NCBI GenBank assembly: GCA_903858935.1 | Contig: CAIOKO010000172.1 | Coordinates: forward strand, 1 to 64,000 | Origin: an uncultured Schlesneria sp. | GTDB taxonomy: Bacteria; Planctomycetota; Planctomycetia; Planctomycetales; Planctomycetaceae | Direction of reading: 5' to 3' | Length of the DNA stretch: 64,000 nt | Shown here: positions 1 to 64,000 of the stretch, piece by piece | Numbering within the stretch: position 1 is the stretch's first letter | Layout: each line of letters opens with the position of its first letter | Translations under genes and position numbers: made by a program | Notes under the pieces: generated by a model | Databases searched by the model: none | Told to the model about the DNA's origin: nothing | What the model saw: only the letters and a program-made list of their open reading frames with translations

Positions 1-268
1 CATGAACATCCTGCCCCGGCCCATCTGTCGGAAATTTCGGAAAGTCCGGAAACAATCCGAACGCAAACCATTCTATCCCAACAAGGAATCACTCGGCAGA
101 CGATAAAACCAAATTGAACCTTTTTCTTCGAATGTCACGCGGATCAATTAGGCAACTTAATTCGAAGAGATCGGCTGGACGCCAATCTCTTCATGCGCCG
201 CTGGTTTCGGGTTAGACTGAGAATTTGCAATGCGTCGTTTGTTGCGAATTCAATCCAGGGATTCCATC

Positions 269-601
269 TCATGCCTTGCTGTAATTATCGAACACACGAA
301 CCTTGTCCCAGGTTGGCTTGTTTTCTTCGATAAATTGCAGGTGAGCCGGAGCGGTCTGGTAAACGTCGTGATCATGTTTTGATTTGAAAACAACCAGCAG
401 AGCGACGTGGAAATCACGAACATTGACAGGACGCTCAAGCTCAGCAACCAGCGGTCCAGCTCCGAAGAAAACGACCCCCGGATGATCTTTGAGGTACTTA
501 AAGCAGGCGTCGATCAGTTTCTGAATGTTTGCGGCAGTGCCGTCCTTCAGTGTAAAAAAGACATTGTGGACCAGCATCGATTGGTTGGCGTGATCAGTCA
601 T
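269..601 (-). CDS. Dabb (stress-responsive A/B barrel) domain protein
   Basis: A 110-residue protein made almost entirely of one Dabb ferredoxin-like barrel domain. It opens with the family pattern MLVHNVFFTLKDG and has the usual middle segment on the fate of the bound partner (RDFHVALLVVFKSKHDHDVYQ) followed by APAHLQFIEENKP. Such proteins are small, soluble, usually dimeric, and mostly of unknown ligand. The reading frame stays open upstream to 757, but that stretch is low-complexity Ser/Arg/Asp-rich and unlike the family. The ATG at 601 is preceded by a purine-rich AAGAAAGAG, so I start there. It is divergent from the lipase gene to its right. Family call is confident; the function is unknown. 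Confidence 0.85.
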   Translation of the reverse strand: MTDHANQSMLVHNVFFTLKDGTAANIQKLIDACFKYLKDHPGVVFFGAGPLVAELERPVNVRDFHVALLVVFKSKHDHDVYQTAPAHLQFIEENKPTWDKVRVFDNYSKA

Positions 602-915
602 CGAAAAAACTCTTTCTTTTTTGGTTCTTGTAGAATCTGAATCGGACGACGACTCAGATCGGCATTGCGATTTGCTATCAATTGATTGACTTCGTTGGGT
701 TCGAGCACCCGTTCTGCCAACGTAATGAGATACAAATTCGTAGAGCGTTATCATCACGAATCGGCTCGTTTCTTGCCACTCTGCCGATTATGATACGCGC
801 CGCTTCGGACCGTCACTCCGATTGATTTATTGTTTTCAACGGAGTGATGATGAAAGCCATGGCGGTTTTGGATATTTGCGTTCTTTCACGATTTACTTCC
901 GGGTAGGGTGGCGAA
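602..915. other. Divergent intergenic region between Dabb and lipase genes
   Basis: No convincing gene. It must hold the promoters for the two divergent genes. One inverted repeat (AATCGGC at 759-765 and GCCGATT at 783-789, 17-nt loop) is visible. A leftward reading frame runs through part of it in phase with the Dabb gene but does not look like protein. Confidence 0.4.
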
Positions 916-1782
916 ATGGCGTTTGATCTCTACGAAGATTCTTTTGGTGACCATCGAAATGCACAGGCCCTGGCTAAGGCATCAGAACTGGCCTACCTTC
1001 CGGAAGATCTCGGAAAAGCAGAGTTTGCAGCAGTTCTGGGACTCGATGCGCGACTGATCAGTGTCGGAAATACTCAGGCTTATATTGCACAGAATGCGAA
1101 TAATATCGTTGTCGCTTTTCGGGGGACGGAGTCTCCCACAACGTTCGAGGGTCTGAAAGACTGGCTGCTCTCGGATGCTGTCAACCTGTTAATCCTGCCA
1201 ACCGGTCGTCTGGGGACGGATTTTGCTGCTGCCGGAGTTGGAGCCCGGTTTCATCAAGGGTTCATTAACGCTTTGGATGACATCTGGCTGCCGTTGTTTT
1301 CGGGCGTTGAAGACGAATTAAAACGAGCAGACCGTCCGTTATGGATCACCGGTCACAGTCTGGGGGGCGCATTGGCCGTACTGAGCGCCTGGCTTTTCAC
1401 GCGTAAATTTGTGAACGTCCACCAGGTCTATACATTTGGCGGCCCGATGATTGGAAACGTCGAGGCTTCCAAGGCCTTTGATCGAGAACTTGCCGGTAAG
1501 GTTTTTCGGTACGTGAATGGTCCCGATCCGGTCCCGAAGCTTCCGACAATGAGCCTGATTGCGAACGACTATGGTCACGTTCAAAAAGAAATGTCGACTG
1601 GAGTCGGGCCCGGTGCATCATCGTCGGCAGCACTATTCACCGAATTCGTCAGCCGATCAGCCAACGGAGTCATTCAAGGGACCTTAATTGACGATGTCTG
1701 GAAAGCTATCTCACAAACGGTCGAAGCCCATCTGATGCCCAGCTATCACAGTATGATCGACCGACTGATGGGGAAGAAGTAG
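916..1782 (+). CDS. Class 3 lipase-like alpha/beta hydrolase
   Basis: A 288-residue protein of the fungal-type Lipase_3 family, expected to hydrolyse acylglycerols or other esters. The nucleophile elbow is GHSLGGAL (Ser about residue 144). Upstream is the VAFRGTES segment typical of the oxyanion region. The acid residue is probably Asp in NGPDPVPKLP (about 205), and the catalytic His may lie in DYGHVQ or in the C-terminal SYHSMI. No signal peptide is visible, so it may be cytoplasmic. The start ATG follows a GGTGG-containing stretch. It converges on the cyclopropane synthase gene to its right and appears to be transcribed alone. Substrate unknown. Confidence 0.88.
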   Translation: MAFDLYEDSFGDHRNAQALAKASELAYLPEDLGKAEFAAVLGLDARLISVGNTQAYIAQNANNIVVAFRGTESPTTFEGLKDWLLSDAVNLLILPTGRLGTDFAAAGVGARFHQGFINALDDIWLPLFSGVEDELKRADRPLWITGHSLGGALAVLSAWLFTRKFVNVHQVYTFGGPMIGNVEASKAFDRELAGKVFRYVNGPDPVPKLPTMSLIANDYGHVQKEMSTGVGPGASSSAALFTEFVSRSANGVIQGTLIDDVWKAISQTVEAHLMPSYHSMIDRLMGKK

Positions 1783-1809
1783 AAGAAACAAACGCCATAA
1801 CGTAACGCC

Positions 1810-3105
1810 TCATTTAACCTCGAAAGCGCTGGATCGGCAGCCGGGCTTTGCCATTACCAACTGCACAAGTCCGCAGTTTCGCTCGAGAAAAGCCCCTTCG
1901 CAGTAGCAAAGATAATAGTCCCACATCCGAATAAAACGATCGTCAAATCCAAGTCGTCTGACTTCGGTGATCTGCTCGAAGAACCGAGTTCGCCAGTCGC
2001 GAAGGGTCTTCGCGTAGTGCACCGCGAAGTCTTCCATGTGGGTCAAACGTAAGTCTGTCGAACGAGTTAACACATTGCAGACGTGGGTCACCGACGGCAG
2101 GCACCCGCCTGGAAAGATGTATCGCTGGATGAAATCAACATTGCGGACATAGCCTTGATACAACTGGTCGGCGATCGTGATTCCCTGCAGGACGAACAGA
2201 CCATCTGGTTTCAATAATCGACTGCAGCATTGAAAATAGGTGTCAAAGAATTCATGTCCGACCGCTTCGATCATCTCAATCGAGACGAGTTTGTCGTATT
2301 GGCCTTTAAGATCGCGGTAATCCTGCATCACGACAGTAACGCGGTCGCTCAGTCCTGCATCAGCAATTCGCCCGGTTGCCATTTCAAATTGTTCGCGTGA
2401 AATCGTGGTTGTTGTCACGCGGCAGCCGAAGTTCTGCGCTGCGTGCAAAGCAAAGCCGCCCCAACCAGTTCCGATTTCCAGAAGATGGTCCTGTGGTGAG
2501 AGTCGAAGTTTCTGGCAAATCCGTTCATTCTTCGCCGTCGAGGCATCGAACAGCGTGCTGTCAGTTTTTTCGTAGATGCCGCAGGAGTACATCATCGTGT
2601 CATCAAGAAACAGCTTGAAAAAATCGTTCCCCAGATCGTAATGCGCGGCAATGTTTTTGCGGCTACCTCGTCGGGAATTACGATTCAAACGATGAGCAAT
2701 TTGGTAGAGCGGCTCGAACATCAAGGAGAGCCATCCCGGTTTGGCGGCTTGTGTTTGCGAATTGACAACCAGAATTCGGACAAGATCCGTCAAATTGTCG
2801 CAGGTCCAGTCGCCGTCCATAAACGATTCCGCAGCGCCAAGGTCTGCTCCGAATGCTGCTCGTGGAAAAAACCGTGAGTTTCGAACAGTTAAAACCACAT
2901 GAAAAGGACAATTCAGCGTCGTTTCCCCAAACGATTGCTGAGACGATCCCTCAACGAGCGTGATTTTGCCTTGTTCGATCCCTTTGAGACGCGAAATGAC
3001 CGCGTTCCTCGCAAATTTCTCACGAAGACAACGAGGAGAGACATCGCGTTCGCGGCAATAATTTTCCAATGACATTGTTGATTGCGATTCGCTGATGCTG
3101 CTCAT
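1810..3105 (-). CDS. cfa: Cyclopropane-fatty-acyl-phospholipid synthase (canonical type)
   Basis: A 431-residue SAM-dependent enzyme expected to add a methylene bridge across cis double bonds of membrane phospholipid acyl chains. The catalytic domain shows AHYDLGNDFFKLFLDDTMMY followed by the YSCGIY motif, whose Cys helps bind the catalytic bicarbonate in E. coli CFA synthase. The SAM-binding glycine loop is LEIGTGWGGFALHAA, then SIEMIEAVG and FPGGCLPS. The N-terminal region (residues 40-130) matches the usual CFA lipid-binding extension. The length is close to the family norm. It is the last gene of the sigma-led operon, starting 4 nt after the DUF1365 stop, so translational coupling is likely. 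Confidence 0.93.
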   Translation of the reverse strand: MSSISESQSTMSLENYCRERDVSPRCLREKFARNAVISRLKGIEQGKITLVEGSSQQSFGETTLNCPFHVVLTVRNSRFFPRAAFGADLGAAESFMDGDWTCDNLTDLVRILVVNSQTQAAKPGWLSLMFEPLYQIAHRLNRNSRRGSRKNIAAHYDLGNDFFKLFLDDTMMYSCGIYEKTDSTLFDASTAKNERICQKLRLSPQDHLLEIGTGWGGFALHAAQNFGCRVTTTTISREQFEMATGRIADAGLSDRVTVVMQDYRDLKGQYDKLVSIEMIEAVGHEFFDTYFQCCSRLLKPDGLFVLQGITIADQLYQGYVRNVDFIQRYIFPGGCLPSVTHVCNVLTRSTDLRLTHMEDFAVHYAKTLRDWRTRFFEQITEVRRLGFDDRFIRMWDYYLCYCEGAFLERNCGLVQLVMAKPGCRSSAFEVK

Positions 3106-3109
3106 GGTG

Positions 3110-3949
3110 TCAGTTTTCTATGGAATCTTGGGTCGGAGTTTCCGTTTGAAGAATCTTATCTGATTCGTCCAATCGGTTACTTTTAGGATGAGGTACGTAC
3201 GGAATACGTTTCCACCACAGCCGCAATGCCTGCCAATAGATATTGGCCATAACTCGTGCTGTCATCAATGGATACAAAGCAAGGACTCTTGCGAGCGACC
3301 AAGTCGTGATTTCCTGCCGTTTGAGATTTAAAGTCGCATCAAAACAAACATGTTCATCTCGCCAATTTTCGGCTTGCAGTACAAGTTGATCACTCGGGCC
3401 GACCAGATTCCAGCGATATTCAAAGTCCATCGTCATAAACGGCGAAACGTGAAACGATTTAGCAAAACGAAACTTATGTTTTTCTGGTTCGCCTGATGAT
3501 CCGGCAGGATGATTCTGTTTTGAGTCGACAACAGTCAAGACATAACAGTGTCGTTCCCGCCACGGCGTATTCGTGACTTCCGCGACGATGTATTGGATGC
3601 GACCTCCTGTTTCATCAAAACAAAAGAACACGCTCAATGGGTTGAAGCAATATCCAAGATAACTTAAATGAGTCAGCAGCCGAATGGGTCCGTCGGGACG
3701 GTTACCCGTTTGAGTTTCGACAAGTTTTCGCACTGTTTCGTCCAGCGGTTGGCTTGTGTCGCCGAAATGATCGCGCCGCCGAAACGTGGCGACGTTCCAA
3801 TTTTCAATCGACCATAACCACCGACGTTGAAACACGAGCGGAAGTTCGTTGAGGTCGAGATACATCATAAAGAGCGATGCACGAAATTCGTGCCGAACAG
3901 GCTCGAGTCTTCGGTGCCGAACCGTCCCTTCATAAATGCCACTCTGCAT
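3110..3949 (-). CDS. DUF1365 family protein
   Basis: A 279-residue protein of family DUF1365, whose biochemical activity is not established. It is recognised by its opening IYEGTVRHRR with RHEFRASLFMMYLDLNELP, and by the family signature LTHLSYLGYCFNPLSVFFCF around residues 98-117. Members occur repeatedly beside an FAD amine-oxidase-like protein and a CFA synthase in Proteobacteria and elsewhere, which suggests a role in handling modified fatty acids. Here it lies exactly between those two genes. No signal peptide; there is one hydrophobic patch. Family call is confident; the function is inferred from context only. Confidence 0.9.
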   Translation of the reverse strand: MQSGIYEGTVRHRRLEPVRHEFRASLFMMYLDLNELPLVFQRRWLWSIENWNVATFRRRDHFGDTSQPLDETVRKLVETQTGNRPDGPIRLLTHLSYLGYCFNPLSVFFCFDETGGRIQYIVAEVTNTPWRERHCYVLTVVDSKQNHPAGSSGEPEKHKFRFAKSFHVSPFMTMDFEYRWNLVGPSDQLVLQAENWRDEHVCFDATLNLKRQEITTWSLARVLALYPLMTARVMANIYWQALRLWWKRIPYVPHPKSNRLDESDKILQTETPTQDSIEN

Positions 3950-3997
3950 GATCCAGCCCTAACGATCAGCGTTTTTTTGAGTTGCTGCTGACAACTT

Positions 3998-5239
3998 CTA
4001 TTCGATACCGAAGGCCTTCGCTACGACCAGAGCGCTTTTCACTCCATCTTCATGAAACCCAAAGCCCCAGTAGGCACCGCAAAAATGCGTTCGATTGCTG
4101 AGATTACTGATCTCCGTATGGCGACGTTGCGACAAGACTGCCGCTGGAGAATAGATTGGATGTTCATAAACAAACCGTCCCAGAATTTTGTCGGGACGAA
4201 TGGCGTCTTCCCTGTTAAGCGTCACACAGAATGGTTCGGTAGAACTCAATCGCTGAAGAATGTTCATCTGGTAAGTCACTGATGGCGCATCAAGCGGGCT
4301 GTTAGACAAATGGTAATTCCAACTGGCCCACGCACGCCGCCGCTTTGGCAATAAGGACGCATCGGTGTGGAGCACGGCGATATTCTTTGAACAGACAAAC
4401 GGGGTTAAGACCTCACGTTCGACGGCACTCGGGTCGCTAAGCAACCGAAGTGCCTGGTCACCATGAGTGGCGAACACAACCTGATCGAATTGTTCAGGAC
4501 CGGATGCTGACGTCACGTTAACGTGGTCTTCGTTTCGACGCACAGAAATCACCGGGCAATTTAACCGAATTCGATCACGAAAAGATTCCGTCAATCGGTC
4601 AATGTATCTCCAGGAACCTCCGACGATTGTTCGCCAGATTGGACGATCTGTCAGCGTGACGAGTCCGTGATTAACGAGAAACTGTATGAAGTAGCGAGCC
4701 GGAAACTCCAGCATTTTCGATGGCGATGTTGACCAGATCGCGGCTCCCATAGGGATCAAATAATTCTCGCGAAACGTCTCTGAATAATGACCCCGATCGA
4801 GATAATCACCCAGTGAAATATCAGAAGAGTCCTCCGACAATAATTGGGGGGATTGGCGGTTGAATCGGAGGATTTCCATCAGCATTTGCAGAAACGATGG
4901 GCGGAATAGATTCGTTCGCTGGGCGAATAGTGTGTTAAGTGACGTTCCACAATATTCCAGACCCGTCCGCTCGCACTTCACGCTGAAGCTCATTTCGCTT
5001 TCTTGTGATTCAACACCAAGAAGATCGAGCAACTTGCAGAAATTCGGGTATGTTCGCTTGTTAAAAACGATAAAGCCCGTGTCAATCGCGTAAGGCCGTC
5101 CATCTTTTTCGACCGTAACAGTATGCGTGTGTCCGCCGACATAATCGTTTGCCTCGAATACTGTGATCGAGTGCTCGCGTTGGAGGTACCATGCAGCAAC
5201 CATGCCCGAGATTCCAGTCCCGATGATCGCAATCTTCAT
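3998..5239 (-). CDS. FAD-dependent amine-oxidase-like oxidoreductase (fatty-acid cluster type)
   Basis: A 413-residue flavoprotein with an N-terminal dinucleotide-binding motif, IIGTGISGMVAAWYL, then the FEANDYVGGHTHTV segment that seats FAD. The C-terminal HFCGAYWGFGFHEDGVKSA closes the FAD site in this subfamily. Relatives sit beside CFA synthase and DUF1365 in Rhodobacter and Pseudomonas clusters linked to singlet-oxygen or membrane stress, where a desaturase or oxidase acting on methylated or unsaturated acyl chains has been proposed. The substrate here is inferred, not shown. It starts at ATG 5239, 105 bp after the upstream methyltransferase, and is 48 bp from DUF1365. Confidence 0.88.
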   Translation of the reverse strand: MKIAIIGTGISGMVAAWYLQREHSITVFEANDYVGGHTHTVTVEKDGRPYAIDTGFIVFNKRTYPNFCKLLDLLGVESQESEMSFSVKCERTGLEYCGTSLNTLFAQRTNLFRPSFLQMLMEILRFNRQSPQLLSEDSSDISLGDYLDRGHYSETFRENYLIPMGAAIWSTSPSKMLEFPARYFIQFLVNHGLVTLTDRPIWRTIVGGSWRYIDRLTESFRDRIRLNCPVISVRRNEDHVNVTSASGPEQFDQVVFATHGDQALRLLSDPSAVEREVLTPFVCSKNIAVLHTDASLLPKRRRAWASWNYHLSNSPLDAPSVTYQMNILQRLSSTEPFCVTLNREDAIRPDKILGRFVYEHPIYSPAAVLSQRRHTEISNLSNRTHFCGAYWGFGFHEDGVKSALVVAKAFGIE

Positions 5240-5344
5240 GACGATGCCTTATCACGTTCCCGACGATAAACCGTACAAAGCGTCTGGTTTCAATCCACGA
5301 ATTCAGGGGTGTGAAATAGAAATCCCGAAAATTCAATGAATCGT

Positions 5345-6385
5345 TCACAATCCCTCACGCCTGGAAAAAAGGAAATGAGCGACTCCCCACTCCTCTCCCC
5401 CGCAATAGCCGAATAACTCGGCGCACGCGATATAGAACATTCTCCATCGCTGAAACATCACCTTCGACAGTTTGTCGCCGTAAGTTGTCTGGAACAGGGG
5501 CAGGATTTGCTCGCGCGATGAATCGTGACGTTTCAGCCAAGACTCAAGCGTTTTCTGGTAGTGCTGACCGTTGATGAGCCAACGATCTTCGAATAACAAG
5601 TCGCGTTGGAATTCTAGAAACAAGTCGGCTGAAGGCATCAGTCCGCCGGTGAAAAAATGGCGAGCCATCCAGTCGTTGTTTCCGTCGGTCTCAAACGGAT
5701 AGGCGCAGCGACCGTGATAGAAAACGTGGGCAAAAAGTTTTCCTTTTGGCTTGAGCCAGCGGGATATTCTTGCAAATAACTCTTCGTAGTTACGCATATG
5801 TTCAAACATTTCGACTGAAACAACTCGATCGAATGTACGATCAGTTTGAAAGTCGTTCATATCTTGCGTCTCGACAACAAGATTCGAAATGCCCCGAATG
5901 TTTGCTTGATCGAGTATGAATTTTTTCTGAGACGCTGAATTCGAAATCGCGAGAAATCGGCTGCCGGGAAATCGTTCGGCCATAAATAGTGACAACGAAC
6001 CCCAGCCGCAACCAAGCTCCAGGATCTGCATTCCGTCGTGCAAACCCGCTCGCTGACAGGTCAGTTCCAGCATTTTCTGCTCGGCAGTACGCAGGTCAAC
6101 GACTCGGTCAGGCCAGAGACAAGAACTGTATTTTCGATGTGGACCAAGGACCAACTCGAAATAGGCCGCAGGAACTTCGTAATGCTGCTGATTTGCAAAG
6201 TCGGTATGAAGCGCGATGGGACTCTTACGAATTTCCGCCACAAATGATCGATGCAGTTCGCTCAGACCCTCACATCCGAGTCGAGATTCTTCGAGGAGAC
6301 GCGCGGCAAGTAGCCGACGGATTCCGAAACGGATCAGTCGATCAGGCAACCAACCTTGTTCTGCAAGCTCTAAACCAGACAGCAT
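5345..6385 (-). CDS. CFA-synthase-like SAM-dependent methyltransferase (non-canonical)
   Basis: A 346-residue protein of the cyclopropane-synthase/methyltransferase superfamily. It shows HTDFANQQHYEVPAAYFELV, the SAM loop LELGCGWGSLSLFMAERFP and SVEMFEHMRNYEELF. It departs from canonical CFA synthase at two hallmarks: YSCxY reads KYSSCLW (Cys displaced by one), and FPGGCLPS reads FTGGLMPS. It also lacks the long N-terminal domain. Such shorter relatives can act as plain acyl-chain methylases rather than cyclopropanases. Frame-compatible TTG at 6430 exists, but ATG 6385 lies just after the DUF1295 stop and gives the family-like MLSGLELAEQGWLPD start. A methylase role is inference. Confidence 0.88.
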   Translation of the reverse strand: MLSGLELAEQGWLPDRLIRFGIRRLLAARLLEESRLGCEGLSELHRSFVAEIRKSPIALHTDFANQQHYEVPAAYFELVLGPHRKYSSCLWPDRVVDLRTAEQKMLELTCQRAGLHDGMQILELGCGWGSLSLFMAERFPGSRFLAISNSASQKKFILDQANIRGISNLVVETQDMNDFQTDRTFDRVVSVEMFEHMRNYEELFARISRWLKPKGKLFAHVFYHGRCAYPFETDGNNDWMARHFFTGGLMPSADLFLEFQRDLLFEDRWLINGQHYQKTLESWLKRHDSSREQILPLFQTTYGDKLSKVMFQRWRMFYIACAELFGYCGGEEWGVAHFLFSRREGL

Positions 6386-6402
6386 TCGATACCCGTGTTC
6401 AA

Positions 6403-7197
6403 TTAATCTGAAGATTTCTTCGGGAACCAAGGAACGAACATGCTAGTTGTCTGCTGATATTTTCGGTAGTCGTCGCCGCGACTGATCAGCGCTTGCGCTT
6501 CTGTTGCTGGGATACCGGTCACTTTAAACAAAAAAAACCACATCAGCGCCGGAGCAGAAATGGTTATCCAGCCCAATGGAGTCATCCACGCGATTACGAC
6601 ATAAGTCCACCAGTGCAGCCATTCGAAAAAATAATTGGGATGACGTGAATAATTCCACAACCCGTTTCGACAGGTTGTTCCTCGATTGGACGGGTTGGCA
6701 CGAAACCGAGCCAGTTGAATATCAGCGAGAGTTTCACCGGAGACCGAAAATCCCCAGATTGATACTCCAATGAAATCCCAGGCATCAATCGGGGCGCTGC
6801 GTTGCATCGCCAGCCAGAAGGAAAGTGAAAAGAACCAGGCAAGTAACGCCTGCAATTGGAAGAATCCGAAAAAAAACAGGTTGGCCCGAGGTCCGAATGC
6901 CGCCCGCAACTTCTGGTAGCGACCGTCCTCTGGTTTTCCGAGAACTCGATCACCAAGTAGATAAAGAGCGAGTCGCATTGACCAGATAAATGCAATCGTT
7001 GCGACCACCCCAGTTCGCCAGGTGAAATGGGGTTGGGTTATGCCGTAGAACACGGACAGAAAGCCGAGACATCCTGACCAACCCACATCCACGATGCCGG
7101 CATCGCGTGTCCGGCACTGGATACACCACAGCACGAGCATCAGCAGGCTTGAGAAAAACAAACCCCACGCAAGTTGTGAAGAAGCGGTGAGACTCAT
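6403..7197 (-). CDS. DUF1295 integral membrane protein (steroid reductase/isoprenylcysteine methyltransferase-like)
   Basis: A 264-residue polytopic membrane protein with about six or seven hydrophobic segments, beginning LAWGLFFSSLLMLVLW. The family signature NYSRHPNYFFEWLHWW is at about residues 188-203; in related families this motif contributes to cofactor binding. DUF1295 members are annotated as steroid-5-alpha-reductase-like, but most have no tested activity. The ATG at 7197 overlaps the stop of the sigma factor gene as ATGA, so translation is directly coupled. Its position in a fatty-acid-modifying operon suggests a reductase or methyltransferase acting on lipid. The function is inferred. 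Confidence 0.88.
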   Translation of the reverse strand: MSLTASSQLAWGLFFSSLLMLVLWCIQCRTRDAGIVDVGWSGCLGFLSVFYGITQPHFTWRTGVVATIAFIWSMRLALYLLGDRVLGKPEDGRYQKLRAAFGPRANLFFFGFFQLQALLAWFFSLSFWLAMQRSAPIDAWDFIGVSIWGFSVSGETLADIQLARFRANPSNRGTTCRNGLWNYSRHPNYFFEWLHWWTYVVIAWMTPLGWITISAPALMWFFLFKVTGIPATEAQALISRGDDYRKYQQTTSMFVPWFPKKSSD

Positions 7198-8132
7198 GCG
7201 TTCGCCGAAGCCAGTTGTCGTCGATTGTATTCGACTGCCACGGCGTGCAATTTCTTCAAGGCGTTTCCTTCGACTTGTCGGACGCGCTCTTTGCAAATCC
7301 CCAATTCACTCGAAAGTTGCATCAAAGTCTTAGGCTCTCCTCGCCCATTTAAACCAAATCGCCCTTCGATAATTTGACGCTCACGTTCGGTGAGGTGATC
7401 CGACATCACTTCAACCATGTGTTCCATCAGCCGAGCTTCAGCCGGTGCATCATAGTCGACTTCCTGATGGTCAGGTGCCGACATCATGATTTCAGGGTCT
7501 GTGACCGAAAACCGCTTCCGATCCTTTTGTTTCCGTTCAATTTTTCGGAAAAAGCTTCGTCGAATTGCGTGGGTGGCGTAGGTGCTGAATCGAAAACCGA
7601 GTTGGTAATTGAACTTTTCAACCGCTTCCATCAATGAGAGCGAGCCATCGCTAACCAAATCTTCGAAACCATAACTCGACGTGCAGTACTTTCCGGCGTT
7701 TAAAACGACGAGTCGCATGTTCGACCGAATAATATGATCCCGTGCGTCTTTGGCATCGGAAAGCAATCGCTCGATCTGGTTTAATACCTTTACGTCGGGT
7801 TGATCGGCATCAAGAGACAACTGCAATCGAGACGCCTGGAATTTCAAGAAATTCATTCGGCGAAATTCGTGTTGCTCTTCGGCGAATGACAGCAGCGGCT
7901 CACCCAAGGCTGGAGCGAGGCAGGGAAGATTTTCAGCTTCAACTTCCTCTTGAACCCTTGGTGAAGGATTCACCGGGACGGTTTCGAATACGCCTGGACG
8001 AATCTGTGCGTTAAGCATTGATTCAAACTCGTCGCTTTCGATGAATTCGATTTCAATCTTCAAGATTCGTTCCAACAGCAATCGGTTCTTGCTGACTTCG
8101 GATTCATTCATTGATGATGCTGCCAACTTCAT
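7194..8132 (-). CDS. Sigma-70 family RNA polymerase sigma factor leading a lipid operon
   Basis: A 312-residue sigma factor. Region 2 (about residues 138-200) shows RLVVLNAGKY, FEDLVSDGSLSLMEAVEKF and FSTYATHAIRRSFFRKI, covering core binding and -10 recognition. Region 4 (about 240-300) shows LTERERQIIEGRFGL and the helix-turn-helix CKERVRQVEGNALKKL. Region 1.2 is only weakly recognisable and region 3 is short, so it is a group 2/3-like factor, not the housekeeping RpoD and not an ECF factor. The frame remains open upstream to 8369 but that part is not protein-like. The start at ATG 8132 has a poor ribosome site. The stop overlaps the DUF1295 start. No anti-sigma gene is adjacent. Confidence 0.9.
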   Translation of the reverse strand: MKLAASSMNESEVSKNRLLLERILKIEIEFIESDEFESMLNAQIRPGVFETVPVNPSPRVQEEVEAENLPCLAPALGEPLLSFAEEQHEFRRMNFLKFQASRLQLSLDADQPDVKVLNQIERLLSDAKDARDHIIRSNMRLVVLNAGKYCTSSYGFEDLVSDGSLSLMEAVEKFNYQLGFRFSTYATHAIRRSFFRKIERKQKDRKRFSVTDPEIMMSAPDHQEVDYDAPAEARLMEHMVEVMSDHLTERERQIIEGRFGLNGRGEPKTLMQLSSELGICKERVRQVEGNALKKLHAVAVEYNRRQLASANA

Positions 8133-8178
8133 AATCGTCCACTGCCCAACCAGAAGGAATTCAAAACGTTCAAATCGT

Positions 8179-8223
8179 TCAGCTAGAAGATGGTAGTCGA
8201 TCGCTCCGGAACGGCAATGGCAT
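8179..8223 (-). CDS. Possible 14-residue leader peptide upstream of the sigma gene
   Basis: A tiny frame MPLPFRSDRLPSSS begins at ATG 8223 directly after an A-run containing AAAGGAAAA, a ribosome-binding match whose spacing is rather short. It ends 46 nt before the sigma start, which itself has a weak ribosome site. The arrangement would suit coupled or attenuated translation of the sigma factor, but a chance occurrence in A-rich DNA cannot be excluded. Confidence 0.25.
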   Translation of the reverse strand: MPLPFRSDRLPSSS

Positions 8224-8304
8224 TTTTCCTTTTTTTTTACATTTTTCCTAAAGCTGCCCAAATACCATGTTTTTATGCATAATACACTCGATGTGTTGTT
8301 TTGT

Positions 8305-8334
8305 ATCGTACTATATTGCAAACAAAAAGTTAAC
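8305..8334 (-). promoter_or_regulatory. Candidate promoter for the sigma-lipid operon
   Basis: On the minus strand TTAACT (8329-8334) and TACGAT (8305-8310) are separated by 17 nt, each matching four of six positions of the sigma-70 consensus. It would give a leader of about 165 nt before ATG 8132. Only a pattern match. Confidence 0.3.
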
Positions 8335-8590
8335 GCTACATTCATGTTGAGTGATTTGGATATCGTCAAAATCGTTCACCTGGGTATTTGATCGATTTCC
8401 CCAGCGACTAAATCGGTCATTGTAATTTCAACACCTTAGAATGCGATATGTGATTTAAAATGATACGCTTTTGTCTTGGTCAACAAATGTCCGCGGTTGA
8501 GGAGAACCGAAGAAATTTCTTTACCGCTCACAGATTATTGGAATATGGATTCAAATCGTTGCTGGCTTTGCGAAAAATCGACCACTTACA

Positions 8591-8624
8591 AAACAAAAAA
8601 CGTGGGACGAATTTCGTCCCACGT
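8591..8624 (-). terminator. Rho-independent terminator of rplU
   Basis: A near-perfect hairpin with arms ACGTGGGACGAA and TTCGTCCCACGT around a single T (8600-8624). Read on the minus strand it is followed by TTTTTTGTTT. It lies about 36 nt after the rplU stop, so it ends the rng-rplU transcript and separates it from the sigma operon. Confidence 0.88.
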
Positions 8625-8659
8625 TCTAAATTTTTCGTTGAATCGACCGAAAACAGCAA

Positions 8660-9058
8660 TCAAGTTGCGGCTGTTGCCACAGCAGGGGCTTCGGATGAAG
8701 GGGCATCTACTGCTTTTGGCCGTTCAATTACCTGAAGGTTGGGAATTGTAATTCCGGTAATTTTCACACGGGTATATTTCTGACGATGTCCGGTGTGACG
8801 CTTAGAGGCATTCCGGCGATGAAAAGTCTGAATTTCCAGCTTCAGGCCTTTCAATAGTGCGGTCACAACTTCCGCAGTGACAGTCGCCCCGGAAATAACG
8901 GGTTGACCGACAATACTTGGACCCCCACCATTGGCGAGCAGGACCTTGTCAAACGTAATTGCCTGACCGTCATTAACATTATTTCGATAATCAATGGCTA
9001 GGACATCGCCCATTTGGACTCGAAATTGTCGACCACCGTCTTCAAATACTGCGAACAT
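8660..9058 (-). CDS. rplU: 50S ribosomal protein L21
   Basis: A 132-residue bL21, a large-subunit protein that binds 23S rRNA. It opens MFAVFEDGGRQFRVQMGD, a clear family start, and the C-terminal signature KRHTGHRQKYTRVKITGI is present. About 25 residues of Ala/Pro/Thr-rich tail extend beyond the usual end near residue 103-105. ATG 9058 has AAGG eight bases upstream. It follows the RNase G gene by 94 bp on the same strand. The usual partner rpmA (L27) is not next to it; a terminator follows instead. Confidence 0.96.
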   Translation of the reverse strand: MFAVFEDGGRQFRVQMGDVLAIDYRNNVNDGQAITFDKVLLANGGGPSIVGQPVISGATVTAEVVTALLKGLKLEIQTFHRRNASKRHTGHRQKYTRVKITGITIPNLQVIERPKAVDAPSSEAPAVATAAT

Positions 9059-9152
9059 TGCATCGACCTTGAAAGCGCTTGCCCTGTTTTCCAGAGCAAC
9101 CTATTGGCGTACCGACTCTGGCGACCCAGAGGGGAAGGGAAAGAATACCGAT

Positions 9153-10763
9153 TTAGCTCTTTAATTTCGAGTCTACGGGGGCCAAAATTCTCACTTCTGT
9201 CCCAGTTGCGTTGGAACAGTGGAATTTCAGGTGCTCTGGTCCGACTCCAACCTTAGAGTCGACTGTCACGGAAACATCATACGTCTCTTCAAGTTGCGTA
9301 ATGTCTTTCCGTTTTCGATTGTTAAGGAAAGCCGCAACTCGTTCATGCACTTCGACTGTAATTTTTGAAACATCGTCCCGATTGGCGTGCGACATGAGTA
9401 GTCGCATCACGTCAATTGCCATACTTTCCCCGGTCTTGACCTGAGCCGTTCCAGAACAGCAGGGACAATCTTCATAAACCGAGCGTCTTAGCGATGGGCG
9501 AATTCTCTGTCGGGTCATCTCGATCAGACCGAACGGGCTGATGTGAAGGATTTTTGTTCGAGCACGATCTCGTTTGACGGCGTTATGGAGGGCTCTTTCC
9601 ACACCACGGCGGTGTCGCTCTTCTCGCATATCGATAAAATCGTTGACAATCACACCGCCCAGGTCACGCAGGCGAATCTGTCGGCTGATTTCCTCAGCCG
9701 CTCGCAAATTGACCTGGTACGCGTTTTCTTCAGCATCGTCATCCATCCGAAAATTGCCACTATTGACGTCGATCGCCACTAGCGCTTCCGTCTGATCGAT
9801 GACAATCGAACCGCCACCTTTCAGTGGTACATGCCGGCTTTGTATCCGGGTAATTTCTTGTTCGATATCGTGTTGTTGGAAAATGGGTTCTTTGCCGTCG
9901 TAAAGCTTGACCCGATCCACGTGGCGGGGAAGTACGATTTTCATGAATTCGCACGCCCGCTCAAAAGCTCGGGGTTCATCGATCCAGATCGTATCGATTT
10001 CCGATGTATAAATATCGCGGATTGTCCGCGTGATCATGTCGCTTTCTTCGTAAATATCCACGGGAGCGGGAAATTTTTTGACGCGACTGACGATCACTTT
10101 CCACAGCCGCAAGAGATAGTTCAAATCCCTTTGCAGATCTGCCTGGGATCGATCGACCCCCGCCGTCCGAATGATGAAGCCCAAACCTTCAGGAGGACTG
10201 AGATCGCGAAGAATCCGTTTAAGTCTCTTTCTCGCATCATCGTCAGCGATTTTTCGACTGACCCCAACTCGCTGCAGCCCCGGCATCAAGACCAGATAAC
10301 GCCCAGGAATACTGACGTACGTCGAAAGCGTCGGCCCTTTGGATCCAATTGCCCCTTTAATCACCTGCACAAGAACTTCGCTGCCACGTTTCAGTATTTC
10401 TTGAATCGGTGGCTTGTTTCGTGTGCTTCGTTCGTTGAACTTACCCTTTGGCGAACGAGAAGGCCGACTATCGTCATCGTCATCGGCGTCCGAATCATCA
10501 ACATCCCGACCGTCGACCAGATGTTTGTAATACTGAAATTCAACATCACTGACGTGCAGGAAGCCGTTACGCCCAACCCCAAAATCGACGAAGGCCGCCT
10601 GGATACTGGGTTCGATGTTAACGACCCGACCCTTGTAAATGTTGCCGACATAATTTTCGAGGCTGTTTCGCTCGACATAAAGCTCTTGCAAAATTCCATC
10701 TTCAACGATGGCGATTCGACTTTCCTCCGGTTGGAGGACATTCATCAACATTTCTTTTTTCAT
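9153..10763 (-). CDS. rng: Ribonuclease E/G family endoribonuclease
   Basis: A 536-residue endoribonuclease for rRNA and mRNA processing. The N-terminal S1 domain (about 38-150) begins NYVGNIYKGRVVNIEPSIQAAFVDFG and is interrupted by an acidic, low-complexity stretch (residues 86-118, including a run of five Asp). Catalytic metal-binding aspartates are in VAIDVNSGN (Asp332) and NDFIDM (Asp375/378). The zinc-link motif is CPCC at 433-436. The C-terminal degradosome scaffold of RNase E is missing, so it is RNase G-like in length. ATG 10763 follows AAGGGTGAG. It precedes rplU, a common bacterial pairing. Confidence 0.95.
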   Translation of the reverse strand: MKKEMLMNVLQPEESRIAIVEDGILQELYVERNSLENYVGNIYKGRVVNIEPSIQAAFVDFGVGRNGFLHVSDVEFQYYKHLVDGRDVDDSDADDDDDSRPSRSPKGKFNERSTRNKPPIQEILKRGSEVLVQVIKGAIGSKGPTLSTYVSIPGRYLVLMPGLQRVGVSRKIADDDARKRLKRILRDLSPPEGLGFIIRTAGVDRSQADLQRDLNYLLRLWKVIVSRVKKFPAPVDIYEESDMITRTIRDIYTSEIDTIWIDEPRAFERACEFMKIVLPRHVDRVKLYDGKEPIFQQHDIEQEITRIQSRHVPLKGGGSIVIDQTEALVAIDVNSGNFRMDDDAEENAYQVNLRAAEEISRQIRLRDLGGVIVNDFIDMREERHRRGVERALHNAVKRDRARTKILHISPFGLIEMTRQRIRPSLRRSVYEDCPCCSGTAQVKTGESMAIDVMRLLMSHANRDDVSKITVEVHERVAAFLNNRKRKDITQLEETYDVSVTVDSKVGVGPEHLKFHCSNATGTEVRILAPVDSKLKS

Positions 10764-11407
10764 TACTCACCCTTAACAAAGAATGAGTGCGCGGAACGTT
10801 TTGCAATAATGTCTGGGCCACCCTTAACGTTTTCCAATGCCAAAATCCAAGCGAGATTTCGACATCGCGAGCCGGGTTTCGCAAACGGGCATTCCAGGAA
10901 AAGAATGACCTGAAAAAATCGTAAAACGACGCGATGCGCTGAGGTGCACTGACCGATTCGAACGAAAAGGCTGATCGCTCGACGTCGGGAAGTCCCGAAT
11001 CGACAGAAAGATACATAGACGACCGTTGAAAACGTCGTTGGCGGGCGAAGCGGTCCTCTTTCGGACAGCCTTTTCCAATTACGGTGGTCACCGCTGATAC
11101 GATTACCAATCGTCCTTCAACGCCACCGAATTGCGGTGGTCTTCGATCACGTTCGTGCGTAGACACGATCTGCCAACTGGGCGCACACAGACCCGGCAAC
11201 TGCCTTTGGCAGCGAAAAACAAGGTCATCATTCCAACATCGCGATGCTCGATCACTCGGCAATCGTTCGTCGGCACCTGGGTCGCAATTGCGCACTCGAA
11301 ATGAATCCAATCCAATATGTTTCGTCGCGGTCACATAACCGCGGCAACCTTACGGTCTTACAGGCGACTGCATCGTAGCGAGCCACTCGAGGAGTTGCGT
11401 TCGCGGT
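10764..11407. other. 644-bp gap without a supported gene
   Basis: Between the RNase G start and the enzyme I stop I see no recognisable protein, RNA gene or clear terminator. One leftward frame is open for 210 codons (11334 to 10702), but it is rich in Cys, Trp, Arg and His, resembles no family I know, and runs 62 bp into rng. It may be a decayed gene or chance. Confidence 0.5.
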
Positions 11408-13159
11408 TCAGTCCATCTGCATTAAATCAGGGCAGAGTCGCCTCAGTTCCCCTCCAAGATAGTTCTCAACATCACGAGCGACTTCCAGAGTCTCGGCTCG
11501 AGCGGCGATTTTTTCCGCCTTTGAGATCGTCAGATTTCGAATAACCTCCTTCAGTTCAGGAATTGCGTGGGGTGTAACACTAAATTGGCGAATTCCCATT
11601 CCAATCAGCAGCGGCAGGAATACCGCGTCGGAACTCATTTGGCCACAAACAGAAACGGGGATGTTGTGCTTCCTTGCTGCATTAACGACGTTACGGATCA
11701 TTCGCAGAATCGAAGGGTCTCCCGATCGATAAAGATTTGCAACGGCTTGATCTGCCCGATCCACAGCGAGAGTGTACTGGATCAGGTCATTAGTCCCAAG
11801 CGAGAAGAAGCCGACTTCTTGAGCAAATTCTTCCGCCATAATCGCAGCCGACGGGACCTCGACCATCATTCCAATCGGAACATCCCGTCGAAATGGGATT
11901 CCCTGTTCCTCTAAATCTTCCACTACGTCACTGAGGACCATCTTTGCCTGACGATATTCCAGCAACGTCGAAATCAACGGAAACATGATCCGAAGATCTC
12001 CAAATTCGGCTGCTCTCAGTGCCGCCCTCAACTGTGTTTTGAACAGTTGAAGATGCTGAAGGCTCAGCCGAATGCTCCGCACGCTCAACGCGGGATTTAC
12101 ACTTTCAGGATACTTCGCGCGCAAGGCTCCGGGCATTTTGTCAGATCCGAGATCAAGCGTTCGAATTGTAACTGGCTGATTAGGAAACGCCTTCAAGACC
12201 TGGCAGTAAGCCTGATAATGATCTTCTTCAGTCGGCTCACGATTTGATTCAAGATACAGAAACTCAGTTCGATAAAGTCCGATTCCCGCCGCACCCTTTT
12301 CTTTGCAAGGACCAGCTTCCTGGGGAAATTCGATATTGCCAAGCAGGCTGATTGCGACTCCGTCTTGAGTCTCACAGGGAAGCTTACTAAGCGATTTCAA
12401 CCGCCGTTCATGGCTTCGGAATCGTTCTTCAGAATCCCGGTATTTGACGAGCGTCTCTTCATCCGGATCGATGATGACCACGCCATGACTGCCGTCAATA
12501 ATAATCGTTTCAGAACCGGTAACATCCGACAGAAATTTTCCAATTCCCACCACCGCCGGGATTTCCATTGCTCCTGCGAGAATTGCTGTATGACTCGTGT
12601 GGCCGCCAACTTCCGTTGCAAAGCCAAGGACAAATTTACGGTCTAAATTCGCAGTCTCGCTTGGTGTCAGATTACTCGCCAATACGAGCACGGGTCCGGT
12701 GAGATTTCCCAACTCCTCTCGTCTTTCGCCCAGTAAATGGCGCAAGATCCGCTTTTCGAGGTCAAAAATATCGACAGAACGCTCCGCAAGGTAATGCCCA
12801 CCAAGGTTTTGAAGTTGCTTGGCATACTGGCCGAGTACCTGACTGACAGCATATTCTGGTGATTGTTTCTGCTTGATTCGCGTTTCGACCTGCTCGATAA
12901 GCTGTGGATCACGCACGAGCATCAAATGTGCCGAGAAAATCGCCGCGTACTGCTCTCCCAAACGTTCGCGGGCCAGTTTTTCGTTAAGCGAGATCTCTCG
13001 GCACACAGCGTCGAGGGCTGAGTGAAAGCGGTTCAGTTCAAACCCGACGGCACTCGCCGATAAATAGCGGTGCGGGATTCGAAAATTCTCGGAACCGAGG
13101 ACCATCGCTGGACCAATCGCCACGCCGGGCGAAACTGCGATGCCGCGTTTGATCTGCAT
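11408..13159 (-). CDS. ptsI: PTS enzyme I (phosphoenolpyruvate-protein phosphotransferase)
   Basis: A 583-residue enzyme I that autophosphorylates from phosphoenolpyruvate and passes the phosphate to HPr. The start [18 protein letters not shown] is standard. The phosphorylated His is in [21 protein letters not shown]. The PEP-binding barrel shows [27 protein letters not shown] and [18 protein letters not shown]; the catalytic Cys is in [11 protein letters not shown] near the C terminus. There is no N-terminal GAF domain, so it is ptsI-like rather than ptsP-like. ATG 13159 is chosen over an upstream TTG. It lies 48 bp after HPr in an hpf-IIA-HPr-EI series. Confidence 0.95.
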
Positions 13160-13207
13160 AAATGACAACAATCTACAGGGAACATCGCCACAGTTAGTAA
13201 CAATGAA

Positions 13208-13501
13208 TTAAACAGCCCGAGGCGGCGATTGAAAACCACACGAGAAAAGTTCAGTCACTTCGTTTAAAACATCAATTGCATCCGGTCCAGCCACCTCAAG
13301 TTCAAGGTTCGTTCCTTGTTCCGCAGCCAACGTAAGTAACTCCAACAAGCTTTTTGCGTCGGCTCGCGTCTTACCTCGAGAAAGTATTACGGAACTTTGA
13401 TGTTGTTGTGCGGCGAGCGCGATCAATTGACAGGGGCGAAAATGGAGCCCCTGATCATTGATTACGGTAACCGTTCGTCGATGAATAACTGCCTCAGACA
13501 T
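13208..13501 (-). CDS. ptsH: HPr family phosphocarrier protein
   Basis: A 97-residue phosphocarrier of the PTS. The phosphoacceptor His is in [14 protein letters not shown] (family consensus GLHARP). The regulatory-serine segment reads [18 protein letters not shown], so the Ser used by HPr kinase in other bacteria is conserved. The C terminus [13 protein letters not shown] matches the last helix. The frame extends upstream to 13642 without family similarity, so I start at ATG 13501, giving [13 protein letters not shown]. It lies between the IIA gene and enzyme I, an obvious phosphorelay neighbourhood. Confidence 0.92.
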
Positions 13502-13681
13502 GATGAATCGTTCATCACGTGGATGTTTCGAACCAAGTGACACGGTTTGCGGATATGCTGGCAAAACAATAGAGAAGTGTCGAAAGACAGTACTGTATAT
13601 CAACGCTTCTCTTGGAAACCCTGCTTTGAACCCGGAATACATCTGCGTTTTTCCCGATGATCAACCACATCGGGAAATCCA

Positions 13682-14152
13682 TTAGATTTCGTTATTGTCA
13701 GCTTCTGTCAGAAGCTCCCAAATATCTTCGCTGGTCTTTGATTGGCGTAGAAATTTGCAGAAGTGATCGTTGCGCAAATGCCGTGAAATGTTTTCAAGGC
13801 CCCTCAAATGATCACCAGGTCGATCCGGCGGTGAAACGAGTAAAAAGATGATGTAAACCGGTTCGCCGTCTAAACTGGCAAAATCTACTCCTTCTTTGGC
13901 AAGTGCGATTGCTGCGATAAGTTTGTCTGTCGAGCCGTGTTTCGTGTGCGGAACCGCAACCCCGCGTCCGATTCCAGTCGAACCAAGCTCTTCTCGTTTC
14001 AGAATTGCAGCAACAATGTTTTCTTCGTCCTCAGCCTTAATGCTGCCCGCCTTTTGAAGGCTGGCCACCATGGCGCGAATTGCTGATTCTTTAGTTCCGG
14101 CTGGAAGTTCCGGAACTATTGCTCCTGGAACAACGAAGTCACACAACTTCAT
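13682..14152 (-). CDS. ptsN: PTS fructose/nitrogen-type IIA protein
   Basis: A 156-residue PTS EIIA-2 (fructose/mannitol/Ntr) domain. It begins [23 protein letters not shown]; the phosphorylated His is in [17 protein letters not shown], followed by the [18 protein letters not shown] strand. There is no attached IIB or IIC domain and no permease gene nearby, so it is more likely a regulatory output of the PTS chain (as PtsN is) than a transport component. The ATG is preceded by AAGGGGAAAA, a strong ribosome site. hpf lies immediately upstream, as in the rpoN-hpf-ptsN clusters of Proteobacteria. Confidence 0.92.
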
Positions 14153-14281
14153 AGGTTTTCCCCTTTCGGCTTATCACCGTTTATGTCTGCGTATTGACGA
14201 TTCTCAAGACCGCACTGAATTGTTGATCGAACATTTGCTTTCGACATCATTATTCGAAATCTCTCGCAGCGTAGCTAGCGA

Positions 14282-14638
14282 TTACGGCTTTGCTTCAGGA
14301 CTTCGTTTTTCCGCAGCTTCCGCAATTTCGCTTAGCGCCGGGTCGCCGCGATGGTCCTGGATCTTCTCTTTATATTTACGGACTTGCTGTTCCATTTTGT
14401 GAAGAGCCGCATCGAAGACAGGAATGACGTTATCCCCTGACTCGCTCGCCACGAAATCATGGCGATGTTCGGCGTCGACCAGAATTTCAACATTGATTCG
14501 ATCATTGGAAAAATCGACTGTCACATTGATCGCGGTGACCCGATCAAAGAATGTCAACAGTTTTTCCGCCTTGCGAGCAATGTGGTCGTGTGCACTGGGA
14601 CTTAAGGTACCGTGTCTGCTGGTAATGGCGACTTGCAC
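14282..14638 (-). CDS. hpf: Ribosome hibernation promoting factor, short form
   Basis: A 118-residue HPF/YfiA-family protein that binds the 30S decoding region in stationary phase and stabilises idle ribosomes. It matches MQVAITSRHGTLSPSAHDHI, the family beta-alpha-beta fold, NVTVDFSNDRINVEILVDAEH, and VIPVFDAALHKMEQQVRKYK. It lacks the C-terminal dimerisation domain of long HPF and ends in a charged tail. The start codon is GTG at 14638, preceded by AAAGAGTAGG. It is the first gene of the PTS series, with 129 bp before the IIA gene. Confidence 0.93.
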   Translation of the reverse strand: MQVAITSRHGTLSPSAHDHIARKAEKLLTFFDRVTAINVTVDFSNDRINVEILVDAEHRHDFVASESGDNVIPVFDAALHKMEQQVRKYKEKIQDHRGDPALSEIAEAAEKRSPEAKP

Positions 14639-15043
14639 CGAAACCTACTCTTTCTTAATGAACTCAAATTATGATTTTGCTTCTGACAAAATAACCCCGA
14701 AGACAACGCCCCCGGGGAAATCGATACTTTGATTGTATTCCGCAGGAATCGTCCGTCAATCACGTGAGACTCAAGCACGCGTGATGATTGGCATTCGATT
14801 TACGGGAGGCCTAATGTTCGAGACGATTCGGATCCTGCAATAATAACGCCCCCCCACTCGAAGTGTAACACCTCGACGGGATAAGGAAAACCAAATAACG
14901 CACAACCGGATCTTTACCGGTGAAAAAACAAGATCGCTTCGGATCTCAATGCTTACTTTGACGTGCGAAATGGTTTAGAGACTTGAGCGAGTTGACTGTT
15001 GGCAAGAGTGTCGTCGAACTCTTAATTTTTCTCGCGAGTCAAT
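14639..15043. other. 405-bp gap between lipoprotein and hpf
   Basis: No supported gene. It should contain the hpf promoter and the 3' end of the lipoprotein transcript. A small inverted repeat (ACCGG then CCGGT around 14905-14922) is present but has no downstream T-tract on the minus strand, so I do not call a terminator. Confidence 0.4.
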
Positions 15044-15493
15044 TCATTGGAAGTCGACGCCGGTTGAACTCGTCCGCTGGTCGACATGGGGACGATCCAC
15101 GTCCGTTCTCGGAAGCGGAATTGAGGTTGTCTGCACCTCGCCTGCCGTACTGGCAACTCCTTTCTGCGGTATCGAATACATAGGGTTTCGATCTGACATA
15201 GAAGTGGCAATAAGTCGGTTGTCCCGTTTTTTGAGTCCCAAAACAGGGGTTCCAGGGCTGACATGAAGTGCGATCTTCACATCGGGCATATCGCGATTTG
15301 TCTGGGAAATCGACCGATACGAAGGGGCTGTGCTCTTCGGCTTCCGTTCTTTCAATTCGAGACCAAAAAATGGTACTCGAGAATTGCTGTCGATCGAGAA
15401 ACTCTTACCGCCGATCGTACAGCCGCTCAAAAGTCCGCTGAAAATCGATAATAAGCACACGGTATATACAGAGTGACCGTATACGCCCTTCAT
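15044..15493 (-). CDS. Putative lipoprotein of unknown function
   Basis: A 149-residue protein with an N-terminal signal peptide and lipobox: MKGVYGHSVYTVCLLSIF then SGLLSGC (Cys about residue 25). The rest is polar, Ser/Thr/Pro-rich and low in predicted structure, with no domain I recognise. One segment, VKIALHVSPGTPVLGLKKRDNR, looks like a beta hairpin. ATG 15493 has AAGGGC upstream. It is probably anchored in a membrane facing the periplasm. It stands alone between the nuclease-family gene and hpf, 153 bp and 405 bp away. It may be lineage-specific. Confidence 0.65.
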   Translation of the reverse strand: MKGVYGHSVYTVCLLSIFSGLLSGCTIGGKSFSIDSNSRVPFFGLELKERKPKSTAPSYRSISQTNRDMPDVKIALHVSPGTPVLGLKKRDNRLIATSMSDRNPMYSIPQKGVASTAGEVQTTSIPLPRTDVDRPHVDQRTSSTGVDFQ

Positions 15494-15646
15494 TGCGTAG
15501 CCCTTGATTTGATCAACAAAACGGTGGAGAGACCCGCTTCATAGCAAGAAATCAGATTTGCGCACAGACCGGTTTCTTGGGTCGGACAGCCGACATTTAT
15601 TTTCGGGTCTGGCTAGGCGATCGTCAAAAATCCGCTGATCCGTTTT

Positions 15647-16048
15647 TTAACCGGCCGCCTGCTCTAAAACCTCTTCAGCAACATAGATCGGAAGATGGGG
15701 GTCAAAATGAACAGCTAACGCCACGGCATCGCTGGGGCGACTGTCGACTTCGATCAATTCCCCATCCCGTCGGATTCGGATCGACGCAAAATAGGTGTGT
15801 TCTTCCAGTTTGTGAATAATGACGTCCTGCAATTCACCCCCAAGAGCCTCGATGGTCGACTTGAGTAAATCGTGCGTCAAAGGTCGAGGAGGCTCTTCAC
15901 CCTGAACGCAACGGTCAATACTGGTCGCCTCGAACAGGCCAATGAGAATTGGGAATTCCCGTTCGCCTTCGACTTCGCGCAGGAAAATGACTTGCTGATC
16001 ATTAATCTCACTGATGATAATCCGGGCCAATTCCATCTGAACGAGCAC
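15647..16048 (-). CDS. Bifunctional nuclease family protein (DUF151)
   Basis: A 133-residue single-domain protein of the BFN/DUF151 family. Plant and Thermotoga members have been linked to nuclease activity, but the bacterial role is unsettled. Family signatures seen: FPILIGLFEATSIDRCVQG, RPLTHDLL, GGELQDVIIHKLEEHTYFA and EVDSRPSDAVALAVHF. The last is the most diagnostic motif. GTG 16048 is favoured by AGGAG eight bases upstream; an ATG four codons later is the alternative. Likely cytoplasmic. No obvious partner gene. Confidence 0.9.
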   Translation of the reverse strand: MLVQMELARIIISEINDQQVIFLREVEGEREFPILIGLFEATSIDRCVQGEEPPRPLTHDLLKSTIEALGGELQDVIIHKLEEHTYFASIRIRRDGELIEVDSRPSDAVALAVHFDPHLPIYVAEEVLEQAAG

Positions 16049-16261
16049 AACAGGAACTCCTCATATCGAGTGGCAAAACCGCTTGTCTGGTTTGAATTGG
16101 CATAAGAGCGAACCGAACGTCAAACCTGCCCGAAACAGCGAAAAAGGCAAAAGCAGTCTGCGTCGACAGGTGAAGTATATGCGTACCGCAAATAAATGAA
16201 ATGAAACCGAGGTCATTCACCCCACGGAACTTCAACTTGCCACAAATCCCGAAGGCCTGTG

Positions 16262-17059
16262 TTAACGATTGAGAAACGCGTGAATGACTTGATTGACTGC
16301 GCTGGGATTTTCGAGCGGCGCCATGTGTCCGGCATTCGAAATCACGATGAATTGAGAATCTGGCAGAGACTCGGAAATTGACCTCATTTCCGCAGGGGGA
16401 GAAATCGCATCGTATTCTCCGACAATAACTAAAGTGGGGACGCGAATGGTTGGCAGAAACGACGAAACATCGGGGCGAATGGCCATTCCGCGATGTGCGG
16501 CTGCAATTGCAATTGGGTTCGTCGCAAGCACTGTTCTTCGAATTTGGTCGGTCAACTCCGGTTGACGCTCGCTGGTCGTTGATGCGAACAGCTTCGGCAT
16601 CATAGCCCAGAGAACCGGTTCTGAGCCCTCTTTCGTCACAATATCGGCCATCTTAAGCCGGTTTAAAGCCGCTTCCGCGGAATCCGCGACTGAACGTGTG
16701 TCACAGAGAATTAAGTGACTGAGCCACTTGGGGTGCCGCAGCGCGAATTGCCAACCGATGTAACCTCCCATTGAAAGGCCGCAAAACGTGATTGGCTGAT
16801 CGGCCTGAAGCGCTTCCAGCAATCCCACCAGATCGTCGGCATACTGCTCCATCGAAACCGTGTAGAGGGCGCCGTCGGTACCACCAAATCCCCGCAAATC
16901 GGGGGCAATTACGCGGTTCGTTTTTGAGAATTCTTCGATTTGAGACAACCACATTGTGTGATCGAGCGGAAAACCATGAACAAACAATATGACAGGCCCG
17001 GTTCCCTCGTCGGCGACGTGGAAACGGACTCCTGAAACTTCAATTGTTCTCAGCATCAT
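16262..17059 (-). CDS. Alpha/beta hydrolase
   Basis: A 265-residue alpha/beta-hydrolase. It shows ILFVHGFPLDHTMW (oxyanion HG motif), RVIAPDLRGFGGTDG, the nucleophile elbow CGLSMGGYIGW (Ser about residue 97), the acid strand VPTLVIVGEYDAISPP, and the catalytic His in ISNAGHMAPLENP. It resembles enol-lactone hydrolases and other small esterases, but the sequence does not fix a substrate. Two adjacent ATG codons (17059 and 17056) are both possible. It follows MazG by 39 bp, probably the last gene of the GT2-uxuA-MazG-hydrolase operon. Confidence 0.9.
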   Translation of the reverse strand: MMLRTIEVSGVRFHVADEGTGPVILFVHGFPLDHTMWLSQIEEFSKTNRVIAPDLRGFGGTDGALYTVSMEQYADDLVGLLEALQADQPITFCGLSMGGYIGWQFALRHPKWLSHLILCDTRSVADSAEAALNRLKMADIVTKEGSEPVLWAMMPKLFASTTSERQPELTDQIRRTVLATNPIAIAAAHRGMAIRPDVSSFLPTIRVPTLVIVGEYDAISPPAEMRSISESLPDSQFIVISNAGHMAPLENPSAVNQVIHAFLNR

Positions 17060-17098
17060 TTGTTTCTCTGGAAATCCAGCCGATAAAGCCTGCGGACT

Positions 17099-17416
17099 TC
17101 AGGGTTTTTCACTGAGATCACATCGGCACGAAAATTGACCGCATCCGGGGCATCCCGAGCCATATTTTTTGCGGACAGCTGCATCAAGATCAACGCCAGC
17201 GACGTTCGCGATTGTCGCCAGCCATGCGAGGACGTCGGCAAATTCAAGAGCCAATTCGTCGGGAGTCCCTTCTCGCAATGCTGCAGCCAATTCCCCAACT
17301 TCTTCCATAAGCCACATGAACGTTCCGTCAACGCCTCGTGCCACATCCTTGGGGCCATACATCTCTTTGATCAATGATTGTAAATCTCGTAAAGAAAGCG
17401 GACTCGCGTCAGTCAT
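17099..17416 (-). CDS. MazG-family nucleotide pyrophosphohydrolase with Cys-rich tail
   Basis: A 105-residue all-alpha NTP pyrophosphohydrolase-like protein. It carries the metal-binding EExxE...ExxD pattern as MEEVGELAAAL and LEFADVLAWLATIAN. Such enzymes hydrolyse NTPs or modified dNTPs to monophosphate and pyrophosphate. The short C terminus adds SGCPGCGQFSCRC, four cysteines in CxxCx4CxC spacing that could bind zinc, which is not part of the minimal MazG fold. It lies 9 bp after uxuA. The nucleotide substrate cannot be told from sequence. Confidence 0.88.
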   Translation of the reverse strand: MTDASPLSLRDLQSLIKEMYGPKDVARGVDGTFMWLMEEVGELAAALREGTPDELALEFADVLAWLATIANVAGVDLDAAVRKKYGSGCPGCGQFSCRCDLSEKP

Positions 17417-17425
17417 GTTGGCCTT

Positions 17426-18379
17426 TCAACTTTCCGTTGCCTGCATCAAACCGCGGATATACCCATACGCAAACAATCGACCGAGCATTGTATATCCCGG
17501 TTCTCCTTCATCCTCGCCATAGAGTTGTGGAACGTGGTCAGGGCGGATCGGGCCGCTGAAACCGATTTGGCGGTAAGCGTGCATCGCAGCAGACATATTG
17601 GTATCGCCATTGTCGTGAAATGTCTCGACAAATGACTCGCGAGTTCCACGCACGTCGCGAAAGTGCACGTACTTAATGTGTTTTCCCAGGCGGCGAATTG
17701 AGGCGGGAATGTCGACCCCCATTGAGGCGAACGTCCCTTGGCAGAAACAGATTGCATTGGAAGGACTGGGGACCAGTTCGATCAGTTTTTCAAAATTCTC
17801 AACCGAGTTCATAATGCGAGCTTTTCCCTGGAATTCCGGGAGCGGTGGATCGTCCGGGTGCATGCACATCGTCACATTCGCCGTTTCAGCCACCGGAATC
17901 AGGGCCTTTAGAAAACGTTCGAGGTTCTGCCAGAGACTGTCTGAAGATATCGTTTCACGGGTTATTTCCGATGAGTTTGCACTGAGTGACATTGCTCGAT
18001 GGACATCCGCCAGATCAAATGCAGTTACCTTTGCTCCACCACGCTCTGGAACGTCAAGACGCGTCCGAACCCAGTCGGTACCCGCCATGAAGTTGTAGCA
18101 GAGAAGAGGAACGCCTGCGGTCTGCATGTTCTGAAGAAGCGACTTCATAGCTGCCAGCTCGCTTCCATCGTCCAGTCCAACCTTCAGTTGTTCAATCGGA
18201 AGATAGCCTTCAATGACAGACAGCTTCATTCCGAATGATTTAATCCGATCTCGCAAACGAATCAGATCATCAAGATTCGAACCAGGATATCTTCCGACGA
18301 CGTCAGTGACTCCGCATTGTGCGGCGAGAACGAGATTCTCGTCTGACATCGGAGTCAAAACAGTCGCCAGCTGCATCAT
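17426..18379 (-). CDS. uxuA: Mannonate dehydratase
   Basis: A 317-residue TIM-barrel enzyme of the UxuA family, converting D-mannonate to 2-keto-3-deoxygluconate in hexuronate breakdown. Metal- and substrate-site segments are recognisable: [50 protein letters not shown] and [14 protein letters not shown]. It is shorter than the E. coli enzyme (about 390), as is usual for the shorter clade. Its ATG overlaps the glycosyltransferase stop as ATGA. No uronate isomerase or oxidoreductase is adjacent, although an SDR of the gluconate/deoxygluconate type lies at 44 kb. Confidence 0.92.
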
Positions 18380-19221
18380 TTCAGGAATTCCTCCGTCTTC
18401 GATTCATTGCGTGAGGGAACAAATAATGGTGATCGCCAGACTCCCAGTTTTTGAGCCCAGAATTTTGCCAGGACATGCAATGTGGAAAATCCGTATGTAA
18501 CACTTCGGCGAAAGTTGATGCTGGACATTTCATCAAAGTAGCGGACCGGAACTGGAATATCGCCAAGTTTGAAACCGAAGTAGACCGCCTGTGCTAAAAA
18601 TTCGCTATCGAATACAAAATCATTCGAGTTTTTCAAGTAGGGAATCGTTTCCAGCACTTCGCGACGATACGCACGAAATCCGCTATGAAAATCGCCGAGA
18701 TTTTGCCCGAGGGCAATATTTTCGGTGAATGTCAAACAACGGTTGGCGACGTATTTCCAGGGAGGCATCCCGCCAGATAGGGCCTCGCGCCGTGTCCGAA
18801 TCCGGGAGCCCATCACGAAATCACAGATACCCAGGCGAATGATGTCAATCGCGGCTGGAATCACTCGACTGTCGTATTGATAATCGGGATGGATCATCAC
18901 GATGTAGTCCGCACCATTTTCGAGTGCTCGACGATAGCAGGTTTTCTGGTTACCCCCATAACCCAGATTTTTTTCGTGACGAATTACCGTCAGGCCGATT
19001 CGCTCGGCAATTTCAACTGTATTGTCGCTACTACAATCATCAACCAGAATAATTTCATCGACTGATCCTGCGGGGATGTCCGCGACAGTCCGTTCAAGTG
19101 TTCGAGCCGCGTTATAAGCGGGCATTACGGCAATCGTCTTTCCCTGCGGCAGTTTTTTGCCGTCAGAAAAAGTCGAGATTTCGTTGCTGTTTAAATTGGA
19201 TGACACAATGGCTCGATTCAT
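18376..19221 (-). CDS. Family 2 glycosyltransferase (dolichyl-phosphate mannose synthase-like)
   Basis: A 281-residue GT-A fold transferase. It shows [48 protein letters not shown], the metal-site region [12 protein letters not shown], and the acceptor-side [16 protein letters not shown]. It is of the soluble DPM1 type without C-terminal membrane segments, and probably transfers a sugar to a polyprenyl phosphate or to an envelope glycan. ATG 19221 is preferred over a frame-compatible start at 19245; neither has a strong ribosome site. Its stop overlaps the uxuA start, so it heads that operon. Confidence 0.88.
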
Positions 19222-19432
19222 GCTGAACAGTGGGCATTGACTCAAAAATCGATGGCGGCATTATCGAGAATTGTCGCCACGTTGGAAGCGGCCTGAGGCG
19301 TCATTTTTTTTATTTGCCATTTAACTCGCATGACCATATTCGACGACCATGATTTGACGATTTATACTCCGTCATGTCACCATAGCAGTTCCTTGATTAA
19401 TCAAATCATGTTTACGAATCAGGATTCAGCAC

Positions 19433-20029
19433 ATGCCCAAGAAAAAAGCCGCGAAAAAGATTTCAGCCAAAGAGGATTCAGTTGTATCTCAACGAATTGT
19501 CATGCGGACTGGCGAAGCATTGGTCGAAGCCGAACCAGCATACTCGGCGGCAGAACCCGAAGTTGTGATTGGGGAGTTGGACGGCCCCGTTGGTTATGCA
19601 ATTGCCAATTTGATCGGAGATCAGACCAAGGGACACTCGCGCGTGTTTGCCATTTTGAATTGTGATGTCCAAGTTCGTCCGGTCACACTGATGGTCAGCA
19701 AAGTCACGGTAAAAAACACGAAATACACGAACATCCTGATGGGCTCAGTCCAAGCAGGTATTGCGAACGGAGTACTCGACGCGGTTCGAGCTGGCGACAT
19801 TCCTAAGGAAAAAGCCAACGATCTTGGGATTATTGTCTCCGTCTGGCTTGATCCTAGTGTGACCAAGGTAGAGGTGGATCACAACATCCTCTTCGAAACC
19901 AACCGGAAGGCAACAGCGAAGGCTATTCACAAAGCCATGCACAATGAGCCGGGAATTGATTGGTTACTTGAAAACCAAAAAGACGTGACACACTATTTCC
20001 ATCAACTGGGAGTGGAAAAGAAGCTGTAA
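19433..20029 (+). CDS. Formaldehyde-activating enzyme (Fae)-like protein
   Basis: A 198-residue Fae-family protein. True Fae condenses formaldehyde with tetrahydromethanopterin, and planctomycetes are known for this C1 pathway. The core matches TGEALVEA, VGYAIANLIGDQTKGHSRVFAIL, PVTLMVSKVTVKN, AGIANGVLDAV and ILFETNRKATAKAIHKAM. The N terminus adds about 25 Lys/Ala-rich residues. By my alignment to the Methylorubrum enzyme, the proposed catalytic His (EVAHIDLIIG) is Glu here (SAAEPEVVIG). So it may be a paralogue with a changed role. ATG 19433 has AGGA upstream. It stands alone, converging on the sulfatase-like gene. Confidence 0.88.
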   Translation: MPKKKAAKKISAKEDSVVSQRIVMRTGEALVEAEPAYSAAEPEVVIGELDGPVGYAIANLIGDQTKGHSRVFAILNCDVQVRPVTLMVSKVTVKNTKYTNILMGSVQAGIANGVLDAVRAGDIPKEKANDLGIIVSVWLDPSVTKVEVDHNILFETNRKATAKAIHKAMHNEPGIDWLLENQKDVTHYFHQLGVEKKL

Positions 20030-20033
20030 ATCA

Positions 20034-21221
20034 TCAGTTTGATATTGAGTTTTCCGAGATCTGGCTCAACAGCTCGGCAACGACTTCGGGCTGTTGAGCA
20101 GCGACATCGTTAACGTCCCAAATGTCTTCCGGCTTAAAAAACAGCGCGGTCTGATTCTTCGGACTCGGTTGTGAGAGGTCTATTTGCAATTCGATTGAGT
20201 TGTCGTGAATACAAAGCCATTCGTTTGTTCGAATCGCTTTTGTCCGGGCTCCGTCGCCATACCAGACCATCGACCGAGACGGAGCGTCCTCCGTTAATTC
20301 TCGCAGCCAGCTTCTTCCTGCGAATGACAAATCGACAGCAAGGGGAGCTAGATTGAACCACTCAATGAGTGTAGGGGCCAGGTCAAATGTTTGCGCGAGC
20401 CGATCTGATCGAAGGGATTTGAGATTCAAGAATCGTTTGTCATTGCTGATGTTGATCACGAGAGGAATTTGAGTCAGTTGGTCGCAAAGGGTTTGCGCTT
20501 TGCTTGACGACGAGGTCAACTTTGATTGTTTGATTTGCTGCCATGCATAACCCGTGGCGGCCATGACAATCACAAGCATAGGTTCGTCAACAACTTCGCT
20601 GGAAAACTGGGCGAGAAGTTCTCCCAGCCAGTGATCCAATAACGATACTGATCCGGCATAAACAGCAGGATGCTGTGATCGATCCGCGTTCGAAAGTTCA
20701 GAAAGATCTTGGCCCCGTTCTTCAAAATCTTCAAAATAAAGCTCGTTAAAACCTTCGGGAGGAATCCCAGGCCCGGGCGCGTGAATCCATAGCAACTTTG
20801 AATGTTTGCTGATTGGCGACTCTTTCCGGGTCGAAATCGCGGTTTTGACTGCCTCGGCAAATGGAATTTCGTCCGGCTTGGTCCCGATTCCCTCGCGCCC
20901 TTGAACCCGTATGACGTTGTCGAATTCGAAGCTCTGTTGCCATTCATGAGACTCGCCCGTGGCAATTAATTGCGTTTCGACGTGACCTGCCCGAAACAGA
21001 CTTCCGATGGGGATCGGCCGCGAATTTAGTGGGATTAACGAGTGATTGCCCGTTGACCAAGCCATTCCAGCCAGTGGCCCAAGCGTATCAACGAAACAAC
21101 GGTCAAAAACGGCACCCGTGGCTGCAAGCCGGTCGCAGTTCGGCGTTTCGATCCACTCGTTTCCATAGCAGCCAAGTGACTTTGTGGCGAGCGAATCGAA
21201 GGAGACGATGACAGCCAGCAT
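20034..21221 (-). CDS. Sulfatase-fold protein lacking the sulfatase nucleophile motif
   Basis: A 395-residue protein of the alkaline-phosphatase/sulfatase superfamily. The opening LAVIVSFDSLATKSLGCYGNEWIETPNCDRLAATGAVFDRCF is typical of sulfatases, with the first Asp metal ligand. The site where CxPSR should follow reads VDTLGPLAGMAWSTG, so there is no Cys or Ser to become formylglycine. The second metal site (usually TSDHG) is also changed (VMAATGYAWQ). No signal peptide is visible. It is therefore probably not an active sulfatase. It ends 4 bp from the Fae-like stop, convergent. Confidence 0.8.
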   Translation of the reverse strand: MLAVIVSFDSLATKSLGCYGNEWIETPNCDRLAATGAVFDRCFVDTLGPLAGMAWSTGNHSLIPLNSRPIPIGSLFRAGHVETQLIATGESHEWQQSFEFDNVIRVQGREGIGTKPDEIPFAEAVKTAISTRKESPISKHSKLLWIHAPGPGIPPEGFNELYFEDFEERGQDLSELSNADRSQHPAVYAGSVSLLDHWLGELLAQFSSEVVDEPMLVIVMAATGYAWQQIKQSKLTSSSSKAQTLCDQLTQIPLVINISNDKRFLNLKSLRSDRLAQTFDLAPTLIEWFNLAPLAVDLSFAGRSWLRELTEDAPSRSMVWYGDGARTKAIRTNEWLCIHDNSIELQIDLSQPSPKNQTALFFKPEDIWDVNDVAAQQPEVVAELLSQISENSISN

Positions 21222-21248
21222 CTAACGGTTCGTCCCTTCGAACGAGAC

Positions 21249-21295
21249 GGGATCCAGGAAGAGAGAATCATGATTGATTCTCGTTCCTGGATCCC
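21249..21295. repeat. Large intergenic hairpin
   Basis: Perfect 12-bp arms GGGATCCAGGAA (21249-21260) and TTCCTGGATCCC (21284-21295), with a second inner stem GAGAATC/GATTCTC and a six-base loop. It lies between the stop of the 89-residue protein gene and the start of the sulfatase-like gene, both leftward. There is no T-tract on either side, so a classic terminator is not supported; an mRNA structure or palindromic repeat is possible. Confidence 0.75.
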
Positions 21296-21305
21296 TCATA
21301 TCAGT

Positions 21306-21575
21306 TCAAGGCGAACGCAACGCTCGCCGCCACTGAGGGCTGACGAGAATTCGCTCGATTTGCAGTTCGTGAAGCTGGTCGAACCATGTTCCGTCAAACT
21401 CGAAGACTTCGTACATTCGTTGTGACTGATCAAAGCGTGGGTCGGTTGTCCCACCTTCCTCATCAGTTCCAGCGAATCGACTTGGGACGATTAAGACCCA
21501 AGTTCTGTCCCCAGCTCGCTCCCATGTTGGCTTTGTCCAACGAAAACCAACGTCCTGCAAATCTGCCTGTGACAT
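21306..21575 (-). CDS. Small conserved-looking protein of unknown function
   Basis: An 89-residue soluble protein. I do not recognise a family. The composition is ordinary, with Trp in two segments (VGFRWTKPTWERAGDRTWVL and FEFDGTWFDQLHELQIERIL). The acidic/glycine segment in between (AGTDEEGGTTDPRFDQ) looks like a loop. ATG 21575 is preceded by GGGAGG at good spacing, which is the main reason to accept it. It lies upstream of the sulfatase-like gene, separated by the large hairpin, so the two may share a transcript. Confidence 0.65.
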   Translation of the reverse strand: MSQADLQDVGFRWTKPTWERAGDRTWVLIVPSRFAGTDEEGGTTDPRFDQSQRMYEVFEFDGTWFDQLHELQIERILVSPQWRRALRSP

Positions 21576-21782
21576 TCAACGGCCTCCCTGCCAGTCAACA
21601 CGGGTCCATCCGTGGGTCGGATTATTCATTCAACGAGCAGGTTGGTCAAGCGACTATCGAGAAGTTATCGTGGATGCTGGGAAGCAGAGAACAGTTTTGA
21701 ACATCCACAATGACGACCAGCCGATTGTTAACAAATCCCAATTTTCAATTTCACGCTTGTAAAAAATGAAACGTTCCCCGCG

Positions 21783-22136
21783 ATGGATGGCTCGCTGAAC
21801 CTGTCACTTCTAATATTGCCACCGGAATCCTGTGACGGATGTGGACTGTGCTGTGAAGGGATTGGATCGCCGGTCGTGTTATATGCGTCACGGGCGGGAC
21901 TACCGATACCACACCCGTTCCGTCCCGCCGAGTTACCGCAGGATCTGATCGACGAAATCGATAGTCACTTCTCAGGCTTAACGCGTGGTCAGGAATCACA
22001 GGACCGCTGTCTTTGGTTTGATCCTGTCGCTCGCGTCTGTCGGCATTACGAGTTTCGTCCGCAAATCTGTCGCGAATATGATCTCGGTGGTCGCGCATGC
22101 CTTCAACGACGACGCAATGAACTGAATTCAAAGTAA
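21783..22136 (+). CDS. YkgJ-family cysteine cluster protein
   Basis: A 117-residue protein with the putative zinc- or iron-chelating cysteine cluster of the YkgJ/CxxCxxCC family. It shows ESCDGCGLCCEGIGSPV near residue 17, then CLWFDPVARVCRHYEFRPQICREYDLGG, which supplies the remaining cysteines in the usual order. The function of the family is poorly known; some members associate with metal-dependent methylation or redox enzymes. The gene is short but complete relative to the family core. Its stop is 2 bp from the convergent stop of the next gene. Confidence 0.88.
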   Translation: MDGSLNLSLLILPPESCDGCGLCCEGIGSPVVLYASRAGLPIPHPFRPAELPQDLIDEIDSHFSGLTRGQESQDRCLWFDPVARVCRHYEFRPQICREYDLGGRACLQRRRNELNSK

Positions 22137-22138
22137 AA

Positions 22139-22495
22139 TCAATCACGATCGGAAGCGTTGGCTGTTTGAACCAACTCTCGAAACGTCGGGCGCAACGAAG
22201 GGTGCAAGAAGTAAGCGAAAGAACTGTCCGGGTTTCGAGCCGCGATCAGTTCAACGACGTACGCAAAATCTTTGTGCATTCGGCGCAAATTCCTGATACG
22301 ACGTGCGATTTTCATTTCGATTGGTTGTGAAAGTCGCAAAACGATTAGCCCCTCTCGCTGCTCGACATTCAGGTCGCCCGTCGGATCGGGGATGACTACT
22401 TCGCTTCCTTTGCCTGCCGTCTCGATTGCAATGAGGAATTGCACGACGATACCAGCAGGCGACCGGAATTCGGCTCGGGTCCGATCCCAAACCAT
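22139..22495 (-). CDS. Uncharacterised 118-residue protein
   Basis: I do not recognise the family. The protein has a beta-rich N terminus (AEFRSPAGIVVQFLIAIE), a middle with VLRLSQPIEMKIARRIRNLRRMHKDFAYVVELIA that looks helical, and an ordered-looking C terminus. No signal peptide or membrane segment. ATG 22495 is the only reasonable start, because a stop lies ten codons upstream. GGAAG sits eight bases before it, and GGAGGA abuts the ATG. It is leftward and converges on YkgJ. Confidence 0.6.
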   Translation of the reverse strand: MVWDRTRAEFRSPAGIVVQFLIAIETAGKGSEVVIPDPTGDLNVEQREGLIVLRLSQPIEMKIARRIRNLRRMHKDFAYVVELIAARNPDSSFAYFLHPSLRPTFRELVQTANASDRD

Positions 22496-22681
22496 TCCTC
22501 CGTCTTCCGAACGGCGTCTGTATCAACTGAACGAATCACTAGATCGACGGTATTCCGTTGGTGCCTGTTGGGGGCAGGTTGCCATTCCGCCCCAAATCGA
22601 ATTTTATAAATCGGAAGTAGTGGCGGAGGGTGCTATTCTGGTTCGCCCCGCAGGTGGCGGGAAATGCACAGGCAGAAGATG

Positions 22682-23125
22682 TCACTCTTCGATTTTTGGC
22701 GGGCGACGTCGATCTTTGGTTTCGGTTCGCTCTCGTTTTGCTTCAACCCGTCGTCGCTTGGACGCACGGGTTGGTTTCACTGCCCGCCGCGGTTTTGGTG
22801 CGGTGGCAACCGATTGAAGCAGTGCATGCAACTTCTCAAGACAATCTGCGATGTTCTTCGGCTGGTCTCGAAAACGCTCGCTGCTGAGGACGAGCTCTCC
22901 TTCGCCGGTCATTCGGCGTCGATAGGCCGCAATGAATCGGTCTTTAACGTCACCGGGAAGCGATTCCGATTCGGCAAGGCTCCATCGCATAATCACTTTG
23001 GAATTAACCTTGTTGACGTTTTGTCCGCCCGGCCCTGAACTGCGCGCTGTAGACCATGAGAACTCGCGACACGGGACGCGAATCCGATGGTTAACACTCA
23101 GAATTTCAGATTCATCGGGAAACAT
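22682..23125 (-). CDS. arfB: Release-factor-like ribosome rescue protein (ArfB/YaeJ type)
   Basis: A 147-residue peptidyl-tRNA hydrolase that rescues ribosomes stalled on mRNA lacking a stop codon. The catalytic GGQ loop is in ARSSGPGGQNVNKVNSKVIM (Gly-Gly-Gln about residues 34-36), with no codon-recognition domain. The C-terminal tail from about residue 105 is strongly basic (PRRAVKPTRASKRRRVEAKR), matching the ArfB tail that enters the mRNA channel. ATG 23125 gives MFPDESEILSVNHRIRVP; an in-frame TTG at 23146 is less likely. It appears to be transcribed alone. Confidence 0.92.
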   Translation of the reverse strand: MFPDESEILSVNHRIRVPCREFSWSTARSSGPGGQNVNKVNSKVIMRWSLAESESLPGDVKDRFIAAYRRRMTGEGELVLSSERFRDQPKNIADCLEKLHALLQSVATAPKPRRAVKPTRASKRRRVEAKRERTETKDRRRPPKIEE

Positions 23126-23362
23126 GATTTCGTGATTGTAGCTCAAATACGATCAGGATACTGCACAGCGGACACGGGAATCGGAACGAGGTTCAGGTCC
23201 TCCCAGCAATTGGGATGTCTTCCGAACGCGGGATATGGCCACATCCCAGGTGTATTCCGAGGTGCCCGAAATGATTGAGTTCGATTCTCTGACCTCGCAA
23301 GCGGTTCAGCAGGAGCTTCGCTTACATGCTGAAAAAACTACGTTTTGCACCAATTCTATTCC

Positions 23363-24190
23363 TTACGCGGCGAGATTCGAACGAGTAATTTCCGTATGAA
23401 CTCCTTCGATTTGATCGGCGGATATCCGCTGTAACTGGTTCGCGTATCCGACCAGAAGTGCGAAGTCGCATAGTCGATTGATGCGTCGTGGAATGCCCGC
23501 AGACAGTTCGTAAAGGACTCGCAACGCGGACGAATCGAAGATCGGCTTCGATCGGCCAGCCGACCGCAATCGGTGGGCAATGTATTCCCCTGTTTCCGCT
23601 TCGGTAAGCGACTGAAGGAAACAGTGAAATGCCATGCGATCGGCGATCTGAGTGGTCGTTTGCAGGGTACCAATCAGTTCCGGTTGGCCTGCAAGAATCA
23701 ATGCAAAATTAGAGCGTCTGGGTTGCTGAAAATTCATCAACTGATGCATGGTTTGAAAGACTCGTCGGTCCTCTATCAAGTGTGCATCGTCGAGAATAAT
23801 GACAGGCTCGCGGCCGGCTTCAGTCAATTCTCGCAACCGAGTTTCGAAAGATCGCAACAGAACATCGAGTCCCAGATTTGCAGAATTGAAATCAAGCAGA
23901 CTGCCACCTAATTCCTGGGTCAAGTACGCGACTAGCTCATGCGGAGACAGTTGAGGATAGACGAGTTGTACGACAGGGTGTCCGTCGGGTACCCGCTGGC
24001 GGACCATTTCCAGGACGTGGGTCTTGCCCGTTCCGCTTGCCCCAACGAGGGCCGCTGCTCCTTTGCCGTGCTCGATCAGGTAGTTCAGTTTCACGATCGC
24101 TTCTTGGTGCAATCGACCAGGATAGAAGGAATCAGATCGACGATCGTGGTCGAACGGCGCTCGCTCCAATTGCCAGTGTCGCTCGTACAT
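23363..24190 (-). CDS. ExeA/GspA-like AAA ATPase
   Basis: A 275-residue AAA ATPase. It starts MYERHWQLERAPFDHDRRSDSFYPG, the typical ExeA/GspA/TniB-like opening. Walker A is VGASGTGKTHVLEM, Walker B is PVIILDDAHLIED, and the C-terminal lid has ELSAGIPRRINRLCDFALLVG. In type II secretion, GspA/ExeA helps assemble the secretin through the peptidoglycan; here the peptidoglycan-binding C-terminal domain is missing. The upstream gene encodes a single-pass membrane protein, which suits a GspAB-like membrane pair. No secretin is in the window. The transposon-type TniB alternative lacks support: no transposase nearby. Confidence 0.9.
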   Translation of the reverse strand: MYERHWQLERAPFDHDRRSDSFYPGRLHQEAIVKLNYLIEHGKGAAALVGASGTGKTHVLEMVRQRVPDGHPVVQLVYPQLSPHELVAYLTQELGGSLLDFNSANLGLDVLLRSFETRLRELTEAGREPVIILDDAHLIEDRRVFQTMHQLMNFQQPRRSNFALILAGQPELIGTLQTTTQIADRMAFHCFLQSLTEAETGEYIAHRLRSAGRSKPIFDSSALRVLYELSAGIPRRINRLCDFALLVGYANQLQRISADQIEGVHTEITRSNLAA

Positions 24191-24225
24191 ATCGGCCTCC
24201 TTGCCGTTTTTTTGACCGATGTGAT

Positions 24226-24714
24226 TTATCTCAGATTTGTTGATTCGCCTCGACCGCCAGAAACTCGCCGAATCGATTCTGCGGGATCGTTTCGCTCAAC
24301 TTCTTCAATTGTTCCAGTCAGCCAGACTGCCGTGTAACGGTCCTGACGATTTACCAAAACAGGATCTTTCGTTCCGTTTGGCATGGCCCGTTCGTTCGCC
24401 GTTCCCGTAGCGGATATTTTTCGCAACGGAACGCTGGAACTTTGTTTGCCATCCCGGGATGAATCGGAAGCCGGGGCAGGAAACTCAAAACTGTCCAGTT
24501 CCGCAATCGAATCCGACTCTTCGGTTTGCCGTTGTGAACCAAAATAACTCCATGCCCCCAAACCAACGCTTACGACCATGGCACCGACAATGGTATAGGT
24601 TAAGGGGCGGATCATTTTCTTAATCAACGGAATGGCCGAAGCACGTCCCTTTGGTCTACTTGGTTTGGAAGGTTGAGTTTCGTGCACGCGAATCGCAGTT
24701 TGACCGGCGTCCAT
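24226..24714 (-). CDS. Single-pass membrane protein paired with the ExeA-like ATPase
   Basis: A 162-residue protein: a basic cytoplasmic N terminus (SKPSRPKGRASAIPLIKKMIR), one transmembrane helix (LTYTIVGAMVVSVGLGAW, about residues 43-60), then a polar Ser/Pro-rich periplasmic region ending DRYTAVWLTGTIEEVERNDP. The topology resembles GspB/ExeB, the partner of GspA, though I see no clear GspB C-terminal domain. ATG 24714 is chosen because AAGGA lies seven bases upstream, better than the GTG at 24798 or ATG at 24774; this also removes overlap with the small frame upstream. It is 35 bp before the ATPase. Confidence 0.6.
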   Translation of the reverse strand: MDAGQTAIRVHETQPSKPSRPKGRASAIPLIKKMIRPLTYTIVGAMVVSVGLGAWSYFGSQRQTEESDSIAELDSFEFPAPASDSSRDGKQSSSVPLRKISATGTANERAMPNGTKDPVLVNRQDRYTAVWLTGTIEEVERNDPAESIRRVSGGRGESTNLR

Positions 24715-24730
24715 CACCTCATCCTTAAGA

Positions 24731-24940
24731 TTATGGAAAAGAACATTCGTCAGGCCTGACGAGGAATTTCTCATACGAGGCGGAATTAAATCCACCACGG
24801 ACGAACCCTTGCGGATCGCTCATCAATGCTATCGTCAGCTGGCCGGAACGACTTGAGTCGAGTTCGACCAAAACCCCCCTTCGCTGTAGCACGGAAATTG
24901 TCAGTTTGCCGTCGCTAAAAAATGTCAGGCTAAAAAGCAT
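24731..24940 (-). CDS. Possible small protein heading the ATPase cluster
   Basis: A 69-residue frame beginning MLFSLTFFSDGKLTISVLQR, with alternating hydrophobic residues that suggest a beta-rich fold. It ends 16 bp before the preferred start of the membrane protein gene, a natural operon spacing. The pattern is loosely reminiscent of CsrA-size regulators but lacks their conserved residues, so I assign no function. The ribosome site is weak (AGGA, 13 bases upstream). Confidence 0.35.
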   Translation of the reverse strand: MLFSLTFFSDGKLTISVLQRRGVLVELDSSRSGQLTIALMSDPQGFVRGGFNSASYEKFLVRPDECSFP

Positions 24941-25031
24941 GTGCGAATGTAAGTCCTGTTTACAAAGTATATTGCGCAGTTAGGTGTTGCGTAAAAAGGT
25001 CGCAGCGGTTTCTCCGCTCGGAACGCTCGAA

Positions 25032-26147
25032 TTACGTCTTCAAAACGATCGTCTGAACTGGATCTCGCTCTTTTTCGCTCGCATAGAAAATCAGACCTGG
25101 AAACTGTTCGCTCAGTCGTTTAGCGAGGTTTTCCATCGAAAATCGCTCGGTGGCATAGTGGCCGGGCAATAACATTCCGAGGCCAAGATCTCTGGCTTCA
25201 AGACATGCATGAAAACGTGCTTCACCTGTCAACAAAGCCTGGCAGCCAGTGCGTTGAGCATCCCGCAAAAACTCGGAAGCAGCACCGCAGGCAATACCAA
25301 GCCGATTAATCACTTGCGATTGTTCTCCGACAAACTGGACATTTGCCAGCCCGAGTCGATTGGAGACCGTATGGCTTAACTCATTAAGCGTGATTGGCTT
25401 AGGGAGGATTCCGAATCTCCCCGCTCCCGCAGCATTGGCAATTGCTTTGACCGAAAAAACATCGACTGCAGGTTCTTCGTAAGGGTGAGCCATTCTTAGA
25501 AGTGTCAGGGCGTGATCGAGGCGTTTTGCCGGACAAACGACTTCGACACGGACTTCTTCGACCTGCTCAAGTTGACCTGATTTACCAATAGCGGGGTTTG
25601 TCGAATCGGAACCGAAGAAAGTTCCCGTACCATGCAGATTAAAACTGCATTGTCGATAATTCCCGATGACTCCCGCACCGGCGTCCCATAAAGCCTTGCG
25701 AACGGTTTCCAAGTGTGATTCCGGAACAAAAGTGACTAGCTTGACCTGATCTGTGACCGCCCGCTGCCTCAACGGCGCAATTTCTTTCAATTCAAGCAAT
25801 TCAGCTAATTGCTGATTAATGCCAGCGGTTGAATTATCCCAGGCTGTGTGTGGACTATAAACGGCAATTCCGCTGCGAATCATTGTCAGCAACATTCGCC
25901 CTTCTGCGGTGGAGGCGGTAATCTGCTTGATTGGCTTGAACATCACAGGATGATGCGTAACAACAAGTTGTGCTCCGAAATCGGTTGCCTCCGCAGCAAC
26001 ATCTGTTGTCAGGGTCAAACATGTCATCACCTTTTTTACGCTGCTGCTATCGTCGCCGAGGAGTAGTCCAACGTTGTCCCAATCCTCTGCGAGATTTAAC
26101 GGAGCTAATATTTTCAAATAGTCGCAAACTTCTCGAACCGTCGTCAT
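25032..26147 (-). CDS. Nif3-like dinuclear metal centre protein
   Basis: A 371-residue member of the NIF3/YbgI/YqfO family, hexameric proteins with a dinuclear metal site. Recent work on relatives suggests GTP cyclohydrolase I type 2 or related hydrolase activity, but the role is not settled. Metal-site residues are in QLVVTHHPVMFK, YSPHTAWDNSTAGIN, and near the C terminus LLTGEARFHACLEARD and LLPGHYATERF. The inserted PII-like/CutA-like middle domain (about residues 125-235) is present, as in YqfO. Start at ATG 26147 with AAGGA nine bases upstream. It is divergent from argG. Confidence 0.92.
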   Translation of the reverse strand: MTTVREVCDYLKILAPLNLAEDWDNVGLLLGDDSSSVKKVMTCLTLTTDVAAEATDFGAQLVVTHHPVMFKPIKQITASTAEGRMLLTMIRSGIAVYSPHTAWDNSTAGINQQLAELLELKEIAPLRQRAVTDQVKLVTFVPESHLETVRKALWDAGAGVIGNYRQCSFNLHGTGTFFGSDSTNPAIGKSGQLEQVEEVRVEVVCPAKRLDHALTLLRMAHPYEEPAVDVFSVKAIANAAGAGRFGILPKPITLNELSHTVSNRLGLANVQFVGEQSQVINRLGIACGAASEFLRDAQRTGCQALLTGEARFHACLEARDLGLGMLLPGHYATERFSMENLAKRLSEQFPGLIFYASEKERDPVQTIVLKT

Positions 26148-26200
26148 GGAAATCATTCCTTTGGTTTAATAACACGCTGCCAATGAAGTAGATTCTCGTT

Positions 26201-26206
26201 TATAAT
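26201..26206 (+). promoter_or_regulatory. Candidate -10 element of the argG promoter
   Basis: A perfect TATAAT lies 83 bp before the argG start. No good -35 hexamer is found 16-18 bp upstream. Downstream in the leader, GGTGA and TCACC (26219-26235) form a small hairpin. Confidence 0.4.
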
Positions 26207-26288
26207 CCTGCCAGTAAAGGTGAACCTAAATCACCCTTCATTGTTGTTTTGTTCGGTCGTGAAATCACTTTGGTTTGGAATACTGGTC

Positions 26289-27503
26289 ATGTCGAGCTGT
26301 GTACTCGCCTACTCGGGCGGTCTGGATACGTCTGTCATTCTCGGTTGGTTGCAGGACGAAGGATACGACGTCCACTGTGTCTACGTCGACCTCGGACAAC
26401 CGGGTGAGGACCGTGAGGCTGTTCTGAAAAAGGCATACACCTGCGGAGCTAAGTCGGCTCGAATTGTTGATGCCCAGGAAGAACTCTGTCGCGATTTTGC
26501 GTTTCCCGTCATGCAGTGGCAGGCGAAATACGAAGGTGTTTATTTACTGGGTACTTCGATCGCCCGACCATTAATCTCGAAAATCTGTTTACAGGTGGCC
26601 CGAGAAGTCGGGGCAGACGCCTATGCGCATGGTGCGACCGGTAAAGGAAATGACCAGTGTCGATTCCAGTTGGCCGCCGAGGCGTTGGAGCCTGGAGTTA
26701 AGATCATTGCCCCGTGGCGAATCGAAAAGTATCGGGCAAAGTTTCCCGGTCGAACCGAAATGATCGCATTCTGTCACGAGAAAGGAATCCCGGTCAAAGC
26801 CTCGGTCGCCAAGCCATACAGCTCAGACGAAAACTGCCTGCATATCAGTTATGAAGCGGGTGTTCTCGAAGACCCCAAAGTCACCGGCGTCGACGTTCCT
26901 GATTACGGAATGACGGTCTCGCCTCAACAGGCTCCTGACCAGAGCGAACAGGTCACAATCGGTTTCGAGCATGGTGTCCCTGCCACATTGAACGGCAAGG
27001 TGGTCAGTCCGCTGACAATGGTGTTAGAGTTGAACAAAATCGGGGGACGAAACGGAATCGGTCGATTGGACATGATTGAAAACCGCTTCGTCGGAATGAA
27101 AAGTCGCGGCGTCTACGAAGCCCCTGGCATGACTCTGCTATACGAAGCTCATCGCTATGTCGAACAACTGACGCTCGACCGCGATCTACTTCATCTGCGA
27201 GATCGCCTGTCACCAGAAATTGCCGAAATGGTTTATTACGGCTTCTGGTATACGGCGAAGATGGATGCACTGATGGCCTTCAACAAGCAGGCTCAGGCAG
27301 TCGTCACTGGCGAAATCACCTTGCGTTTGTACAAAGGAAATATTACCGTCTGCAGCCGCACCAGTCCCAACAGCCTGTACGACGACAAGATCGCCAGTAT
27401 GGAAGCGGGCGGCTCATACAACCAAACCGATGCCGAAGGATTTTTACGCCTGATGGGGTTGCCTGGCCGCGTTCAGGGACGGGTTAGACCGCGTGGGTAT
27501 TAA
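26289..27503 (+). CDS. argG: Argininosuccinate synthase
   Basis: A 404-residue enzyme joining citrulline and aspartate with ATP in arginine synthesis. The ATP pyrophosphatase loop is VLAYSGGLDTSVILGWL at the N terminus; further motifs are VYLLGTSIARPLISK, AHGATGKGNDQCRFQ, IAPWRIEKYRAKFPGR and NGIGRLDMIENRFVGMKSRGVYE. The frame opens earlier at 26220, but ATG 26289 gives the family-standard start MSSCVLAYSGG. Other arg genes are not in the window, so it is probably transcribed alone. A strong terminator follows 60 bp after the stop. Confidence 0.97.
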   Translation: MSSCVLAYSGGLDTSVILGWLQDEGYDVHCVYVDLGQPGEDREAVLKKAYTCGAKSARIVDAQEELCRDFAFPVMQWQAKYEGVYLLGTSIARPLISKICLQVAREVGADAYAHGATGKGNDQCRFQLAAEALEPGVKIIAPWRIEKYRAKFPGRTEMIAFCHEKGIPVKASVAKPYSSDENCLHISYEAGVLEDPKVTGVDVPDYGMTVSPQQAPDQSEQVTIGFEHGVPATLNGKVVSPLTMVLELNKIGGRNGIGRLDMIENRFVGMKSRGVYEAPGMTLLYEAHRYVEQLTLDRDLLHLRDRLSPEIAEMVYYGFWYTAKMDALMAFNKQAQAVVTGEITLRLYKGNITVCSRTSPNSLYDDKIASMEAGGSYNQTDAEGFLRLMGLPGRVQGRVRPRGY

Positions 27504-27562
27504 TCGCGACAAGCCATCATTCGGTGCTGTCAGAATTCAATGAAAGCGCCATAACATGAATC

Positions 27563-27609
27563 AATCCCTCACGATTGCTTTGCGATAGTGGGGGATTGTT
27601 TTTTATTTT
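27563..27609 (+). terminator. Rho-independent terminator of argG
   Basis: A 16-bp stem (27563-27578 with 27582-27597) with one mismatch, two G-T wobbles and a three-T loop, immediately followed by GTTTTTTATTTT. It lies between the argG stop and the next rightward gene, so the two are separate transcripts. Confidence 0.9.
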
Positions 27610-27639
27610 GATCGCATCCCAGGGGAGGGGGGGTTAACA

Positions 27640-28698
27640 ATGCGTAGGGCGCTATATCCGATCAAACGGTGCTTGTCCGCGGGTATTCCGCTGATTCTGG
27701 TGGCGACATTCGCAATTGTCTTCGAATTTCAGAATCACACGAAAATCTCACAAAAAGATAACTTCCTGTTGATCACCGATGATCAATTGGCGGTCCAGTA
27801 CCAGTCTTACCATTCTGGTGATGCAGAACGAAGAACTTTCATTGGCCCAGAATTTTTAATTCCTGTGGCAATGAAAACTGTCCTGACGAAGCGAGCGGGG
27901 CTTGGTTTTTTTGACTTAGGCCACAACATTTCTTTTGAAGCTGAATTGCCAGAATTCCTGATTGATTCACCGTTTCTGAAAAAGCTAGGTCAGCAGCTTT
28001 GCGATGACTACACGCAAAGCGCGAACGAATTTACCAAGGTCGATTGGTCATTGGTTCTGGATGGTTTTCGCGAGCCACAGTACTCGCAGCGTAATTGGGA
28101 AGGGATGATTCACCTGAACTTTGCCCATGTCACTCCGAACGCGGTCAGCCTGGTTCAGTTCAATTGGGAATACACCGGTGGGGCACATGGAAATGGTTCG
28201 CTTCTCGGCCAGTGCTTTGTCGATAATCAGGGATCAGTTCGCCTACTGATGCTCGAAGACCTTTTCGACTCCAACAGCAACTGGGAACAGCGATTGATTG
28301 ACTTTTGTGTGAGCGAACTTCGGCGTCAGGGTGCTTCGTTTATTTCCACTACGTTGGTACATAACCCTGAATTGGCAACAACTTCGCCGGAGAATCTTGC
28401 GAGCCCGCCCGTTTATTTGAGTTTGAATGAAGAGGATCTTTATACAAATGCGATGACCGAAAATTCAGATTCTGGGACAATTCTAAAGGAAAATATGAAC
28501 GGTTTAATACAGTTGTCCAAAAGTGATTTGACCTCTTTCACTCTTTCACCCGCAGGGCTGAGATTCTATTTCTCGCCATATCACGTCGGATCTTATGCGG
28601 AGGGAATTTACACCGTTGGAGTGCCGTACTCTGCCATTCGCGACTGTATTCCAGACGACAGTCCGGCCCGTCAATACATGACATCGAATGCACACTGA
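27640..28698 (+). CDS. Exported DUF3298-domain protein
   Basis: A 352-residue protein with an N-terminal hydrophobic segment (AGIPLILVATFAIVFEF, about residues 14-30) that acts as a signal or anchor. The C terminus is a DUF3298 (RsiV-like) domain: EYTGGAHGNGSLLGQCF, then FTLSPAGLRFYFSPYHVGSYAEG and VGVPYSAIRDCI. In Bacillus RsiV this domain is the extracytoplasmic lysozyme sensor of an anti-sigma factor; here no sigma factor is adjacent and no cytoplasmic anti-sigma part is present, so a similar role is not implied. A strong AGGGGAGGGG lies upstream of ATG 27640. Function unknown. Confidence 0.78.
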   Translation: MRRALYPIKRCLSAGIPLILVATFAIVFEFQNHTKISQKDNFLLITDDQLAVQYQSYHSGDAERRTFIGPEFLIPVAMKTVLTKRAGLGFFDLGHNISFEAELPEFLIDSPFLKKLGQQLCDDYTQSANEFTKVDWSLVLDGFREPQYSQRNWEGMIHLNFAHVTPNAVSLVQFNWEYTGGAHGNGSLLGQCFVDNQGSVRLLMLEDLFDSNSNWEQRLIDFCVSELRRQGASFISTTLVHNPELATTSPENLASPPVYLSLNEEDLYTNAMTENSDSGTILKENMNGLIQLSKSDLTSFTLSPAGLRFYFSPYHVGSYAEGIYTVGVPYSAIRDCIPDDSPARQYMTSNAH

Positions 28699-28717
28699 AG
28701 CCAGGATGAATACTGAG

Positions 28718-29344
28718 TCACTTGATTGAATTCAGAAAATCGTCGATTTCCTGTTCGGTGATGAAGCCTTCTTCGCACTGAAGAATCAATACTGCGTTAT
28801 CCAGTTTGCCACGGAAATTTCCCGTGACTTGTCGATACTTCGTTGTCGACGCACGGTCTTCACCAAGTCCGTACTCAAATTGGGATGGAACTCCACGAAT
28901 TACTAGAGTTCTTGACGCGTGCTCGTCAAGTTCAATCATTTTCAATTCAGGAGAGATCTTTTCCATGAAATCCTTGACTTGGGACTGCTGTTGAGAATAC
29001 GGCAACATCTTTAAGTGTATTTGACCGACAATTAGAATTCCGCGACCATCACGGTGAACAAATCTTGCAATGTCAATTCGCATCACCATGTTGTCCATCG
29101 TGACGCCCGATTTTCCCTCAAAACTTTCGGGAATCTTCCATTCGGTGATCATTGAGGCGGCAGTCTCGGCACCTTCAGTAGTCTCAACGACTTGAGGTCG
29201 GAACAGCAAGAAAGAGAAAAAACAGCAACCTGCACAGACGAAAAAAAGACCGCAAAAAACGATCGCACTGATCGAAAGCAGGCGCTCAAGTCCGCGATTT
29301 CGCTTTGGCTGGGGCGTTTCGATCGGTAATTCGAATTTTGGCAT
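28718..29344 (-). CDS. Membrane-anchored protein of unknown function
   Basis: A 208-residue protein with one transmembrane helix (ISAIVFCGLFFVCAGCCFFSFLLF, about residues 25-48) after a basic N terminus, then a globular periplasmic domain of about 150 residues. That domain contains VMRIDIARFVHRDGRGILIVG and ASRTLVIRGVPSQFEYG, alternating strands and helices that I cannot assign. ATG 29344 is preferred to GTG 29362. It is convergent with the DUF3298 gene and 20 bp away. It resembles the many lineage-specific planctomycete membrane proteins. Confidence 0.65.
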   Translation of the reverse strand: MPKFELPIETPQPKRNRGLERLLSISAIVFCGLFFVCAGCCFFSFLLFRPQVVETTEGAETAASMITEWKIPESFEGKSGVTMDNMVMRIDIARFVHRDGRGILIVGQIHLKMLPYSQQQSQVKDFMEKISPELKMIELDEHASRTLVIRGVPSQFEYGLGEDRASTTKYRQVTGNFRGKLDNAVLILQCEEGFITEQEIDDFLNSIK

Positions 29345-29632
29345 CGAGTTCTTTCGGGTCACTCGAACGATCGGCTTGGTTTATCGGCTGGTCCACAAGT
29401 TAACAACTCAGCGGATTTGATTCACGCGACTACCAGTTGGCATCGGTGAAGAATCATGGAGACCGAAAATGGCTCACGGTGTAAAACGAATCGTGCTGCT
29501 ACGAGCAAATCGATTATTGAATGACATTGACCGACTTGGAAGAGACGACATATTCTCCGCGCGGGCTGGACTGGAGAGTTCAGTGCCGATCTGGCGATTC
29601 GGATTCGCCAGTCAAATCTCACGGAGGATCTA

Positions 29633-30853
29633 ATGTCCGTCAAAGTACTGTCATTATCGCATTATCGTCAATTCAGCCGGTGGTCTTGGATTGCCTTGAC
29701 GGGTGTCGTCACTCTTACAGTAGTGACGTCGATCGTATTGCGACAAGAGCGGTCCGTTACACCCGCCTACCAGTCTGCAGTAGTCCATTGGTTTGCTGGT
29801 GAACCACTCTACAACATGGAAGGTCACGGCTTTCTTTACCTTCCTCAGGCCGCATTGACGTTTGCACCCTGGGCCATGTTACCTCATACGGCGAGCGAGC
29901 TCGTTTGGCGCTGGTGTATGATCGGAGTGTTGGCGGCGAGCTGTCTCAGGCTCACGCGGCTCTTAGGAGGTGATGATCGCTGGTTTTTCGCGATATCGGC
30001 GTCGTCTGTCGTGCTGGCATGGGGATGCGCCAGAAATGGTCAGTCGACGTTACTCATTACGGGATTGATGATTCTGGCTGCCGCAGACCTCAGCGAAGCT
30101 CGTTGGTGGCGGGCAACCGTCCTTCTTTCGCTCGCCTTCGCGTTCAAACCACTGGCGATCGTCATGATTTTGCTCGCCGCCGCTGTCTATCCCCGAATGT
30201 CCTGGCGACTTGCGATCGGATTGTTGTTTGTCGCTGTTATCCCATTTATGACTCAGCGACCCGATTATGTGATTTCGCAATATCATGCTTGCGTTCAAAA
30301 TCTGGAAATCACCTTCGAAGTCGGTGAGACTGGACTCTGGGCCCAATTTTTTGGCATGTTACAAGTGGTGGGAATCGAATTCCCTTCAGGCGTGCGAACG
30401 GCAATGCGGTTATTGGCTGCCGCAACAACCTTGTTCGCCTGTTGGAAAGCCTCACGGGTACTGTCACCTGAACGCACCGCCTTCTATCTGTTCTCGTTCG
30501 CGAGTTGTTATCTGATGTTGTTTAACTCGCGAACGGAAGGGAACACGTACACGATGATCGGACCGGTTTACGGTGCCTTATTGGCTGAGGCGGCATTTCG
30601 ATTGAAGAATCGGACATCAACTGCCTGGTTAATAGCGGCCATGGTCCTGACCGTGGCAAATTACGAATTGGCATTACTAGTGACACCCCGGCCGAAAGCA
30701 ATCTGGATTTCCCCACTAGTCTGCGTCGGAGTCACTTGTTATTTGATTAATCGATTAGTTCAAGACATAAGAACTACTCGTTTATTGGACCAGGCAACAG
30801 GCGATGAGAAAGCATCGACATCGCGAGAAATCCACACGAAAACAGCCGCCTGA
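29633..30853 (+). CDS. GT87-family (DUF2029) polyprenyl-linked glycosyltransferase
   Basis: A 406-residue polytopic membrane protein with about ten hydrophobic segments, of the GT87/DUF2029 family. These GT-C enzymes are thought to use polyprenyl-phosphate mannose or a similar donor, as the mycobacterial alpha-mannosyltransferases do. Signatures: FLYLPQAALTFAPWAMLP in the first loop, SWRLAIGLLFVAVIPF, and the helix-end NSRTEGNTYTMIGPVYGALLA. ATG 29633 follows GGAGG with ideal spacing. No neighbouring envelope genes on the same strand; the substrate is unknown. Confidence 0.85.
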   Translation: MSVKVLSLSHYRQFSRWSWIALTGVVTLTVVTSIVLRQERSVTPAYQSAVVHWFAGEPLYNMEGHGFLYLPQAALTFAPWAMLPHTASELVWRWCMIGVLAASCLRLTRLLGGDDRWFFAISASSVVLAWGCARNGQSTLLITGLMILAAADLSEARWWRATVLLSLAFAFKPLAIVMILLAAAVYPRMSWRLAIGLLFVAVIPFMTQRPDYVISQYHACVQNLEITFEVGETGLWAQFFGMLQVVGIEFPSGVRTAMRLLAAATTLFACWKASRVLSPERTAFYLFSFASCYLMLFNSRTEGNTYTMIGPVYGALLAEAAFRLKNRTSTAWLIAAMVLTVANYELALLVTPRPKAIWISPLVCVGVTCYLINRLVQDIRTTRLLDQATGDEKASTSREIHTKTAA

Positions 30854-31080
30854 AATCGTTGAGGAACGATACTTGTTGCATTTCGATTGATTGTCTCGCA
30901 TCATCCCGCGCTCACTGGCCAAACAAGAAGACCACTTACTACCGACACCGTTCGAGGGGAATCGAACGTGACTACCAGGATTGAGCGCAACCGCAAAAGC
31001 ACGCGATTGTGAGTATGGCGTTTATGTTCGCTGAATATCGTATGATCCCGATCTTTCGCGATTAAATTGCCTGGACCACT

Positions 31081-32085
31081 TCAATCACTAAGAATCCGAC
31101 GCTTCATATGGAAAGCGTGTGGGCTCAGTTGATGGTCGCCGTTTCGTTGAGGAATTGTTTTCTCAAGACAAGACCGCACAATCCGGTCGCACAACGTAAC
31201 GAAATCGATTCCCATCCGTGCTGCTGCTTTCGGTAGCAGGCTGTGATCTGTGAAGCCAGGAACCGTATTAATCTCAAGAACCCAAGGTTGATTCTGTGCA
31301 TCAAGTCTAAGATCGACTCGAGCCAGGCCACTGGTTCCTAACGCAATACAGGCATTTTGCGCGACAAGCTCCATATTCTTGATTACAGCAGGTGGTATAT
31401 CCGCATCGAAGATGTAGCGAGTACCGTCGTCTTCGTACTTCGCCTGCCAATCAAAGAACTCACGATCTGTTTCAATTTTAATCGCAGGCAACGTCTGTAA
31501 GTCGATCAGCCCGACCGTCCATTCGGTCCCTTCAATCATTGTTTCCACGACACCGAATACATCGTATTGAAAACAAAGTTTCAACGCGTTCGGAAGTTGT
31601 TCAGGGGTTCGAACGATACTCACACCAAGGCTTGAACCCTGCGTATCCGGCTTGACGACCAGCGGAAAGCCAATTTCAGAGGTTTTTCGTGAAATCTTTT
31701 GCAGGTCATCATTGTAATGGATTAACGAATACCGAGGGGTGGGGACTCCAAACTGCTCGAAGCGTTCCTTCGAGGCAGATTTGCTGAACGCAAGTCGCGA
31801 TGCAAGTGCATTGCTTCCTGAATACGGAACTTGTGCTTCGTCGAGTAGTTGCTGAACCTGCCCGTCTTCTCCGAATCGGCCGTGCAGTGCGACAAACGCA
31901 ACGTCGAATTGAGACCAATCGATTCCTGACAATTCCACAATTGCCGGATCGAGATGCAGGACACGATGTCCAGCCTGGGTGAGTGCCTCAGCCACGGCCA
32001 TCCCACTTTTCAAGCTGACGGAACGTTCGTCGGAATCGCCCCCGGCAAGAACGGCAACGCGCAGTGACAATCCATCTTCTATCAT
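31081..32085 (-). CDS. ddl: D-alanine--D-alanine ligase
   Basis: A 334-residue ATP-grasp ligase making the D-Ala-D-Ala end of the peptidoglycan stem peptide. It shows RVAVLAGGDSDERSVSLKSG, VAFVALHGRFGEDGQVQ, VPYSGSNALASRLAFSKS, FPLVVKPDTQGSSLGVS (ATP-grasp lysine), VVETMIEGTEWTVGL, LARVDLRLDAQNQPWVLEIN and TVPGFTDHSLLPKAA. An upstream ATG at 32121 is in frame, but ATG 32085 has AAGGAAG upstream and gives a family-like start. It follows murC and murB on the same strand, separated by a 129-bp inverted-repeat element. Confidence 0.95.
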   Translation of the reverse strand: MIEDGLSLRVAVLAGGDSDERSVSLKSGMAVAEALTQAGHRVLHLDPAIVELSGIDWSQFDVAFVALHGRFGEDGQVQQLLDEAQVPYSGSNALASRLAFSKSASKERFEQFGVPTPRYSLIHYNDDLQKISRKTSEIGFPLVVKPDTQGSSLGVSIVRTPEQLPNALKLCFQYDVFGVVETMIEGTEWTVGLIDLQTLPAIKIETDREFFDWQAKYEDDGTRYIFDADIPPAVIKNMELVAQNACIALGTSGLARVDLRLDAQNQPWVLEINTVPGFTDHSLLPKAAARMGIDFVTLCDRIVRSCLEKTIPQRNGDHQLSPHAFHMKRRILSD

Positions 32086-32145
32086 AATTCGCTTCCTTGC
32101 GTCTTTTTGAGCGCGTCGCATGATGGATCATGAAGCGAGAATCCT

Positions 32146-32274
32146 TCGCGCGTTGTGAGGCGCATTTCGACTTTAAAAGTCAAAACACTCTCATAATGAT
32201 GAATCGAAGTCTCGAATCCTTCATCATGTACCCGCTTGCGCATCACGCAACCGAAAAATAGCCACAACGCGCGA
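32146..32274. repeat. 129-bp inverted-repeat element (MITE-like or structured RNA)
   Basis: Terminal arms TCGCGCGTTGTG (32146-32157) and CACAACGCGCGA (32263-32274) are perfect 12-nt inverted repeats. Inside are the palindrome GACTTTAAAAGTC, a nested cruciform (TGATGAATCGA ... TCGA ... TTCATCA), and TGCGcatcaCGCA. It fills the space between ddl and murB. No open frame of note and no second copy seen in the window. It could be a non-autonomous mobile element or a strongly folded RNA leader of ddl. Confidence 0.6.
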
Positions 32275-32317
32275 GCGATCCACCTATTCTAAATCCATTC
32301 CCCGACGTGCGCGAAAA

Positions 32318-33196
32318 TTACCAGAATTTGATTTCGGGCTCTAGATGGACTCCGAATTGTTCGGAGATCTTGGAGCGGGTCAGATCGATCAGTCTCATGA
32401 CGTCGCTCGATTTGGCTCCTGGGTGAGTGACGATGAAATTGGCATGCCGGTCGCTGATTTCGGCTCCACCCACTCGAGTTCCTTTTAAACCAGCTTGTTC
32501 GATTAGCAATCCAGCTCGTTGACCACGCGGATTTTTGAAGACACAACCTGCGGATTGTGAGCTGAGAGGTTGCACGGATTTTTTGGCGATCCAATTCATT
32601 TTAAGCATCTGAGCGATTGCATCGGGATCTTCCCGTCGAAGTTCAAATTCTGCTTCGATCATAATCAATTCATTCAGATTGCTTTGTCGGTAATCGAATG
32701 TAAGTTCGTCCTTACCTCGCACAACTCGCTCGCCCAGCGACGTTAATCCGGTCACGCTGGAAACAAGTTGTGAGATTTCACCCAGTCGTCCACCACTGTT
32801 TCCGCAAAGTGCCCCGCCGATCGTTCCGGGAATTCCGGCCAGGTTTTCAAACCCAGCCAGTCCGACTCGGACCGTTTCTGAGATCACGTGGGATAATAAG
32901 GCTCCGGCGCCGGCTCGCGCCCGATTTCCGTCGATTTCGACCTTACCGAAGATGGGTGCCGTCAAACGAATGACAACGCCACTGACACCTTCATCTTTGA
33001 CGAGCAAATTGGAACCACCGCCTAAAATATGGATCGGCAACTGCTCGTCATGACAGACTGTTACAAGCCCGGTCAGTTCTTCGACTGATCGAGGAGTTGC
33101 TAAATACTGTGCCGGCCCCCCCAGTCGCAACCAGGTATAAGGAGCCAGTGGCTCGTCTCGTTGAAGAATCTCATTGAATGCGTCGAGTGAACTCAT
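32318..33196 (-). CDS. murB: UDP-N-acetylenolpyruvoylglucosamine reductase
   Basis: A 292-residue FAD enzyme reducing the enolpyruvyl group to make UDP-MurNAc. It shows APYTWLRLGGPAQYLATP, the FAD loop IHILGGGSNLLVKDEGV, FENLAGIPGTIGGALCGNSGG, the active-site Ser in SAGCVFKNPRGQRAG, and the terminal Glu in HLEPEIKFW. The length suits the type IIa form. The start overlaps the murC end by 26 bp, a tight coupling. Confidence 0.96.
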   Translation of the reverse strand: MSSLDAFNEILQRDEPLAPYTWLRLGGPAQYLATPRSVEELTGLVTVCHDEQLPIHILGGGSNLLVKDEGVSGVVIRLTAPIFGKVEIDGNRARAGAGALLSHVISETVRVGLAGFENLAGIPGTIGGALCGNSGGRLGEISQLVSSVTGLTSLGERVVRGKDELTFDYRQSNLNELIMIEAEFELRREDPDAIAQMLKMNWIAKKSVQPLSSQSAGCVFKNPRGQRAGLLIEQAGLKGTRVGGAEISDRHANFIVTHPGAKSSDVMRLIDLTRSKISEQFGVHLEPEIKFW

Positions 33197-34559
33197 GATA
33201 TATCCGGTCGATGTCGCCAGCCCCCATGGTCACAATGACGTCTCCGGGGCGCATTGCATCCTCTAATGTGTTCACGATCTGGTCAAGCGACGAAAAAAAC
33301 TGGGCAGGAACACCTTGTGATGAGATTCTATCTGCCAAGTCTTGCGAAACTACCGCAGGTTCATCAACGACCGACTCGCGAGCCGCGAAGACTGGTGCTA
33401 AAAGAACTTCATCCGCATCGACAAAGCTCGATGCGAAATCCGTCATCAACGCAGTTGTCCGACGGATTTGATGGGGCTGGAATACACATCGAATTCGACG
33501 TGTTCCCATGACTTGCCGCAACGTTTTTAACGTAATTCGCACTGCCGTTGGATGATGTGCATAGTCGTCGATGAACGTCACTCCGTCTAATTCGCCGACA
33601 AATTCGAATCGACGGCGAATTCCGTTGAATTTGGAAAGGCTGTTACGAATGGACTCTGTTGAGACTCCGATCTCACTGCACAAGGCTGCAGCTGCAAGTC
33701 CGTTCCAGACATTGTGTTGGCCGTGAATCGCTAAATCGATTTCGCCGACGGTCTTTCCTTGATGCTCCAGCAGGAAGCGAGTTCCATTTTTCGTTTGCTG
33801 AAGGTCGGCGGCCTGCCAATCTGCGGTAGAATTCATCCCAAACGAGACGCGCTTTGCATTTGTTTGGGCCTTGATCGAGACTTCGCGTGATATCGGACAG
33901 TCGTCATTGACCAAAAGAACGCCGTCGGAATCGGTCCTGCTCGCAAAGTCACAAAACGCCGATTGAAGAGATTCAGCGTCGGCATAGCAGTCAAAGTGGT
34001 CTGGTTCGACCGTCAGAATGGCAGAGTATTTTGGGTTCAAGTCTAGAAAGCTTTGTTGAAATTCGCAGCTTTCTGCCACAAACAAATTCCCGGTTCCGCT
34101 CCATCCACTTCGTTGTCCATCGCATAATTCCGCTCCCATTACGACGGCAGATAATCGTCGGGCCTCGTCTAAAATGATCGCCACCATTGCGGTCGTTGTA
34201 CTTTTTCCATGAGTCCCTGCAATGCAGACGCCAGTCGAGCGCCTCATCAACTGCCCTACTGCTTGACTATAGGATTGTTGCGGCAATCTCCGGAGTAATG
34301 CCAATTTCCGTTCGACGTTTTCTAACGGTATCGCAGGACTGTAGATCAGTTGTTGAGTCACTAAAGGTAAGTTGGATTCCGAGTGTCCGTAAAAGAAAAC
34401 GAGTCCTCGCTCAATCAACTTCTTGACTGAAGCATTTGGGTGTGTCAAATCAGAGCCCGAAAGTGACCATCCTTGGTCCATAAGAACTTCGGCCAGGGCG
34501 CGCATTCCTGATCCGCAGACTCCGACCAAATGTGCCGAAGGGCGATTTTTGGTATCCAT
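33171..34559 (-). CDS. murC: UDP-N-acetylmuramate--L-alanine ligase
   Basis: A 462-residue Mur ligase adding L-Ala to UDP-MurNAc. It shows HLVGVCGSGMRALAEVLMDQGWSLSGSD, the ATP loop CIAGTHGKSTTTAMV, FVAESCEFQQSFL, ILTVEPDHFDCY, IDDYAHHPTAV and CVFQPHQIRRTTAL. It contains the three usual domains. The start GIDs differ little: ATG 34559 is the first in-frame methionine with a family-like beginning. It heads the murC-murB-ddl series, with a 330-bp divergent region upstream. Confidence 0.96.
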   Translation of the reverse strand: MDTKNRPSAHLVGVCGSGMRALAEVLMDQGWSLSGSDLTHPNASVKKLIERGLVFFYGHSESNLPLVTQQLIYSPAIPLENVERKLALLRRLPQQSYSQAVGQLMRRSTGVCIAGTHGKSTTTAMVAIILDEARRLSAVVMGAELCDGQRSGWSGTGNLFVAESCEFQQSFLDLNPKYSAILTVEPDHFDCYADAESLQSAFCDFASRTDSDGVLLVNDDCPISREVSIKAQTNAKRVSFGMNSTADWQAADLQQTKNGTRFLLEHQGKTVGEIDLAIHGQHNVWNGLAAAALCSEIGVSTESIRNSLSKFNGIRRRFEFVGELDGVTFIDDYAHHPTAVRITLKTLRQVMGTRRIRCVFQPHQIRRTTALMTDFASSFVDADEVLLAPVFAARESVVDEPAVVSQDLADRISSQGVPAQFFSSLDQIVNTLEDAMRPGDVIVTMGAGDIDRIYHEFTRRIQ

Positions 34560-34889
34560 TGGTTAGTTGATTTCTTTTTTTGAATTGCGAATTCGCATGG
34601 GACACAAATCCTGTCCCCTATCCTAGCCGTTTGCATTCACGGTCGATTCGGATCTCATCACATTTTCGTAAGCGTATTCCAGAAAACAACTTGTCTCAAT
34701 GACAATCGCCGTATTGGTTGATCCGACCAGGCTTGTTGGATACACTGATTTCGTTGCGGGACAGTGTATTACCTTTGAAAGTCGTCCTTGGATTGAAAAG
34801 ACCTTCTTCTGATTCATAGTCGTTGGACCACAAATTCAGACCCATTCCCTCGAAATACAAGCCTCGTTCTATCGTTTGGAATTCTCGTA
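34560..34889. other. 330-bp divergent intergenic region
   Basis: It separates leftward murC from the rightward YrdC-phosphatase gene and should carry both promoters. The part next to murC is T-rich. Short frames are open but none has a ribosome site or recognisable sequence. Confidence 0.4.
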
Positions 34890-36011
34890 ATGGCGCAGAT
34901 TGTCGAAATTCGCAATAGTGACGATCCGCGCGATGCGATCCATCGCGCGTGTCATCGACTGGCGGAAGGCGATCTGGTCGCATTTCCTACGGAAACAGTT
35001 TATCTGATTGTTGCTAATCCATTAAGCTCGCGCGGAATCGAAAACCTGATTTCGCTTCAACCCGAATGTCGGCGAACCCTTTTGTTGAAATCGTGCTTTG
35101 AGCTTTGGGATTACGTACCGAAGCTGCCGGATTTTGCTGACAAACTTTCGCGTCGAGGTTGGCCGGGGCCGCTAACGATTGCGATGAATCGCACTTTGGT
35201 CGAGGGGGTCTTTGGCGATTTCAGTGAAAGTGTACAAAAAGCGTTAACCGGCAGGGACAATACCGTCAGCTTTCGATCACCGGCTCAGCCACTGCTGTTG
35301 GAAACGTTAAAATTGTGCCCCGCACCGTTGATCGCCTGTGCGGAGCTTTCATCCGGAGAGATTCTGCCGCGCAGCGCGGCAGAAGTTGCTTCACGTTTTG
35401 GCGATCAACTTACAATGATCTTTGATGATGGACCATGTCGTTACGGAGAACCGTCGACAGTGGTTAACGTCGATTCAGATAGTTGGTTTGTTGCTCAGCC
35501 GGGGGTTGTGTCGGAGTGTACGCTGAAAAGATTGTGCAGTGAGGTTTACCTTTTTATTTGTACCGGAAACACGTGCCGAAGCCCTATGGCGGAAGCGTTA
35601 TTTCGAAGATTGCTTGCCAATCGACTAAATTGTCACGATGAAGAATTGATGGATCGTGGGTTTAATGTGGTTTCTGCGGGTGTGTCAGCCGGAAACGGTG
35701 CGCCAGCGAGCCGCGAAGCGGTCAACGCACTTGCGCAAGACGGGATTGACCTTCGTAATCACGAAAGCCAACCATTGACGGAACGGCTTCTGCTACACGC
35801 GGATCATGTTCTGACAATGACTCGAGGACATCGCCAGTCAATTTTAAACGCATACCCTGATTTGGTAAGTCGCGTCAGTCTTTTGTCTTCAGATCACATC
35901 GACATTTCTGATCCATATGGAGGTGGTCCATCTGAGTATGCCGAATGCAAGGACGCCATCGTGCAGAACCTTAAAACTTTGATATCCCGGCTTATTCCTG
36001 CAATCTCGTAA
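34890..36011 (+). CDS. YrdC/Sua5-like domain fused to a low-molecular-weight protein phosphatase
   Basis: A 373-residue two-domain protein. Residues 1-215 match YrdC/Sua5: LAEGDLVAFPTETVYLIVAN, WPGPLTIAMNR, and GEPSTVVNVDSDSWFVAQPGVV. YrdC makes threonylcarbamoyl-AMP for tRNA t6A, but the normal TVYGLG and Lys-x-Arg nucleotide motifs read TVYLIV and LQPECRR, so activity is doubtful. Residues 225-370 are a low-molecular-weight tyrosine/arginine phosphatase: FICTGNTCRSPMAEALFRR carries the CX5R P-loop, and DISDPYGG holds the general-acid Asp. ATG 34890 is the family-like start. It is followed by rpiB, an order also found for the separate genes in Gram-positives. Confidence 0.88.
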   Translation: MAQIVEIRNSDDPRDAIHRACHRLAEGDLVAFPTETVYLIVANPLSSRGIENLISLQPECRRTLLLKSCFELWDYVPKLPDFADKLSRRGWPGPLTIAMNRTLVEGVFGDFSESVQKALTGRDNTVSFRSPAQPLLLETLKLCPAPLIACAELSSGEILPRSAAEVASRFGDQLTMIFDDGPCRYGEPSTVVNVDSDSWFVAQPGVVSECTLKRLCSEVYLFICTGNTCRSPMAEALFRRLLANRLNCHDEELMDRGFNVVSAGVSAGNGAPASREAVNALAQDGIDLRNHESQPLTERLLLHADHVLTMTRGHRQSILNAYPDLVSRVSLLSSDHIDISDPYGGGPSEYAECKDAIVQNLKTLISRLIPAIS

Positions 36012-36034
36012 TCTCCTCGAGATGAGAGATTTTT
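36010..36034 (+). terminator. Weak Rho-independent terminator after the fusion gene
   Basis: Stem AATCTC(c)TC with GA(g)AGATT, one bulge and a five-base loop, then TTTT. It begins at the stop codon of the fusion gene. The T-run is short, so readthrough into rpiB is possible. Confidence 0.45.
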
Positions 36035-36098
36035 GCTACAATTTGTATCTCGCATTTGATTTACTTTTCGACCCATTTAGAGATTTGAGTCGCCTTAT

Positions 36099-36575
36099 AT
36101 GAAAATTGTTGTCGCCAGTGATCATCGCGGCTTTCAGGTGAAGGGTCGAATTCTCGCCCAAGCCGCCGAACTCGGCCATGAAACAATTGATATGGGGCCA
36201 ATGACAGCGGAAATCGTTGATTATCCGGACTTTGGGGCCAAAGGTGCTCGTTCTGTTTCAGAAGGCAAAGCCGATCGCGCAATCCTGATTTGTGGAAGCG
36301 GAATCGGGATGAGTATCGTCGCAAATAAATTTCCGGGTGTTCGGGCTGCACTGTGTCACGATGAATTGACGGCAGAAATGAGTCGACGCCATAACGATGC
36401 CAACGTGCTTTGCCTTTCTGCCGACCTTCTCGGCGAACGACTTACGTCACGGATGATAGAAATTTGGCTTGGAACTGTCTTCGAGGGTGGTCGCCACGCA
36501 CGTCGAATTGGTAAGATTGCCGACATGGAGCAACAGGTGGAATGCCACCCAACCGATTGCGCCGCTTGCGAATGA
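36099..36575 (+). CDS. rpiB: Ribose-5-phosphate isomerase B
   Basis: A 158-residue RpiB/LacAB-family isomerase interconverting ribose 5-phosphate and ribulose 5-phosphate. It shows MKIVVASDHRGFQVKG (substrate-binding Asp-His), VDYPDFGAKGARSV, the active-site ILICGSGIGMSIVANKFPGVRAALC, and RRHNDANVLCLSADLLG. The catalytic Cys is in the ICGSGIG turn. A short Cys-containing tail (MEQQVECHPTDCAACE) goes beyond the usual end. ATG 36099 is the only sensible start. It lies between the fusion gene and gcvH on the same strand. Confidence 0.95.
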   Translation: MKIVVASDHRGFQVKGRILAQAAELGHETIDMGPMTAEIVDYPDFGAKGARSVSEGKADRAILICGSGIGMSIVANKFPGVRAALCHDELTAEMSRRHNDANVLCLSADLLGERLTSRMIEIWLGTVFEGGRHARRIGKIADMEQQVECHPTDCAACE

Positions 36576-36692
36576 TTACCTGATTGGTAAGGAACTCGAT
36601 CCGGCAAGTGGTTGAATTAAAGCGACTGATAATTCTCCATGACTCGCTTTACCTAAGTAAAAACTGAATCCGCGAATGGAGTCGTAATTCCA

Positions 36693-37112
36693 ATGAGTCC
36701 CGACCAGCTCAAGTACTCAAAAACCCATGAATGGGTTGCAATTGAAGACGGTATCGCAACGATTGGCATCACGGATTTCGCAGTCCATTTGCTGACCGAT
36801 CTTGTGTTTGCCGAACTTCCACTTCTCGGAAAAACGCTGGTTCAAGGACAGCCGTTTGGAGAAGTTGAAAGTGTCAAAGCGGTCAGTGATCTCTATGCCC
36901 CGATTAGTGGCGAAGTGATTGCGAAAAATGAACGCCTGACGGAACGGCGTGGCCACGATGGAAAAACGATCCCGGCGGAGCTGGAACTGCTTACAACAAG
37001 CCCCTTCGCCGAAGGCTGGATGATCAAAGCCAAGGTTTCGAATCCTGCGGAATTGGCGAACTTGCTCGATCAATCGCAATACAAGTCTCATTGCGAAGCC
37101 TCTGACCACTGA
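36693..37112 (+). CDS. gcvH: Glycine cleavage system H protein
   Basis: A 139-residue lipoyl carrier that shuttles the aminomethyl group from glycine between the P, T and L proteins. It shows YSKTHEWVAIEDGIATIGITDFAV and the lipoylation site EVESVKAVSDLYAPISGEV (Lys about residue 66), with the C-terminal EGWMIKAKVSNPAELANLL. The length is slightly above the usual 125-130. It precedes gcvPA by 82 bp, consistent with a gcvH-gcvPA operon. gcvT and gcvPB are not adjacent. Confidence 0.95.
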   Translation: MSPDQLKYSKTHEWVAIEDGIATIGITDFAVHLLTDLVFAELPLLGKTLVQGQPFGEVESVKAVSDLYAPISGEVIAKNERLTERRGHDGKTIPAELELLTTSPFAEGWMIKAKVSNPAELANLLDQSQYKSHCEASDH

Positions 37113-37194
37113 TCTTCAAAATCGAATAATTGCGCGGCAAGAATGAGAATTGATCGGGTAGAAAAAGCCCATCGTTCTGAAAAAGGATTCTCAA

Positions 37195-38556
37195 GTGGCT
37201 TATTTATTTTGTACACCTGATGAGCAGCTGCAGATGCTTCATCGCATCGGTGTTGATTCACTCCACACGCTGATCGACGAGATTCCCAAAGAACTTCAAC
37301 TCCATCGCCAACTAAATCTACCGGTGGCACTGACCGAGCTTGAGCTTGAACGGCATTTACGCGAATTGGCGTCAAGAAACATTGGCACCTCAGCGCGAGC
37401 CTGCTTTATGGGAGGTGGTGCCTACGACCACTACATCCCCAGTGTCGTTGACGAAGTGACTTCACGCGGCGAGTTCTATACTGCTTACACGCCCTACCAG
37501 GCGGAAGCCAGCCAGGGAACGCTTCAGGCGTTTTTTGAATTTCAGTCGATGATCGCTGAATTGACTGGTCTTGATGTCGCCAACTCAAGTCTTTACGAAG
37601 GTGGTACCGGAGTCGCAGAAGCCACCCTGATGGCCATGCGTTGTACTGATCGAGTTGGTCGCGTTGTGTGCCTGGGATCGGTTAATCCTGAATACGTCGC
37701 TACGCTGAAAACCTATCTGAAAAACAAGACAACCAAGCTGGAGGTTGTTCCAACTCCGGCGGGGTTAGGCGATGTCGCGGAATTAGTGAAAGTTATCGAC
37801 GACAAGACGGCCTGCATTATTGTCCAACACCCTAATTTTTTCGGGTGTCTTGAGGATGTTGAAGCCATCGGCAAACTTGCCCGACAATCAGGTGCTTTAC
37901 TGGTCGTAAGCTTTGATCCACTGAGCTTAGGGATTCTCAAGCGTCCAGGGGATCTTGGGGCGGATATCGCCGTCGCAGAAGGACAGTCTCTCGGTACACC
38001 ATTGCAGTTCGGTGGGCCGTACTTGGGTCTTCTTGCTTGCCGCCAGCAATATGTCCGAAAAATGCCGGGCAGGCTAATTGGTCAGACAGTAGATCGAAAT
38101 GGCCAACGCTGTTTTTTTCTAAATCTGCAGGCACGTGAACAACATATTCGTCGTGCAGGTGCCATGAGCAACATCTGCACTAACCAGGGATTAATGGCAC
38201 TTCGCGCAACTGTCTATCTGTCGCTGCTTGGACCTCTTGGGTTGAAAGAAGTCGCCGAATTGAGCTGTCGTAAAGCGCACTATGCGGCTGATCGGCTGAA
38301 AGTGATCGACGGCTGCGAATTATCGTTTGTGCAGCCGTTCTTCAAAGAGTTCGTGTTGAAATATCGCCATGGTGCAGATGTCGCAATCCGCCGCGCTGCC
38401 GCAGCAAATATTGATATCGGGCCAGCCCTCGATCATATCCCGGGTCTAGATTGGCTCTCAAAGGAAGACCGGGATCAAAGCGTCCTGATTGCAGTGACAG
38501 AATCACGAACCAAAGACGAAATCGATCGACTCGTCACTGCATTGGCAGCGGGATAG
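37195..38556 (+). CDS. gcvPA: Glycine dehydrogenase (decarboxylating) subunit 1
   Basis: A 453-residue alpha subunit of the two-subunit P protein, which decarboxylates glycine with PLP. It shows FCTPDEQLQMLHRIG, CFMGGGAYDHYIPSVVDEVTSRGEFYTAYTPYQAEASQG, DVANSSLYEGGTGVAEATLMA, VAEGQSLGTPLQFGGPYLGLLACR, and AMSNICTNQGLMALRATVYLS. The PLP lysine resides in the partner subunit, as expected. The start is GTG 37195 with AAAGGA upstream. The gene for the second subunit, gcvPB, normally directly downstream, is not there. Confidence 0.95.
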   Translation: MAYLFCTPDEQLQMLHRIGVDSLHTLIDEIPKELQLHRQLNLPVALTELELERHLRELASRNIGTSARACFMGGGAYDHYIPSVVDEVTSRGEFYTAYTPYQAEASQGTLQAFFEFQSMIAELTGLDVANSSLYEGGTGVAEATLMAMRCTDRVGRVVCLGSVNPEYVATLKTYLKNKTTKLEVVPTPAGLGDVAELVKVIDDKTACIIVQHPNFFGCLEDVEAIGKLARQSGALLVVSFDPLSLGILKRPGDLGADIAVAEGQSLGTPLQFGGPYLGLLACRQQYVRKMPGRLIGQTVDRNGQRCFFLNLQAREQHIRRAGAMSNICTNQGLMALRATVYLSLLGPLGLKEVAELSCRKAHYAADRLKVIDGCELSFVQPFFKEFVLKYRHGADVAIRRAAAANIDIGPALDHIPGLDWLSKEDRDQSVLIAVTESRTKDEIDRLVTALAAG

Positions 38557-39041
38557 CGTATTGGATGATCGAAACACCTGGTCAGATCGCCAAATCCGCA
38601 GAAAAGGCCGAAGTACGTGTGTGAGTCGGGGCCGAGGCAAAATCGCCTACTCAGAGGCAAGTCTCGATGTCTTCGAAGTAATGCTCGCAAAAGCCAGCAA
38701 TTAGCCTTCTGAAACGACGCCGCAACAAATCGACACACTGGTTGCAGGTCTGCGGGTGTTAAATCTTGAAACTAGGGCAGCGGACATTCAGCAGCAACTA
38801 TCCTTGGCATGACGGTCCGAAACAACCGATGTTGAACGTCGGCGAGCCCTCATTTCGAGTTGCGATTTTGGCATGGGACAAAGGGCGCGTTCGTCTTGGT
38901 GGAGACGAGGGCGATTAATATCCCATTTTTTTATTCAAACTTTGCCTCGAAGGTAAGGCTGCCGATTCCTAGTATGGGATGGTTTGGTTTTTGCGTATCG
39001 TTCGCGATCACGGTGCTCCGATCGTGGCCGAACAATGCTAC
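38557..39041. other. 485-bp gap after gcvPA with no supported gene
   Basis: I see no gene, terminator or RNA here. One rightward frame contains protein-like stretches either side of an in-frame stop (for example GKIAYSEASLDVFEVMLAKA and TPQQIDTLVAGLRVLNLE, about 38635-38812), which could be a gene remnant, but it does not resemble gcvPB. It lies between two convergent transcripts. Confidence 0.45.
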
Positions 39042-40613
39042 TTACAAATCGAATCTTATCCCTTGCGCAAGGGGCAATTCCTTTGAATAGTTGATCGTGT
39101 TTGTGGTTCGGCGCATATAAACCTTCCAACTATCTGAACCTGATTCTCGGCCTCCACCAGTAGTCTTTTCGCCTCCGAAAGCGCCACCGATTTCCGCACC
39201 ACTGGGGCCAACATTTACGTTCACAATCCCGCAATCCGAACCGCTTGCGGAACAGAAGCGTTCGGCCTCAGCCATGTCACTCGTCATAATCGAGGACGCC
39301 AGCCCTTGTGGAACGTCGTTGTGAATCGTGATCGCATCCTCGAATGTTTTGTAGCTCTGTATGTACAGAATTGGCGCAAACGTTTCCTCTTGCACGACAC
39401 TACGCAGAGTCTTTTCTGACAAGTCTAAGGAATCGGATTTGACCATAGAAAAATCGACAATGGCCGGATGGACATAGACGCCTCCCTCAGGAACCCCCTG
39501 ATTCAAACGCTGGCCACCATGGACAGTTGCGCCTTCGGCGATCGCTCGCTGCAGTGCTGCATCCATCGCATTCCATGCTGCTTCGTCGATTAGCGGTCCG
39601 ACCAGCGTCTTCGATTCGGATGGACTGCCAATCGGAAGTCGTTCATAGATTGGGATCAGCCTGTTAATAACTTCTTTCACCAGACTTTCATGAACAATCA
39701 ATCGCCGAAGAGTTGTGCAACGTTGTCCACAGGTACCGACGGCCGAGAATACGATCGCTCGAATCGTCAATTCGATATCTGCGGAGGGAGTAACAATCAT
39801 TCCGTTATTGCCCCCAAGTTCCAGCAGCGATCGTCCCAGTCGCGAAGCGACGCGCTGAGCCACTGCGCGACCCATAGCGGTGGATCCTGTCGCCGAAACA
39901 AGCGGTACAGCCGGAGAGTCAGCCAAGATCTTGCCAGCGTCTTTCAGCCCGACGATCACTGACGACACTGCCTTGGGAATCTCGGGCATTTCGCGAAGCA
40001 CAGATGCGACGACTGCCTGACAAGCCAATGCGCATAACGGCGTTTTTTCGGACGGCTTCCAGATAACGGGGTCACCGCAGACCCACGCCAACGCGGCATT
40101 CCAGGCCCAAACCGCCATTGGAAAATTAAACGCAGTAATGACGCCAACCGTCCCCAATGGATGCCACTGTTCTGCCAGTCGATGGGAAGGCCGTTCGCTG
40201 GCAATCGTCAGGCCGTGGAGCTGGCGACTGAGTCCGACCGCAAAATCACAAATGTCGATGACTTCCTGAACTTCACCTAAAGCTTCCTGAGCAATCTTGC
40301 CGGCTTCCCATGAGATAATGGCAGCAAGATCTGACTTCAATTCCCTGAATCGATTTCCAACACGTCTGACAAACTCGCCTCGCTGCGGAGCTGGCATGAC
40401 GCGCCAACTGATAAACGAATCGCTCGCTGCTGCAATGACCTGGTTCACGTCTTGTGCCGATGCAGTCACCATCGTCGCGACATGCGAGCCGTCGATTGGC
40501 GATCGACTATGTAATGTGCTGCCGGAGCCGGAAAGTTCTTTATCTCCGATCCAAACGGCGTGCAATTCATTCTTCAGGCCGATTCGCGCTAAGATCGTTT
40601 GAACTGAGTCCAT
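39042..40613 (-). CDS. Aldehyde dehydrogenase, family 7-like (aminoadipate-semialdehyde type)
   Basis: A 523-residue NAD(P)-dependent aldehyde dehydrogenase. The overall pattern (GVITAFNFPMAVWAWNAALAWVCGDPVIWKPSEKTPL, SATGSTAMGRAVAQRVASRLGRSLLELGGNNGMIV, AVGTCGQRCTTLRRLIVHE with the catalytic Cys, and CGIVNVNVGPSGAEIGGAFGGEKTTGGGRESGSDSWK) is that of ALDH7/antiquitin-like enzymes acting on aminoadipate semialdehyde in lysine breakdown. Start ATG 40613 has GGAG nine bases upstream; a GTG at 40637 is the alternative. It stands downstream of the glutathione peroxidase gene with two hairpins between. The substrate is inferred from family similarity. Confidence 0.92.
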   Translation of the reverse strand: MDSVQTILARIGLKNELHAVWIGDKELSGSGSTLHSRSPIDGSHVATMVTASAQDVNQVIAAASDSFISWRVMPAPQRGEFVRRVGNRFRELKSDLAAIISWEAGKIAQEALGEVQEVIDICDFAVGLSRQLHGLTIASERPSHRLAEQWHPLGTVGVITAFNFPMAVWAWNAALAWVCGDPVIWKPSEKTPLCALACQAVVASVLREMPEIPKAVSSVIVGLKDAGKILADSPAVPLVSATGSTAMGRAVAQRVASRLGRSLLELGGNNGMIVTPSADIELTIRAIVFSAVGTCGQRCTTLRRLIVHESLVKEVINRLIPIYERLPIGSPSESKTLVGPLIDEAAWNAMDAALQRAIAEGATVHGGQRLNQGVPEGGVYVHPAIVDFSMVKSDSLDLSEKTLRSVVQEETFAPILYIQSYKTFEDAITIHNDVPQGLASSIMTSDMAEAERFCSASGSDCGIVNVNVGPSGAEIGGAFGGEKTTGGGRESGSDSWKVYMRRTTNTINYSKELPLAQGIRFDL

Positions 40614-40658
40614 TCTCGAGTACTCCGAGGCTGCCACCTTCTCGCCTGCTGAAATGTC

Positions 40659-40691
40659 AGAACCCCTGTCGTATCATACGAGAGGGGTTCT
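40659..40691. repeat. Intergenic hairpin, 16-bp stem
   Basis: AGAACCCCTGTCGTAT (40659-40674) and ATACGAGAGGGGTTCT (40676-40691) pair over 16 bp with one mismatch around a single base. It lies upstream of the aldehyde dehydrogenase gene and after the glutathione peroxidase gene. No T-run follows on the minus strand, so it may be a regulatory structure instead of a simple terminator. Confidence 0.7.
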
Positions 40692-40702
40692 CGGGTGTTT
40701 AG

Positions 40703-40735
40703 TCTGGAAATCAAACTCAATCTTCAGTTTCCAGA
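40703..40735. repeat. Intergenic inverted repeat TCTGGAAA/TTTCCAGA
   Basis: Eight-base arms at 40703-40710 and 40728-40735 with a 17-base spacer, between the glutathione peroxidase stop and the 16-bp-stem hairpin. It could be an operator for the aldehyde dehydrogenase gene or part of a compound terminator. Confidence 0.45.
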
Positions 40736-40757
40736 ATCGCATCTGTTTCAAACAAAA

Positions 40758-41321
40758 TTACTTTGCTGATTTGGCGAGTTCGGCTTCGATCACTTTAACG
40801 ACTTCTGGAGCGTCTGGCTTTGTCGCAGTGGGGAACCGGGCGACAACTTCGCCGTTTCGTCCGATGACAAATTTTTCAAAGTTCCACTTTATTGGACCAT
40901 CTTTCGCCGTTAACTGCTTATAGATTGGAGCCGCCTTTTCGCCGGTTACATCAATTTTGGTAAAAAGATCAAACGAGACATCGTATTTTGTCTTGCAGAA
41001 TTTGACGATCTCTTCTTCGCTACCCGGTTCTTGGCCACCGAATTGATTGCATGGAAAACCGACGACTTCAAGGCCCTTTTCGTGATACTGATCCTGCAAT
41101 CCTTCGAGTTGTTTATATTGAGGTGTTGCACCGCATTGGCTGGCAACGTTCACCACGAGCAGGACTTTTCCTTTGTACTTTTCGGCAAGATTCACTTCTT
41201 TGCCATCAATCGCCTTCATTTTGTGATCGAGCACTTTGGAACTCTTTTCTTCAGCAACAGCCGACACCGAAGCCATGGCGACAACGACACCAGCAAACAA
41301 GGATGCAGCGAACAGTCTCAT
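40758..41321 (-). CDS. Glutathione peroxidase family protein, exported
   Basis: A 187-residue thiol peroxidase of the Gpx family reducing hydroperoxides. The peroxidatic site is VNVASQCGATPQYKQLEGL with Cys in place of selenocysteine; GFPCNQFGGQEPGSEEEI and IKWNFEKFVIGRNGEVV (with the catalytic Gln/Trp/Asn set) complete the signature. An N-terminal signal peptide (MRLFAASLFAGVVVAMASVSAVAEE) points to export. ATG 41321 has GGAG upstream; the frame opens earlier at 41408 but with no family similarity. As it has no selenocysteine it probably uses thioredoxin as reductant. Confidence 0.93.
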   Translation of the reverse strand: MRLFAASLFAGVVVAMASVSAVAEEKSSKVLDHKMKAIDGKEVNLAEKYKGKVLLVVNVASQCGATPQYKQLEGLQDQYHEKGLEVVGFPCNQFGGQEPGSEEEIVKFCKTKYDVSFDLFTKIDVTGEKAAPIYKQLTAKDGPIKWNFEKFVIGRNGEVVARFPTATKPDAPEVVKVIEAELAKSAK

Positions 41322-41455
41322 TGGAGCAACTCCACGCGGGACGGATGACGCAATCGAGCCGACGGCCGCCACAGGCCGTACAATTGGTAAACTCGTTACG
41401 CACGACACTACTTGGTAGTGTAGCCGTCATACGTGGGATGACCAGCGATCCCGCT

Positions 41456-41731
41456 TCACGCGGATTCATCTTGTCGTGGAATCACCGCAAGTCGCGGTCG
41501 ATCAGCGGGTTCGGTCATCCAAGGGGAAATTCGAGCTTCCAGCAAATCGATCCGGCTTCGCAACTGTTCGCACTGGGACAACCATTTTTCCTGACCGACC
41601 GCAAATAAACGATGCAATCGTGATTCGTGCTCAAGATGAGCCACGAGATTCTGCTTCATGTGCTTGATGGCTTGATCGATCAGGCGAATCTTCGACAACG
41701 ATGGACAATGGGATTCGGTCGGAACGAACAT
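41456..41731 (-). CDS. Small helical protein of unknown function
   Basis: A 91-residue protein. The middle (RLIDQAIKHMKQNLVAHLEHES and GQEKWLSQCEQLRSRIDLLEARI) has heptad-like leucine spacing, so a coiled coil is likely. The ends are polar. No family recognised; no signal peptide. ATG 41731 has GGGAG about ten bases upstream. It lies between the peroxidase and the dTDP-rhamnose reductase genes, leftward like both. Confidence 0.55.
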   Translation of the reverse strand: MFVPTESHCPSLSKIRLIDQAIKHMKQNLVAHLEHESRLHRLFAVGQEKWLSQCEQLRSRIDLLEARISPWMTEPADRPRLAVIPRQDESA

Positions 41732-41941
41732 CGGCTAACGCTCCCGGTTGGTAGATCAAAACGTAAGTATATTTCAAGGTGCCCACTGCCATCGACGTTA
41801 ACGGGTACGAAGCTTGAATCACATAGGCAAGATCTGCCGTACAAGAAGACTTTGCGCGGCTCGTTCCGAACATTCCGTTCAGACTGACTGTTTTATTTAA
41901 CACGACCTGACGGAATTGAGCAGTCTCTTAGAAATCAAAAT

Positions 41942-42796
41942 CTATTGAATGCGTTCAGTCAGATAACGTCCCAAGGCCTCCTGCCAAGAGGGCATTTTCC
42001 AGCCGAGAACTCGTTCTAACTTGGAACAATCGAGTACGCTAAAACTTGGACGACGCGCTCTAGCACCGTATTCAACCGTTGTAATCGCGCTGACTTTGGC
42101 CCGAAGTCCGGCCATTCTCATAATTTCTGTGGCGAATTCGAACCAGGAACAGCTTCCAGAATTTGTCGCGTGATAGAGGCCGTATTCATCCGTCTTTACG
42201 AGATCGAGAATAGCCGATGCAAGATTCGCCGTAGAAGTCGGGGTACACCTTTGATCCCCGACAACTCGTAGTTCCGGCCGTTCACGACCCAAACGCAGCA
42301 TCGTTTCGACGAAGTTCCCTTTTCCATGCATTGCGTTTCGACCATATAGCCCACACGTTCTGACCACGAAATGTCTCGGGCAGTGTGCTCGCACAAGTTG
42401 CTCTCCTGAATATTTGCTCAGAGCATATGTACTGATCGGAAGGGGTTCATCCTTTTCGGTCCATGGGGTATTGCCCGTGCGGCCATCGTAGACGTAATCA
42501 GTACCAACATGGACCAGTTTCAAGTCGTGTTCGCGACAATAATCGGCCAGTAGTCCCGGCCCGCGACGATTCGTCAGCATCGCCGCATCTCGCTCAGATT
42601 CCGCCTTGTCGACAAAGTTGTAAGCCGCGCAGTTAATAACGGCGTTTGGCCGCTCTCGATCAAGGGCACTCGCTACACTGACTGCGTCCGAAATGTCGAT
42701 GTCATTGTGCCCAAGAGGAATCGCTTGTGATCCCAGACGGGCAATAATATCACTACCCAGTTGCCCCTTCGCTCCGATGACGGCGACTCGCATCAT
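41942..42796 (-). CDS. rfbD: dTDP-4-dehydrorhamnose reductase
   Basis: A 284-residue extended SDR making dTDP-L-rhamnose for envelope glycans. It shows VIGAKGQLGSDIIARLG, INCAAYNFVDKAESERD, VHVGTDYVYDGRTGNTPWTEKDEP, the catalytic YALSKYSGEQ (Tyr-x3-Lys) and VRTCGLYGR. ATG 42796 follows AGGAG by nine bases. The other rml genes are not next to it; hemB lies 100 bp upstream on the same strand. Relatives also act on other dTDP-sugars. Confidence 0.92.
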   Translation of the reverse strand: MMRVAVIGAKGQLGSDIIARLGSQAIPLGHNDIDISDAVSVASALDRERPNAVINCAAYNFVDKAESERDAAMLTNRRGPGLLADYCREHDLKLVHVGTDYVYDGRTGNTPWTEKDEPLPISTYALSKYSGEQLVRAHCPRHFVVRTCGLYGRNAMHGKGNFVETMLRLGRERPELRVVGDQRCTPTSTANLASAILDLVKTDEYGLYHATNSGSCSWFEFATEIMRMAGLRAKVSAITTVEYGARARRPSFSVLDCSKLERVLGWKMPSWQEALGRYLTERIQ

Positions 42797-42896
42797 ATTG
42801 TTCAACTCCTGTCAAATAAATCAGTAAAATTCGGTAGCCATTAAAAACAAGACAGAAAAAGAACACTCGGACGACACCGGAATTTCGTCTTTAACT

Positions 42897-43982
<1,086 letters not shown>

Positions 43983-44744
43983 TTACCGTGACAGCCATCC
44001 ACCGTCAATTGCGACGGTACTTCCATGCATATAGTTCGATGCGTCGGACGCGAGAAAAACACAAAGTCCTGCAAGCTCGTCCGGTTGTCCCCACCGACCG
44101 ACGGGAATTCGATCTAGAATTTGTGGACCGCGGACTGGATCGTCTTGAAGTACGTGTGACATCGACGTTTCAAAATAGCCGGGACAAATGCAGTTGACGT
44201 TGATTCCTTGTCGTCCCCAGGAATTGGCCAAGGATTTCGTCAGTCCTGCCAAACCATGTTTCGCTGCAGCATACGCCGGAATGTTGAGTCCTCCTTCAAA
44301 AGTCATCACGGACCCGATATTAATTATCTTTCCTCGGCCTCGATCCAGCATGTGCTGAGCGGCTTGCTGAGACAGGTCGAACGATGCATGAAGATGCACC
44401 TCAAACAATTGATGCCATTCTGATAGAGGATATTCTTCTGGCGGATGCCGATGCGAAATTCCAGCATTGTTGACGAGAATATCCAGCCGCCCTGCCCGAG
44501 CAACAATTCGATCCACCAACCCAATTCGGTCTGCCGGTTGGCCAAGATCGGCAGAAAAGCCCCAAAACTGACGACCTGACGCGCGAACCAGTTGTTCAAG
44601 TTCGGCCCAGTCTCCCGTACGACTGATGCCGACTACATCGGCGCCTGCTTCTGCAAGTCCTGCGGCCATTGCCTGCCCGAGCCCCCGGCTGGCTCCCGTC
44701 ACTACTGCGACGCGACCATCAAGTTTAAATAAATCGAGGATCAT
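43983..44744 (-). CDS. Short-chain dehydrogenase, gluconate 5-dehydrogenase-like
   Basis: A 253-residue classical SDR. It shows VAVVTGASRGLGQAMAAGLAEAGADVVGISR (NAD(P) loop), ILVNNAGISHRHPPEEYPL, the catalytic Ser-Tyr-Lys set in NIGSVMTFEGGLNIPAYAAAKHGLAG, and VNCICPGYFETSM with GSTVAIDGGWLSR at the end. The pattern is closest to gluconate 5-dehydrogenase / 2-deoxy-D-gluconate 3-dehydrogenase (KduD), which would fit sugar-acid catabolism together with the uxuA in this window. It lies 51 bp upstream of hemB on the same strand. Substrate is inferred. Confidence 0.9.
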   Translation of the reverse strand: MILDLFKLDGRVAVVTGASRGLGQAMAAGLAEAGADVVGISRTGDWAELEQLVRASGRQFWGFSADLGQPADRIGLVDRIVARAGRLDILVNNAGISHRHPPEEYPLSEWHQLFEVHLHASFDLSQQAAQHMLDRGRGKIINIGSVMTFEGGLNIPAYAAAKHGLAGLTKSLANSWGRQGINVNCICPGYFETSMSHVLQDDPVRGPQILDRIPVGRWGQPDELAGLCVFLASDASNYMHGSTVAIDGGWLSR

Positions 44745-45088
44745 CTTAGTTCTGTGGCCTTGTTGTTAAACCTGATCTAGGAATTCGAACATTTCGATCT
44801 GCCTCTGTTTTTCTGGTGACCGCGTTTTTTTGCTTCCAGCACAATTCTTTACTTTACCAATTCTTTCGTTTGCTTCGCCGATGGTGAATTCGATGCAGGC
44901 GTTGTGATCCGCAGGATAAGCACGCCGCGCAGGTTTGCCCAGTCAGCCCCAATACTCCGTTGGTGTGCCCGATCAGAGGCATGACCGGTCCATTCCCAGC
45001 CGATGTCAACAGTGTGGTTTTCATCTTCATCTCGTGACGGTACATTGTAATGGCAATTTGGCACTGGGGTCGGAAAAGGAAATCTCGA
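44745..45088. other. 344-bp divergent region between SDR and DUF1501 genes
   Basis: No supported gene; it must contain divergent promoters. Two overlapping leftward small frames are open at 44849-45064 and 44854-45030. The second would give a 58-residue peptide with a CAACLSC cluster and a basic tail, but neither has a convincing ribosome site. Confidence 0.35.
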
Positions 45089-46240
45089 ATGTTAGCGGCC
45101 GAAAACATCACGGATGCCGACGGTGTTTCGCGTCGCGATTTTCTGCGCGCGGGGGGCCTGACTGTGGTCGGGTTATCAGGGGCCGCGCGCGCGTCTTCGT
45201 CGGTGATGAATTCGAATCGGCGGGCGATTCTCATTCTGATGACTGGTGGCGTCAGCCAGCTGGAAACATTTGACCCCAAGCCTGATGCCCCCGCGTCAAT
45301 TCGTGGTCCTTTCAAGTCGATCGAAACCTCTGTGCCAGGGCTGCGGTTTGGTGAATCGCTGCCGAGTTTGGCACAGCGATCCAATCGTTTCACTGTCATT
45401 CGCTCACTGAATCATTCCGCCGCTCCCATCCACGAGACCGGCCTTCAATTGTTGCAGACTGGCCGATTGTCGATTAATGGAATCAAGTTTCCAAACTGGG
45501 GCAGCTTAGTCGCCAGCAACTTTCCTGCCAAAAATGGTTTTGCCTCAAATGTGATTCTTCCTCAGTTGCTCGCCGATACGGGTGTCGCCACTTATCGGGG
45601 ACAGCAGGCAGGAATCCTGGGGAGTGAGTGGGAGCCTCAACTTGCGACAATGGACGTCACGGACGAATCCGATTCGATCCGGCGAATGTACGGCGACACC
45701 GAATTCGGCCGATTGCTGCTCAGGGCTAGGCAGCTTGTTGAACACGGATCACGCTGCGTTACCGTCAACTTATTCGATTCATTGAAAGATCGGCTTACGT
45801 GGGACTGTCACGGTGACAAAAATTGCGGACCGGCGACGTTGTTTGATTACCAAGCGAAGCTTTGCCCCGAATTTGATCGGGCGATGTCGGGCTTGCTCGA
45901 TGACTTGTCTCAACGTGGTATTCTGGATGACACGCTAGTCGTTGCAACGAGCGAATTCGGTCGAACCCCTCATGTCAATGAGAATATCGGGCGAGATCAC
46001 TGGCCTCATTGCTGGTCAGCCATCGTTGCAGGGGCAAAAGTCGCCGGCGGCAAAGTGATCGGCTCCAGCGATTCTTCTGCTGCCGCACCTCTGGAACGAC
46101 CGGTCGAGCCAGGCGAGTTGACGGCGACGTTGCTTAACTGGTGCGGCATCGACGGGGCTGCACAATCGATAACCTACGAGCAAGAATCAATTCCGCTTGT
46201 CCCCTATGCGCCGCTCACCGAACTTTGGGCAACGGTCTGA
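45089..46240 (+). CDS. DUF1501 protein with Tat signal
   Basis: A 383-residue protein of DUF1501, a sulfatase-fold-related family expanded in planctomycetes. The twin-arginine signal is SRRDFLRAGGLTVVGLSG near residues 14-31, so it is exported folded. Body motifs: ILILMTGGVSQLETFDPKPDAP, SLNHSAAPIHETGLQLLQTG, LVVATSEFGRTPHVNENIGRDHW and VAGAKVAGGKVIG. These correspond to metal-site positions of the fold. DUF1501 genes often pair with a DUF1549/DUF1553 cytochrome-like gene, absent here. ATG 45089 has AAGGA eight bases upstream. Substrate unknown. Confidence 0.93.
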   Translation: MLAAENITDADGVSRRDFLRAGGLTVVGLSGAARASSSVMNSNRRAILILMTGGVSQLETFDPKPDAPASIRGPFKSIETSVPGLRFGESLPSLAQRSNRFTVIRSLNHSAAPIHETGLQLLQTGRLSINGIKFPNWGSLVASNFPAKNGFASNVILPQLLADTGVATYRGQQAGILGSEWEPQLATMDVTDESDSIRRMYGDTEFGRLLLRARQLVEHGSRCVTVNLFDSLKDRLTWDCHGDKNCGPATLFDYQAKLCPEFDRAMSGLLDDLSQRGILDDTLVVATSEFGRTPHVNENIGRDHWPHCWSAIVAGAKVAGGKVIGSSDSSAAAPLERPVEPGELTATLLNWCGIDGAAQSITYEQESIPLVPYAPLTELWATV

Positions 46241-46405
46241 CCCAATTTTTCGCAAAACTGTTTTCCCGACGACAAATGGGGTCTCTATTCCGGCTGGGCC
46301 AGTTTCACTATAGAATCAGGTTGCTCGACGGTTTAGAAGAATGAATGTTTTTTTGACGATTACGAGCATTTCCTGCCAGCTTCCTCAATCGTGTTTTGAT
46401 TGCCC

Positions 46406-48211
46406 ATGTTTGACCAGCGGTTTATTCGTAATTTTTCGATCATTGCCCATATTGACCACGGCAAAAGCACACTCGCAGACCAGTTGCTGCTGAAAAGCGG
46501 TGCAATTACACAGCGAGAATTCCGTGAACAGATTCTTGACGACCTGAAGGTCGAGCGTGAACGCGGGATCACCGTGAAGGCAAGAGCCGTCGCGATCAAC
46601 TATACGCTGGATGGCCAGAAGTACGAGTTAAACCTGATCGATACGCCAGGACACGTCGACTTCCACTACGAAGTTTCGCGGAGCCTGGCTGCCTGTGAGG
46701 GGGCTCTATTACTGGTTGACGCCTTTCAGGGTGTGCAGGCTCAAACGGTGGCGAATGCCTATGCCGCGATCGAATCCAATCTGGAAATTATTCCGGTTCT
46801 GAACAAAATCGACCTTCCCGTGACTCGTGTCGACGAAGTTCTTGATGAAATCGAGTCTGTGGTGGGACTCGACACGGAAGGATGCCTGCGGGTCAGTGGT
46901 AAAGCAGGTATTGGTATCGAAAGCGTATTCAAAGCGATAATCGATCGGATTCCCGCGCCGAAAGGGAGCCCGACCGATCCTCTTCGTGCCTTGGTCTTCG
47001 ACAGCAAATACGATCACTATCGCGGCGTGGTCACCTATGTCCGAATCAAAGAAGGCTCAATCCGCAAAGGGCAAAAAGTCTATTTCATGAAAGCCGGGAC
47101 TTCGCATGAAGTCCTGGAGCTCGGCCAGTTCCGCCCCGATATGGTGGCTTGTGAAGAACTTGGCCCTGGACAAGTTGGCTACATCGTGACGGGCATCAAA
47201 GTGCTGGGTAATGTGCATGTAGGTGATACGGTCACCGACTTCCACAATCGCACACCGACCCCTCTACCCGGTTACGAAGTCCCTCAGCAAATGGTCTTTT
47301 GCGGCATGTATCCGATCGATGCGACTGACTTCGAGAGGCTACGTGAAGAACTGCAGAAGATGAGTCTCAATGATGCGAGCTTTTCGTTTGCTCCTGACAC
47401 ATCCGAAGCCCTCGGTTTCGGCTTCCGCTGCGGGTTCCTCGGAATGCTGCACATGGAAATCATTCAGCAGCGACTGGAAGAAGAAGCCAACGTCGACCTG
47501 ATCCAGACGGCACCCAACGTGACTTACCAATTGAAGTTACGAAATGGCGAGACTCTGTTCGTCGATAATCCTCAACAAGTCCCGGATGGTGGCCAGATCG
47601 AGGAATTCGGTGAACCGATCGCCAAGGTTGTTTTCATTCTTCCATCAGACCGGATCGGGCCGATCATGCAGCTCTGTGCTGACCGGCGAGGAGTCTACAA
47701 GACAACCGAGTTTCTGGGGCCTAAGCGTGCACAAGTCATTTATGAATTGCCGCTCGCTGAAATCGTCTTCGATATGTACGACAAGTTGAAAAGTATTACC
47801 GCCGGTTATGGCACGATGAATTACGAAGTGGTCGGCTATCGTTCTGCAGATCTCGTAAAAATGGACATACTGGTCAAAGGTGAAAAAGTCGATGCACTAG
47901 CCTGTATCGTCCACCGGGCTTCAGCCGAACGCCGGGGTCGAGCACTTTGTAAGAAACTGAAAGAAGAGATCTCGCGACATCAGTTTGAAATCCCGATTCA
48001 GGCAGCACTCAGTGCGCGAATTATTGCCCGAGAAACGATTCAGGCGGTACGAAAAGACGTGACTGCCAAGTGCTATGGTGGTGACATCAGCCGCAAACGC
48101 AAATTGTTGGAAAAGCAAAAAGAAGGCAAGAAACGGATGAAGCAGTTCGGCCAGGTCGAAATTCCGCAAAAGGCATTCTTGTCCGTGCTCGATGCCAATA
48201 AGGATGATTAA
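46406..48211 (+). CDS. lepA: Elongation factor 4
   Basis: A 601-residue translational GTPase (EF4/LepA) that binds the ribosome and affects back-translocation or initiation under stress. G motifs: IAHIDHGKSTLADQLL (G1), RERGITVKA (G2), LIDTPGHVDFHYEV (G3), PVLNKIDLP (G4). The family-specific C-terminal domain ends DVTAKCYGGDISRKRKLLEKQKEGKKRMK, diagnostic for LepA over EF-G. ATG 46406 is preferred to the TTG at 46400. Its stop is 101 bp from the convergent sulfatase-fold gene; no signal peptidase gene (the common partner) follows. Confidence 0.97.
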   Translation: MFDQRFIRNFSIIAHIDHGKSTLADQLLLKSGAITQREFREQILDDLKVERERGITVKARAVAINYTLDGQKYELNLIDTPGHVDFHYEVSRSLAACEGALLLVDAFQGVQAQTVANAYAAIESNLEIIPVLNKIDLPVTRVDEVLDEIESVVGLDTEGCLRVSGKAGIGIESVFKAIIDRIPAPKGSPTDPLRALVFDSKYDHYRGVVTYVRIKEGSIRKGQKVYFMKAGTSHEVLELGQFRPDMVACEELGPGQVGYIVTGIKVLGNVHVGDTVTDFHNRTPTPLPGYEVPQQMVFCGMYPIDATDFERLREELQKMSLNDASFSFAPDTSEALGFGFRCGFLGMLHMEIIQQRLEEEANVDLIQTAPNVTYQLKLRNGETLFVDNPQQVPDGGQIEEFGEPIAKVVFILPSDRIGPIMQLCADRRGVYKTTEFLGPKRAQVIYELPLAEIVFDMYDKLKSITAGYGTMNYEVVGYRSADLVKMDILVKGEKVDALACIVHRASAERRGRALCKKLKEEISRHQFEIPIQAALSARIIARETIQAVRKDVTAKCYGGDISRKRKLLEKQKEGKKRMKQFGQVEIPQKAFLSVLDANKDD

Positions 48212-48312
48212 GCCGAGCCCATCGTTACACACCGATCGGCTTCAGTATTTCATCAAATTCCCACGTTGCGAACATCGCCGGCAATTCAATAGTAAGGTGA
48301 GACTTACTGTTT

Positions 48313-50490
48313 TTATTCCTGCGAAAGTCGATTCTGCGCCTGCAACCGGCGAAGTCTGGCGTTTGATTGTTTTGAATCCACGACAAACAATTCGACTTTT
48401 GCTACGGAATCCGGTGCCATTGATTCCGTCATCAAAAACTCGAATCCATGTCCTTGATACATGATCAGAGAAGTCTTACTCGTGTCACGGATGATTCCGT
48501 CAATGGCGAGAACGATTTCGACGGGTGTGGTGGAAAGATCATCAGCATCGAGAATTCCGCTGATATAACGAGGCACAATTACTAAATCGGATCGAGATTT
48601 CAAATCAGTTACTCGATTCCGAGCATCGGTAAACTCGACCGGTATCGTTCGCTCATCGATGACGAAATCATTGATTGAACGACCATGCCAATCAGAATGA
48701 CTTGCGGCCCGTGCGGGCATCAAATCGAGATCTTGAGCTCCGAAAATATTCTGCTGACGCTGTATCGAATCCAACCGCCCGGGCACGTCGGGTTCACATA
48801 CGGTCATTGCCCCCCGATAATAGAGCGTCTTTCGGCGACGACGAACTTCGTCCGACACCGATGTCCCATCAATTGGTTCTACAAGCCGAACACCGATCAC
48901 CTCAGCGACGGTCGGCAGCAGATCAACCGACTCGATATTCCGGTCATCCGTTGTTCCGTTCAATTGTCCGGGCAGCTTCACGAATAGAGGGACGCTCAAG
49001 ATATCAGAAAGATTGTCTGCGTCGGGAAGGCGTCTTGAGTGTCCAGGATGAAAGGAAACGCCGTGATCGGCGGTCACGATCAACAGGCAACGATCAAATA
49101 GGTCAGATTCTTTTAATCGATCCAGGACCTGACCAATGAAGCGGTCAACGTAACCGACTTGCTGACGATATCGAAACTCATTTCGAATCACCGTTGGGCA
49201 ATCGTTATCCCAATCCTCACCCAGTTCACCGCGTGCACCTAAGGGGGATGGTAGAGCTCCGAATTCTGATTGATATTGTGAGCCTGAGGCAAGAAAGCTC
49301 CATGGATAGTGCGGTAAAACCGTATGAAAAAAACAAAATCGAGGAGTCTCCGACGGACTTAAAAAACTTAAAAAATGTTTCAGCTGCTGATCACGCCTTT
49401 CCGACCCAGGATAACGGATTAATCCCGTTTTGCTTTCATCAATTTTAGCTGCAAGTACCTCGTTGGACGGAACGCCAAACCACTGTCGGGGTATTTCCGG
49501 AAACCAGACAGGTGCATCACTTGAAAGGATCAAACGGGGATAAACCGTCGTAAGAGCAGTCAAGAGGTCCCAGCATTTTTTCTCATGGGAATGCTTTGGT
49601 ATTGGCGTATGTAAGACCGAAAGGGGACAGAGTCGCGTGACCGGTTCAAACACCACCATCTCGAAAGATCTAGTCGCTTCAATCAGTTGAAGCAGATTTC
49701 CCGGATATTCAGCTGCCATCGCTGGCGACTCGACGGCAGGGAATCGGCCGGACAAGATTGCTGGAACCGCGAATTCCGTTCGAGGGCTGACCGTCGTTGC
49801 ATTGCGATACCATGTCGACATGCCAGCAAGTCTTGCGAACTGGGGAAATTGCCGGGAATCGATCTCTAACTGGTCGTTCAAAAGCGTGTTGCCGCTGAAT
49901 TCGTCAAAGATGATCAAGACAATCGGAACCGGGTTTTTCGCTGAGACTGCGACATCGGCCATAGTCGCTTTCAAGCGAGTTCGTTCGTAATTCATCAGAA
50001 AGAGGGCTGGAGAAAGAATAACGCCAATTGAAGTCAGTGTCAGCCAGAGCCTAAGCCACTGCTGCCGTTCATAAACCGACGCGAGCAGCCATGAGCAACC
50101 CAACGCCGCCGCAGGTGCGATAACGCCCGCTAAACCGATCCATGTAAACCGATTATCCGGCAGGTACGGCCGAAGTAAAGATAATATCACGACGCTCATC
50201 AAGGCAATCATCACCGTGTTTCGACCCCGACCGCGAAGCGCGGTCGACAATAGTCGGAAAACCTTGTCAGCGCCGACAGCGCCAAGCGGAACAACAATCA
50301 TCAGAACAAAGAGAAGCACGCCGATTTCGATCCTGCCAAACTGCTGATCGTGAAGGTAAACAGTCTGATGCGACAGTGCTTCCAACAGCGGTTGTGTTAC
50401 GCCATAAGCGCAAAGCGTAAAGAGATGTAACGTCCGTTCCTTTTCGCCCGCATTCGTGGTGGGCCGTGATTTTGCCGAGTTCTGCGGCAT
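48313..50490 (-). CDS. Membrane sulfatase-fold hydrolase/transferase
   Basis: A 725-residue protein with several N-terminal transmembrane segments (about residues 45-165) and a large alkaline-phosphatase-superfamily domain. Metal-site and nucleophile segments: IVLIIFDEFSGNTLL, NATTVSPRTEFAVPAILSGRFP, FFHTVLPHYPWSF and VTADHGVSFHPG. The nucleophile position has Thr/Ser, not the sulfatase Cys, so phosphotransfer (like lipoteichoic-acid synthase or phosphoethanolamine transferases) or phosphodiester cleavage is more likely than sulfate hydrolysis. It starts 15 bp after the methyltransferase stop, the third gene of a conserved-looking envelope triad. Confidence 0.87.
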   Translation of the reverse strand: MPQNSAKSRPTTNAGEKERTLHLFTLCAYGVTQPLLEALSHQTVYLHDQQFGRIEIGVLLFVLMIVVPLGAVGADKVFRLLSTALRGRGRNTVMIALMSVVILSLLRPYLPDNRFTWIGLAGVIAPAAALGCSWLLASVYERQQWLRLWLTLTSIGVILSPALFLMNYERTRLKATMADVAVSAKNPVPIVLIIFDEFSGNTLLNDQLEIDSRQFPQFARLAGMSTWYRNATTVSPRTEFAVPAILSGRFPAVESPAMAAEYPGNLLQLIEATRSFEMVVFEPVTRLCPLSVLHTPIPKHSHEKKCWDLLTALTTVYPRLILSSDAPVWFPEIPRQWFGVPSNEVLAAKIDESKTGLIRYPGSERRDQQLKHFLSFLSPSETPRFCFFHTVLPHYPWSFLASGSQYQSEFGALPSPLGARGELGEDWDNDCPTVIRNEFRYRQQVGYVDRFIGQVLDRLKESDLFDRCLLIVTADHGVSFHPGHSRRLPDADNLSDILSVPLFVKLPGQLNGTTDDRNIESVDLLPTVAEVIGVRLVEPIDGTSVSDEVRRRRKTLYYRGAMTVCEPDVPGRLDSIQRQQNIFGAQDLDLMPARAASHSDWHGRSINDFVIDERTIPVEFTDARNRVTDLKSRSDLVIVPRYISGILDADDLSTTPVEIVLAIDGIIRDTSKTSLIMYQGHGFEFLMTESMAPDSVAKVELFVVDSKQSNARLRRLQAQNRLSQE

Positions 50491-50505
50491 TGAATAGAAT
50501 TCCAA

Positions 50506-51903
50506 TTATACAGAATGATAAGGAACGCCGTGTAATAGCGTTCGTTCCCCCGATGGAAGTGACTGCCGCTGAAGGATACGAAAATGCTTTTGCAGTTCGA
50601 ACTCCAGATGTTCGAGCGAATAATCTTCGTACTGGTCGTGTTTATTCCTCAAAAGTGCCCGGACCATGGCATCCTGCTTTGACGGGAATTCCAGGATCAG
50701 TTCACCGCCTAAACTTGCCAGCCAATCGACCACATCAGGCAGCGGAATGTTCGCGGCCAGTACCATGTGGTGAATGATTCCAAGGCAAATGACGAGATCC
50801 GGTCGACCTCGGTCTTCGAGACGCTTTCGTTCGTGGCCTCGCCAACCTTGTGCCGGCGACATATTTGCTAAGTCGATGCAGAGTGGCAGGATATTCGATT
50901 GCGATTCAAGCGAAGTATTAAACAGCCGGTCAACACAAGCGTGATCCTGGTCCATCGCAACAACGGTTGATGCCTGTCGGCTCGCGATTTTCGAGTACCG
51001 TCCATCATTACAGCCAAGATCCCAAACCAGCCGACGGTGCTTCGACTGGCAGACCTGATGAACGAACTCGGATTTGGCCGGCCCGTCATCGGCCACGTGC
51101 GAGAGAGCGTCGTTGTACGAAGTCCATTGAGTTATTCGAGGCACCCACTTTAGTCTCTCAACGATCCGCTTGAGATTCTTCAACATCCGCTCGATCAATT
51201 GAGAATTAAAACCACTCGACTGAAGATCGCGGACAGTACTAGTTGGTGTCGCCTGGGTCTTTTTTTCCAAAGCGGCTTGCAGCCAGCCATTTGTGAAGAC
51301 CCCCGGCCGAAATAGGTCTATCCACCGCATCCATTGGATAAATTGATGGGCGGAAATCCCTTCCAGTTGCGATCTCAAGATCGTTTGAAAGTCGACTCCG
51401 CGATATGCCTGAAGCAGCAATGGAAAAAGCATCAATTCGCAGAACTGTCGGTAGGCCAGCCAAGGCTCGCCTGGTACCATCGGAGCGAACGAACCGAGAT
51501 CGATGAATACGGCATGAGATCCACGAAACTGCACGTTATAGGGCGAGGCGTCTTTCAGGATCAGCCCGGAAGACACGGCATCTGCCAGAATCTCCAGATG
51601 GACCAAGGCCGCATGCTTCAGCATTGTGAACGACCATTCGTAGGGATACGAAATGAACGGTATCCGCTCATGCTTTAATACTGCCGCAACACTACCCGGA
51701 AGCGAGAACTTTTGACGCTCAATTGGGGATAGCTCTTCAGTCCCGACAATCTGCCCGTTCAGACTTCTCTGACGAAAGAACGGTTGGTTCGAGACCTGTT
51801 GCCAGTTTGTGTAGGCCTCGGTCGACAACGCCCGATAAATCTGTTCGCCTGATGCGAAGACGCGAGCCGAACGATCGCGAAACGAACCGGAATCAAAATT
51901 CAC
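50506..51903 (-). CDS. SAM-dependent methyltransferase of an envelope cluster
   Basis: A 465-residue protein. The N-terminal half (about 1-290) begins FDSGSFRDRSARVFASGEQIYRALS and has LKDASPYNVQFRGSHAVFIDLGSF, which resembles a kinase-like or choline-kinase-like fold turn (D-x3-N...D). The C-terminal half is a class I methyltransferase: VWDLGCNDGRYSKIA, VVAMDQDHACVDRLF, LVICLGIIHHMV and LILEFPSKQDAMV. The frame extends to ATG 51990, but GTG 51903 overlaps the small-gene stop as GTGA and matches the family start. It lies between the small membrane protein and the sulfatase-fold protein. Acceptor unknown. Confidence 0.85.
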   Translation of the reverse strand: MNFDSGSFRDRSARVFASGEQIYRALSTEAYTNWQQVSNQPFFRQRSLNGQIVGTEELSPIERQKFSLPGSVAAVLKHERIPFISYPYEWSFTMLKHAALVHLEILADAVSSGLILKDASPYNVQFRGSHAVFIDLGSFAPMVPGEPWLAYRQFCELMLFPLLLQAYRGVDFQTILRSQLEGISAHQFIQWMRWIDLFRPGVFTNGWLQAALEKKTQATPTSTVRDLQSSGFNSQLIERMLKNLKRIVERLKWVPRITQWTSYNDALSHVADDGPAKSEFVHQVCQSKHRRLVWDLGCNDGRYSKIASRQASTVVAMDQDHACVDRLFNTSLESQSNILPLCIDLANMSPAQGWRGHERKRLEDRGRPDLVICLGIIHHMVLAANIPLPDVVDWLASLGGELILEFPSKQDAMVRALLRNKHDQYEDYSLEHLEFELQKHFRILQRQSLPSGERTLLHGVPYHSV

Positions 51904-52091
51904 CGCGACTGCAACTGGGTTGAAATCGGAATTTCCCGCGACTGTGATAGAATCGCTTGAACTTGTTCGTGTCCGCGTAATTGCATCCATAGATAACGCC
52001 CAACAACCACGATTCCGCCAAATCCGCCAACCAACGCTTGCAGTAACAGACTTCCGGCAGTCGGATCAAAGTAGGCGAGCAAAAAATTCAT
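51900..52091 (-). CDS. Small conserved membrane protein of the methyltransferase/sulfatase triad
   Basis: A 63-residue protein with one or two hydrophobic stretches: MNFLLAYFDPTAGSLLLQAL, then VGGFGGIVVVGRYLWMQLRG, followed by a polar tail. I know this short pattern (a DPxxGSLLLQ motif ahead of a Gly-rich helix) as a recurrent companion of methyltransferase and sulfatase-fold genes, though without a described function. ATG 52091 follows AAAGGAT at good spacing. Its stop overlaps the methyltransferase start, so it heads the operon. Probably a membrane partner or anchor. Confidence 0.8.
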   Translation of the reverse strand: MNFLLAYFDPTAGSLLLQALVGGFGGIVVVGRYLWMQLRGHEQVQAILSQSREIPISTQLQSR

Positions 52092-52410
52092 TTTAAATCC
52101 TTTCGAACTTCTGGTGTTTTCATGGCACAATTCCTCGACCAAGGTAACCACTAATCAGTTAAACCCTTGTTTCATCAGAAAGTTCCGAACAGGCCAGCAC
52201 GACCCGTTGTCGTCAACATTCGAATTATCTTGCAATTGTAGTACCCGTACATGAAGCGAAGATTGAATCGTCGAGACTTAATGAGGAATTCAGATTTGAT
52301 TCAGCTTCGGTGCTTGCGCACTAATCAAGCAATGAATCATTCGCGGGCAAAATCATCATGCCATTGGTACAATCGCATGATAAGACTTTCGCAATCAAAG
52401 GAAACAATCG
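52092..52410. other. 319-bp divergent intergenic region
   Basis: It holds the promoters of the triad (leftward) and the metalloprotease gene (rightward). No gene supported. The rightward frame at 52251 has no family similarity. Confidence 0.4.
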
Positions 52411-53691
52411 ATGAGCGGCTTACATCGAGCGATTGTGCTCTGTTTAGGCGTCTATAGCTTTTCAATGGTCGATACCGCTGAATTACTTTCTCAACCTTCT
52501 AAGATCATCACAGCAGGTAAGCCGAACGCGAAAACAAGTCCGTCGGGCGATGAACTACACGATGGTATTAAAGAATACGCGTCAAATAACTTTGCGTTGC
52601 GGACAGACCTTTCCGCAGACGCTGCGAATGAACTACTCGGTCGTCTCGAAAAGATGCTCGCTCGCGTTTCAAGGTATTACGGAAAGCCGAATTCGCAAAT
52701 CATCGAGATGAATGTCATTCACGATAAAAAGCGATGGCCCGCGAGTTCGATTCCCAACGAAGCAATCAACAACATTATGGATGGCGGCGGTATCACGCTC
52801 AGTGCTACTCTGACGCATCATAATGGTCTCGGTGAAAAGCAGATCGCGGCGGCAAAATCGATCGTATGGGCCGTTTCTGATCGTGGTGTCCCACAGCATG
52901 AAGCGGTTCATGCCTATTGTCATCAGAACTTTGGACGAACGGGTCCGACCTGGTACGCCGAAGGGATGGCTGAGCTCGGTCAATACTGGCGGGAGAAAGA
53001 TGACAGCATTCACATTCACGATGAAGTCATGAGATATCTTAAGAATTCGCAACCAAAAGATTTACTTGAGATCACAGCATCTGGACAGAAGACAGGCGAT
53101 AGTTGGCGAAATTATGCGTGGCGCTGGGCGCTTTGTCATTTACTATCGACCAATCCAAACTATGCTCCCCGGTTCAAACCGCTGGGGATGGCATTAATGA
53201 ATGATCATCGAACAAGTTTTGAAGATGTTTATGGTCCGATGTCAAAAGAGATTTCGTTTGAATACTTGTTCTTTCTCAAACATATGAATCAGGGGTATCG
53301 CAGCGACTTGTGTGCGTGGGATTGGAAGTCAAAATTTCAGCGACTCAAGGGAAACGCAACCGCTCAGGTAAAGGTTGCTGCAAACCGAGGCTGGCAAGCG
53401 ACGCGAGTCATGGTCAAAGAAGGAGACAAGATTACTTTCTCCGCGACCGGTGAATGGGAACTCCGTAAAGGTGGCCCGAAAGTTGAGCCTAGCGGTGACG
53501 AAAATGGCTGTGGCCGACTTGAAGGTGTGCTGTTTACCGACTATCGGCTTTCAGAGCCGTTTGATCTTGGGGCAAGTGGCGAGTATGTAGCGCAATCGGA
53601 TGGGAATTTGTTCGTTCGTTGTCGGGACGATTGGTGTGAACTTGCCGATAATCAAGGTGCGGTTACGGTAAGATTCAAATGTGCCCCGTGA
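52411..53691 (+). CDS. Exported metalloprotease-like protein fused to a PA-IL-like lectin domain
   Basis: A 426-residue protein. The N terminus is a signal-like stretch (HRAIVLCLGVYSFSMVDT). The middle domain (about 60-300) is of the DUF1570/peptidase-MA type: zinc motif PQHEAVHAYCHQNFG (HExxH) and the downstream metal-ligand Glu in PTWYAEGMAELGQYW. The C-terminal domain (about 320-425) matches PA-IL/LecA-like carbohydrate binding: MVKEGDKITFSATGEWEL, GRLEGVLFTDY, FDLGASGEYVAQSDGNLFVRC and ELADNQGAVTVRF. A secreted protease directed to glycans is the natural reading. ATG 52411 has AAGGA eight bases upstream. Confidence 0.85.
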   Translation: MSGLHRAIVLCLGVYSFSMVDTAELLSQPSKIITAGKPNAKTSPSGDELHDGIKEYASNNFALRTDLSADAANELLGRLEKMLARVSRYYGKPNSQIIEMNVIHDKKRWPASSIPNEAINNIMDGGGITLSATLTHHNGLGEKQIAAAKSIVWAVSDRGVPQHEAVHAYCHQNFGRTGPTWYAEGMAELGQYWREKDDSIHIHDEVMRYLKNSQPKDLLEITASGQKTGDSWRNYAWRWALCHLLSTNPNYAPRFKPLGMALMNDHRTSFEDVYGPMSKEISFEYLFFLKHMNQGYRSDLCAWDWKSKFQRLKGNATAQVKVAANRGWQATRVMVKEGDKITFSATGEWELRKGGPKVEPSGDENGCGRLEGVLFTDYRLSEPFDLGASGEYVAQSDGNLFVRCRDDWCELADNQGAVTVRFKCAP

Positions 53692-53902
53692 ATTTCGACA
53701 TTGTGTTGAAGAATTGAGTCGAACTTTCGTGTTTTGGCTAAAGTTTAGAGTGTGTCAGTGGGATGCGGTTTCGCTGATTAGTGATCCTTTTCTCCTCGGA
53801 AAACGTTTGATGACATTGTTGGCTCAACCCATTCTCAAGTATCACGCCGATTTTTCGTTGTGAGACTGTTTAGAAAGTTGAGACTGCGAAAGGAAAATTC
53901 CC

Positions 53903-54349
53903 GTGGCACGATCGTGGACAAATCGACTGAACCCATTTGCATGGATCCAGCGCTGGTTTACGACCGCAGCTTTTTTCTGGCTCATGGGAACTACGGCGCT
54001 TCTGATTCTTGCACTTGCCCGCGAAAGCGCAAAAGTCTCTGCCTTTTTTGCGATTTATCTTCTCTTGACTGTTGCATGCAGCGCAATCGCTTTCGTGATG
54101 TATGGAATCGACAAACAACGGGCTGTGAAAAAACAGCCACGAATTTCTGAACGAACACTTCACATTTTAAGTATTCTCGGCGGCTGGCCGGGGGCCCACC
54201 TCGCACAGCGCATGTTTCGACATAAAACTCTGAAAGTCAGCTTTCGCCTGGTGTTCTGGTTTACCGTGTTCGTCCACTTGGCGATTATCGCCTGGGGAAT
54301 CTGGTCGGGTTGGCCCTTTGAAGCCGTTCGAAATCTGTTGGGAATTTAG
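53903..54349 (+). CDS. DUF1294 membrane protein
   Basis: A 148-residue membrane protein. Four hydrophobic segments are seen (about residues 20-36, 44-65, 91-100, 118-135). The DUF1294 signature is VMYGIDKQRAVKKQPRISERTLHILSILGGWPGAHLAQRMFRHKTLK, near-invariant in the family. Most DUF1294 proteins are about 90-110 residues; here an extra N-terminal helix precedes the core, and some relatives carry a cold-shock domain there instead. Function unknown. The start is GTG 53903 with AAGGA upstream. It may be transcribed from its own promoter. Confidence 0.9.
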   Translation: MARSWTNRLNPFAWIQRWFTTAAFFWLMGTTALLILALARESAKVSAFFAIYLLLTVACSAIAFVMYGIDKQRAVKKQPRISERTLHILSILGGWPGAHLAQRMFRHKTLKVSFRLVFWFTVFVHLAIIAWGIWSGWPFEAVRNLLGI

Positions 54350-54792
54350 TCTACGCCGTGAAGCGTTTTTTCGAGAAAACATCGTTGAATTAAAAATGTG
54401 GCGGAGGCACTCAATTTTTAAGCCTTCCACCGACCCCCGTGTCAGTGAAGGCTACGGACAGAGAAGATCCACTCAATCCGTAGCATAGGCTTTAGCCAGT
54501 GTACCAAAGCGTTTTATGCTGGCTAAACCCCGCACGATAAAACCGACAACCTCCCTCCCGAATTTAAAACGTTTCCCCAATTTTGTGGCCGCGCGCGGAT
54601 TGAATGTCATTCCCATCCTGTCAATGAATGGGTACTCTGAACTAATTCACTCATCGATTCTTAAGAGTTTTTCAGCCAATTGTGGGCTTACGCCGTCTGA
54701 GGAACACGCGACAATTGTTTTGCACCTTGGTGTGAGTTCAACAGGACTCGATTCTTATCGATGGCCTCGTCCGAACGGAAAGAACAGCAACC
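54350..54792. other. 443-bp intergenic region with a hairpin cluster
   Basis: No supported gene. The first 180 bp contain three successive inverted repeats (listed separately); the remainder up to the SulP start is unstructured by eye and should hold the SulP promoter. Confidence 0.55.
54421..54527. repeat. Cluster of three extragenic palindromes (REP-like)
   Basis: Three adjacent inverted repeats: AGCCTTC...GAAGGCT (54421-54453, longer stem with one bulge and one mismatch), GCTACGGA...TCCGTAGC (54451-54484), and TTTAGCCAG...CTGGCTAAA (54491-54527). The first two share bases at the junction. They sit between two rightward genes with no T-run directly after, so they are better seen as palindromic repeats or an RNA structure than as a single terminator. 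Confidence 0.7.
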
Positions 54793-56412
54793 ATGTCGCA
54801 CGCCAGCAATTCCATTCCCAAGCCCGGCCTATCTGGATTCCGTGAAAACTTTTCGGCCGATATCAAATCCGGGTTTCTGGTCTTCCTGATCGCGATGCCG
54901 CTTTGTCTTGGTATTGCAAAGGCTAGCGGGTATCCACCGATCGCGGGGATTTTTACGGCTATTATTGGTGGTCTATTCGTCCCCTGGTTCAGTAACTCGG
55001 AACTCACGATCAAAGGCCCGGCGGCAGGCCTGATTGTGATTGTGCTCGGTTGCGTTGATGGATTTGGTTTTACGGCTGGCGAAGACAAGGTTGCCGATTA
55101 CCACGCCTACCAGATGGCATTGGCGGTTGGCGTCGTCGCCGGGTTGGTCCAGATTGGATTGGCAATCGTTCGATCTGGAATTCTCAGCGAATTCTTCCCA
55201 ACGGCAGCCGTTCATGGAATGCTCGCTTCGATCGGAATCATGATTGCCTCCAAGCAATTTCATGCGATGATCGGTAACCCGACAAAGGAAAAAGAACCGC
55301 TGAAGGTGATCGAAGCGATTCCAGAAGCCATTCAGCATTTGAAGCCCGAAATTGCCACCATTGGACTGACGTGTTTGGGAATCATGGTTCTTTGGGCGGT
55401 GCTCCCCAAAAATCTGGCATGGCTAAAAAAAGTTCCTGCTCAATTAATCGTCGTCGGCATGGGAATCCTGCTTGGGATGGTCTTCGCCTCCAAACTAGAG
55501 CCAACGGCATTCGTTAATGTTCCCAATGACATTCGTCAGGGGTTCGCATTCCCCAACTTTCCCGGCGCGTTCAGTCAGGATCATCTTTATCATACGTTCC
55601 AGTACATCGTGATGTTCTCTCTGATCGGCACATTGGAGTCGCTACTCAGTGCGAAGGCTGTTGATTTGCTCGACCCGTATCGCCGGAAGACCGACTACAA
55701 CCGAGACCTGCTTGGCATCGGTCTCGCCAATACACTTGCCTCGTGTGTTGGCGGACTACCTATGATTTCTGAGATCGTCCGCAGCAAGGCCAACATCGAT
55801 AACGGAGCACGCAGTCGATTTGCCAACCTGTTTCACGGCCTGTTTCTGCTGCTGTTCGTTTCCATGCTCCCCGGCCTGATCAAAATGATTCCGAACGCGT
55901 CGCTCGCGGCCATGCTGGTCTTTACGGGATATCGACTGGCATCTCCCAACGAGTTCATTCACATGTACAAGGTCGGACGCGAGCAACTTGCCATTTTTGT
56001 CGCGACGATCCTGGGAGTCCTTGCGACCGACCTGCTGATCGGTGTCTTTTTTGGCATCGCGGTCAAAGCGGCGTTCCACATCTGGAACGGAGCACCGATC
56101 CGTTCGCTGTTTACTCCGAACATTGAGATCACCGAACCCGACAGCACAACGACGCTGGTTCGCGTTAAAAGCTCGGCTGTCTTCAGCACATGGATCGGAC
56201 TTCGCAGAAAGCTTCTGGCAATCAACCCAAACCGGTCCGTCATCCTGGACCTGTCAGAAACGCGACTCGTCGACCACACCGTCATGGAAAAGTTGCACGA
56301 GCTTGAGATTGACTTTGAACAAAAGCACCGCAAGCTTCTCATTCGCGGCATGGAATCGCACAAAGGTCTGTCGAATCACCCGCATTCAGCCCAGCGAAAA
56401 ACCGCTGGATAG
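54793..56412 (+). CDS. SulP-family anion transporter with truncated STAS domain
   Basis: A 539-residue inner-membrane SLC26/SulP permease. It shows SGFLVFLIAMPLCLGIAKASG, GPAAGLIVIVLG, MLASIGIMIASKQFH, IGLANTLASCVGGLPMISEIVRSKANIDNGARSRFANLFHG, and a C-terminal STAS region (about 450-530) with SVILDLSETRLVDHTVMEKLHEL. Marine and freshwater relatives move bicarbonate or sulfate; planctomycete genomes often pair SulP with a carbonic anhydrase, not found here. The STAS domain looks complete at its core but the tail is short. ATG 54793 is supported by a purine stretch upstream. Substrate is inferred. Confidence 0.92.
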   Translation: MSHASNSIPKPGLSGFRENFSADIKSGFLVFLIAMPLCLGIAKASGYPPIAGIFTAIIGGLFVPWFSNSELTIKGPAAGLIVIVLGCVDGFGFTAGEDKVADYHAYQMALAVGVVAGLVQIGLAIVRSGILSEFFPTAAVHGMLASIGIMIASKQFHAMIGNPTKEKEPLKVIEAIPEAIQHLKPEIATIGLTCLGIMVLWAVLPKNLAWLKKVPAQLIVVGMGILLGMVFASKLEPTAFVNVPNDIRQGFAFPNFPGAFSQDHLYHTFQYIVMFSLIGTLESLLSAKAVDLLDPYRRKTDYNRDLLGIGLANTLASCVGGLPMISEIVRSKANIDNGARSRFANLFHGLFLLLFVSMLPGLIKMIPNASLAAMLVFTGYRLASPNEFIHMYKVGREQLAIFVATILGVLATDLLIGVFFGIAVKAAFHIWNGAPIRSLFTPNIEITEPDSTTTLVRVKSSAVFSTWIGLRRKLLAINPNRSVILDLSETRLVDHTVMEKLHELEIDFEQKHRKLLIRGMESHKGLSNHPHSAQRKTAG

Positions 56413-56445
56413 GGACGACACGGGTTGCTGGGATACTATCTCAGG

Positions 56446-57345
56446 CTAGTTTTTGTACATTCGTCGGGAAAGGAACTCATGAAGCGCAACTTCCAGTGGT
56501 AAGTCGGTGCGCATCAGTACGTAATCCATGTGCAGGTCGCGGGCGCCGGACTGGATTGTTTTCAAGAACGCTTCGAATTCTCGCTGGTAAGCTTTTTTCA
56601 ACGCTCGGGGTTCGGTCAGTTGCTCGCCGAGATTTTCCAGACCCTTGAATAATGTCGGGTCAACGAAGGAAAAATCCTGCTCCGCGGGATCGATCACTTG
56701 CAGCAGGACGACATCGTGTCGGCGATGCCGAAAATGCTTGAGGCCCATCATCAGTGTTTCGGGATCGTCGAAGAAATCGCTGAGGATCACTACCAACCCA
56801 CGGCGCTTGATTCGTTCAGCCAGATCGTGAAATATCGGACCGATCGCTGATTCTCCATGGCGGGGACTTTGCTCTAATGTGTGACAAAGTTGCCGCAGTT
56901 GTGCGGCGGTGCTGCCTGGCCGCAGAAACTGATTGACCGAGGTATCAAATGTCGCCAGGCCGACTGCGTCCTGCTGATGAATAATCAGGTAGGCGAAGGC
57001 TGACGCGACGTACTGAGCATATTCCAGCTTTGAGAACTTGGCCTTATCAGATTTGTAGGCCATCGATTCGCTTGTATCAACCAACAGGTGGCAGACGAAG
57101 TTTGTCTCTTCGTCGTACTGTTTCAGATAAATGCGGTCCGATTTTCCAAATACCTTCCAGTCGACGTAGCGAAGATCGTCGCCAGGAACGTATTCGCGAT
57201 GTTCTGCGAATTCTACCGAAAACCCGTGATACGGGCTTTTATGCATTCCGGAAACGTAACCCTCGACAATCAACCGCGCCTTGAGTTCGAGACCTTTGAG
57301 CCTATTCAAAGTCTCGGCGTCGATGAATCGTTGCAGAGAGTCCAT
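56446..57345 (-). CDS. DUF58 protein (vWA-like, MoxR-associated type)
   Basis: A 299-residue protein of DUF58. It shows the pre-vWA segment GMHKSPYHGFSVEFAEHREYVPGDDLRYVDWKVFGKSDRIYLKQYDEE with the family VDWKxxGKxDRIYLKxY motif, then the vWA-like MIDAS DTSESMAYKS and VVILSDFFDDPETLMMGL. DUF58 proteins usually work with MoxR AAA ATPases as chaperones for metal-binding proteins; no moxR is in the window. The frame opens at 57453, but ATG 57345 gives the standard start MDSLQRFIDAETLNRLKGLELKARLIVEG. It converges on SulP, 33 bp away. Confidence 0.92.
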   Translation of the reverse strand: MDSLQRFIDAETLNRLKGLELKARLIVEGYVSGMHKSPYHGFSVEFAEHREYVPGDDLRYVDWKVFGKSDRIYLKQYDEETNFVCHLLVDTSESMAYKSDKAKFSKLEYAQYVASAFAYLIIHQQDAVGLATFDTSVNQFLRPGSTAAQLRQLCHTLEQSPRHGESAIGPIFHDLAERIKRRGLVVILSDFFDDPETLMMGLKHFRHRRHDVVLLQVIDPAEQDFSFVDPTLFKGLENLGEQLTEPRALKKAYQREFEAFLKTIQSGARDLHMDYVLMRTDLPLEVALHEFLSRRMYKN

Positions 57346-57458
57346 AACGAAAAGTCTTGTCTGACAAGTACGGTTTTGTTTGACGGATGATCGTCCAACA
57401 ATCGTATCCCGCCAGGTCAACGCCGTGAAGGATCTTCGTGAATAAGACCGCAACCGAC

Positions 57459-58031
57459 TTAAAGCGGCCGCGATTTGACGAGCGCACTGAGCTGTTTGAA
57501 CTCAGGTGATTCTGCGGATTCGCACCATTCGAACACCACCGATTCGGCCGTGGTGATCACCGCTCCGGAATTCGCCATTCGTTGAAGAGCGACGTCATGA
57601 TCAATCGATCTTCGTCCTGCGACGGCGTCGGCAACGACGTACGTTTGATAGCCTGATGCAAGCAAATCAAGCGCTGTTTGCAGCACGCAGACATGTGTTT
57701 CCATTCCAGCGACGACAACTTGAAAGCGAGTGTCATCAGCAGCGGTTGGCAAGCCCGTGCATTCGACGGCACTGAACCGCTTTTTTGATGGACGAGAACC
57801 GGTGAATTCGATCAGCGACGAAACTGTTGGTCCCAAGCCTTGCGGATATTGTTCGGTGGCAATGACAGGGATTCCCATGATCCTAGCACCTTCGCCGAGA
57901 AATCGACAGGTCTCAAGAAATCTCTTTTGGGTCGCTTCGTCCAAAGCAGAAACTAGCTTTTCTTGAACATCGACAAGCAACAGTCGGCTGGAATCTCGAT
58001 GCAACAGCTCGGGACTGCGCAGAACATTCAT
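57459..58031 (-). CDS. Isochorismatase-family hydrolase
   Basis: A 190-residue cysteine hydrolase of the isochorismatase/nicotinamidase superfamily. It shows RLLLVDVQEKLVSAL (catalytic Asp), VIATEQYPQGLGPT, FSAVECTGLP (Lys region is SKKRFSAVE), and VVVAGMETHVCVLQTALDLLASGYQTYVVADAVAGRR with the catalytic Cys in HVCVLQ. The close pattern is YcaC-like hydrolases, whose substrate is unknown. ATG 58031 has GAGGAAAG upstream. It is 27 bp after the phosphoesterase stop on the same strand, so the two may be co-transcribed. Confidence 0.9.
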   Translation of the reverse strand: MNVLRSPELLHRDSSRLLLVDVQEKLVSALDEATQKRFLETCRFLGEGARIMGIPVIATEQYPQGLGPTVSSLIEFTGSRPSKKRFSAVECTGLPTAADDTRFQVVVAGMETHVCVLQTALDLLASGYQTYVVADAVAGRRSIDHDVALQRMANSGAVITTAESVVFEWCESAESPEFKQLSALVKSRPL

Positions 58032-58058
58032 TAGATTCTTTCCTCGGTTCGACAACTT

Positions 58059-58880
58059 TCAACCCCAAAGCTTCCACCATTTCGACGAACCGCTTTCGGT
58101 TGTCGATGCAAGCTCTTCCAAGTTGATGGGCGCTTCATTTTTTGCAGACGTGATGACTCGCTTTTCGGGCATCAGGACACAACTCAGCTCACCACTATCG
58201 CCACCCGTTGTATCCACAAGAATTCGTCGGGGACGAATCACTGCTTTATCGACCTTGACGTGTCCTGAAACGACGGTAAAAGGGCAGTCCGCTGGAGGAT
58301 CCTTCTCGACGAATGATTTTTCGCAAAGCCATTGCGGTCGATTCAGCAGGTAATCTGTTTGCTGAAGAATTCGCAGTTGGACTTTGAAAGGCATGTTAGG
58401 ATCGAGGCCGGCGTGAACGAACAGCAACTGCGGGTGTTCGACACACCACGGCAGGTCTGTCAGAAATTCGCGATGAGTGGTGGGGATTTTTTCGGAAAGA
58501 TCCTTCAGGTCACCAACTTTGGCACCGTAAGATGAAAATGTCTTTTCAGAGTTATAGTGTTCGATCCAGCGTTCACCCCAGCTTGAGGTTTCGGTGACGG
58601 GGAGCCAGCCAAGAGCCGAGCACATTGCGAACTCGTGGTTTCCCATTACGGCAGTCGTTTTTGGGTGACTCTTAATGAAATCGAGAACCATCTCGATTCC
58701 CGCTTTCGAGTCAGGCCCGCGATCAACGAAATCGCCAATAAACACAACCCATCGCCGATCGAATACGGGAGTTTGGCGAAGCCGATCCAAAACAATCGAT
58801 AGCTTTTCAGTTTGGCCGTGAGTATCCCCGATCACAGCAATCGGTCCCTGGATTTTCGTTTTCAACTGGAATGTTGACAT
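58059..58880 (-). CDS. PPP-type metallophosphoesterase
   Basis: A 273-residue calcineurin-like phosphoesterase, related to bacterial Ser/Thr protein phosphatases and ApaH. Metal-site motifs: IAVIGDTHGQTEKL (GDxHG), VVFIGDFVDRGPDSKAGIEMV (GDxxDRG), TAVMGNHEFAMC (GNHE), LLFVHAGLDP (HAG) and VSGHVKVDKA. The substrate could be a protein or a nucleotide; the sequence does not decide. ATG 58880 is chosen over an upstream start at 58964. It is upstream of the isochorismatase gene. Confidence 0.9.
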   Translation of the reverse strand: MSTFQLKTKIQGPIAVIGDTHGQTEKLSIVLDRLRQTPVFDRRWVVFIGDFVDRGPDSKAGIEMVLDFIKSHPKTTAVMGNHEFAMCSALGWLPVTETSSWGERWIEHYNSEKTFSSYGAKVGDLKDLSEKIPTTHREFLTDLPWCVEHPQLLFVHAGLDPNMPFKVQLRILQQTDYLLNRPQWLCEKSFVEKDPPADCPFTVVSGHVKVDKAVIRPRRILVDTTGGDSGELSCVLMPEKRVITSAKNEAPINLEELASTTESGSSKWWKLWG

Positions 58881-58997
58881 GAACTCATGACCTGCGATGA
58901 AACCGTTACAGACTTTGAGTATCGCTGGAAACAGGTGGATGAACGCAACGATCCGCGATCTCACATTTCAATACTCTCGCTTCTGACTCCTGGTCGG

Positions 58998-60266
58998 TCA
59001 ACGCAACCTGCTTTCGACATCCGGGTCCAGGACTAAAGCCTGCTGCAATGTGTCTTTTGCTTTCTCGTGCTCACCTTGTGCAGCTAACGCTTTTGATTTT
59101 GCATAATAGGCTTCCGCGACACTCGGGTCGACGCGCCTTGCATTGGCAAAGTTTTCGATTGCTTTGTCATAATCTCGCTGGCTCAAGAATACGTCCCCTA
59201 AGACAGAGAATGCTTCTTGATTCGGCTCGATCGCCAATGAAGCGACAGCATCCGCTTTCGCATTCTGCATCGACTTTTTCCGCAGATGAAGATTGGCACG
59301 CGCCGAAAGGGCTTCAGCCGACTGAGGGGCTAATGCAATGGCTCGATCCAAATCCTTTAAGGCGTTTTCAAAATCATTCACATCCAGATAATGGCGTGCG
59401 CGCTGTGTCAGATCGTGGAAGGGGCGCTGTGATCCTGCGATACGGGACCCGAATTCATGTAATTGGATCAACCAGACGATCTTTCTCTCATCAGCGACCG
59501 CTTTGTCGGCGGCACCCTGTTGCAGGTAGACCTCGGCTCGATGTTGGTAGTACTTGGGGTTGAGCGGATCGAGCATCATCGCCTGCGTGAAGTCAATCAC
59601 GGCGTTCTCGAAATCACCGGCTTGTGCGCGAAGCAGGCCACGATTGTTGTAAGCGTTGACGTACTTTGGATTGAGCTGAATGGCAACGTTGAAATCGTCG
59701 AGGGCTTGTTCGATCTGCGCTGCTTCCAACTCTGCGAACCCTCGGTTGTTATAAGCATCGATGTATTGAGGGTCGATTTCAATTGCGCGATTGAATTGGG
59801 CGATCGCGTCATCGTAACGCTGCTGAGCGATGAAGAGCAGCCCGCGATTGTTGTAGACGTTCGTGAATTTTGGAGCGAGTTCTGTCGCCTTGTCGAAGTC
59901 TGTGATGGCCGCTTGAAATTGCTCCATCCCTAAGCGGACAAAGCCGCGGTTGTTGAAGAGCCTGGCATCCCGGGCGTCTAATGAAATGGCATGATCCAGA
60001 TCTGCGAGGGCCTGATCATTGTTTCCCATACGGTGGTGGGCAGTCGCTCGCAACGAATAGAGTGTAACGTCTCGAGGCTGCTTGCTGATCATGGCGGCCA
60101 ACGCCTCAACAGCCTGTGCGAGCTCGCCCCGTTCAAAAAATGGGGCCACCTCGGCAGGTACCGTGATCTCTGGAACCGGTGCATCCTGAACAGTGGATGG
60201 GGCAGTCGTCACCCCACCACAACCGATGATCCACCCCAGAAACATCAGATATACGACGCGTTGCAT
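58998..60266 (-). CDS. TPR-repeat lipoprotein
   Basis: A 422-residue protein with a signal peptide and lipobox (MQRVVYLMFLGWIIGCGG, Cys at residue 16) followed by about ten tetratricopeptide repeats (for example DQALADLDHAISLDARDARLFNNRGFVRLGM and DDAIAQFNRAIEIDPQYIDAYNNRGFAELEA). The repeats are nearly continuous from residue 60 to the end, with one gap near 265-290. It is a scaffold, presumably periplasm- or membrane-facing. ATG 60266 has AAGGAG upstream. It follows the spermidine-synthase-like gene on the same strand by about 130 bp. Confidence 0.92.
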   Translation of the reverse strand: MQRVVYLMFLGWIIGCGGVTTAPSTVQDAPVPEITVPAEVAPFFERGELAQAVEALAAMISKQPRDVTLYSLRATAHHRMGNNDQALADLDHAISLDARDARLFNNRGFVRLGMEQFQAAITDFDKATELAPKFTNVYNNRGLLFIAQQRYDDAIAQFNRAIEIDPQYIDAYNNRGFAELEAAQIEQALDDFNVAIQLNPKYVNAYNNRGLLRAQAGDFENAVIDFTQAMMLDPLNPKYYQHRAEVYLQQGAADKAVADERKIVWLIQLHEFGSRIAGSQRPFHDLTQRARHYLDVNDFENALKDLDRAIALAPQSAEALSARANLHLRKKSMQNAKADAVASLAIEPNQEAFSVLGDVFLSQRDYDKAIENFANARRVDPSVAEAYYAKSKALAAQGEHEKAKDTLQQALVLDPDVESRLR

Positions 60267-60395
60267 ATTTGGCACTCCTTGCCACAATCCAGATTCTGAA
60301 ACTGTCATTGCCGCTTTTAGTCACGAGCCGCAAATCGGTCAATCCCGGCTTATTTCATAACTTAGCTGTGAGTGAGATCTTGCGAGTAAAGTCGA

Positions 60396-63323
60396 TCACT
60401 CTTGCGACATGAAGACGGGAACCAGCAGGTTGTCTACCGGGGCGAAATCATCAGTCAGGATCTGACCTTCGGCAAGTGCGAGCACGGCGCTCATCTGGCC
60501 GCTCAACGTCGGTTCCGCTCGACCCGGTTCCGTTTGCAATGCTGCGAACGGGCCGCCGGTCCAGTCCCCTGTGTCGTCCAGGGATTTTAGATCGATGGGC
60601 TGGCGCGAACAAACCATGACGAAGGTGTCCCGGTTCGAACTTGGTTGCTGGTATGACGTACTAAAAAGGTAGATGTTAGGAAAAACCTTTGCCGCCGTCG
60701 CAACGTAACGGCCCATGAAGCGACCTCCACCGCTGACTCGCGACCGCCTCGCCGCAGTCGTCACGGCTTCGGACCAGGCTTTGTTTTGCGGATCGAGCTG
60801 AATCAATCTTTGTACCGCGTCATCGGAAACGATTCCGCGAAAGCCAAGAATGTGCTGATCTCCACCGATGCGATACACCTCCACAAACTCAAATGGCGTA
60901 GCCGCCGGGACCCAGCCTTCAAGTTTTCCGCCGGCGGCTTCAAGTTGTTCAGGAATTTCACCTACGTAGGGCATTCTCTTTTGCGACTGTTTCGCAAGTT
61001 CGGAGATTGACTTGGCCCAGCCTTCTTTTTCGTTGCTCAGGTTTATCTCGGGCTGAAACCCTTTGGAAACCTCAAATTCGGTTTGCTTCTTTACAGGTGG
61101 CCAGGTCACGTTCAGTAACTTTTGTTCCTCAGTAGACGTCAGTGTTCGTGGAACTCGCAACCGATATCGATTGGTTACCAGTTCCATGACTTCCAGAGGT
61201 GCGAACGGCTTGGCTGCGGGTACCAGCTTATCTCGCCGAACGTCGTCCAACAGGACGCCGTTGGGAAGTCGACCGGAATATTCCGCTTCGGCTACGCCCA
61301 CGAAAGTACCGGGATACTCGGTTCGGGGGTAGATGTCGATAATATTGGCCTGAAACACCCCTTGATCGCTCAACAGGTCGTGCGTTTTCTGCAGAAACTC
61401 CCGAGTTGTCAGGTGCCAGGGGATACTGAAGTCATTGAAGGCATCTGCGTAGATAAAGTCATAAGTGATCTGAGTCTCGCCACGACTGCGGCGTTGTCCA
61501 TTTGCTCGTAATCGGTCGTCGACGAAATTTCGTGCGTCGCCGATTGTCGTATGAATTCGTGTTTCTAACTCAGGCGTCAGGCCCATTTCTTTCTGAACCG
61601 CGCGATGAACGGCGGGGTCCAGCTCAGCGACATCAATCCGCGTGCTGCCAGGAAACTCCTGAAGAAACCATCTGGGAAAGATGAATCCGCCACCCCCAAA
61701 AAAGCAGGCTGTCGATCGTCGCGATTCTCGCGAAAGTCTTGTAATTGACTGATACCAACCCGCCGAACGAGTTTTTCCAATTAGCCGGTCTCGGTCCTCT
61801 TTGGACAGTGGCTGATAAGCAATCAAAACTTGTAGCGTCTCGTCATGTCGAAGGGTCGATCCAAAATCATCGGGGATCACGACCCCTTCTGGTAAGGTTG
61901 TCAGGCTGACTGATGAGAACCCCCCCCAGAACGGCTTGCTCGTTTCCACTTGCAATTGTTCAACGGCTTTCCAGTAGGACACTTCTGGAGCCAACGCGAG
62001 CAGTCGGGTGAAAACTTCGTTCGACGGGCGCTCGATCTTTAACGACTGATTAGTTTCATCGAGGACGACTCCGTCGGGTAAATCCTGATTCGTTACCGTT
62101 ACGTCGGATAGCCCGTTCAATGGTAAAACCAACGGTACAAGTGTTGATGCTGTAGACGCTTTCTTCGTTACTGCGGCATAGACTTTTTCATATTCGTAAT
62201 ACAGTGACGTTGGATCGTCAGGGTCGTAATAACTATGAATCAATTTGTCGAGCCGCAGCATTTTAAGTGATTTGCCGCTAAGCAATGTGTCATTGACAAG
62301 GATGTCTGAATAGTTGCTTTCGTCATGGTACTTATGCAGCGGATCATCGCGCAATTTCAGCATCAGGCCAATCTCATGAAATTTGTCTCCGACCTGGCCG
62401 CCGTATGTCATCCACTTTTCTTGAGTCAGCGCGGCAACTTCTTTTGATTGCGCTAATGAAAGGCACTTACCCATCGCGTGCCCTGCAGCCGCTAGGACGT
62501 TTGTTTGCGAGGTTGCGACCAGCATCATCCAACCCAGCAGTTGCAACCAACCCAGTACGACCGCTGTCCGGAAAACTTGCCGTGTTCCGACGACGATGAC
62601 GGCCAGAAGTGCCAGCGTCACAGCAGTCAGGCCAATGATCGAACGTGTTCCCCAGACATCGATCAAATAAAAGCCGGTCAGAAATGTTCCGACGATCGAT
62701 CCCAGTGCCCCCCAAGCATAGACATTACCGACGGTTGAGCCGGTTTTGGAACTTCGATCAAGCGCCATGCTCGCTACCAGCGGTGACGTTGCTCCTAATG
62801 CCAATGCGGGAAGCAGAAAGATCAGGGCGACCAGAGTCAGCACCCAGGCTGGCCAACTGAGAGACTCGGGTCTGGGGATCGCACCGACCAACTGGTCCAG
62901 CCACAACACGCTGCCGCACGACAAGCTGGCAAGAAGATACATCCATGCAAGCGAACGCCCTCGGTCAAATCGATCAGCCAACCACCCGCCTAACCAGTTC
63001 CCTAAAGTGATTCCTGCAAGCACGACGCCAATGACTGAAGTCCATGTATAAAGCGAAGAACCAACATGCTTCCCAATCAGTCTTGAAGCAGTTAACTCGA
63101 GCGTCATGACGCAGACACTGGTCACGAAAACCAGCAGGTTAAAGCCGATCAGAGCCACAAAGTTGGATGTTTTGGGCTTCGGTGGTTTTTTCGAGACATA
63201 TTTTTTAACGGGAGGCGGAGGTTGAATCCCCTCAGGCGCAATCGGTGATTCCTGAGAGAGTCGATACGTGTGTTCCGGTTCCTCTTGAGGTACCGGTCCT
63301 TCTGATGTCGATGACGAACTCAT
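60396..63323 (-). CDS. Fused membrane transporter-like / spermidine-synthase-like protein with internal repeats
   Basis: A 975-residue protein. Residues 55-275 are six to eight transmembrane helices of the type fused to spermidine synthase in bacteria. The catalytic fold is present: HDESNYSDILVNDTLL (about 333-349), DKLIHSYYDPDDPTSLYYEYEKVY, the SAM/polyamine-binding CFFGGGGFIFPRWFL (540-554) with IDVAELDP, and YDFIYADAFNDFSIP (621-635). Two insertions break it, about 392-535 and 680-862, each holding two copies of a similar module (LPDGVV, LPEGVV, LPNGVL, LEGWVP ... W-x3-[IV]...). Ordinary members lack these. ATG 63323 is the natural start. Polyamine activity is unproven. Confidence 0.87.
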   Translation of the reverse strand: MSSSSTSEGPVPQEEPEHTYRLSQESPIAPEGIQPPPPVKKYVSKKPPKPKTSNFVALIGFNLLVFVTSVCVMTLELTASRLIGKHVGSSLYTWTSVIGVVLAGITLGNWLGGWLADRFDRGRSLAWMYLLASLSCGSVLWLDQLVGAIPRPESLSWPAWVLTLVALIFLLPALALGATSPLVASMALDRSSKTGSTVGNVYAWGALGSIVGTFLTGFYLIDVWGTRSIIGLTAVTLALLAVIVVGTRQVFRTAVVLGWLQLLGWMMLVATSQTNVLAAAGHAMGKCLSLAQSKEVAALTQEKWMTYGGQVGDKFHEIGLMLKLRDDPLHKYHDESNYSDILVNDTLLSGKSLKMLRLDKLIHSYYDPDDPTSLYYEYEKVYAAVTKKASTASTLVPLVLPLNGLSDVTVTNQDLPDGVVLDETNQSLKIERPSNEVFTRLLALAPEVSYWKAVEQLQVETSKPFWGGFSSVSLTTLPEGVVIPDDFGSTLRHDETLQVLIAYQPLSKEDRDRLIGKTRSAGWYQSITRLSRESRRSTACFFGGGGFIFPRWFLQEFPGSTRIDVAELDPAVHRAVQKEMGLTPELETRIHTTIGDARNFVDDRLRANGQRRSRGETQITYDFIYADAFNDFSIPWHLTTREFLQKTHDLLSDQGVFQANIIDIYPRTEYPGTFVGVAEAEYSGRLPNGVLLDDVRRDKLVPAAKPFAPLEVMELVTNRYRLRVPRTLTSTEEQKLLNVTWPPVKKQTEFEVSKGFQPEINLSNEKEGWAKSISELAKQSQKRMPYVGEIPEQLEAAGGKLEGWVPAATPFEFVEVYRIGGDQHILGFRGIVSDDAVQRLIQLDPQNKAWSEAVTTAARRSRVSGGGRFMGRYVATAAKVFPNIYLFSTSYQQPSSNRDTFVMVCSRQPIDLKSLDDTGDWTGGPFAALQTEPGRAEPTLSGQMSAVLALAEGQILTDDFAPVDNLLVPVFMSQE

Positions 63324-63432
63324 GAGGTGAACTTCCAGGACGTATGGCCTTGAGGCAGAAAACCGCCGTCATCATAGGCATACGACGCAGAAACTCGCAA
63401 AGGGGCTGGCAATTGAGTGAAGAGAAACCCAA

Positions 63433-64000
63433 CTAAACATACGGCTCTTTTACTAACCTTATGTCAACTTCGCGCTCGATGTATTGCCATTCCATCGACG
63501 AACGGAGTGCCCCGGCCAAATCATCGAAAATCGATTGATCACGGCTTGAGTACTCGAACCACGTTACCATGTCGAATGGTTCGCCCAAGTCCCTTCCGTA
63601 CAAGAATCGACGTGCAATTGCGGGTAGAAATCGCATTCCTCGGCCGAGTTGCCTTGATCGATCTTCGATAATCTCTTGCCGTTCGTCGTGTTCAAGATTC
63701 CACCAGGCGGCGGACTTTCGAATCGGGATAAGCGCCGCAAACGTGGATTCGACTGGACCTTGCTTGAAATATCGCGGTTCCAAGGCTGGACGTTCTTCGC
63801 GAGTTACAAACCGTGTGTTTCTTACGACACCACGCAAAACCCAAGACGACCCTGCCGGGAGACGGCAGGTCTTGCCCTGCACGATCTCAACATGTGTTGC
63901 TGTTTTTAAAGGTGCCCCGGAATGAGTCGTCACACTGTTTACTCGCCACGAACCGGTCGAACCGCCAACGTAGTTCAGTAAAACTTCCGCAGGTTGTCCT
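63433..64000 (-). CDS. Chlorite-dismutase-family protein, 5' end outside the window
   Basis: The open frame runs from the right edge, so the start is missing; 188 residues are seen. The edge portion LLNYVGGSTGSWRVNSV matches the family N terminus, so the GTG at 63933 is internal. Other segments: WVLRGVVRNTRFVTREE, FAALIPIRKSAAWWNLEHDER, FLPAIARRFLYGRDLGEPFDMVTWFEY and EWQYIEREVDIRLVK. In the short Nitrobacter enzyme the heme ligand is His in EDKSHHIAA; here the aligned segment is EDRSRQLGR, with Gln. The distal Arg (PAIAR) is kept. So heme binding is doubtful and the activity unknown. Confidence 0.88.
   Translation of the reverse strand, partial: GQPAEVLLNYVGGSTGSWRVNSVTTHSGAPLKTATHVEIVQGKTCRLPAGSSWVLRGVVRNTRFVTREERPALEPRYFKQGPVESTFAALIPIRKSAAWWNLEHDERQEIIEDRSRQLGRGMRFLPAIARRFLYGRDLGEPFDMVTWFEYSSRDQSIFDDLAGALRSSMEWQYIEREVDIRLVKEPYV

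Follow-up and report, generated by a model that had tools for sequence, protein, structure and literature searches.

Gene content and a shared upstream repeat suggest that a planctomycete response to sunlight stress is wired differently from the known one

In Streptomyces, a MerR regulator of the LitR type reportedly acts together with a sigma factor directing light-induced genes; the pair is named LitR/LitS, and LitR is B12-dependent. In Rhodobacter sphaeroides, UfaM, UfaD, and UfaO are the furan fatty acid (FuFA) enzymes, UfaO containing DUF1365 (available passages of PMC7380195), and the singlet-oxygen regulon of RpoE includes cfaS, phrA, RSP_1090/1091, the fasciclin gene RSP_1409, and folE2 (excerpt of PMC7074977). 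Class II LitR of Pseudomonas is tied to ufaM, phrB, folE, cryB, and a FAD oxidoreductase gene (excerpt of PMC9758184), and CarH operators are described as 11-bp direct repeats in the available text of PMC8156234. We consider it likely that the operon described here forms the furan-fatty-acid branch of a photo-oxidative-stress regulon in planctomycetes, repressed by a MerR protein and released by light or singlet oxygen.

The window is a stretch of 64,000 nucleotides from an uncultured Schlesneria sp. (contig CAIOKO010000172.1). At 1810-8132 it contains six minus-strand ORFs, coding in the direction of transcription for a sigma70-family factor, a DUF1295 protein, a CFA-like methylase, a FAD oxidoreductase, a DUF1365 protein, and CFA. 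A sequence-only reading of this DNA had given the same order and families and an ATGA joint between the sigma and DUF1295 genes, all of which are present. The genes and an upstream hairpin are as follows:

1810..3105, minus strand: CFA-synthase-family methylase, UfaM or CFA synthase (CMAS, E 1.5e-87)
3110..3949, minus strand: DUF1365 protein, UfaO family candidate, a predicted furan-forming oxygenase (E 1.5e-83)
3998..5239, minus strand: FAD-dependent oxidoreductase (FAD amine oxidase), UfaD family candidate (E 2.6e-24)
5345..6430, minus strand: second CFA-like SAM methylase, MT2 (CMAS, E 5e-39)
6403..7197, minus strand: DUF1295 membrane protein (E 1.3e-65)
7194..8132, minus strand: sigma70-family factor, operon head (regions 1.2-like, 2, and 4; without region 3)
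8597..8627, minus strand: terminator-like hairpin of 14 pairs, 3' of the upstream ribosomal L21 gene, separating L21 from the sigma operon

A second methylase of the MT2 type is a frequent neighbour of the cluster in relatives. In case of the window's MT2, the ATG at 6385 is the likelier start, and counted from it the DUF1295/MT2 gap measures 17 bp, followed by gaps of 105 bp (MT2/FAD), 48 bp (FAD/DUF1365), and 4 bp (DUF1365/CFA). The ATGA at 7194-7197 combines the sigma stop codon with the overlapping DUF1295 start codon. A terminator scan of 1500-9100 returned 17 matches, mostly weak intragenic stems, versus 9.3 (sd 3.0) in shuffled sequences, and zero matches in the 105-bp gap 5' of the FAD gene. 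The genes from sigma to CFA presumably form one transcript.

The best models for the sigma factor were MzaA, RpoS, and RpoD, each scoring under its cut-off, while the generic sigma70-ECF superfamily model TIGR02937 was passed with 88.7 bits (cut-off 42.9). An identity as the anti-phage sigma factor MzaA was rejected (138.6 bits versus a cut-off of 800). The alignment to principal sigma factors covers residues 79-199 and 227-296; region 3 is missing, its place being taken by 27 residues as opposed to 87 in HrdB. The region-1.2-like stretch and the length of 312 aa speak against an ECF factor, whereas the missing region 3 resembles ECF; the earlier designation as non-ECF fits the sequence in the sense that the protein is not clearly ECF. 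Orthologues were found at 83-90% in G045, G038, and G069 and at 64-67% in G052, G054, and G043. In agreement with the sequence-only reading, by eye no anti-sigma gene was recognised beside the sigma gene in the window's cluster, and ChrR exceeded the TIGR02451 cut-off in 0 of the 150 genomes of the window's order. Sub-threshold TIGR02451 matches occur in 62 of these 150 genomes, the best one of the window genome reaching 30.9 bits (cut-off 124.5). The window's cluster lacks the DCC1-like and AhpC/TSA-like membrane proteins that repeatedly adjoin the sigma gene at other loci.

Two elements are situated 5' of the sigma gene:

8163..8180, minus strand: tandem 9-bp repeat GAACGATTT-GAACGTTTT, which recurs 5' of related genes in the order and the phylum; proposed operator of a CarH/LitR-like MerR
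8190..8217, minus strand: putative promoter TTGCCG-N16-TACCAT of weak consensus, directly upstream of the repeat

The repeat has the consensus GAACGWTTT-GAACGWTTT, and the window copy, which ends 30 bp 5' of the sigma gene, is the sole exact one in the 7.93-Mb genome. With <=2 mismatches it is the one match in the window (chance mean 0.07), and a 2-mismatch copy in the genome begins 39 bp 5' of a fasciclin ORF. Tandem repeats are located upstream, and they may serve as an operator of the LitR/CarH type here, with a period of 9 bp and not 11. The pair TTGCCG-N16-TACYAT also occurs in L039-L041, with a comparable layout 5' of the FAD gene in L139; the consensus promoter scan did not report the TTGCCG-N16-TACCAT pair. 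A coding signature was rejected as explanation of the repeat: MNDLND appears in some ORF extensions, yet the repeat also precedes unrelated genes.

In the order, the exact repeat was found at 56 sites in 41 of 150 genomes, and a reversed control gave 0. Neighbours are sigma, MerR, or FAD genes at 33 sites, fasciclin genes at 19, and a FolE and a PQQ protein gene at one site each, with nothing recognised at two; the fasciclin, FolE, and PQQ categories were named only after looking at the sites. Taken together, 53 of the 56 sites are situated 5' of sigma, CarH/LitR-like MerR, FAD-oxidoreductase, fasciclin, photolyase, or GTP-cyclohydrolase genes, with sigma genes downstream of 29. Since the motif was first spotted visually and refined afterwards, only sites outside the order represent a clean test. 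For these, the search proteins were fixed beforehand, and five of the ten genomes belong to one genus. Genes for fasciclin, MerR, FAD, or sigma proteins adjoin 14 of the 15 out-of-order sites (5 of 6 genera), although in four of the 14 (L363, L376, L378, and L379) only a divergent MerR gene was recognised.

The sequence-only reading had suggested a self-contained, autoregulated module. The repeat would then be the sigma factor's own promoter, through which sigma activates its own operon. At all 54 classified sites of the order, the repeat shares its strand with a sigma, fasciclin, FAD, FolE, or PQQ gene, as must be the case for a promoter, and 29 of the 56 sites precede sigma genes. We nevertheless regard autoregulation as unlikely: eight of the ten repeat-bearing genomes outside the order are without a full-length sigma factor of the window's kind, and seven of these eight have a MerR and the repeat beside FAD, fasciclin, or MerR genes. 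The repeat also precedes FAD genes at loci without local sigma (L129, L176, L257, and L262), the sites differ in number and in how far they are from the start codon, and in the window a separate promoter-like pair is located upstream of the repeat. Due to the predominant lack of full-length sigma of this kind in the out-of-order genomes, the reading of the repeat as sigma's own promoter was set aside.

The repeat tracks the MerR rather than the sigma factor. Nine of the ten out-of-order genomes contain a MerR, the tenth an HTH fragment only, and a full-length sigma factor of the window's kind is present in two. In the order, MerR was found in 40 of 41 repeat-bearing genomes versus 71 of 109 without the repeat (Fisher p 1.5e-5); in G130, the repeat is present and MerR is absent. 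G015 and G020 are without this MerR and without DUF1365. The term "autoregulated" is not supported, as the repeat at the sigma promoter co-occurs with a CarH/LitR-like MerR rather than with sigma. Nor is "self-contained" supported, as the candidate MerR gene of the window genome is situated on another contig, where it overlaps a photolyase gene. No repeat site was found at <=1 mismatch for this MerR-photolyase pair. In case of G018, G044, and G056, sigma is located beside the cluster with neither MerR nor an exact repeat, so that sigma must be controlled otherwise in these genomes. The MerR is a candidate regulator that may bind the 9-bp repeat.

The HTH plus B12-binding architecture of CarH is found among these MerR proteins. 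In L113 and L057, B12-binding_2 scores over its cut-off together with an HTH (HTH_17 of L113 just under cut-off); B12-binding of L113 is below it (25.3 versus 32.1), and L139 shows only the HTH. The MerR of the window genome (G000:C85:51712-52611) aligns over residues 3-270 with 8jbs, a cobalamin-binding chain of MerR-like type (E 4.7e-19). In place of the CarH motif Wx9EH, Wx9ER occurs in 45 of 46 MerR proteins of the fetched loci, which leave out the matches G066:C137, two G093 fragments, and G142:C64. Among 80 aligned MerR rows, the position following Wx9E is R in 68 and H in 12, all 12 from outside the order. At the column of the lower-ligand histidine of ExHxxG, none of the 80 rows has H; Y is present in 75 and C in two, including the window genome. 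Judged from this alignment, the window genome's MerR is degenerate, lacking both histidines that CarH uses for B12.

According to Pfam matches, the FAD, DUF1365, and CFA genes of the operon fall in the UfaD, UfaO, and UfaM families, and with these the operon looks able to make light-protective FuFAs as its predicted products. DUF1365, FAD oxidoreductase, and CFA-family methylase genes occur together at 99 of 107 loci. A sigma factor of the window's kind lies <=2.5 kb from the FuFA cluster at 31 of the 107 loci of the order, where about 0.5 would be expected, which bears out the earlier assignment of a non-ECF sigma factor to lipid genes. CFA synthases are classic stationary-phase or acid genes, and we know of no light data for these species. 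The operon could accordingly be read as one for cyclopropane-type lipids in membrane homeostasis, run by a general stress sigma factor (cold, acid, stationary phase) and not by light. This is quite improbable in our view, as DUF1365 and FAD proteins belong to FuFA synthesis (available passages of PMC7380195), and the same repeat precedes photolyase, fasciclin, FolE, and MerR genes, the latter of the light-regulator kind. The genes sharing the repeat also suggest the stress role put forward earlier.

Conservation of the gene order is partial. Four of 15 genus genomes share the six-gene arrangement, identical in order and strand. In three more, the sigma gene is present and the cluster does not adjoin it; other genera show a different gene order and a different cassette lineage. 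In the sigma tree (9 of 61 rows dropped for short alignments, L051 counted as linked), the sigma/FuFA linkage needs eight changes, five of which are forced by well supported branches, and thus was gained or lost at least five times.

In the window's clade, the cassette was not inherited with that of the genus relatives: common descent was rejected in a 27-row tree (p-AU 4e-11), in which the clade of genus relatives was a group chosen after seeing earlier trees. Window and family as one clade are compatible with a 45-row tree (p-AU 0.096). The trees took part of the loci (79, 45, and 27 rows), with DUF1295 and the second methylase left out. Nearest to the window cassette by path are Binatota and Latescibacterota rows, from which a donor role does not follow; the out-of-order rows are a biased choice, drawn from the 80 that rank highest in similarity to the window's DUF1365. 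In the window's clade, which comprises 4 of 15 genus genomes, the cassette appears foreign, and it is placed behind a native sigma gene; the direction of transfer is one that we infer. The foreign appearance, together with the absence of linkage in three of seven sigma-bearing genus genomes, would also suit a chance neighbourhood, in which an insertion merely brought sigma and lipid genes together without common regulation. We hold this to be very improbable, considering that gene order and orientation are identical among the four genomes, that sigma/FuFA linkage recurs elsewhere in the order, in other genera, and that the type-A cluster of a genus relative (L139) itself carries the same repeat.

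For the preferred reading, the furan-fatty-acid arm of a photo-oxidative-stress regulon, the following course is conceivable. In dark or unstressed cells, a CarH/LitR-like MerR would sit on the repeat just downstream of the -10 box and block transcription. Light or singlet oxygen would lift the block, and the sigma factor and the lipid enzymes would be produced from one transcript. The enzymes would methylate, desaturate, and oxidise unsaturated phospholipid chains, yielding singlet-oxygen-scavenging furan fatty acids, and the sigma factor may carry the response on to further genes. In the window's clade, a foreign FuFA cassette would have come to lie behind the native repeat-controlled sigma gene, the family's own cassette being gone. 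The link to light is suggested by gene content. Against the regulon stands that 109 of the 150 order genomes are without an exact site, though 71 of them have a MerR. More tentatively, and as a possibility rather than a probability, Planctomycetota may possess an unprecedented light/singlet-oxygen switch, composed of a CarH-fold MerR that has lost both cobalamin histidines (EH to ER, ExH to DxY) and would have to sense in a different way, of 9-bp direct repeats to which it would bind, and of a cascade headed by a sigma70 factor without region 3; the window's lineage would have captured a foreign furan-lipid cassette behind sigma, rebuilding a sigma/FuFA operon that other genera made separately.

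If the regulon reading holds true, a photo-oxidative-stress regulon becomes definable in Planctomycetota; its DNA tag is readable, so that members can be collected from sequence and then put to the test. The locus would also provide an instance of a foreign metabolic cassette that came under the control of a stress promoter already in place, and of a relative of CarH that has to sense without the customary B12 ligands. Much the same protective set (furan lipids, photolyase, fasciclin, SOUL, and FolE) would be governed by yet another type of regulator, the third besides ECF/ChrR of Proteobacteria and the algal SAK1, an indication that the set is a conserved physiological unit.

Among the known systems, LitR/LitS of Streptomyces differs in its ECF sigma factor and in carotenoid genes as targets. 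RpoE (ECF11)-ChrR of R. sphaeroides is similar in that a single regulon unites FuFA enzymes, photolyase, fasciclin, and GTP cyclohydrolase and that the FuFA genes adjoin the sigma gene (available parts of PMC7380195 and PMC7074977). In contrast, the planctomycete sigma factor is not clearly ECF, ChrR is not found over cut-off in the 150 order genomes, the candidate switch is a MerR with a shared repeat, and the cassette includes DUF1295 and a second methylase. Class II LitR of Pseudomonas (PplR, PmlR2) is likewise a MerR thought not to bind B12; of the B12 domain it retains just the helix-bundle half, and a short LOV protein serves it (excerpt of PMC9758184), whereas some planctomycete MerRs keep both halves recognisably, without the ligands, and a sigma factor is added. 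In Vibrio cholerae, the gene of the MerR VCA0056 lies in a predicted operon with a photolyase gene, and the blue-light response involves a sigma factor besides this MerR, but there the sigma factor is SigmaE with ChrR, and a shared MerR/ChrR pathway is an open question (passages of PMC5241685). The SAK1-dependent singlet-oxygen genes of Chlamydomonas comprise CFA1, CFA2, DUF1365, DUF1295, DUF2177, SOUL1/2, and the fasciclin gene FAS2 (available text of PMC4067076), a gene content largely shared with the planctomycete set, under a eukaryotic regulator and with no sigma factor or MerR. Compared to the 11-bp direct repeats of CarH operators (excerpt of PMC8156234), the planctomycete repeat has a period of 9 bp. 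On the best reading, the novelty lies in a B12-degenerate MerR and a non-ECF sigma factor where Proteobacteria use an ECF sigma factor and ChrR.

Six genes run on the minus strand at 1810-8132 in the order sigma, DUF1295, second CFA-like methylase (MT2), FAD oxidoreductase, DUF1365, and CFA methylase, which confirms the order, the families, and the ATGA junction between the sigma and DUF1295 genes given by the sequence-only reading. Genes encoding ribosomal protein L21 and RNase E/G are situated upstream of the run.

Features of the sigma-led run and its upstream border
1810-3105, minus strand: CFA methylase gene
3110-3949, minus strand: DUF1365 gene
3998-5239, minus strand: FAD oxidoreductase gene
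5345-6430, minus strand: second methylase (MT2) gene, with the ATG at 6385 as likelier start
6403-7197, minus strand: DUF1295 gene, ATGA overlap with the sigma gene
7194-8132, minus strand: sigma gene, sigma70 regions 2 and 4
8597-8627: hairpin after the ribosomal protein L21 gene

Sigma residues 79-199 and 227-296 align to principal sigma factors of solved structure, and by this alignment region 3 is missing. Beyond the RNase E/G and L21 genes, farther upstream, Pfam matches identify a run of genes for PTS enzyme I, HPr, and EIIA (11408-14152). The cassette is flanked by class-3 lipase and Dabb stress-barrel genes (269-1782), with 93-95% identity in loci L039-L041.

In R. sphaeroides, the desaturase UfaD, the DUF1365 protein UfaO, and the SAM-dependent fatty-acyl methylase UfaM are reported to produce methylated furan fatty acids jointly (PMC7380195). 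DUF1365 is present in 107 of 150 genomes sampled from the order Planctomycetales, all from one family. Among 107 loci from 105 genomes, some of which are cut by contig ends, FAD, DUF1365, and CFA genes co-occur in 99, and all five lipid families are complete in 67. Three arrangements are prominent: A, FAD-DUF1365-CFA-MT2-DUF1295; B, sigma-(DCC)-FAD-DUF1365-CFA-DUF1295-MT2 (19 loci), in most cases accompanied by a MerR gene in divergent orientation; and C, sigma-DUF1295-MT2-FAD-DUF1365-CFA, found in the window and three relatives of its genus. In a few loci the sigma gene is divergent from, or downstream of, the cluster. In 16 loci (L058, L097, L090, L107, and other type-B loci), a DCC1-like thiol-disulfide gene immediately precedes the FAD gene, usually with an adjoining sigma gene; one DCC1-like copy was scanned by Pfam. 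In L048, L121, L144, L152, L162, L175, and L181, a same-strand membrane protein gene follows the sigma gene; of the two scanned, L144 has an AhpC/TSA match over cut-off and L152 one below. This protein may be a redox partner of sigma or may regulate it. Across many phyla (L279-L358), FAD, DUF1365, and CFA genes again stand in this sequence, often near MT2, DUF1295, or photolyase genes.

Among regulatory genes near the cluster, the most frequent encodes a MerR-type protein of CarH-like architecture, found at most 4 kb away in 44 of the 107 loci. A sigma gene of the window's kind lies no more than 2.5 kb away in 31 of them, versus about 0.5 expected from three full-length genes of this kind in the 7.9-Mb genome, and both regulators are near the cluster in 20. 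The association of sigma and lipid genes recurs in relatives; the exact order of arrangement C is restricted to four genomes of the genus. On the sigma tree, the linkage requires 8 gains or losses, at least five being forced by well supported branches. MerR and sigma genes also adjoin away from lipid genes, e.g., in genomes G025, G075, G087, G101, and G042. In genome G114, contigs C2, C13, C23, and C50 bear four MerR genes in total, none of them more than about 1.3 kb away from a sigma gene, which suggests an expansion of this pair.

Sigma orthologues with 64-90% identity were found in 7 of 15 genus genomes searched, including the window's, and the cassette lies beside them in 4 of these 7. 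In G052, the sigma gene comes after that for L21 with no lipid genes nearby, and a type-A cluster occupies another site. In a 79-row tree of FAD, DUF1365, and CFA proteins, a single clade (SH 0.999) unites 38 order rows with L304, a MAG titled Pirellulaceae; the four rows of the window's clade are placed elsewhere, amid Nitrospirota, Proteobacteria, and other rows. A careful 45-row tree agrees (family clade support 100/99). Constraining the window to its genus relatives' clade was rejected (lnL 96 lower, p-AU 4e-11); constraining it to the whole family in the 45-row tree was not (p-AU 0.096). None of the four cassette-C genomes contains a second DUF1365 gene. By these trees and constraint tests, the cassette of the window's clade is most likely of outside origin; the sigma gene is native.

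A tandem 9-bp repeat, GAACGATTT-GAACGTTTT, is located at 8163-8180 and ends 30 bp before the sigma start. Immediately upstream lies a putative TTGCCG-N16-TACCAT pair, also present in the three closest relatives with one base changed in L041; L139, a type-A locus of the same genus, has a similar layout before its FAD gene. In 1.90 Mb of fetched loci, 37 of 42 sites with at most one mismatch are near sigma, FAD, or MerR starts, a count that leaves out the window's own site due to a miscalled start. A refined pattern yielded 56 sites in 41 of 150 order genomes (reversed control 0), preceding genes, in overlapping classes, for sigma (29), MerR (21), fasciclin (19), FAD (4), photolyase (1), and FolE (1), together 53 of 56 sites; one further site precedes a PQQ protein gene and two lack a recognised gene. 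The fasciclin, FolE, photolyase, and PQQ classes were named post hoc. In all 54 classified sites the non-MerR target is on the repeat's strand, MerR being divergent. In a held-out test, with comparison proteins fixed earlier, a search of 294 phylum genomes yielded 15 sites in 10 genomes outside the order (reversed control 0). Fasciclin, MerR, FAD, or sigma genes adjoin 14 of these sites, in 5 of 6 genera; for four of the 14, the sole gene recognised was a MerR gene in divergent orientation. The window genome has no other exact copy; a two-mismatch repeat starting 39 bp before a fasciclin ORF is at most suggestive, because 12 such sites compare with 7 in the reversed control.

Within the order, MerR occurs in 40 of 41 genomes with the repeat versus 71 of 109 without (p 1.5e-5, related genomes not being independent); the exception, G130, is 93% complete. 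Of the 10 repeat-bearing genomes outside the order, 9 contain MerR and G277 an HTH fragment only, and full-length sigma of this kind is restricted to G409 and G359. Because the repeat co-occurs with MerR, mostly without sigma outside the order, this correlation across genomes favours MerR over sigma as the putative binding protein. Sigma can operate without MerR or repeat, since G018, G044, and G056 have sigma beside the cluster (L152, L181, and L175, respectively) and neither MerR nor the exact repeat. The earlier proposal of a sigma/lipid stress operon is supported in part, its self-contained and autoregulated character not being supported.

CarH is defined by the motifs ExHxxG and Wx9EH (PMC8156234). 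Wx9ER was observed in 45 of 46 MerR proteins of the fetched loci; among 80 non-redundant MerR rows, E is followed by R in 68 and by H in 12, and every row with H comes from beyond the order. None of these 80 rows has H in the lower-ligand column, which holds Y in 75 rows and C in 2. The window genome's MerR, with R and C at these positions, lacks two CarH-defining features by its sequence, and B12-independent relatives such as CarA or class II LitR (PMC8156234, PMC9758184) are the better comparison. MerR relatives near furan fatty acid clusters in L309 and L353 (Acidobacteriota) and L316 (Ectothiorhodospiraceae) keep EH, with Tyr at the lower-ligand position.

A role in photo-oxidative stress is suggested by the genes that follow the repeat or lie close to it, among them those for fasciclin, SOUL, GTP cyclohydrolase I, photolyase, a photolyase-related protein, SRPBCC, and DUF2177. 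A photolyase gene with a Pfam match over cut-off adjoins sigma in L057 and L232, and sub-threshold matches lie near it in L045 and L046; the sole MerR match of the window genome, on contig C85, overlaps a photolyase gene. In L265, a SOUL heme-binding gene is directly downstream of a repeat-preceded fasciclin gene (941-1603 and 1670-2830); both families are among the Chlamydomonas SAK1-dependent singlet-oxygen genes (PMC4067076). ChrR was over cut-off in none of 150 order genomes (sub-threshold matches in 62). The open-licence literature yielded no report of planctomycete furan fatty acids by full-text search, and among the matching papers listed (15 of 54) no title names such a system, which does not prove absence. 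The physiological kind is already known, and the wiring looks new. The R. sphaeroides RpoE regulon includes cfaS, phrA, RSP_1090/1091, the fasciclin gene RSP_1409, and folE2 (PMC7074977), and SAK1 is described as needed for singlet-oxygen induction of CFA1, CFA2, DUF1365, DUF1295, DUF2177, SOUL1, SOUL2, and FAS2 (PMC4067076). Class II LitRs of Pseudomonas putida are assigned a role when light induces ufaM, phrB, and folE (PMC9758184), and a V. cholerae MerR whose gene shares a predicted operon with phr is described as part of the blue-light response, beside SigmaE-ChrR (PMC5241685). CFA-family, photolyase, fasciclin, and GTP cyclohydrolase genes are shared with the RpoE regulon, and CFA, DUF1365, DUF1295, DUF2177, SOUL, and fasciclin genes with the SAK1 set.
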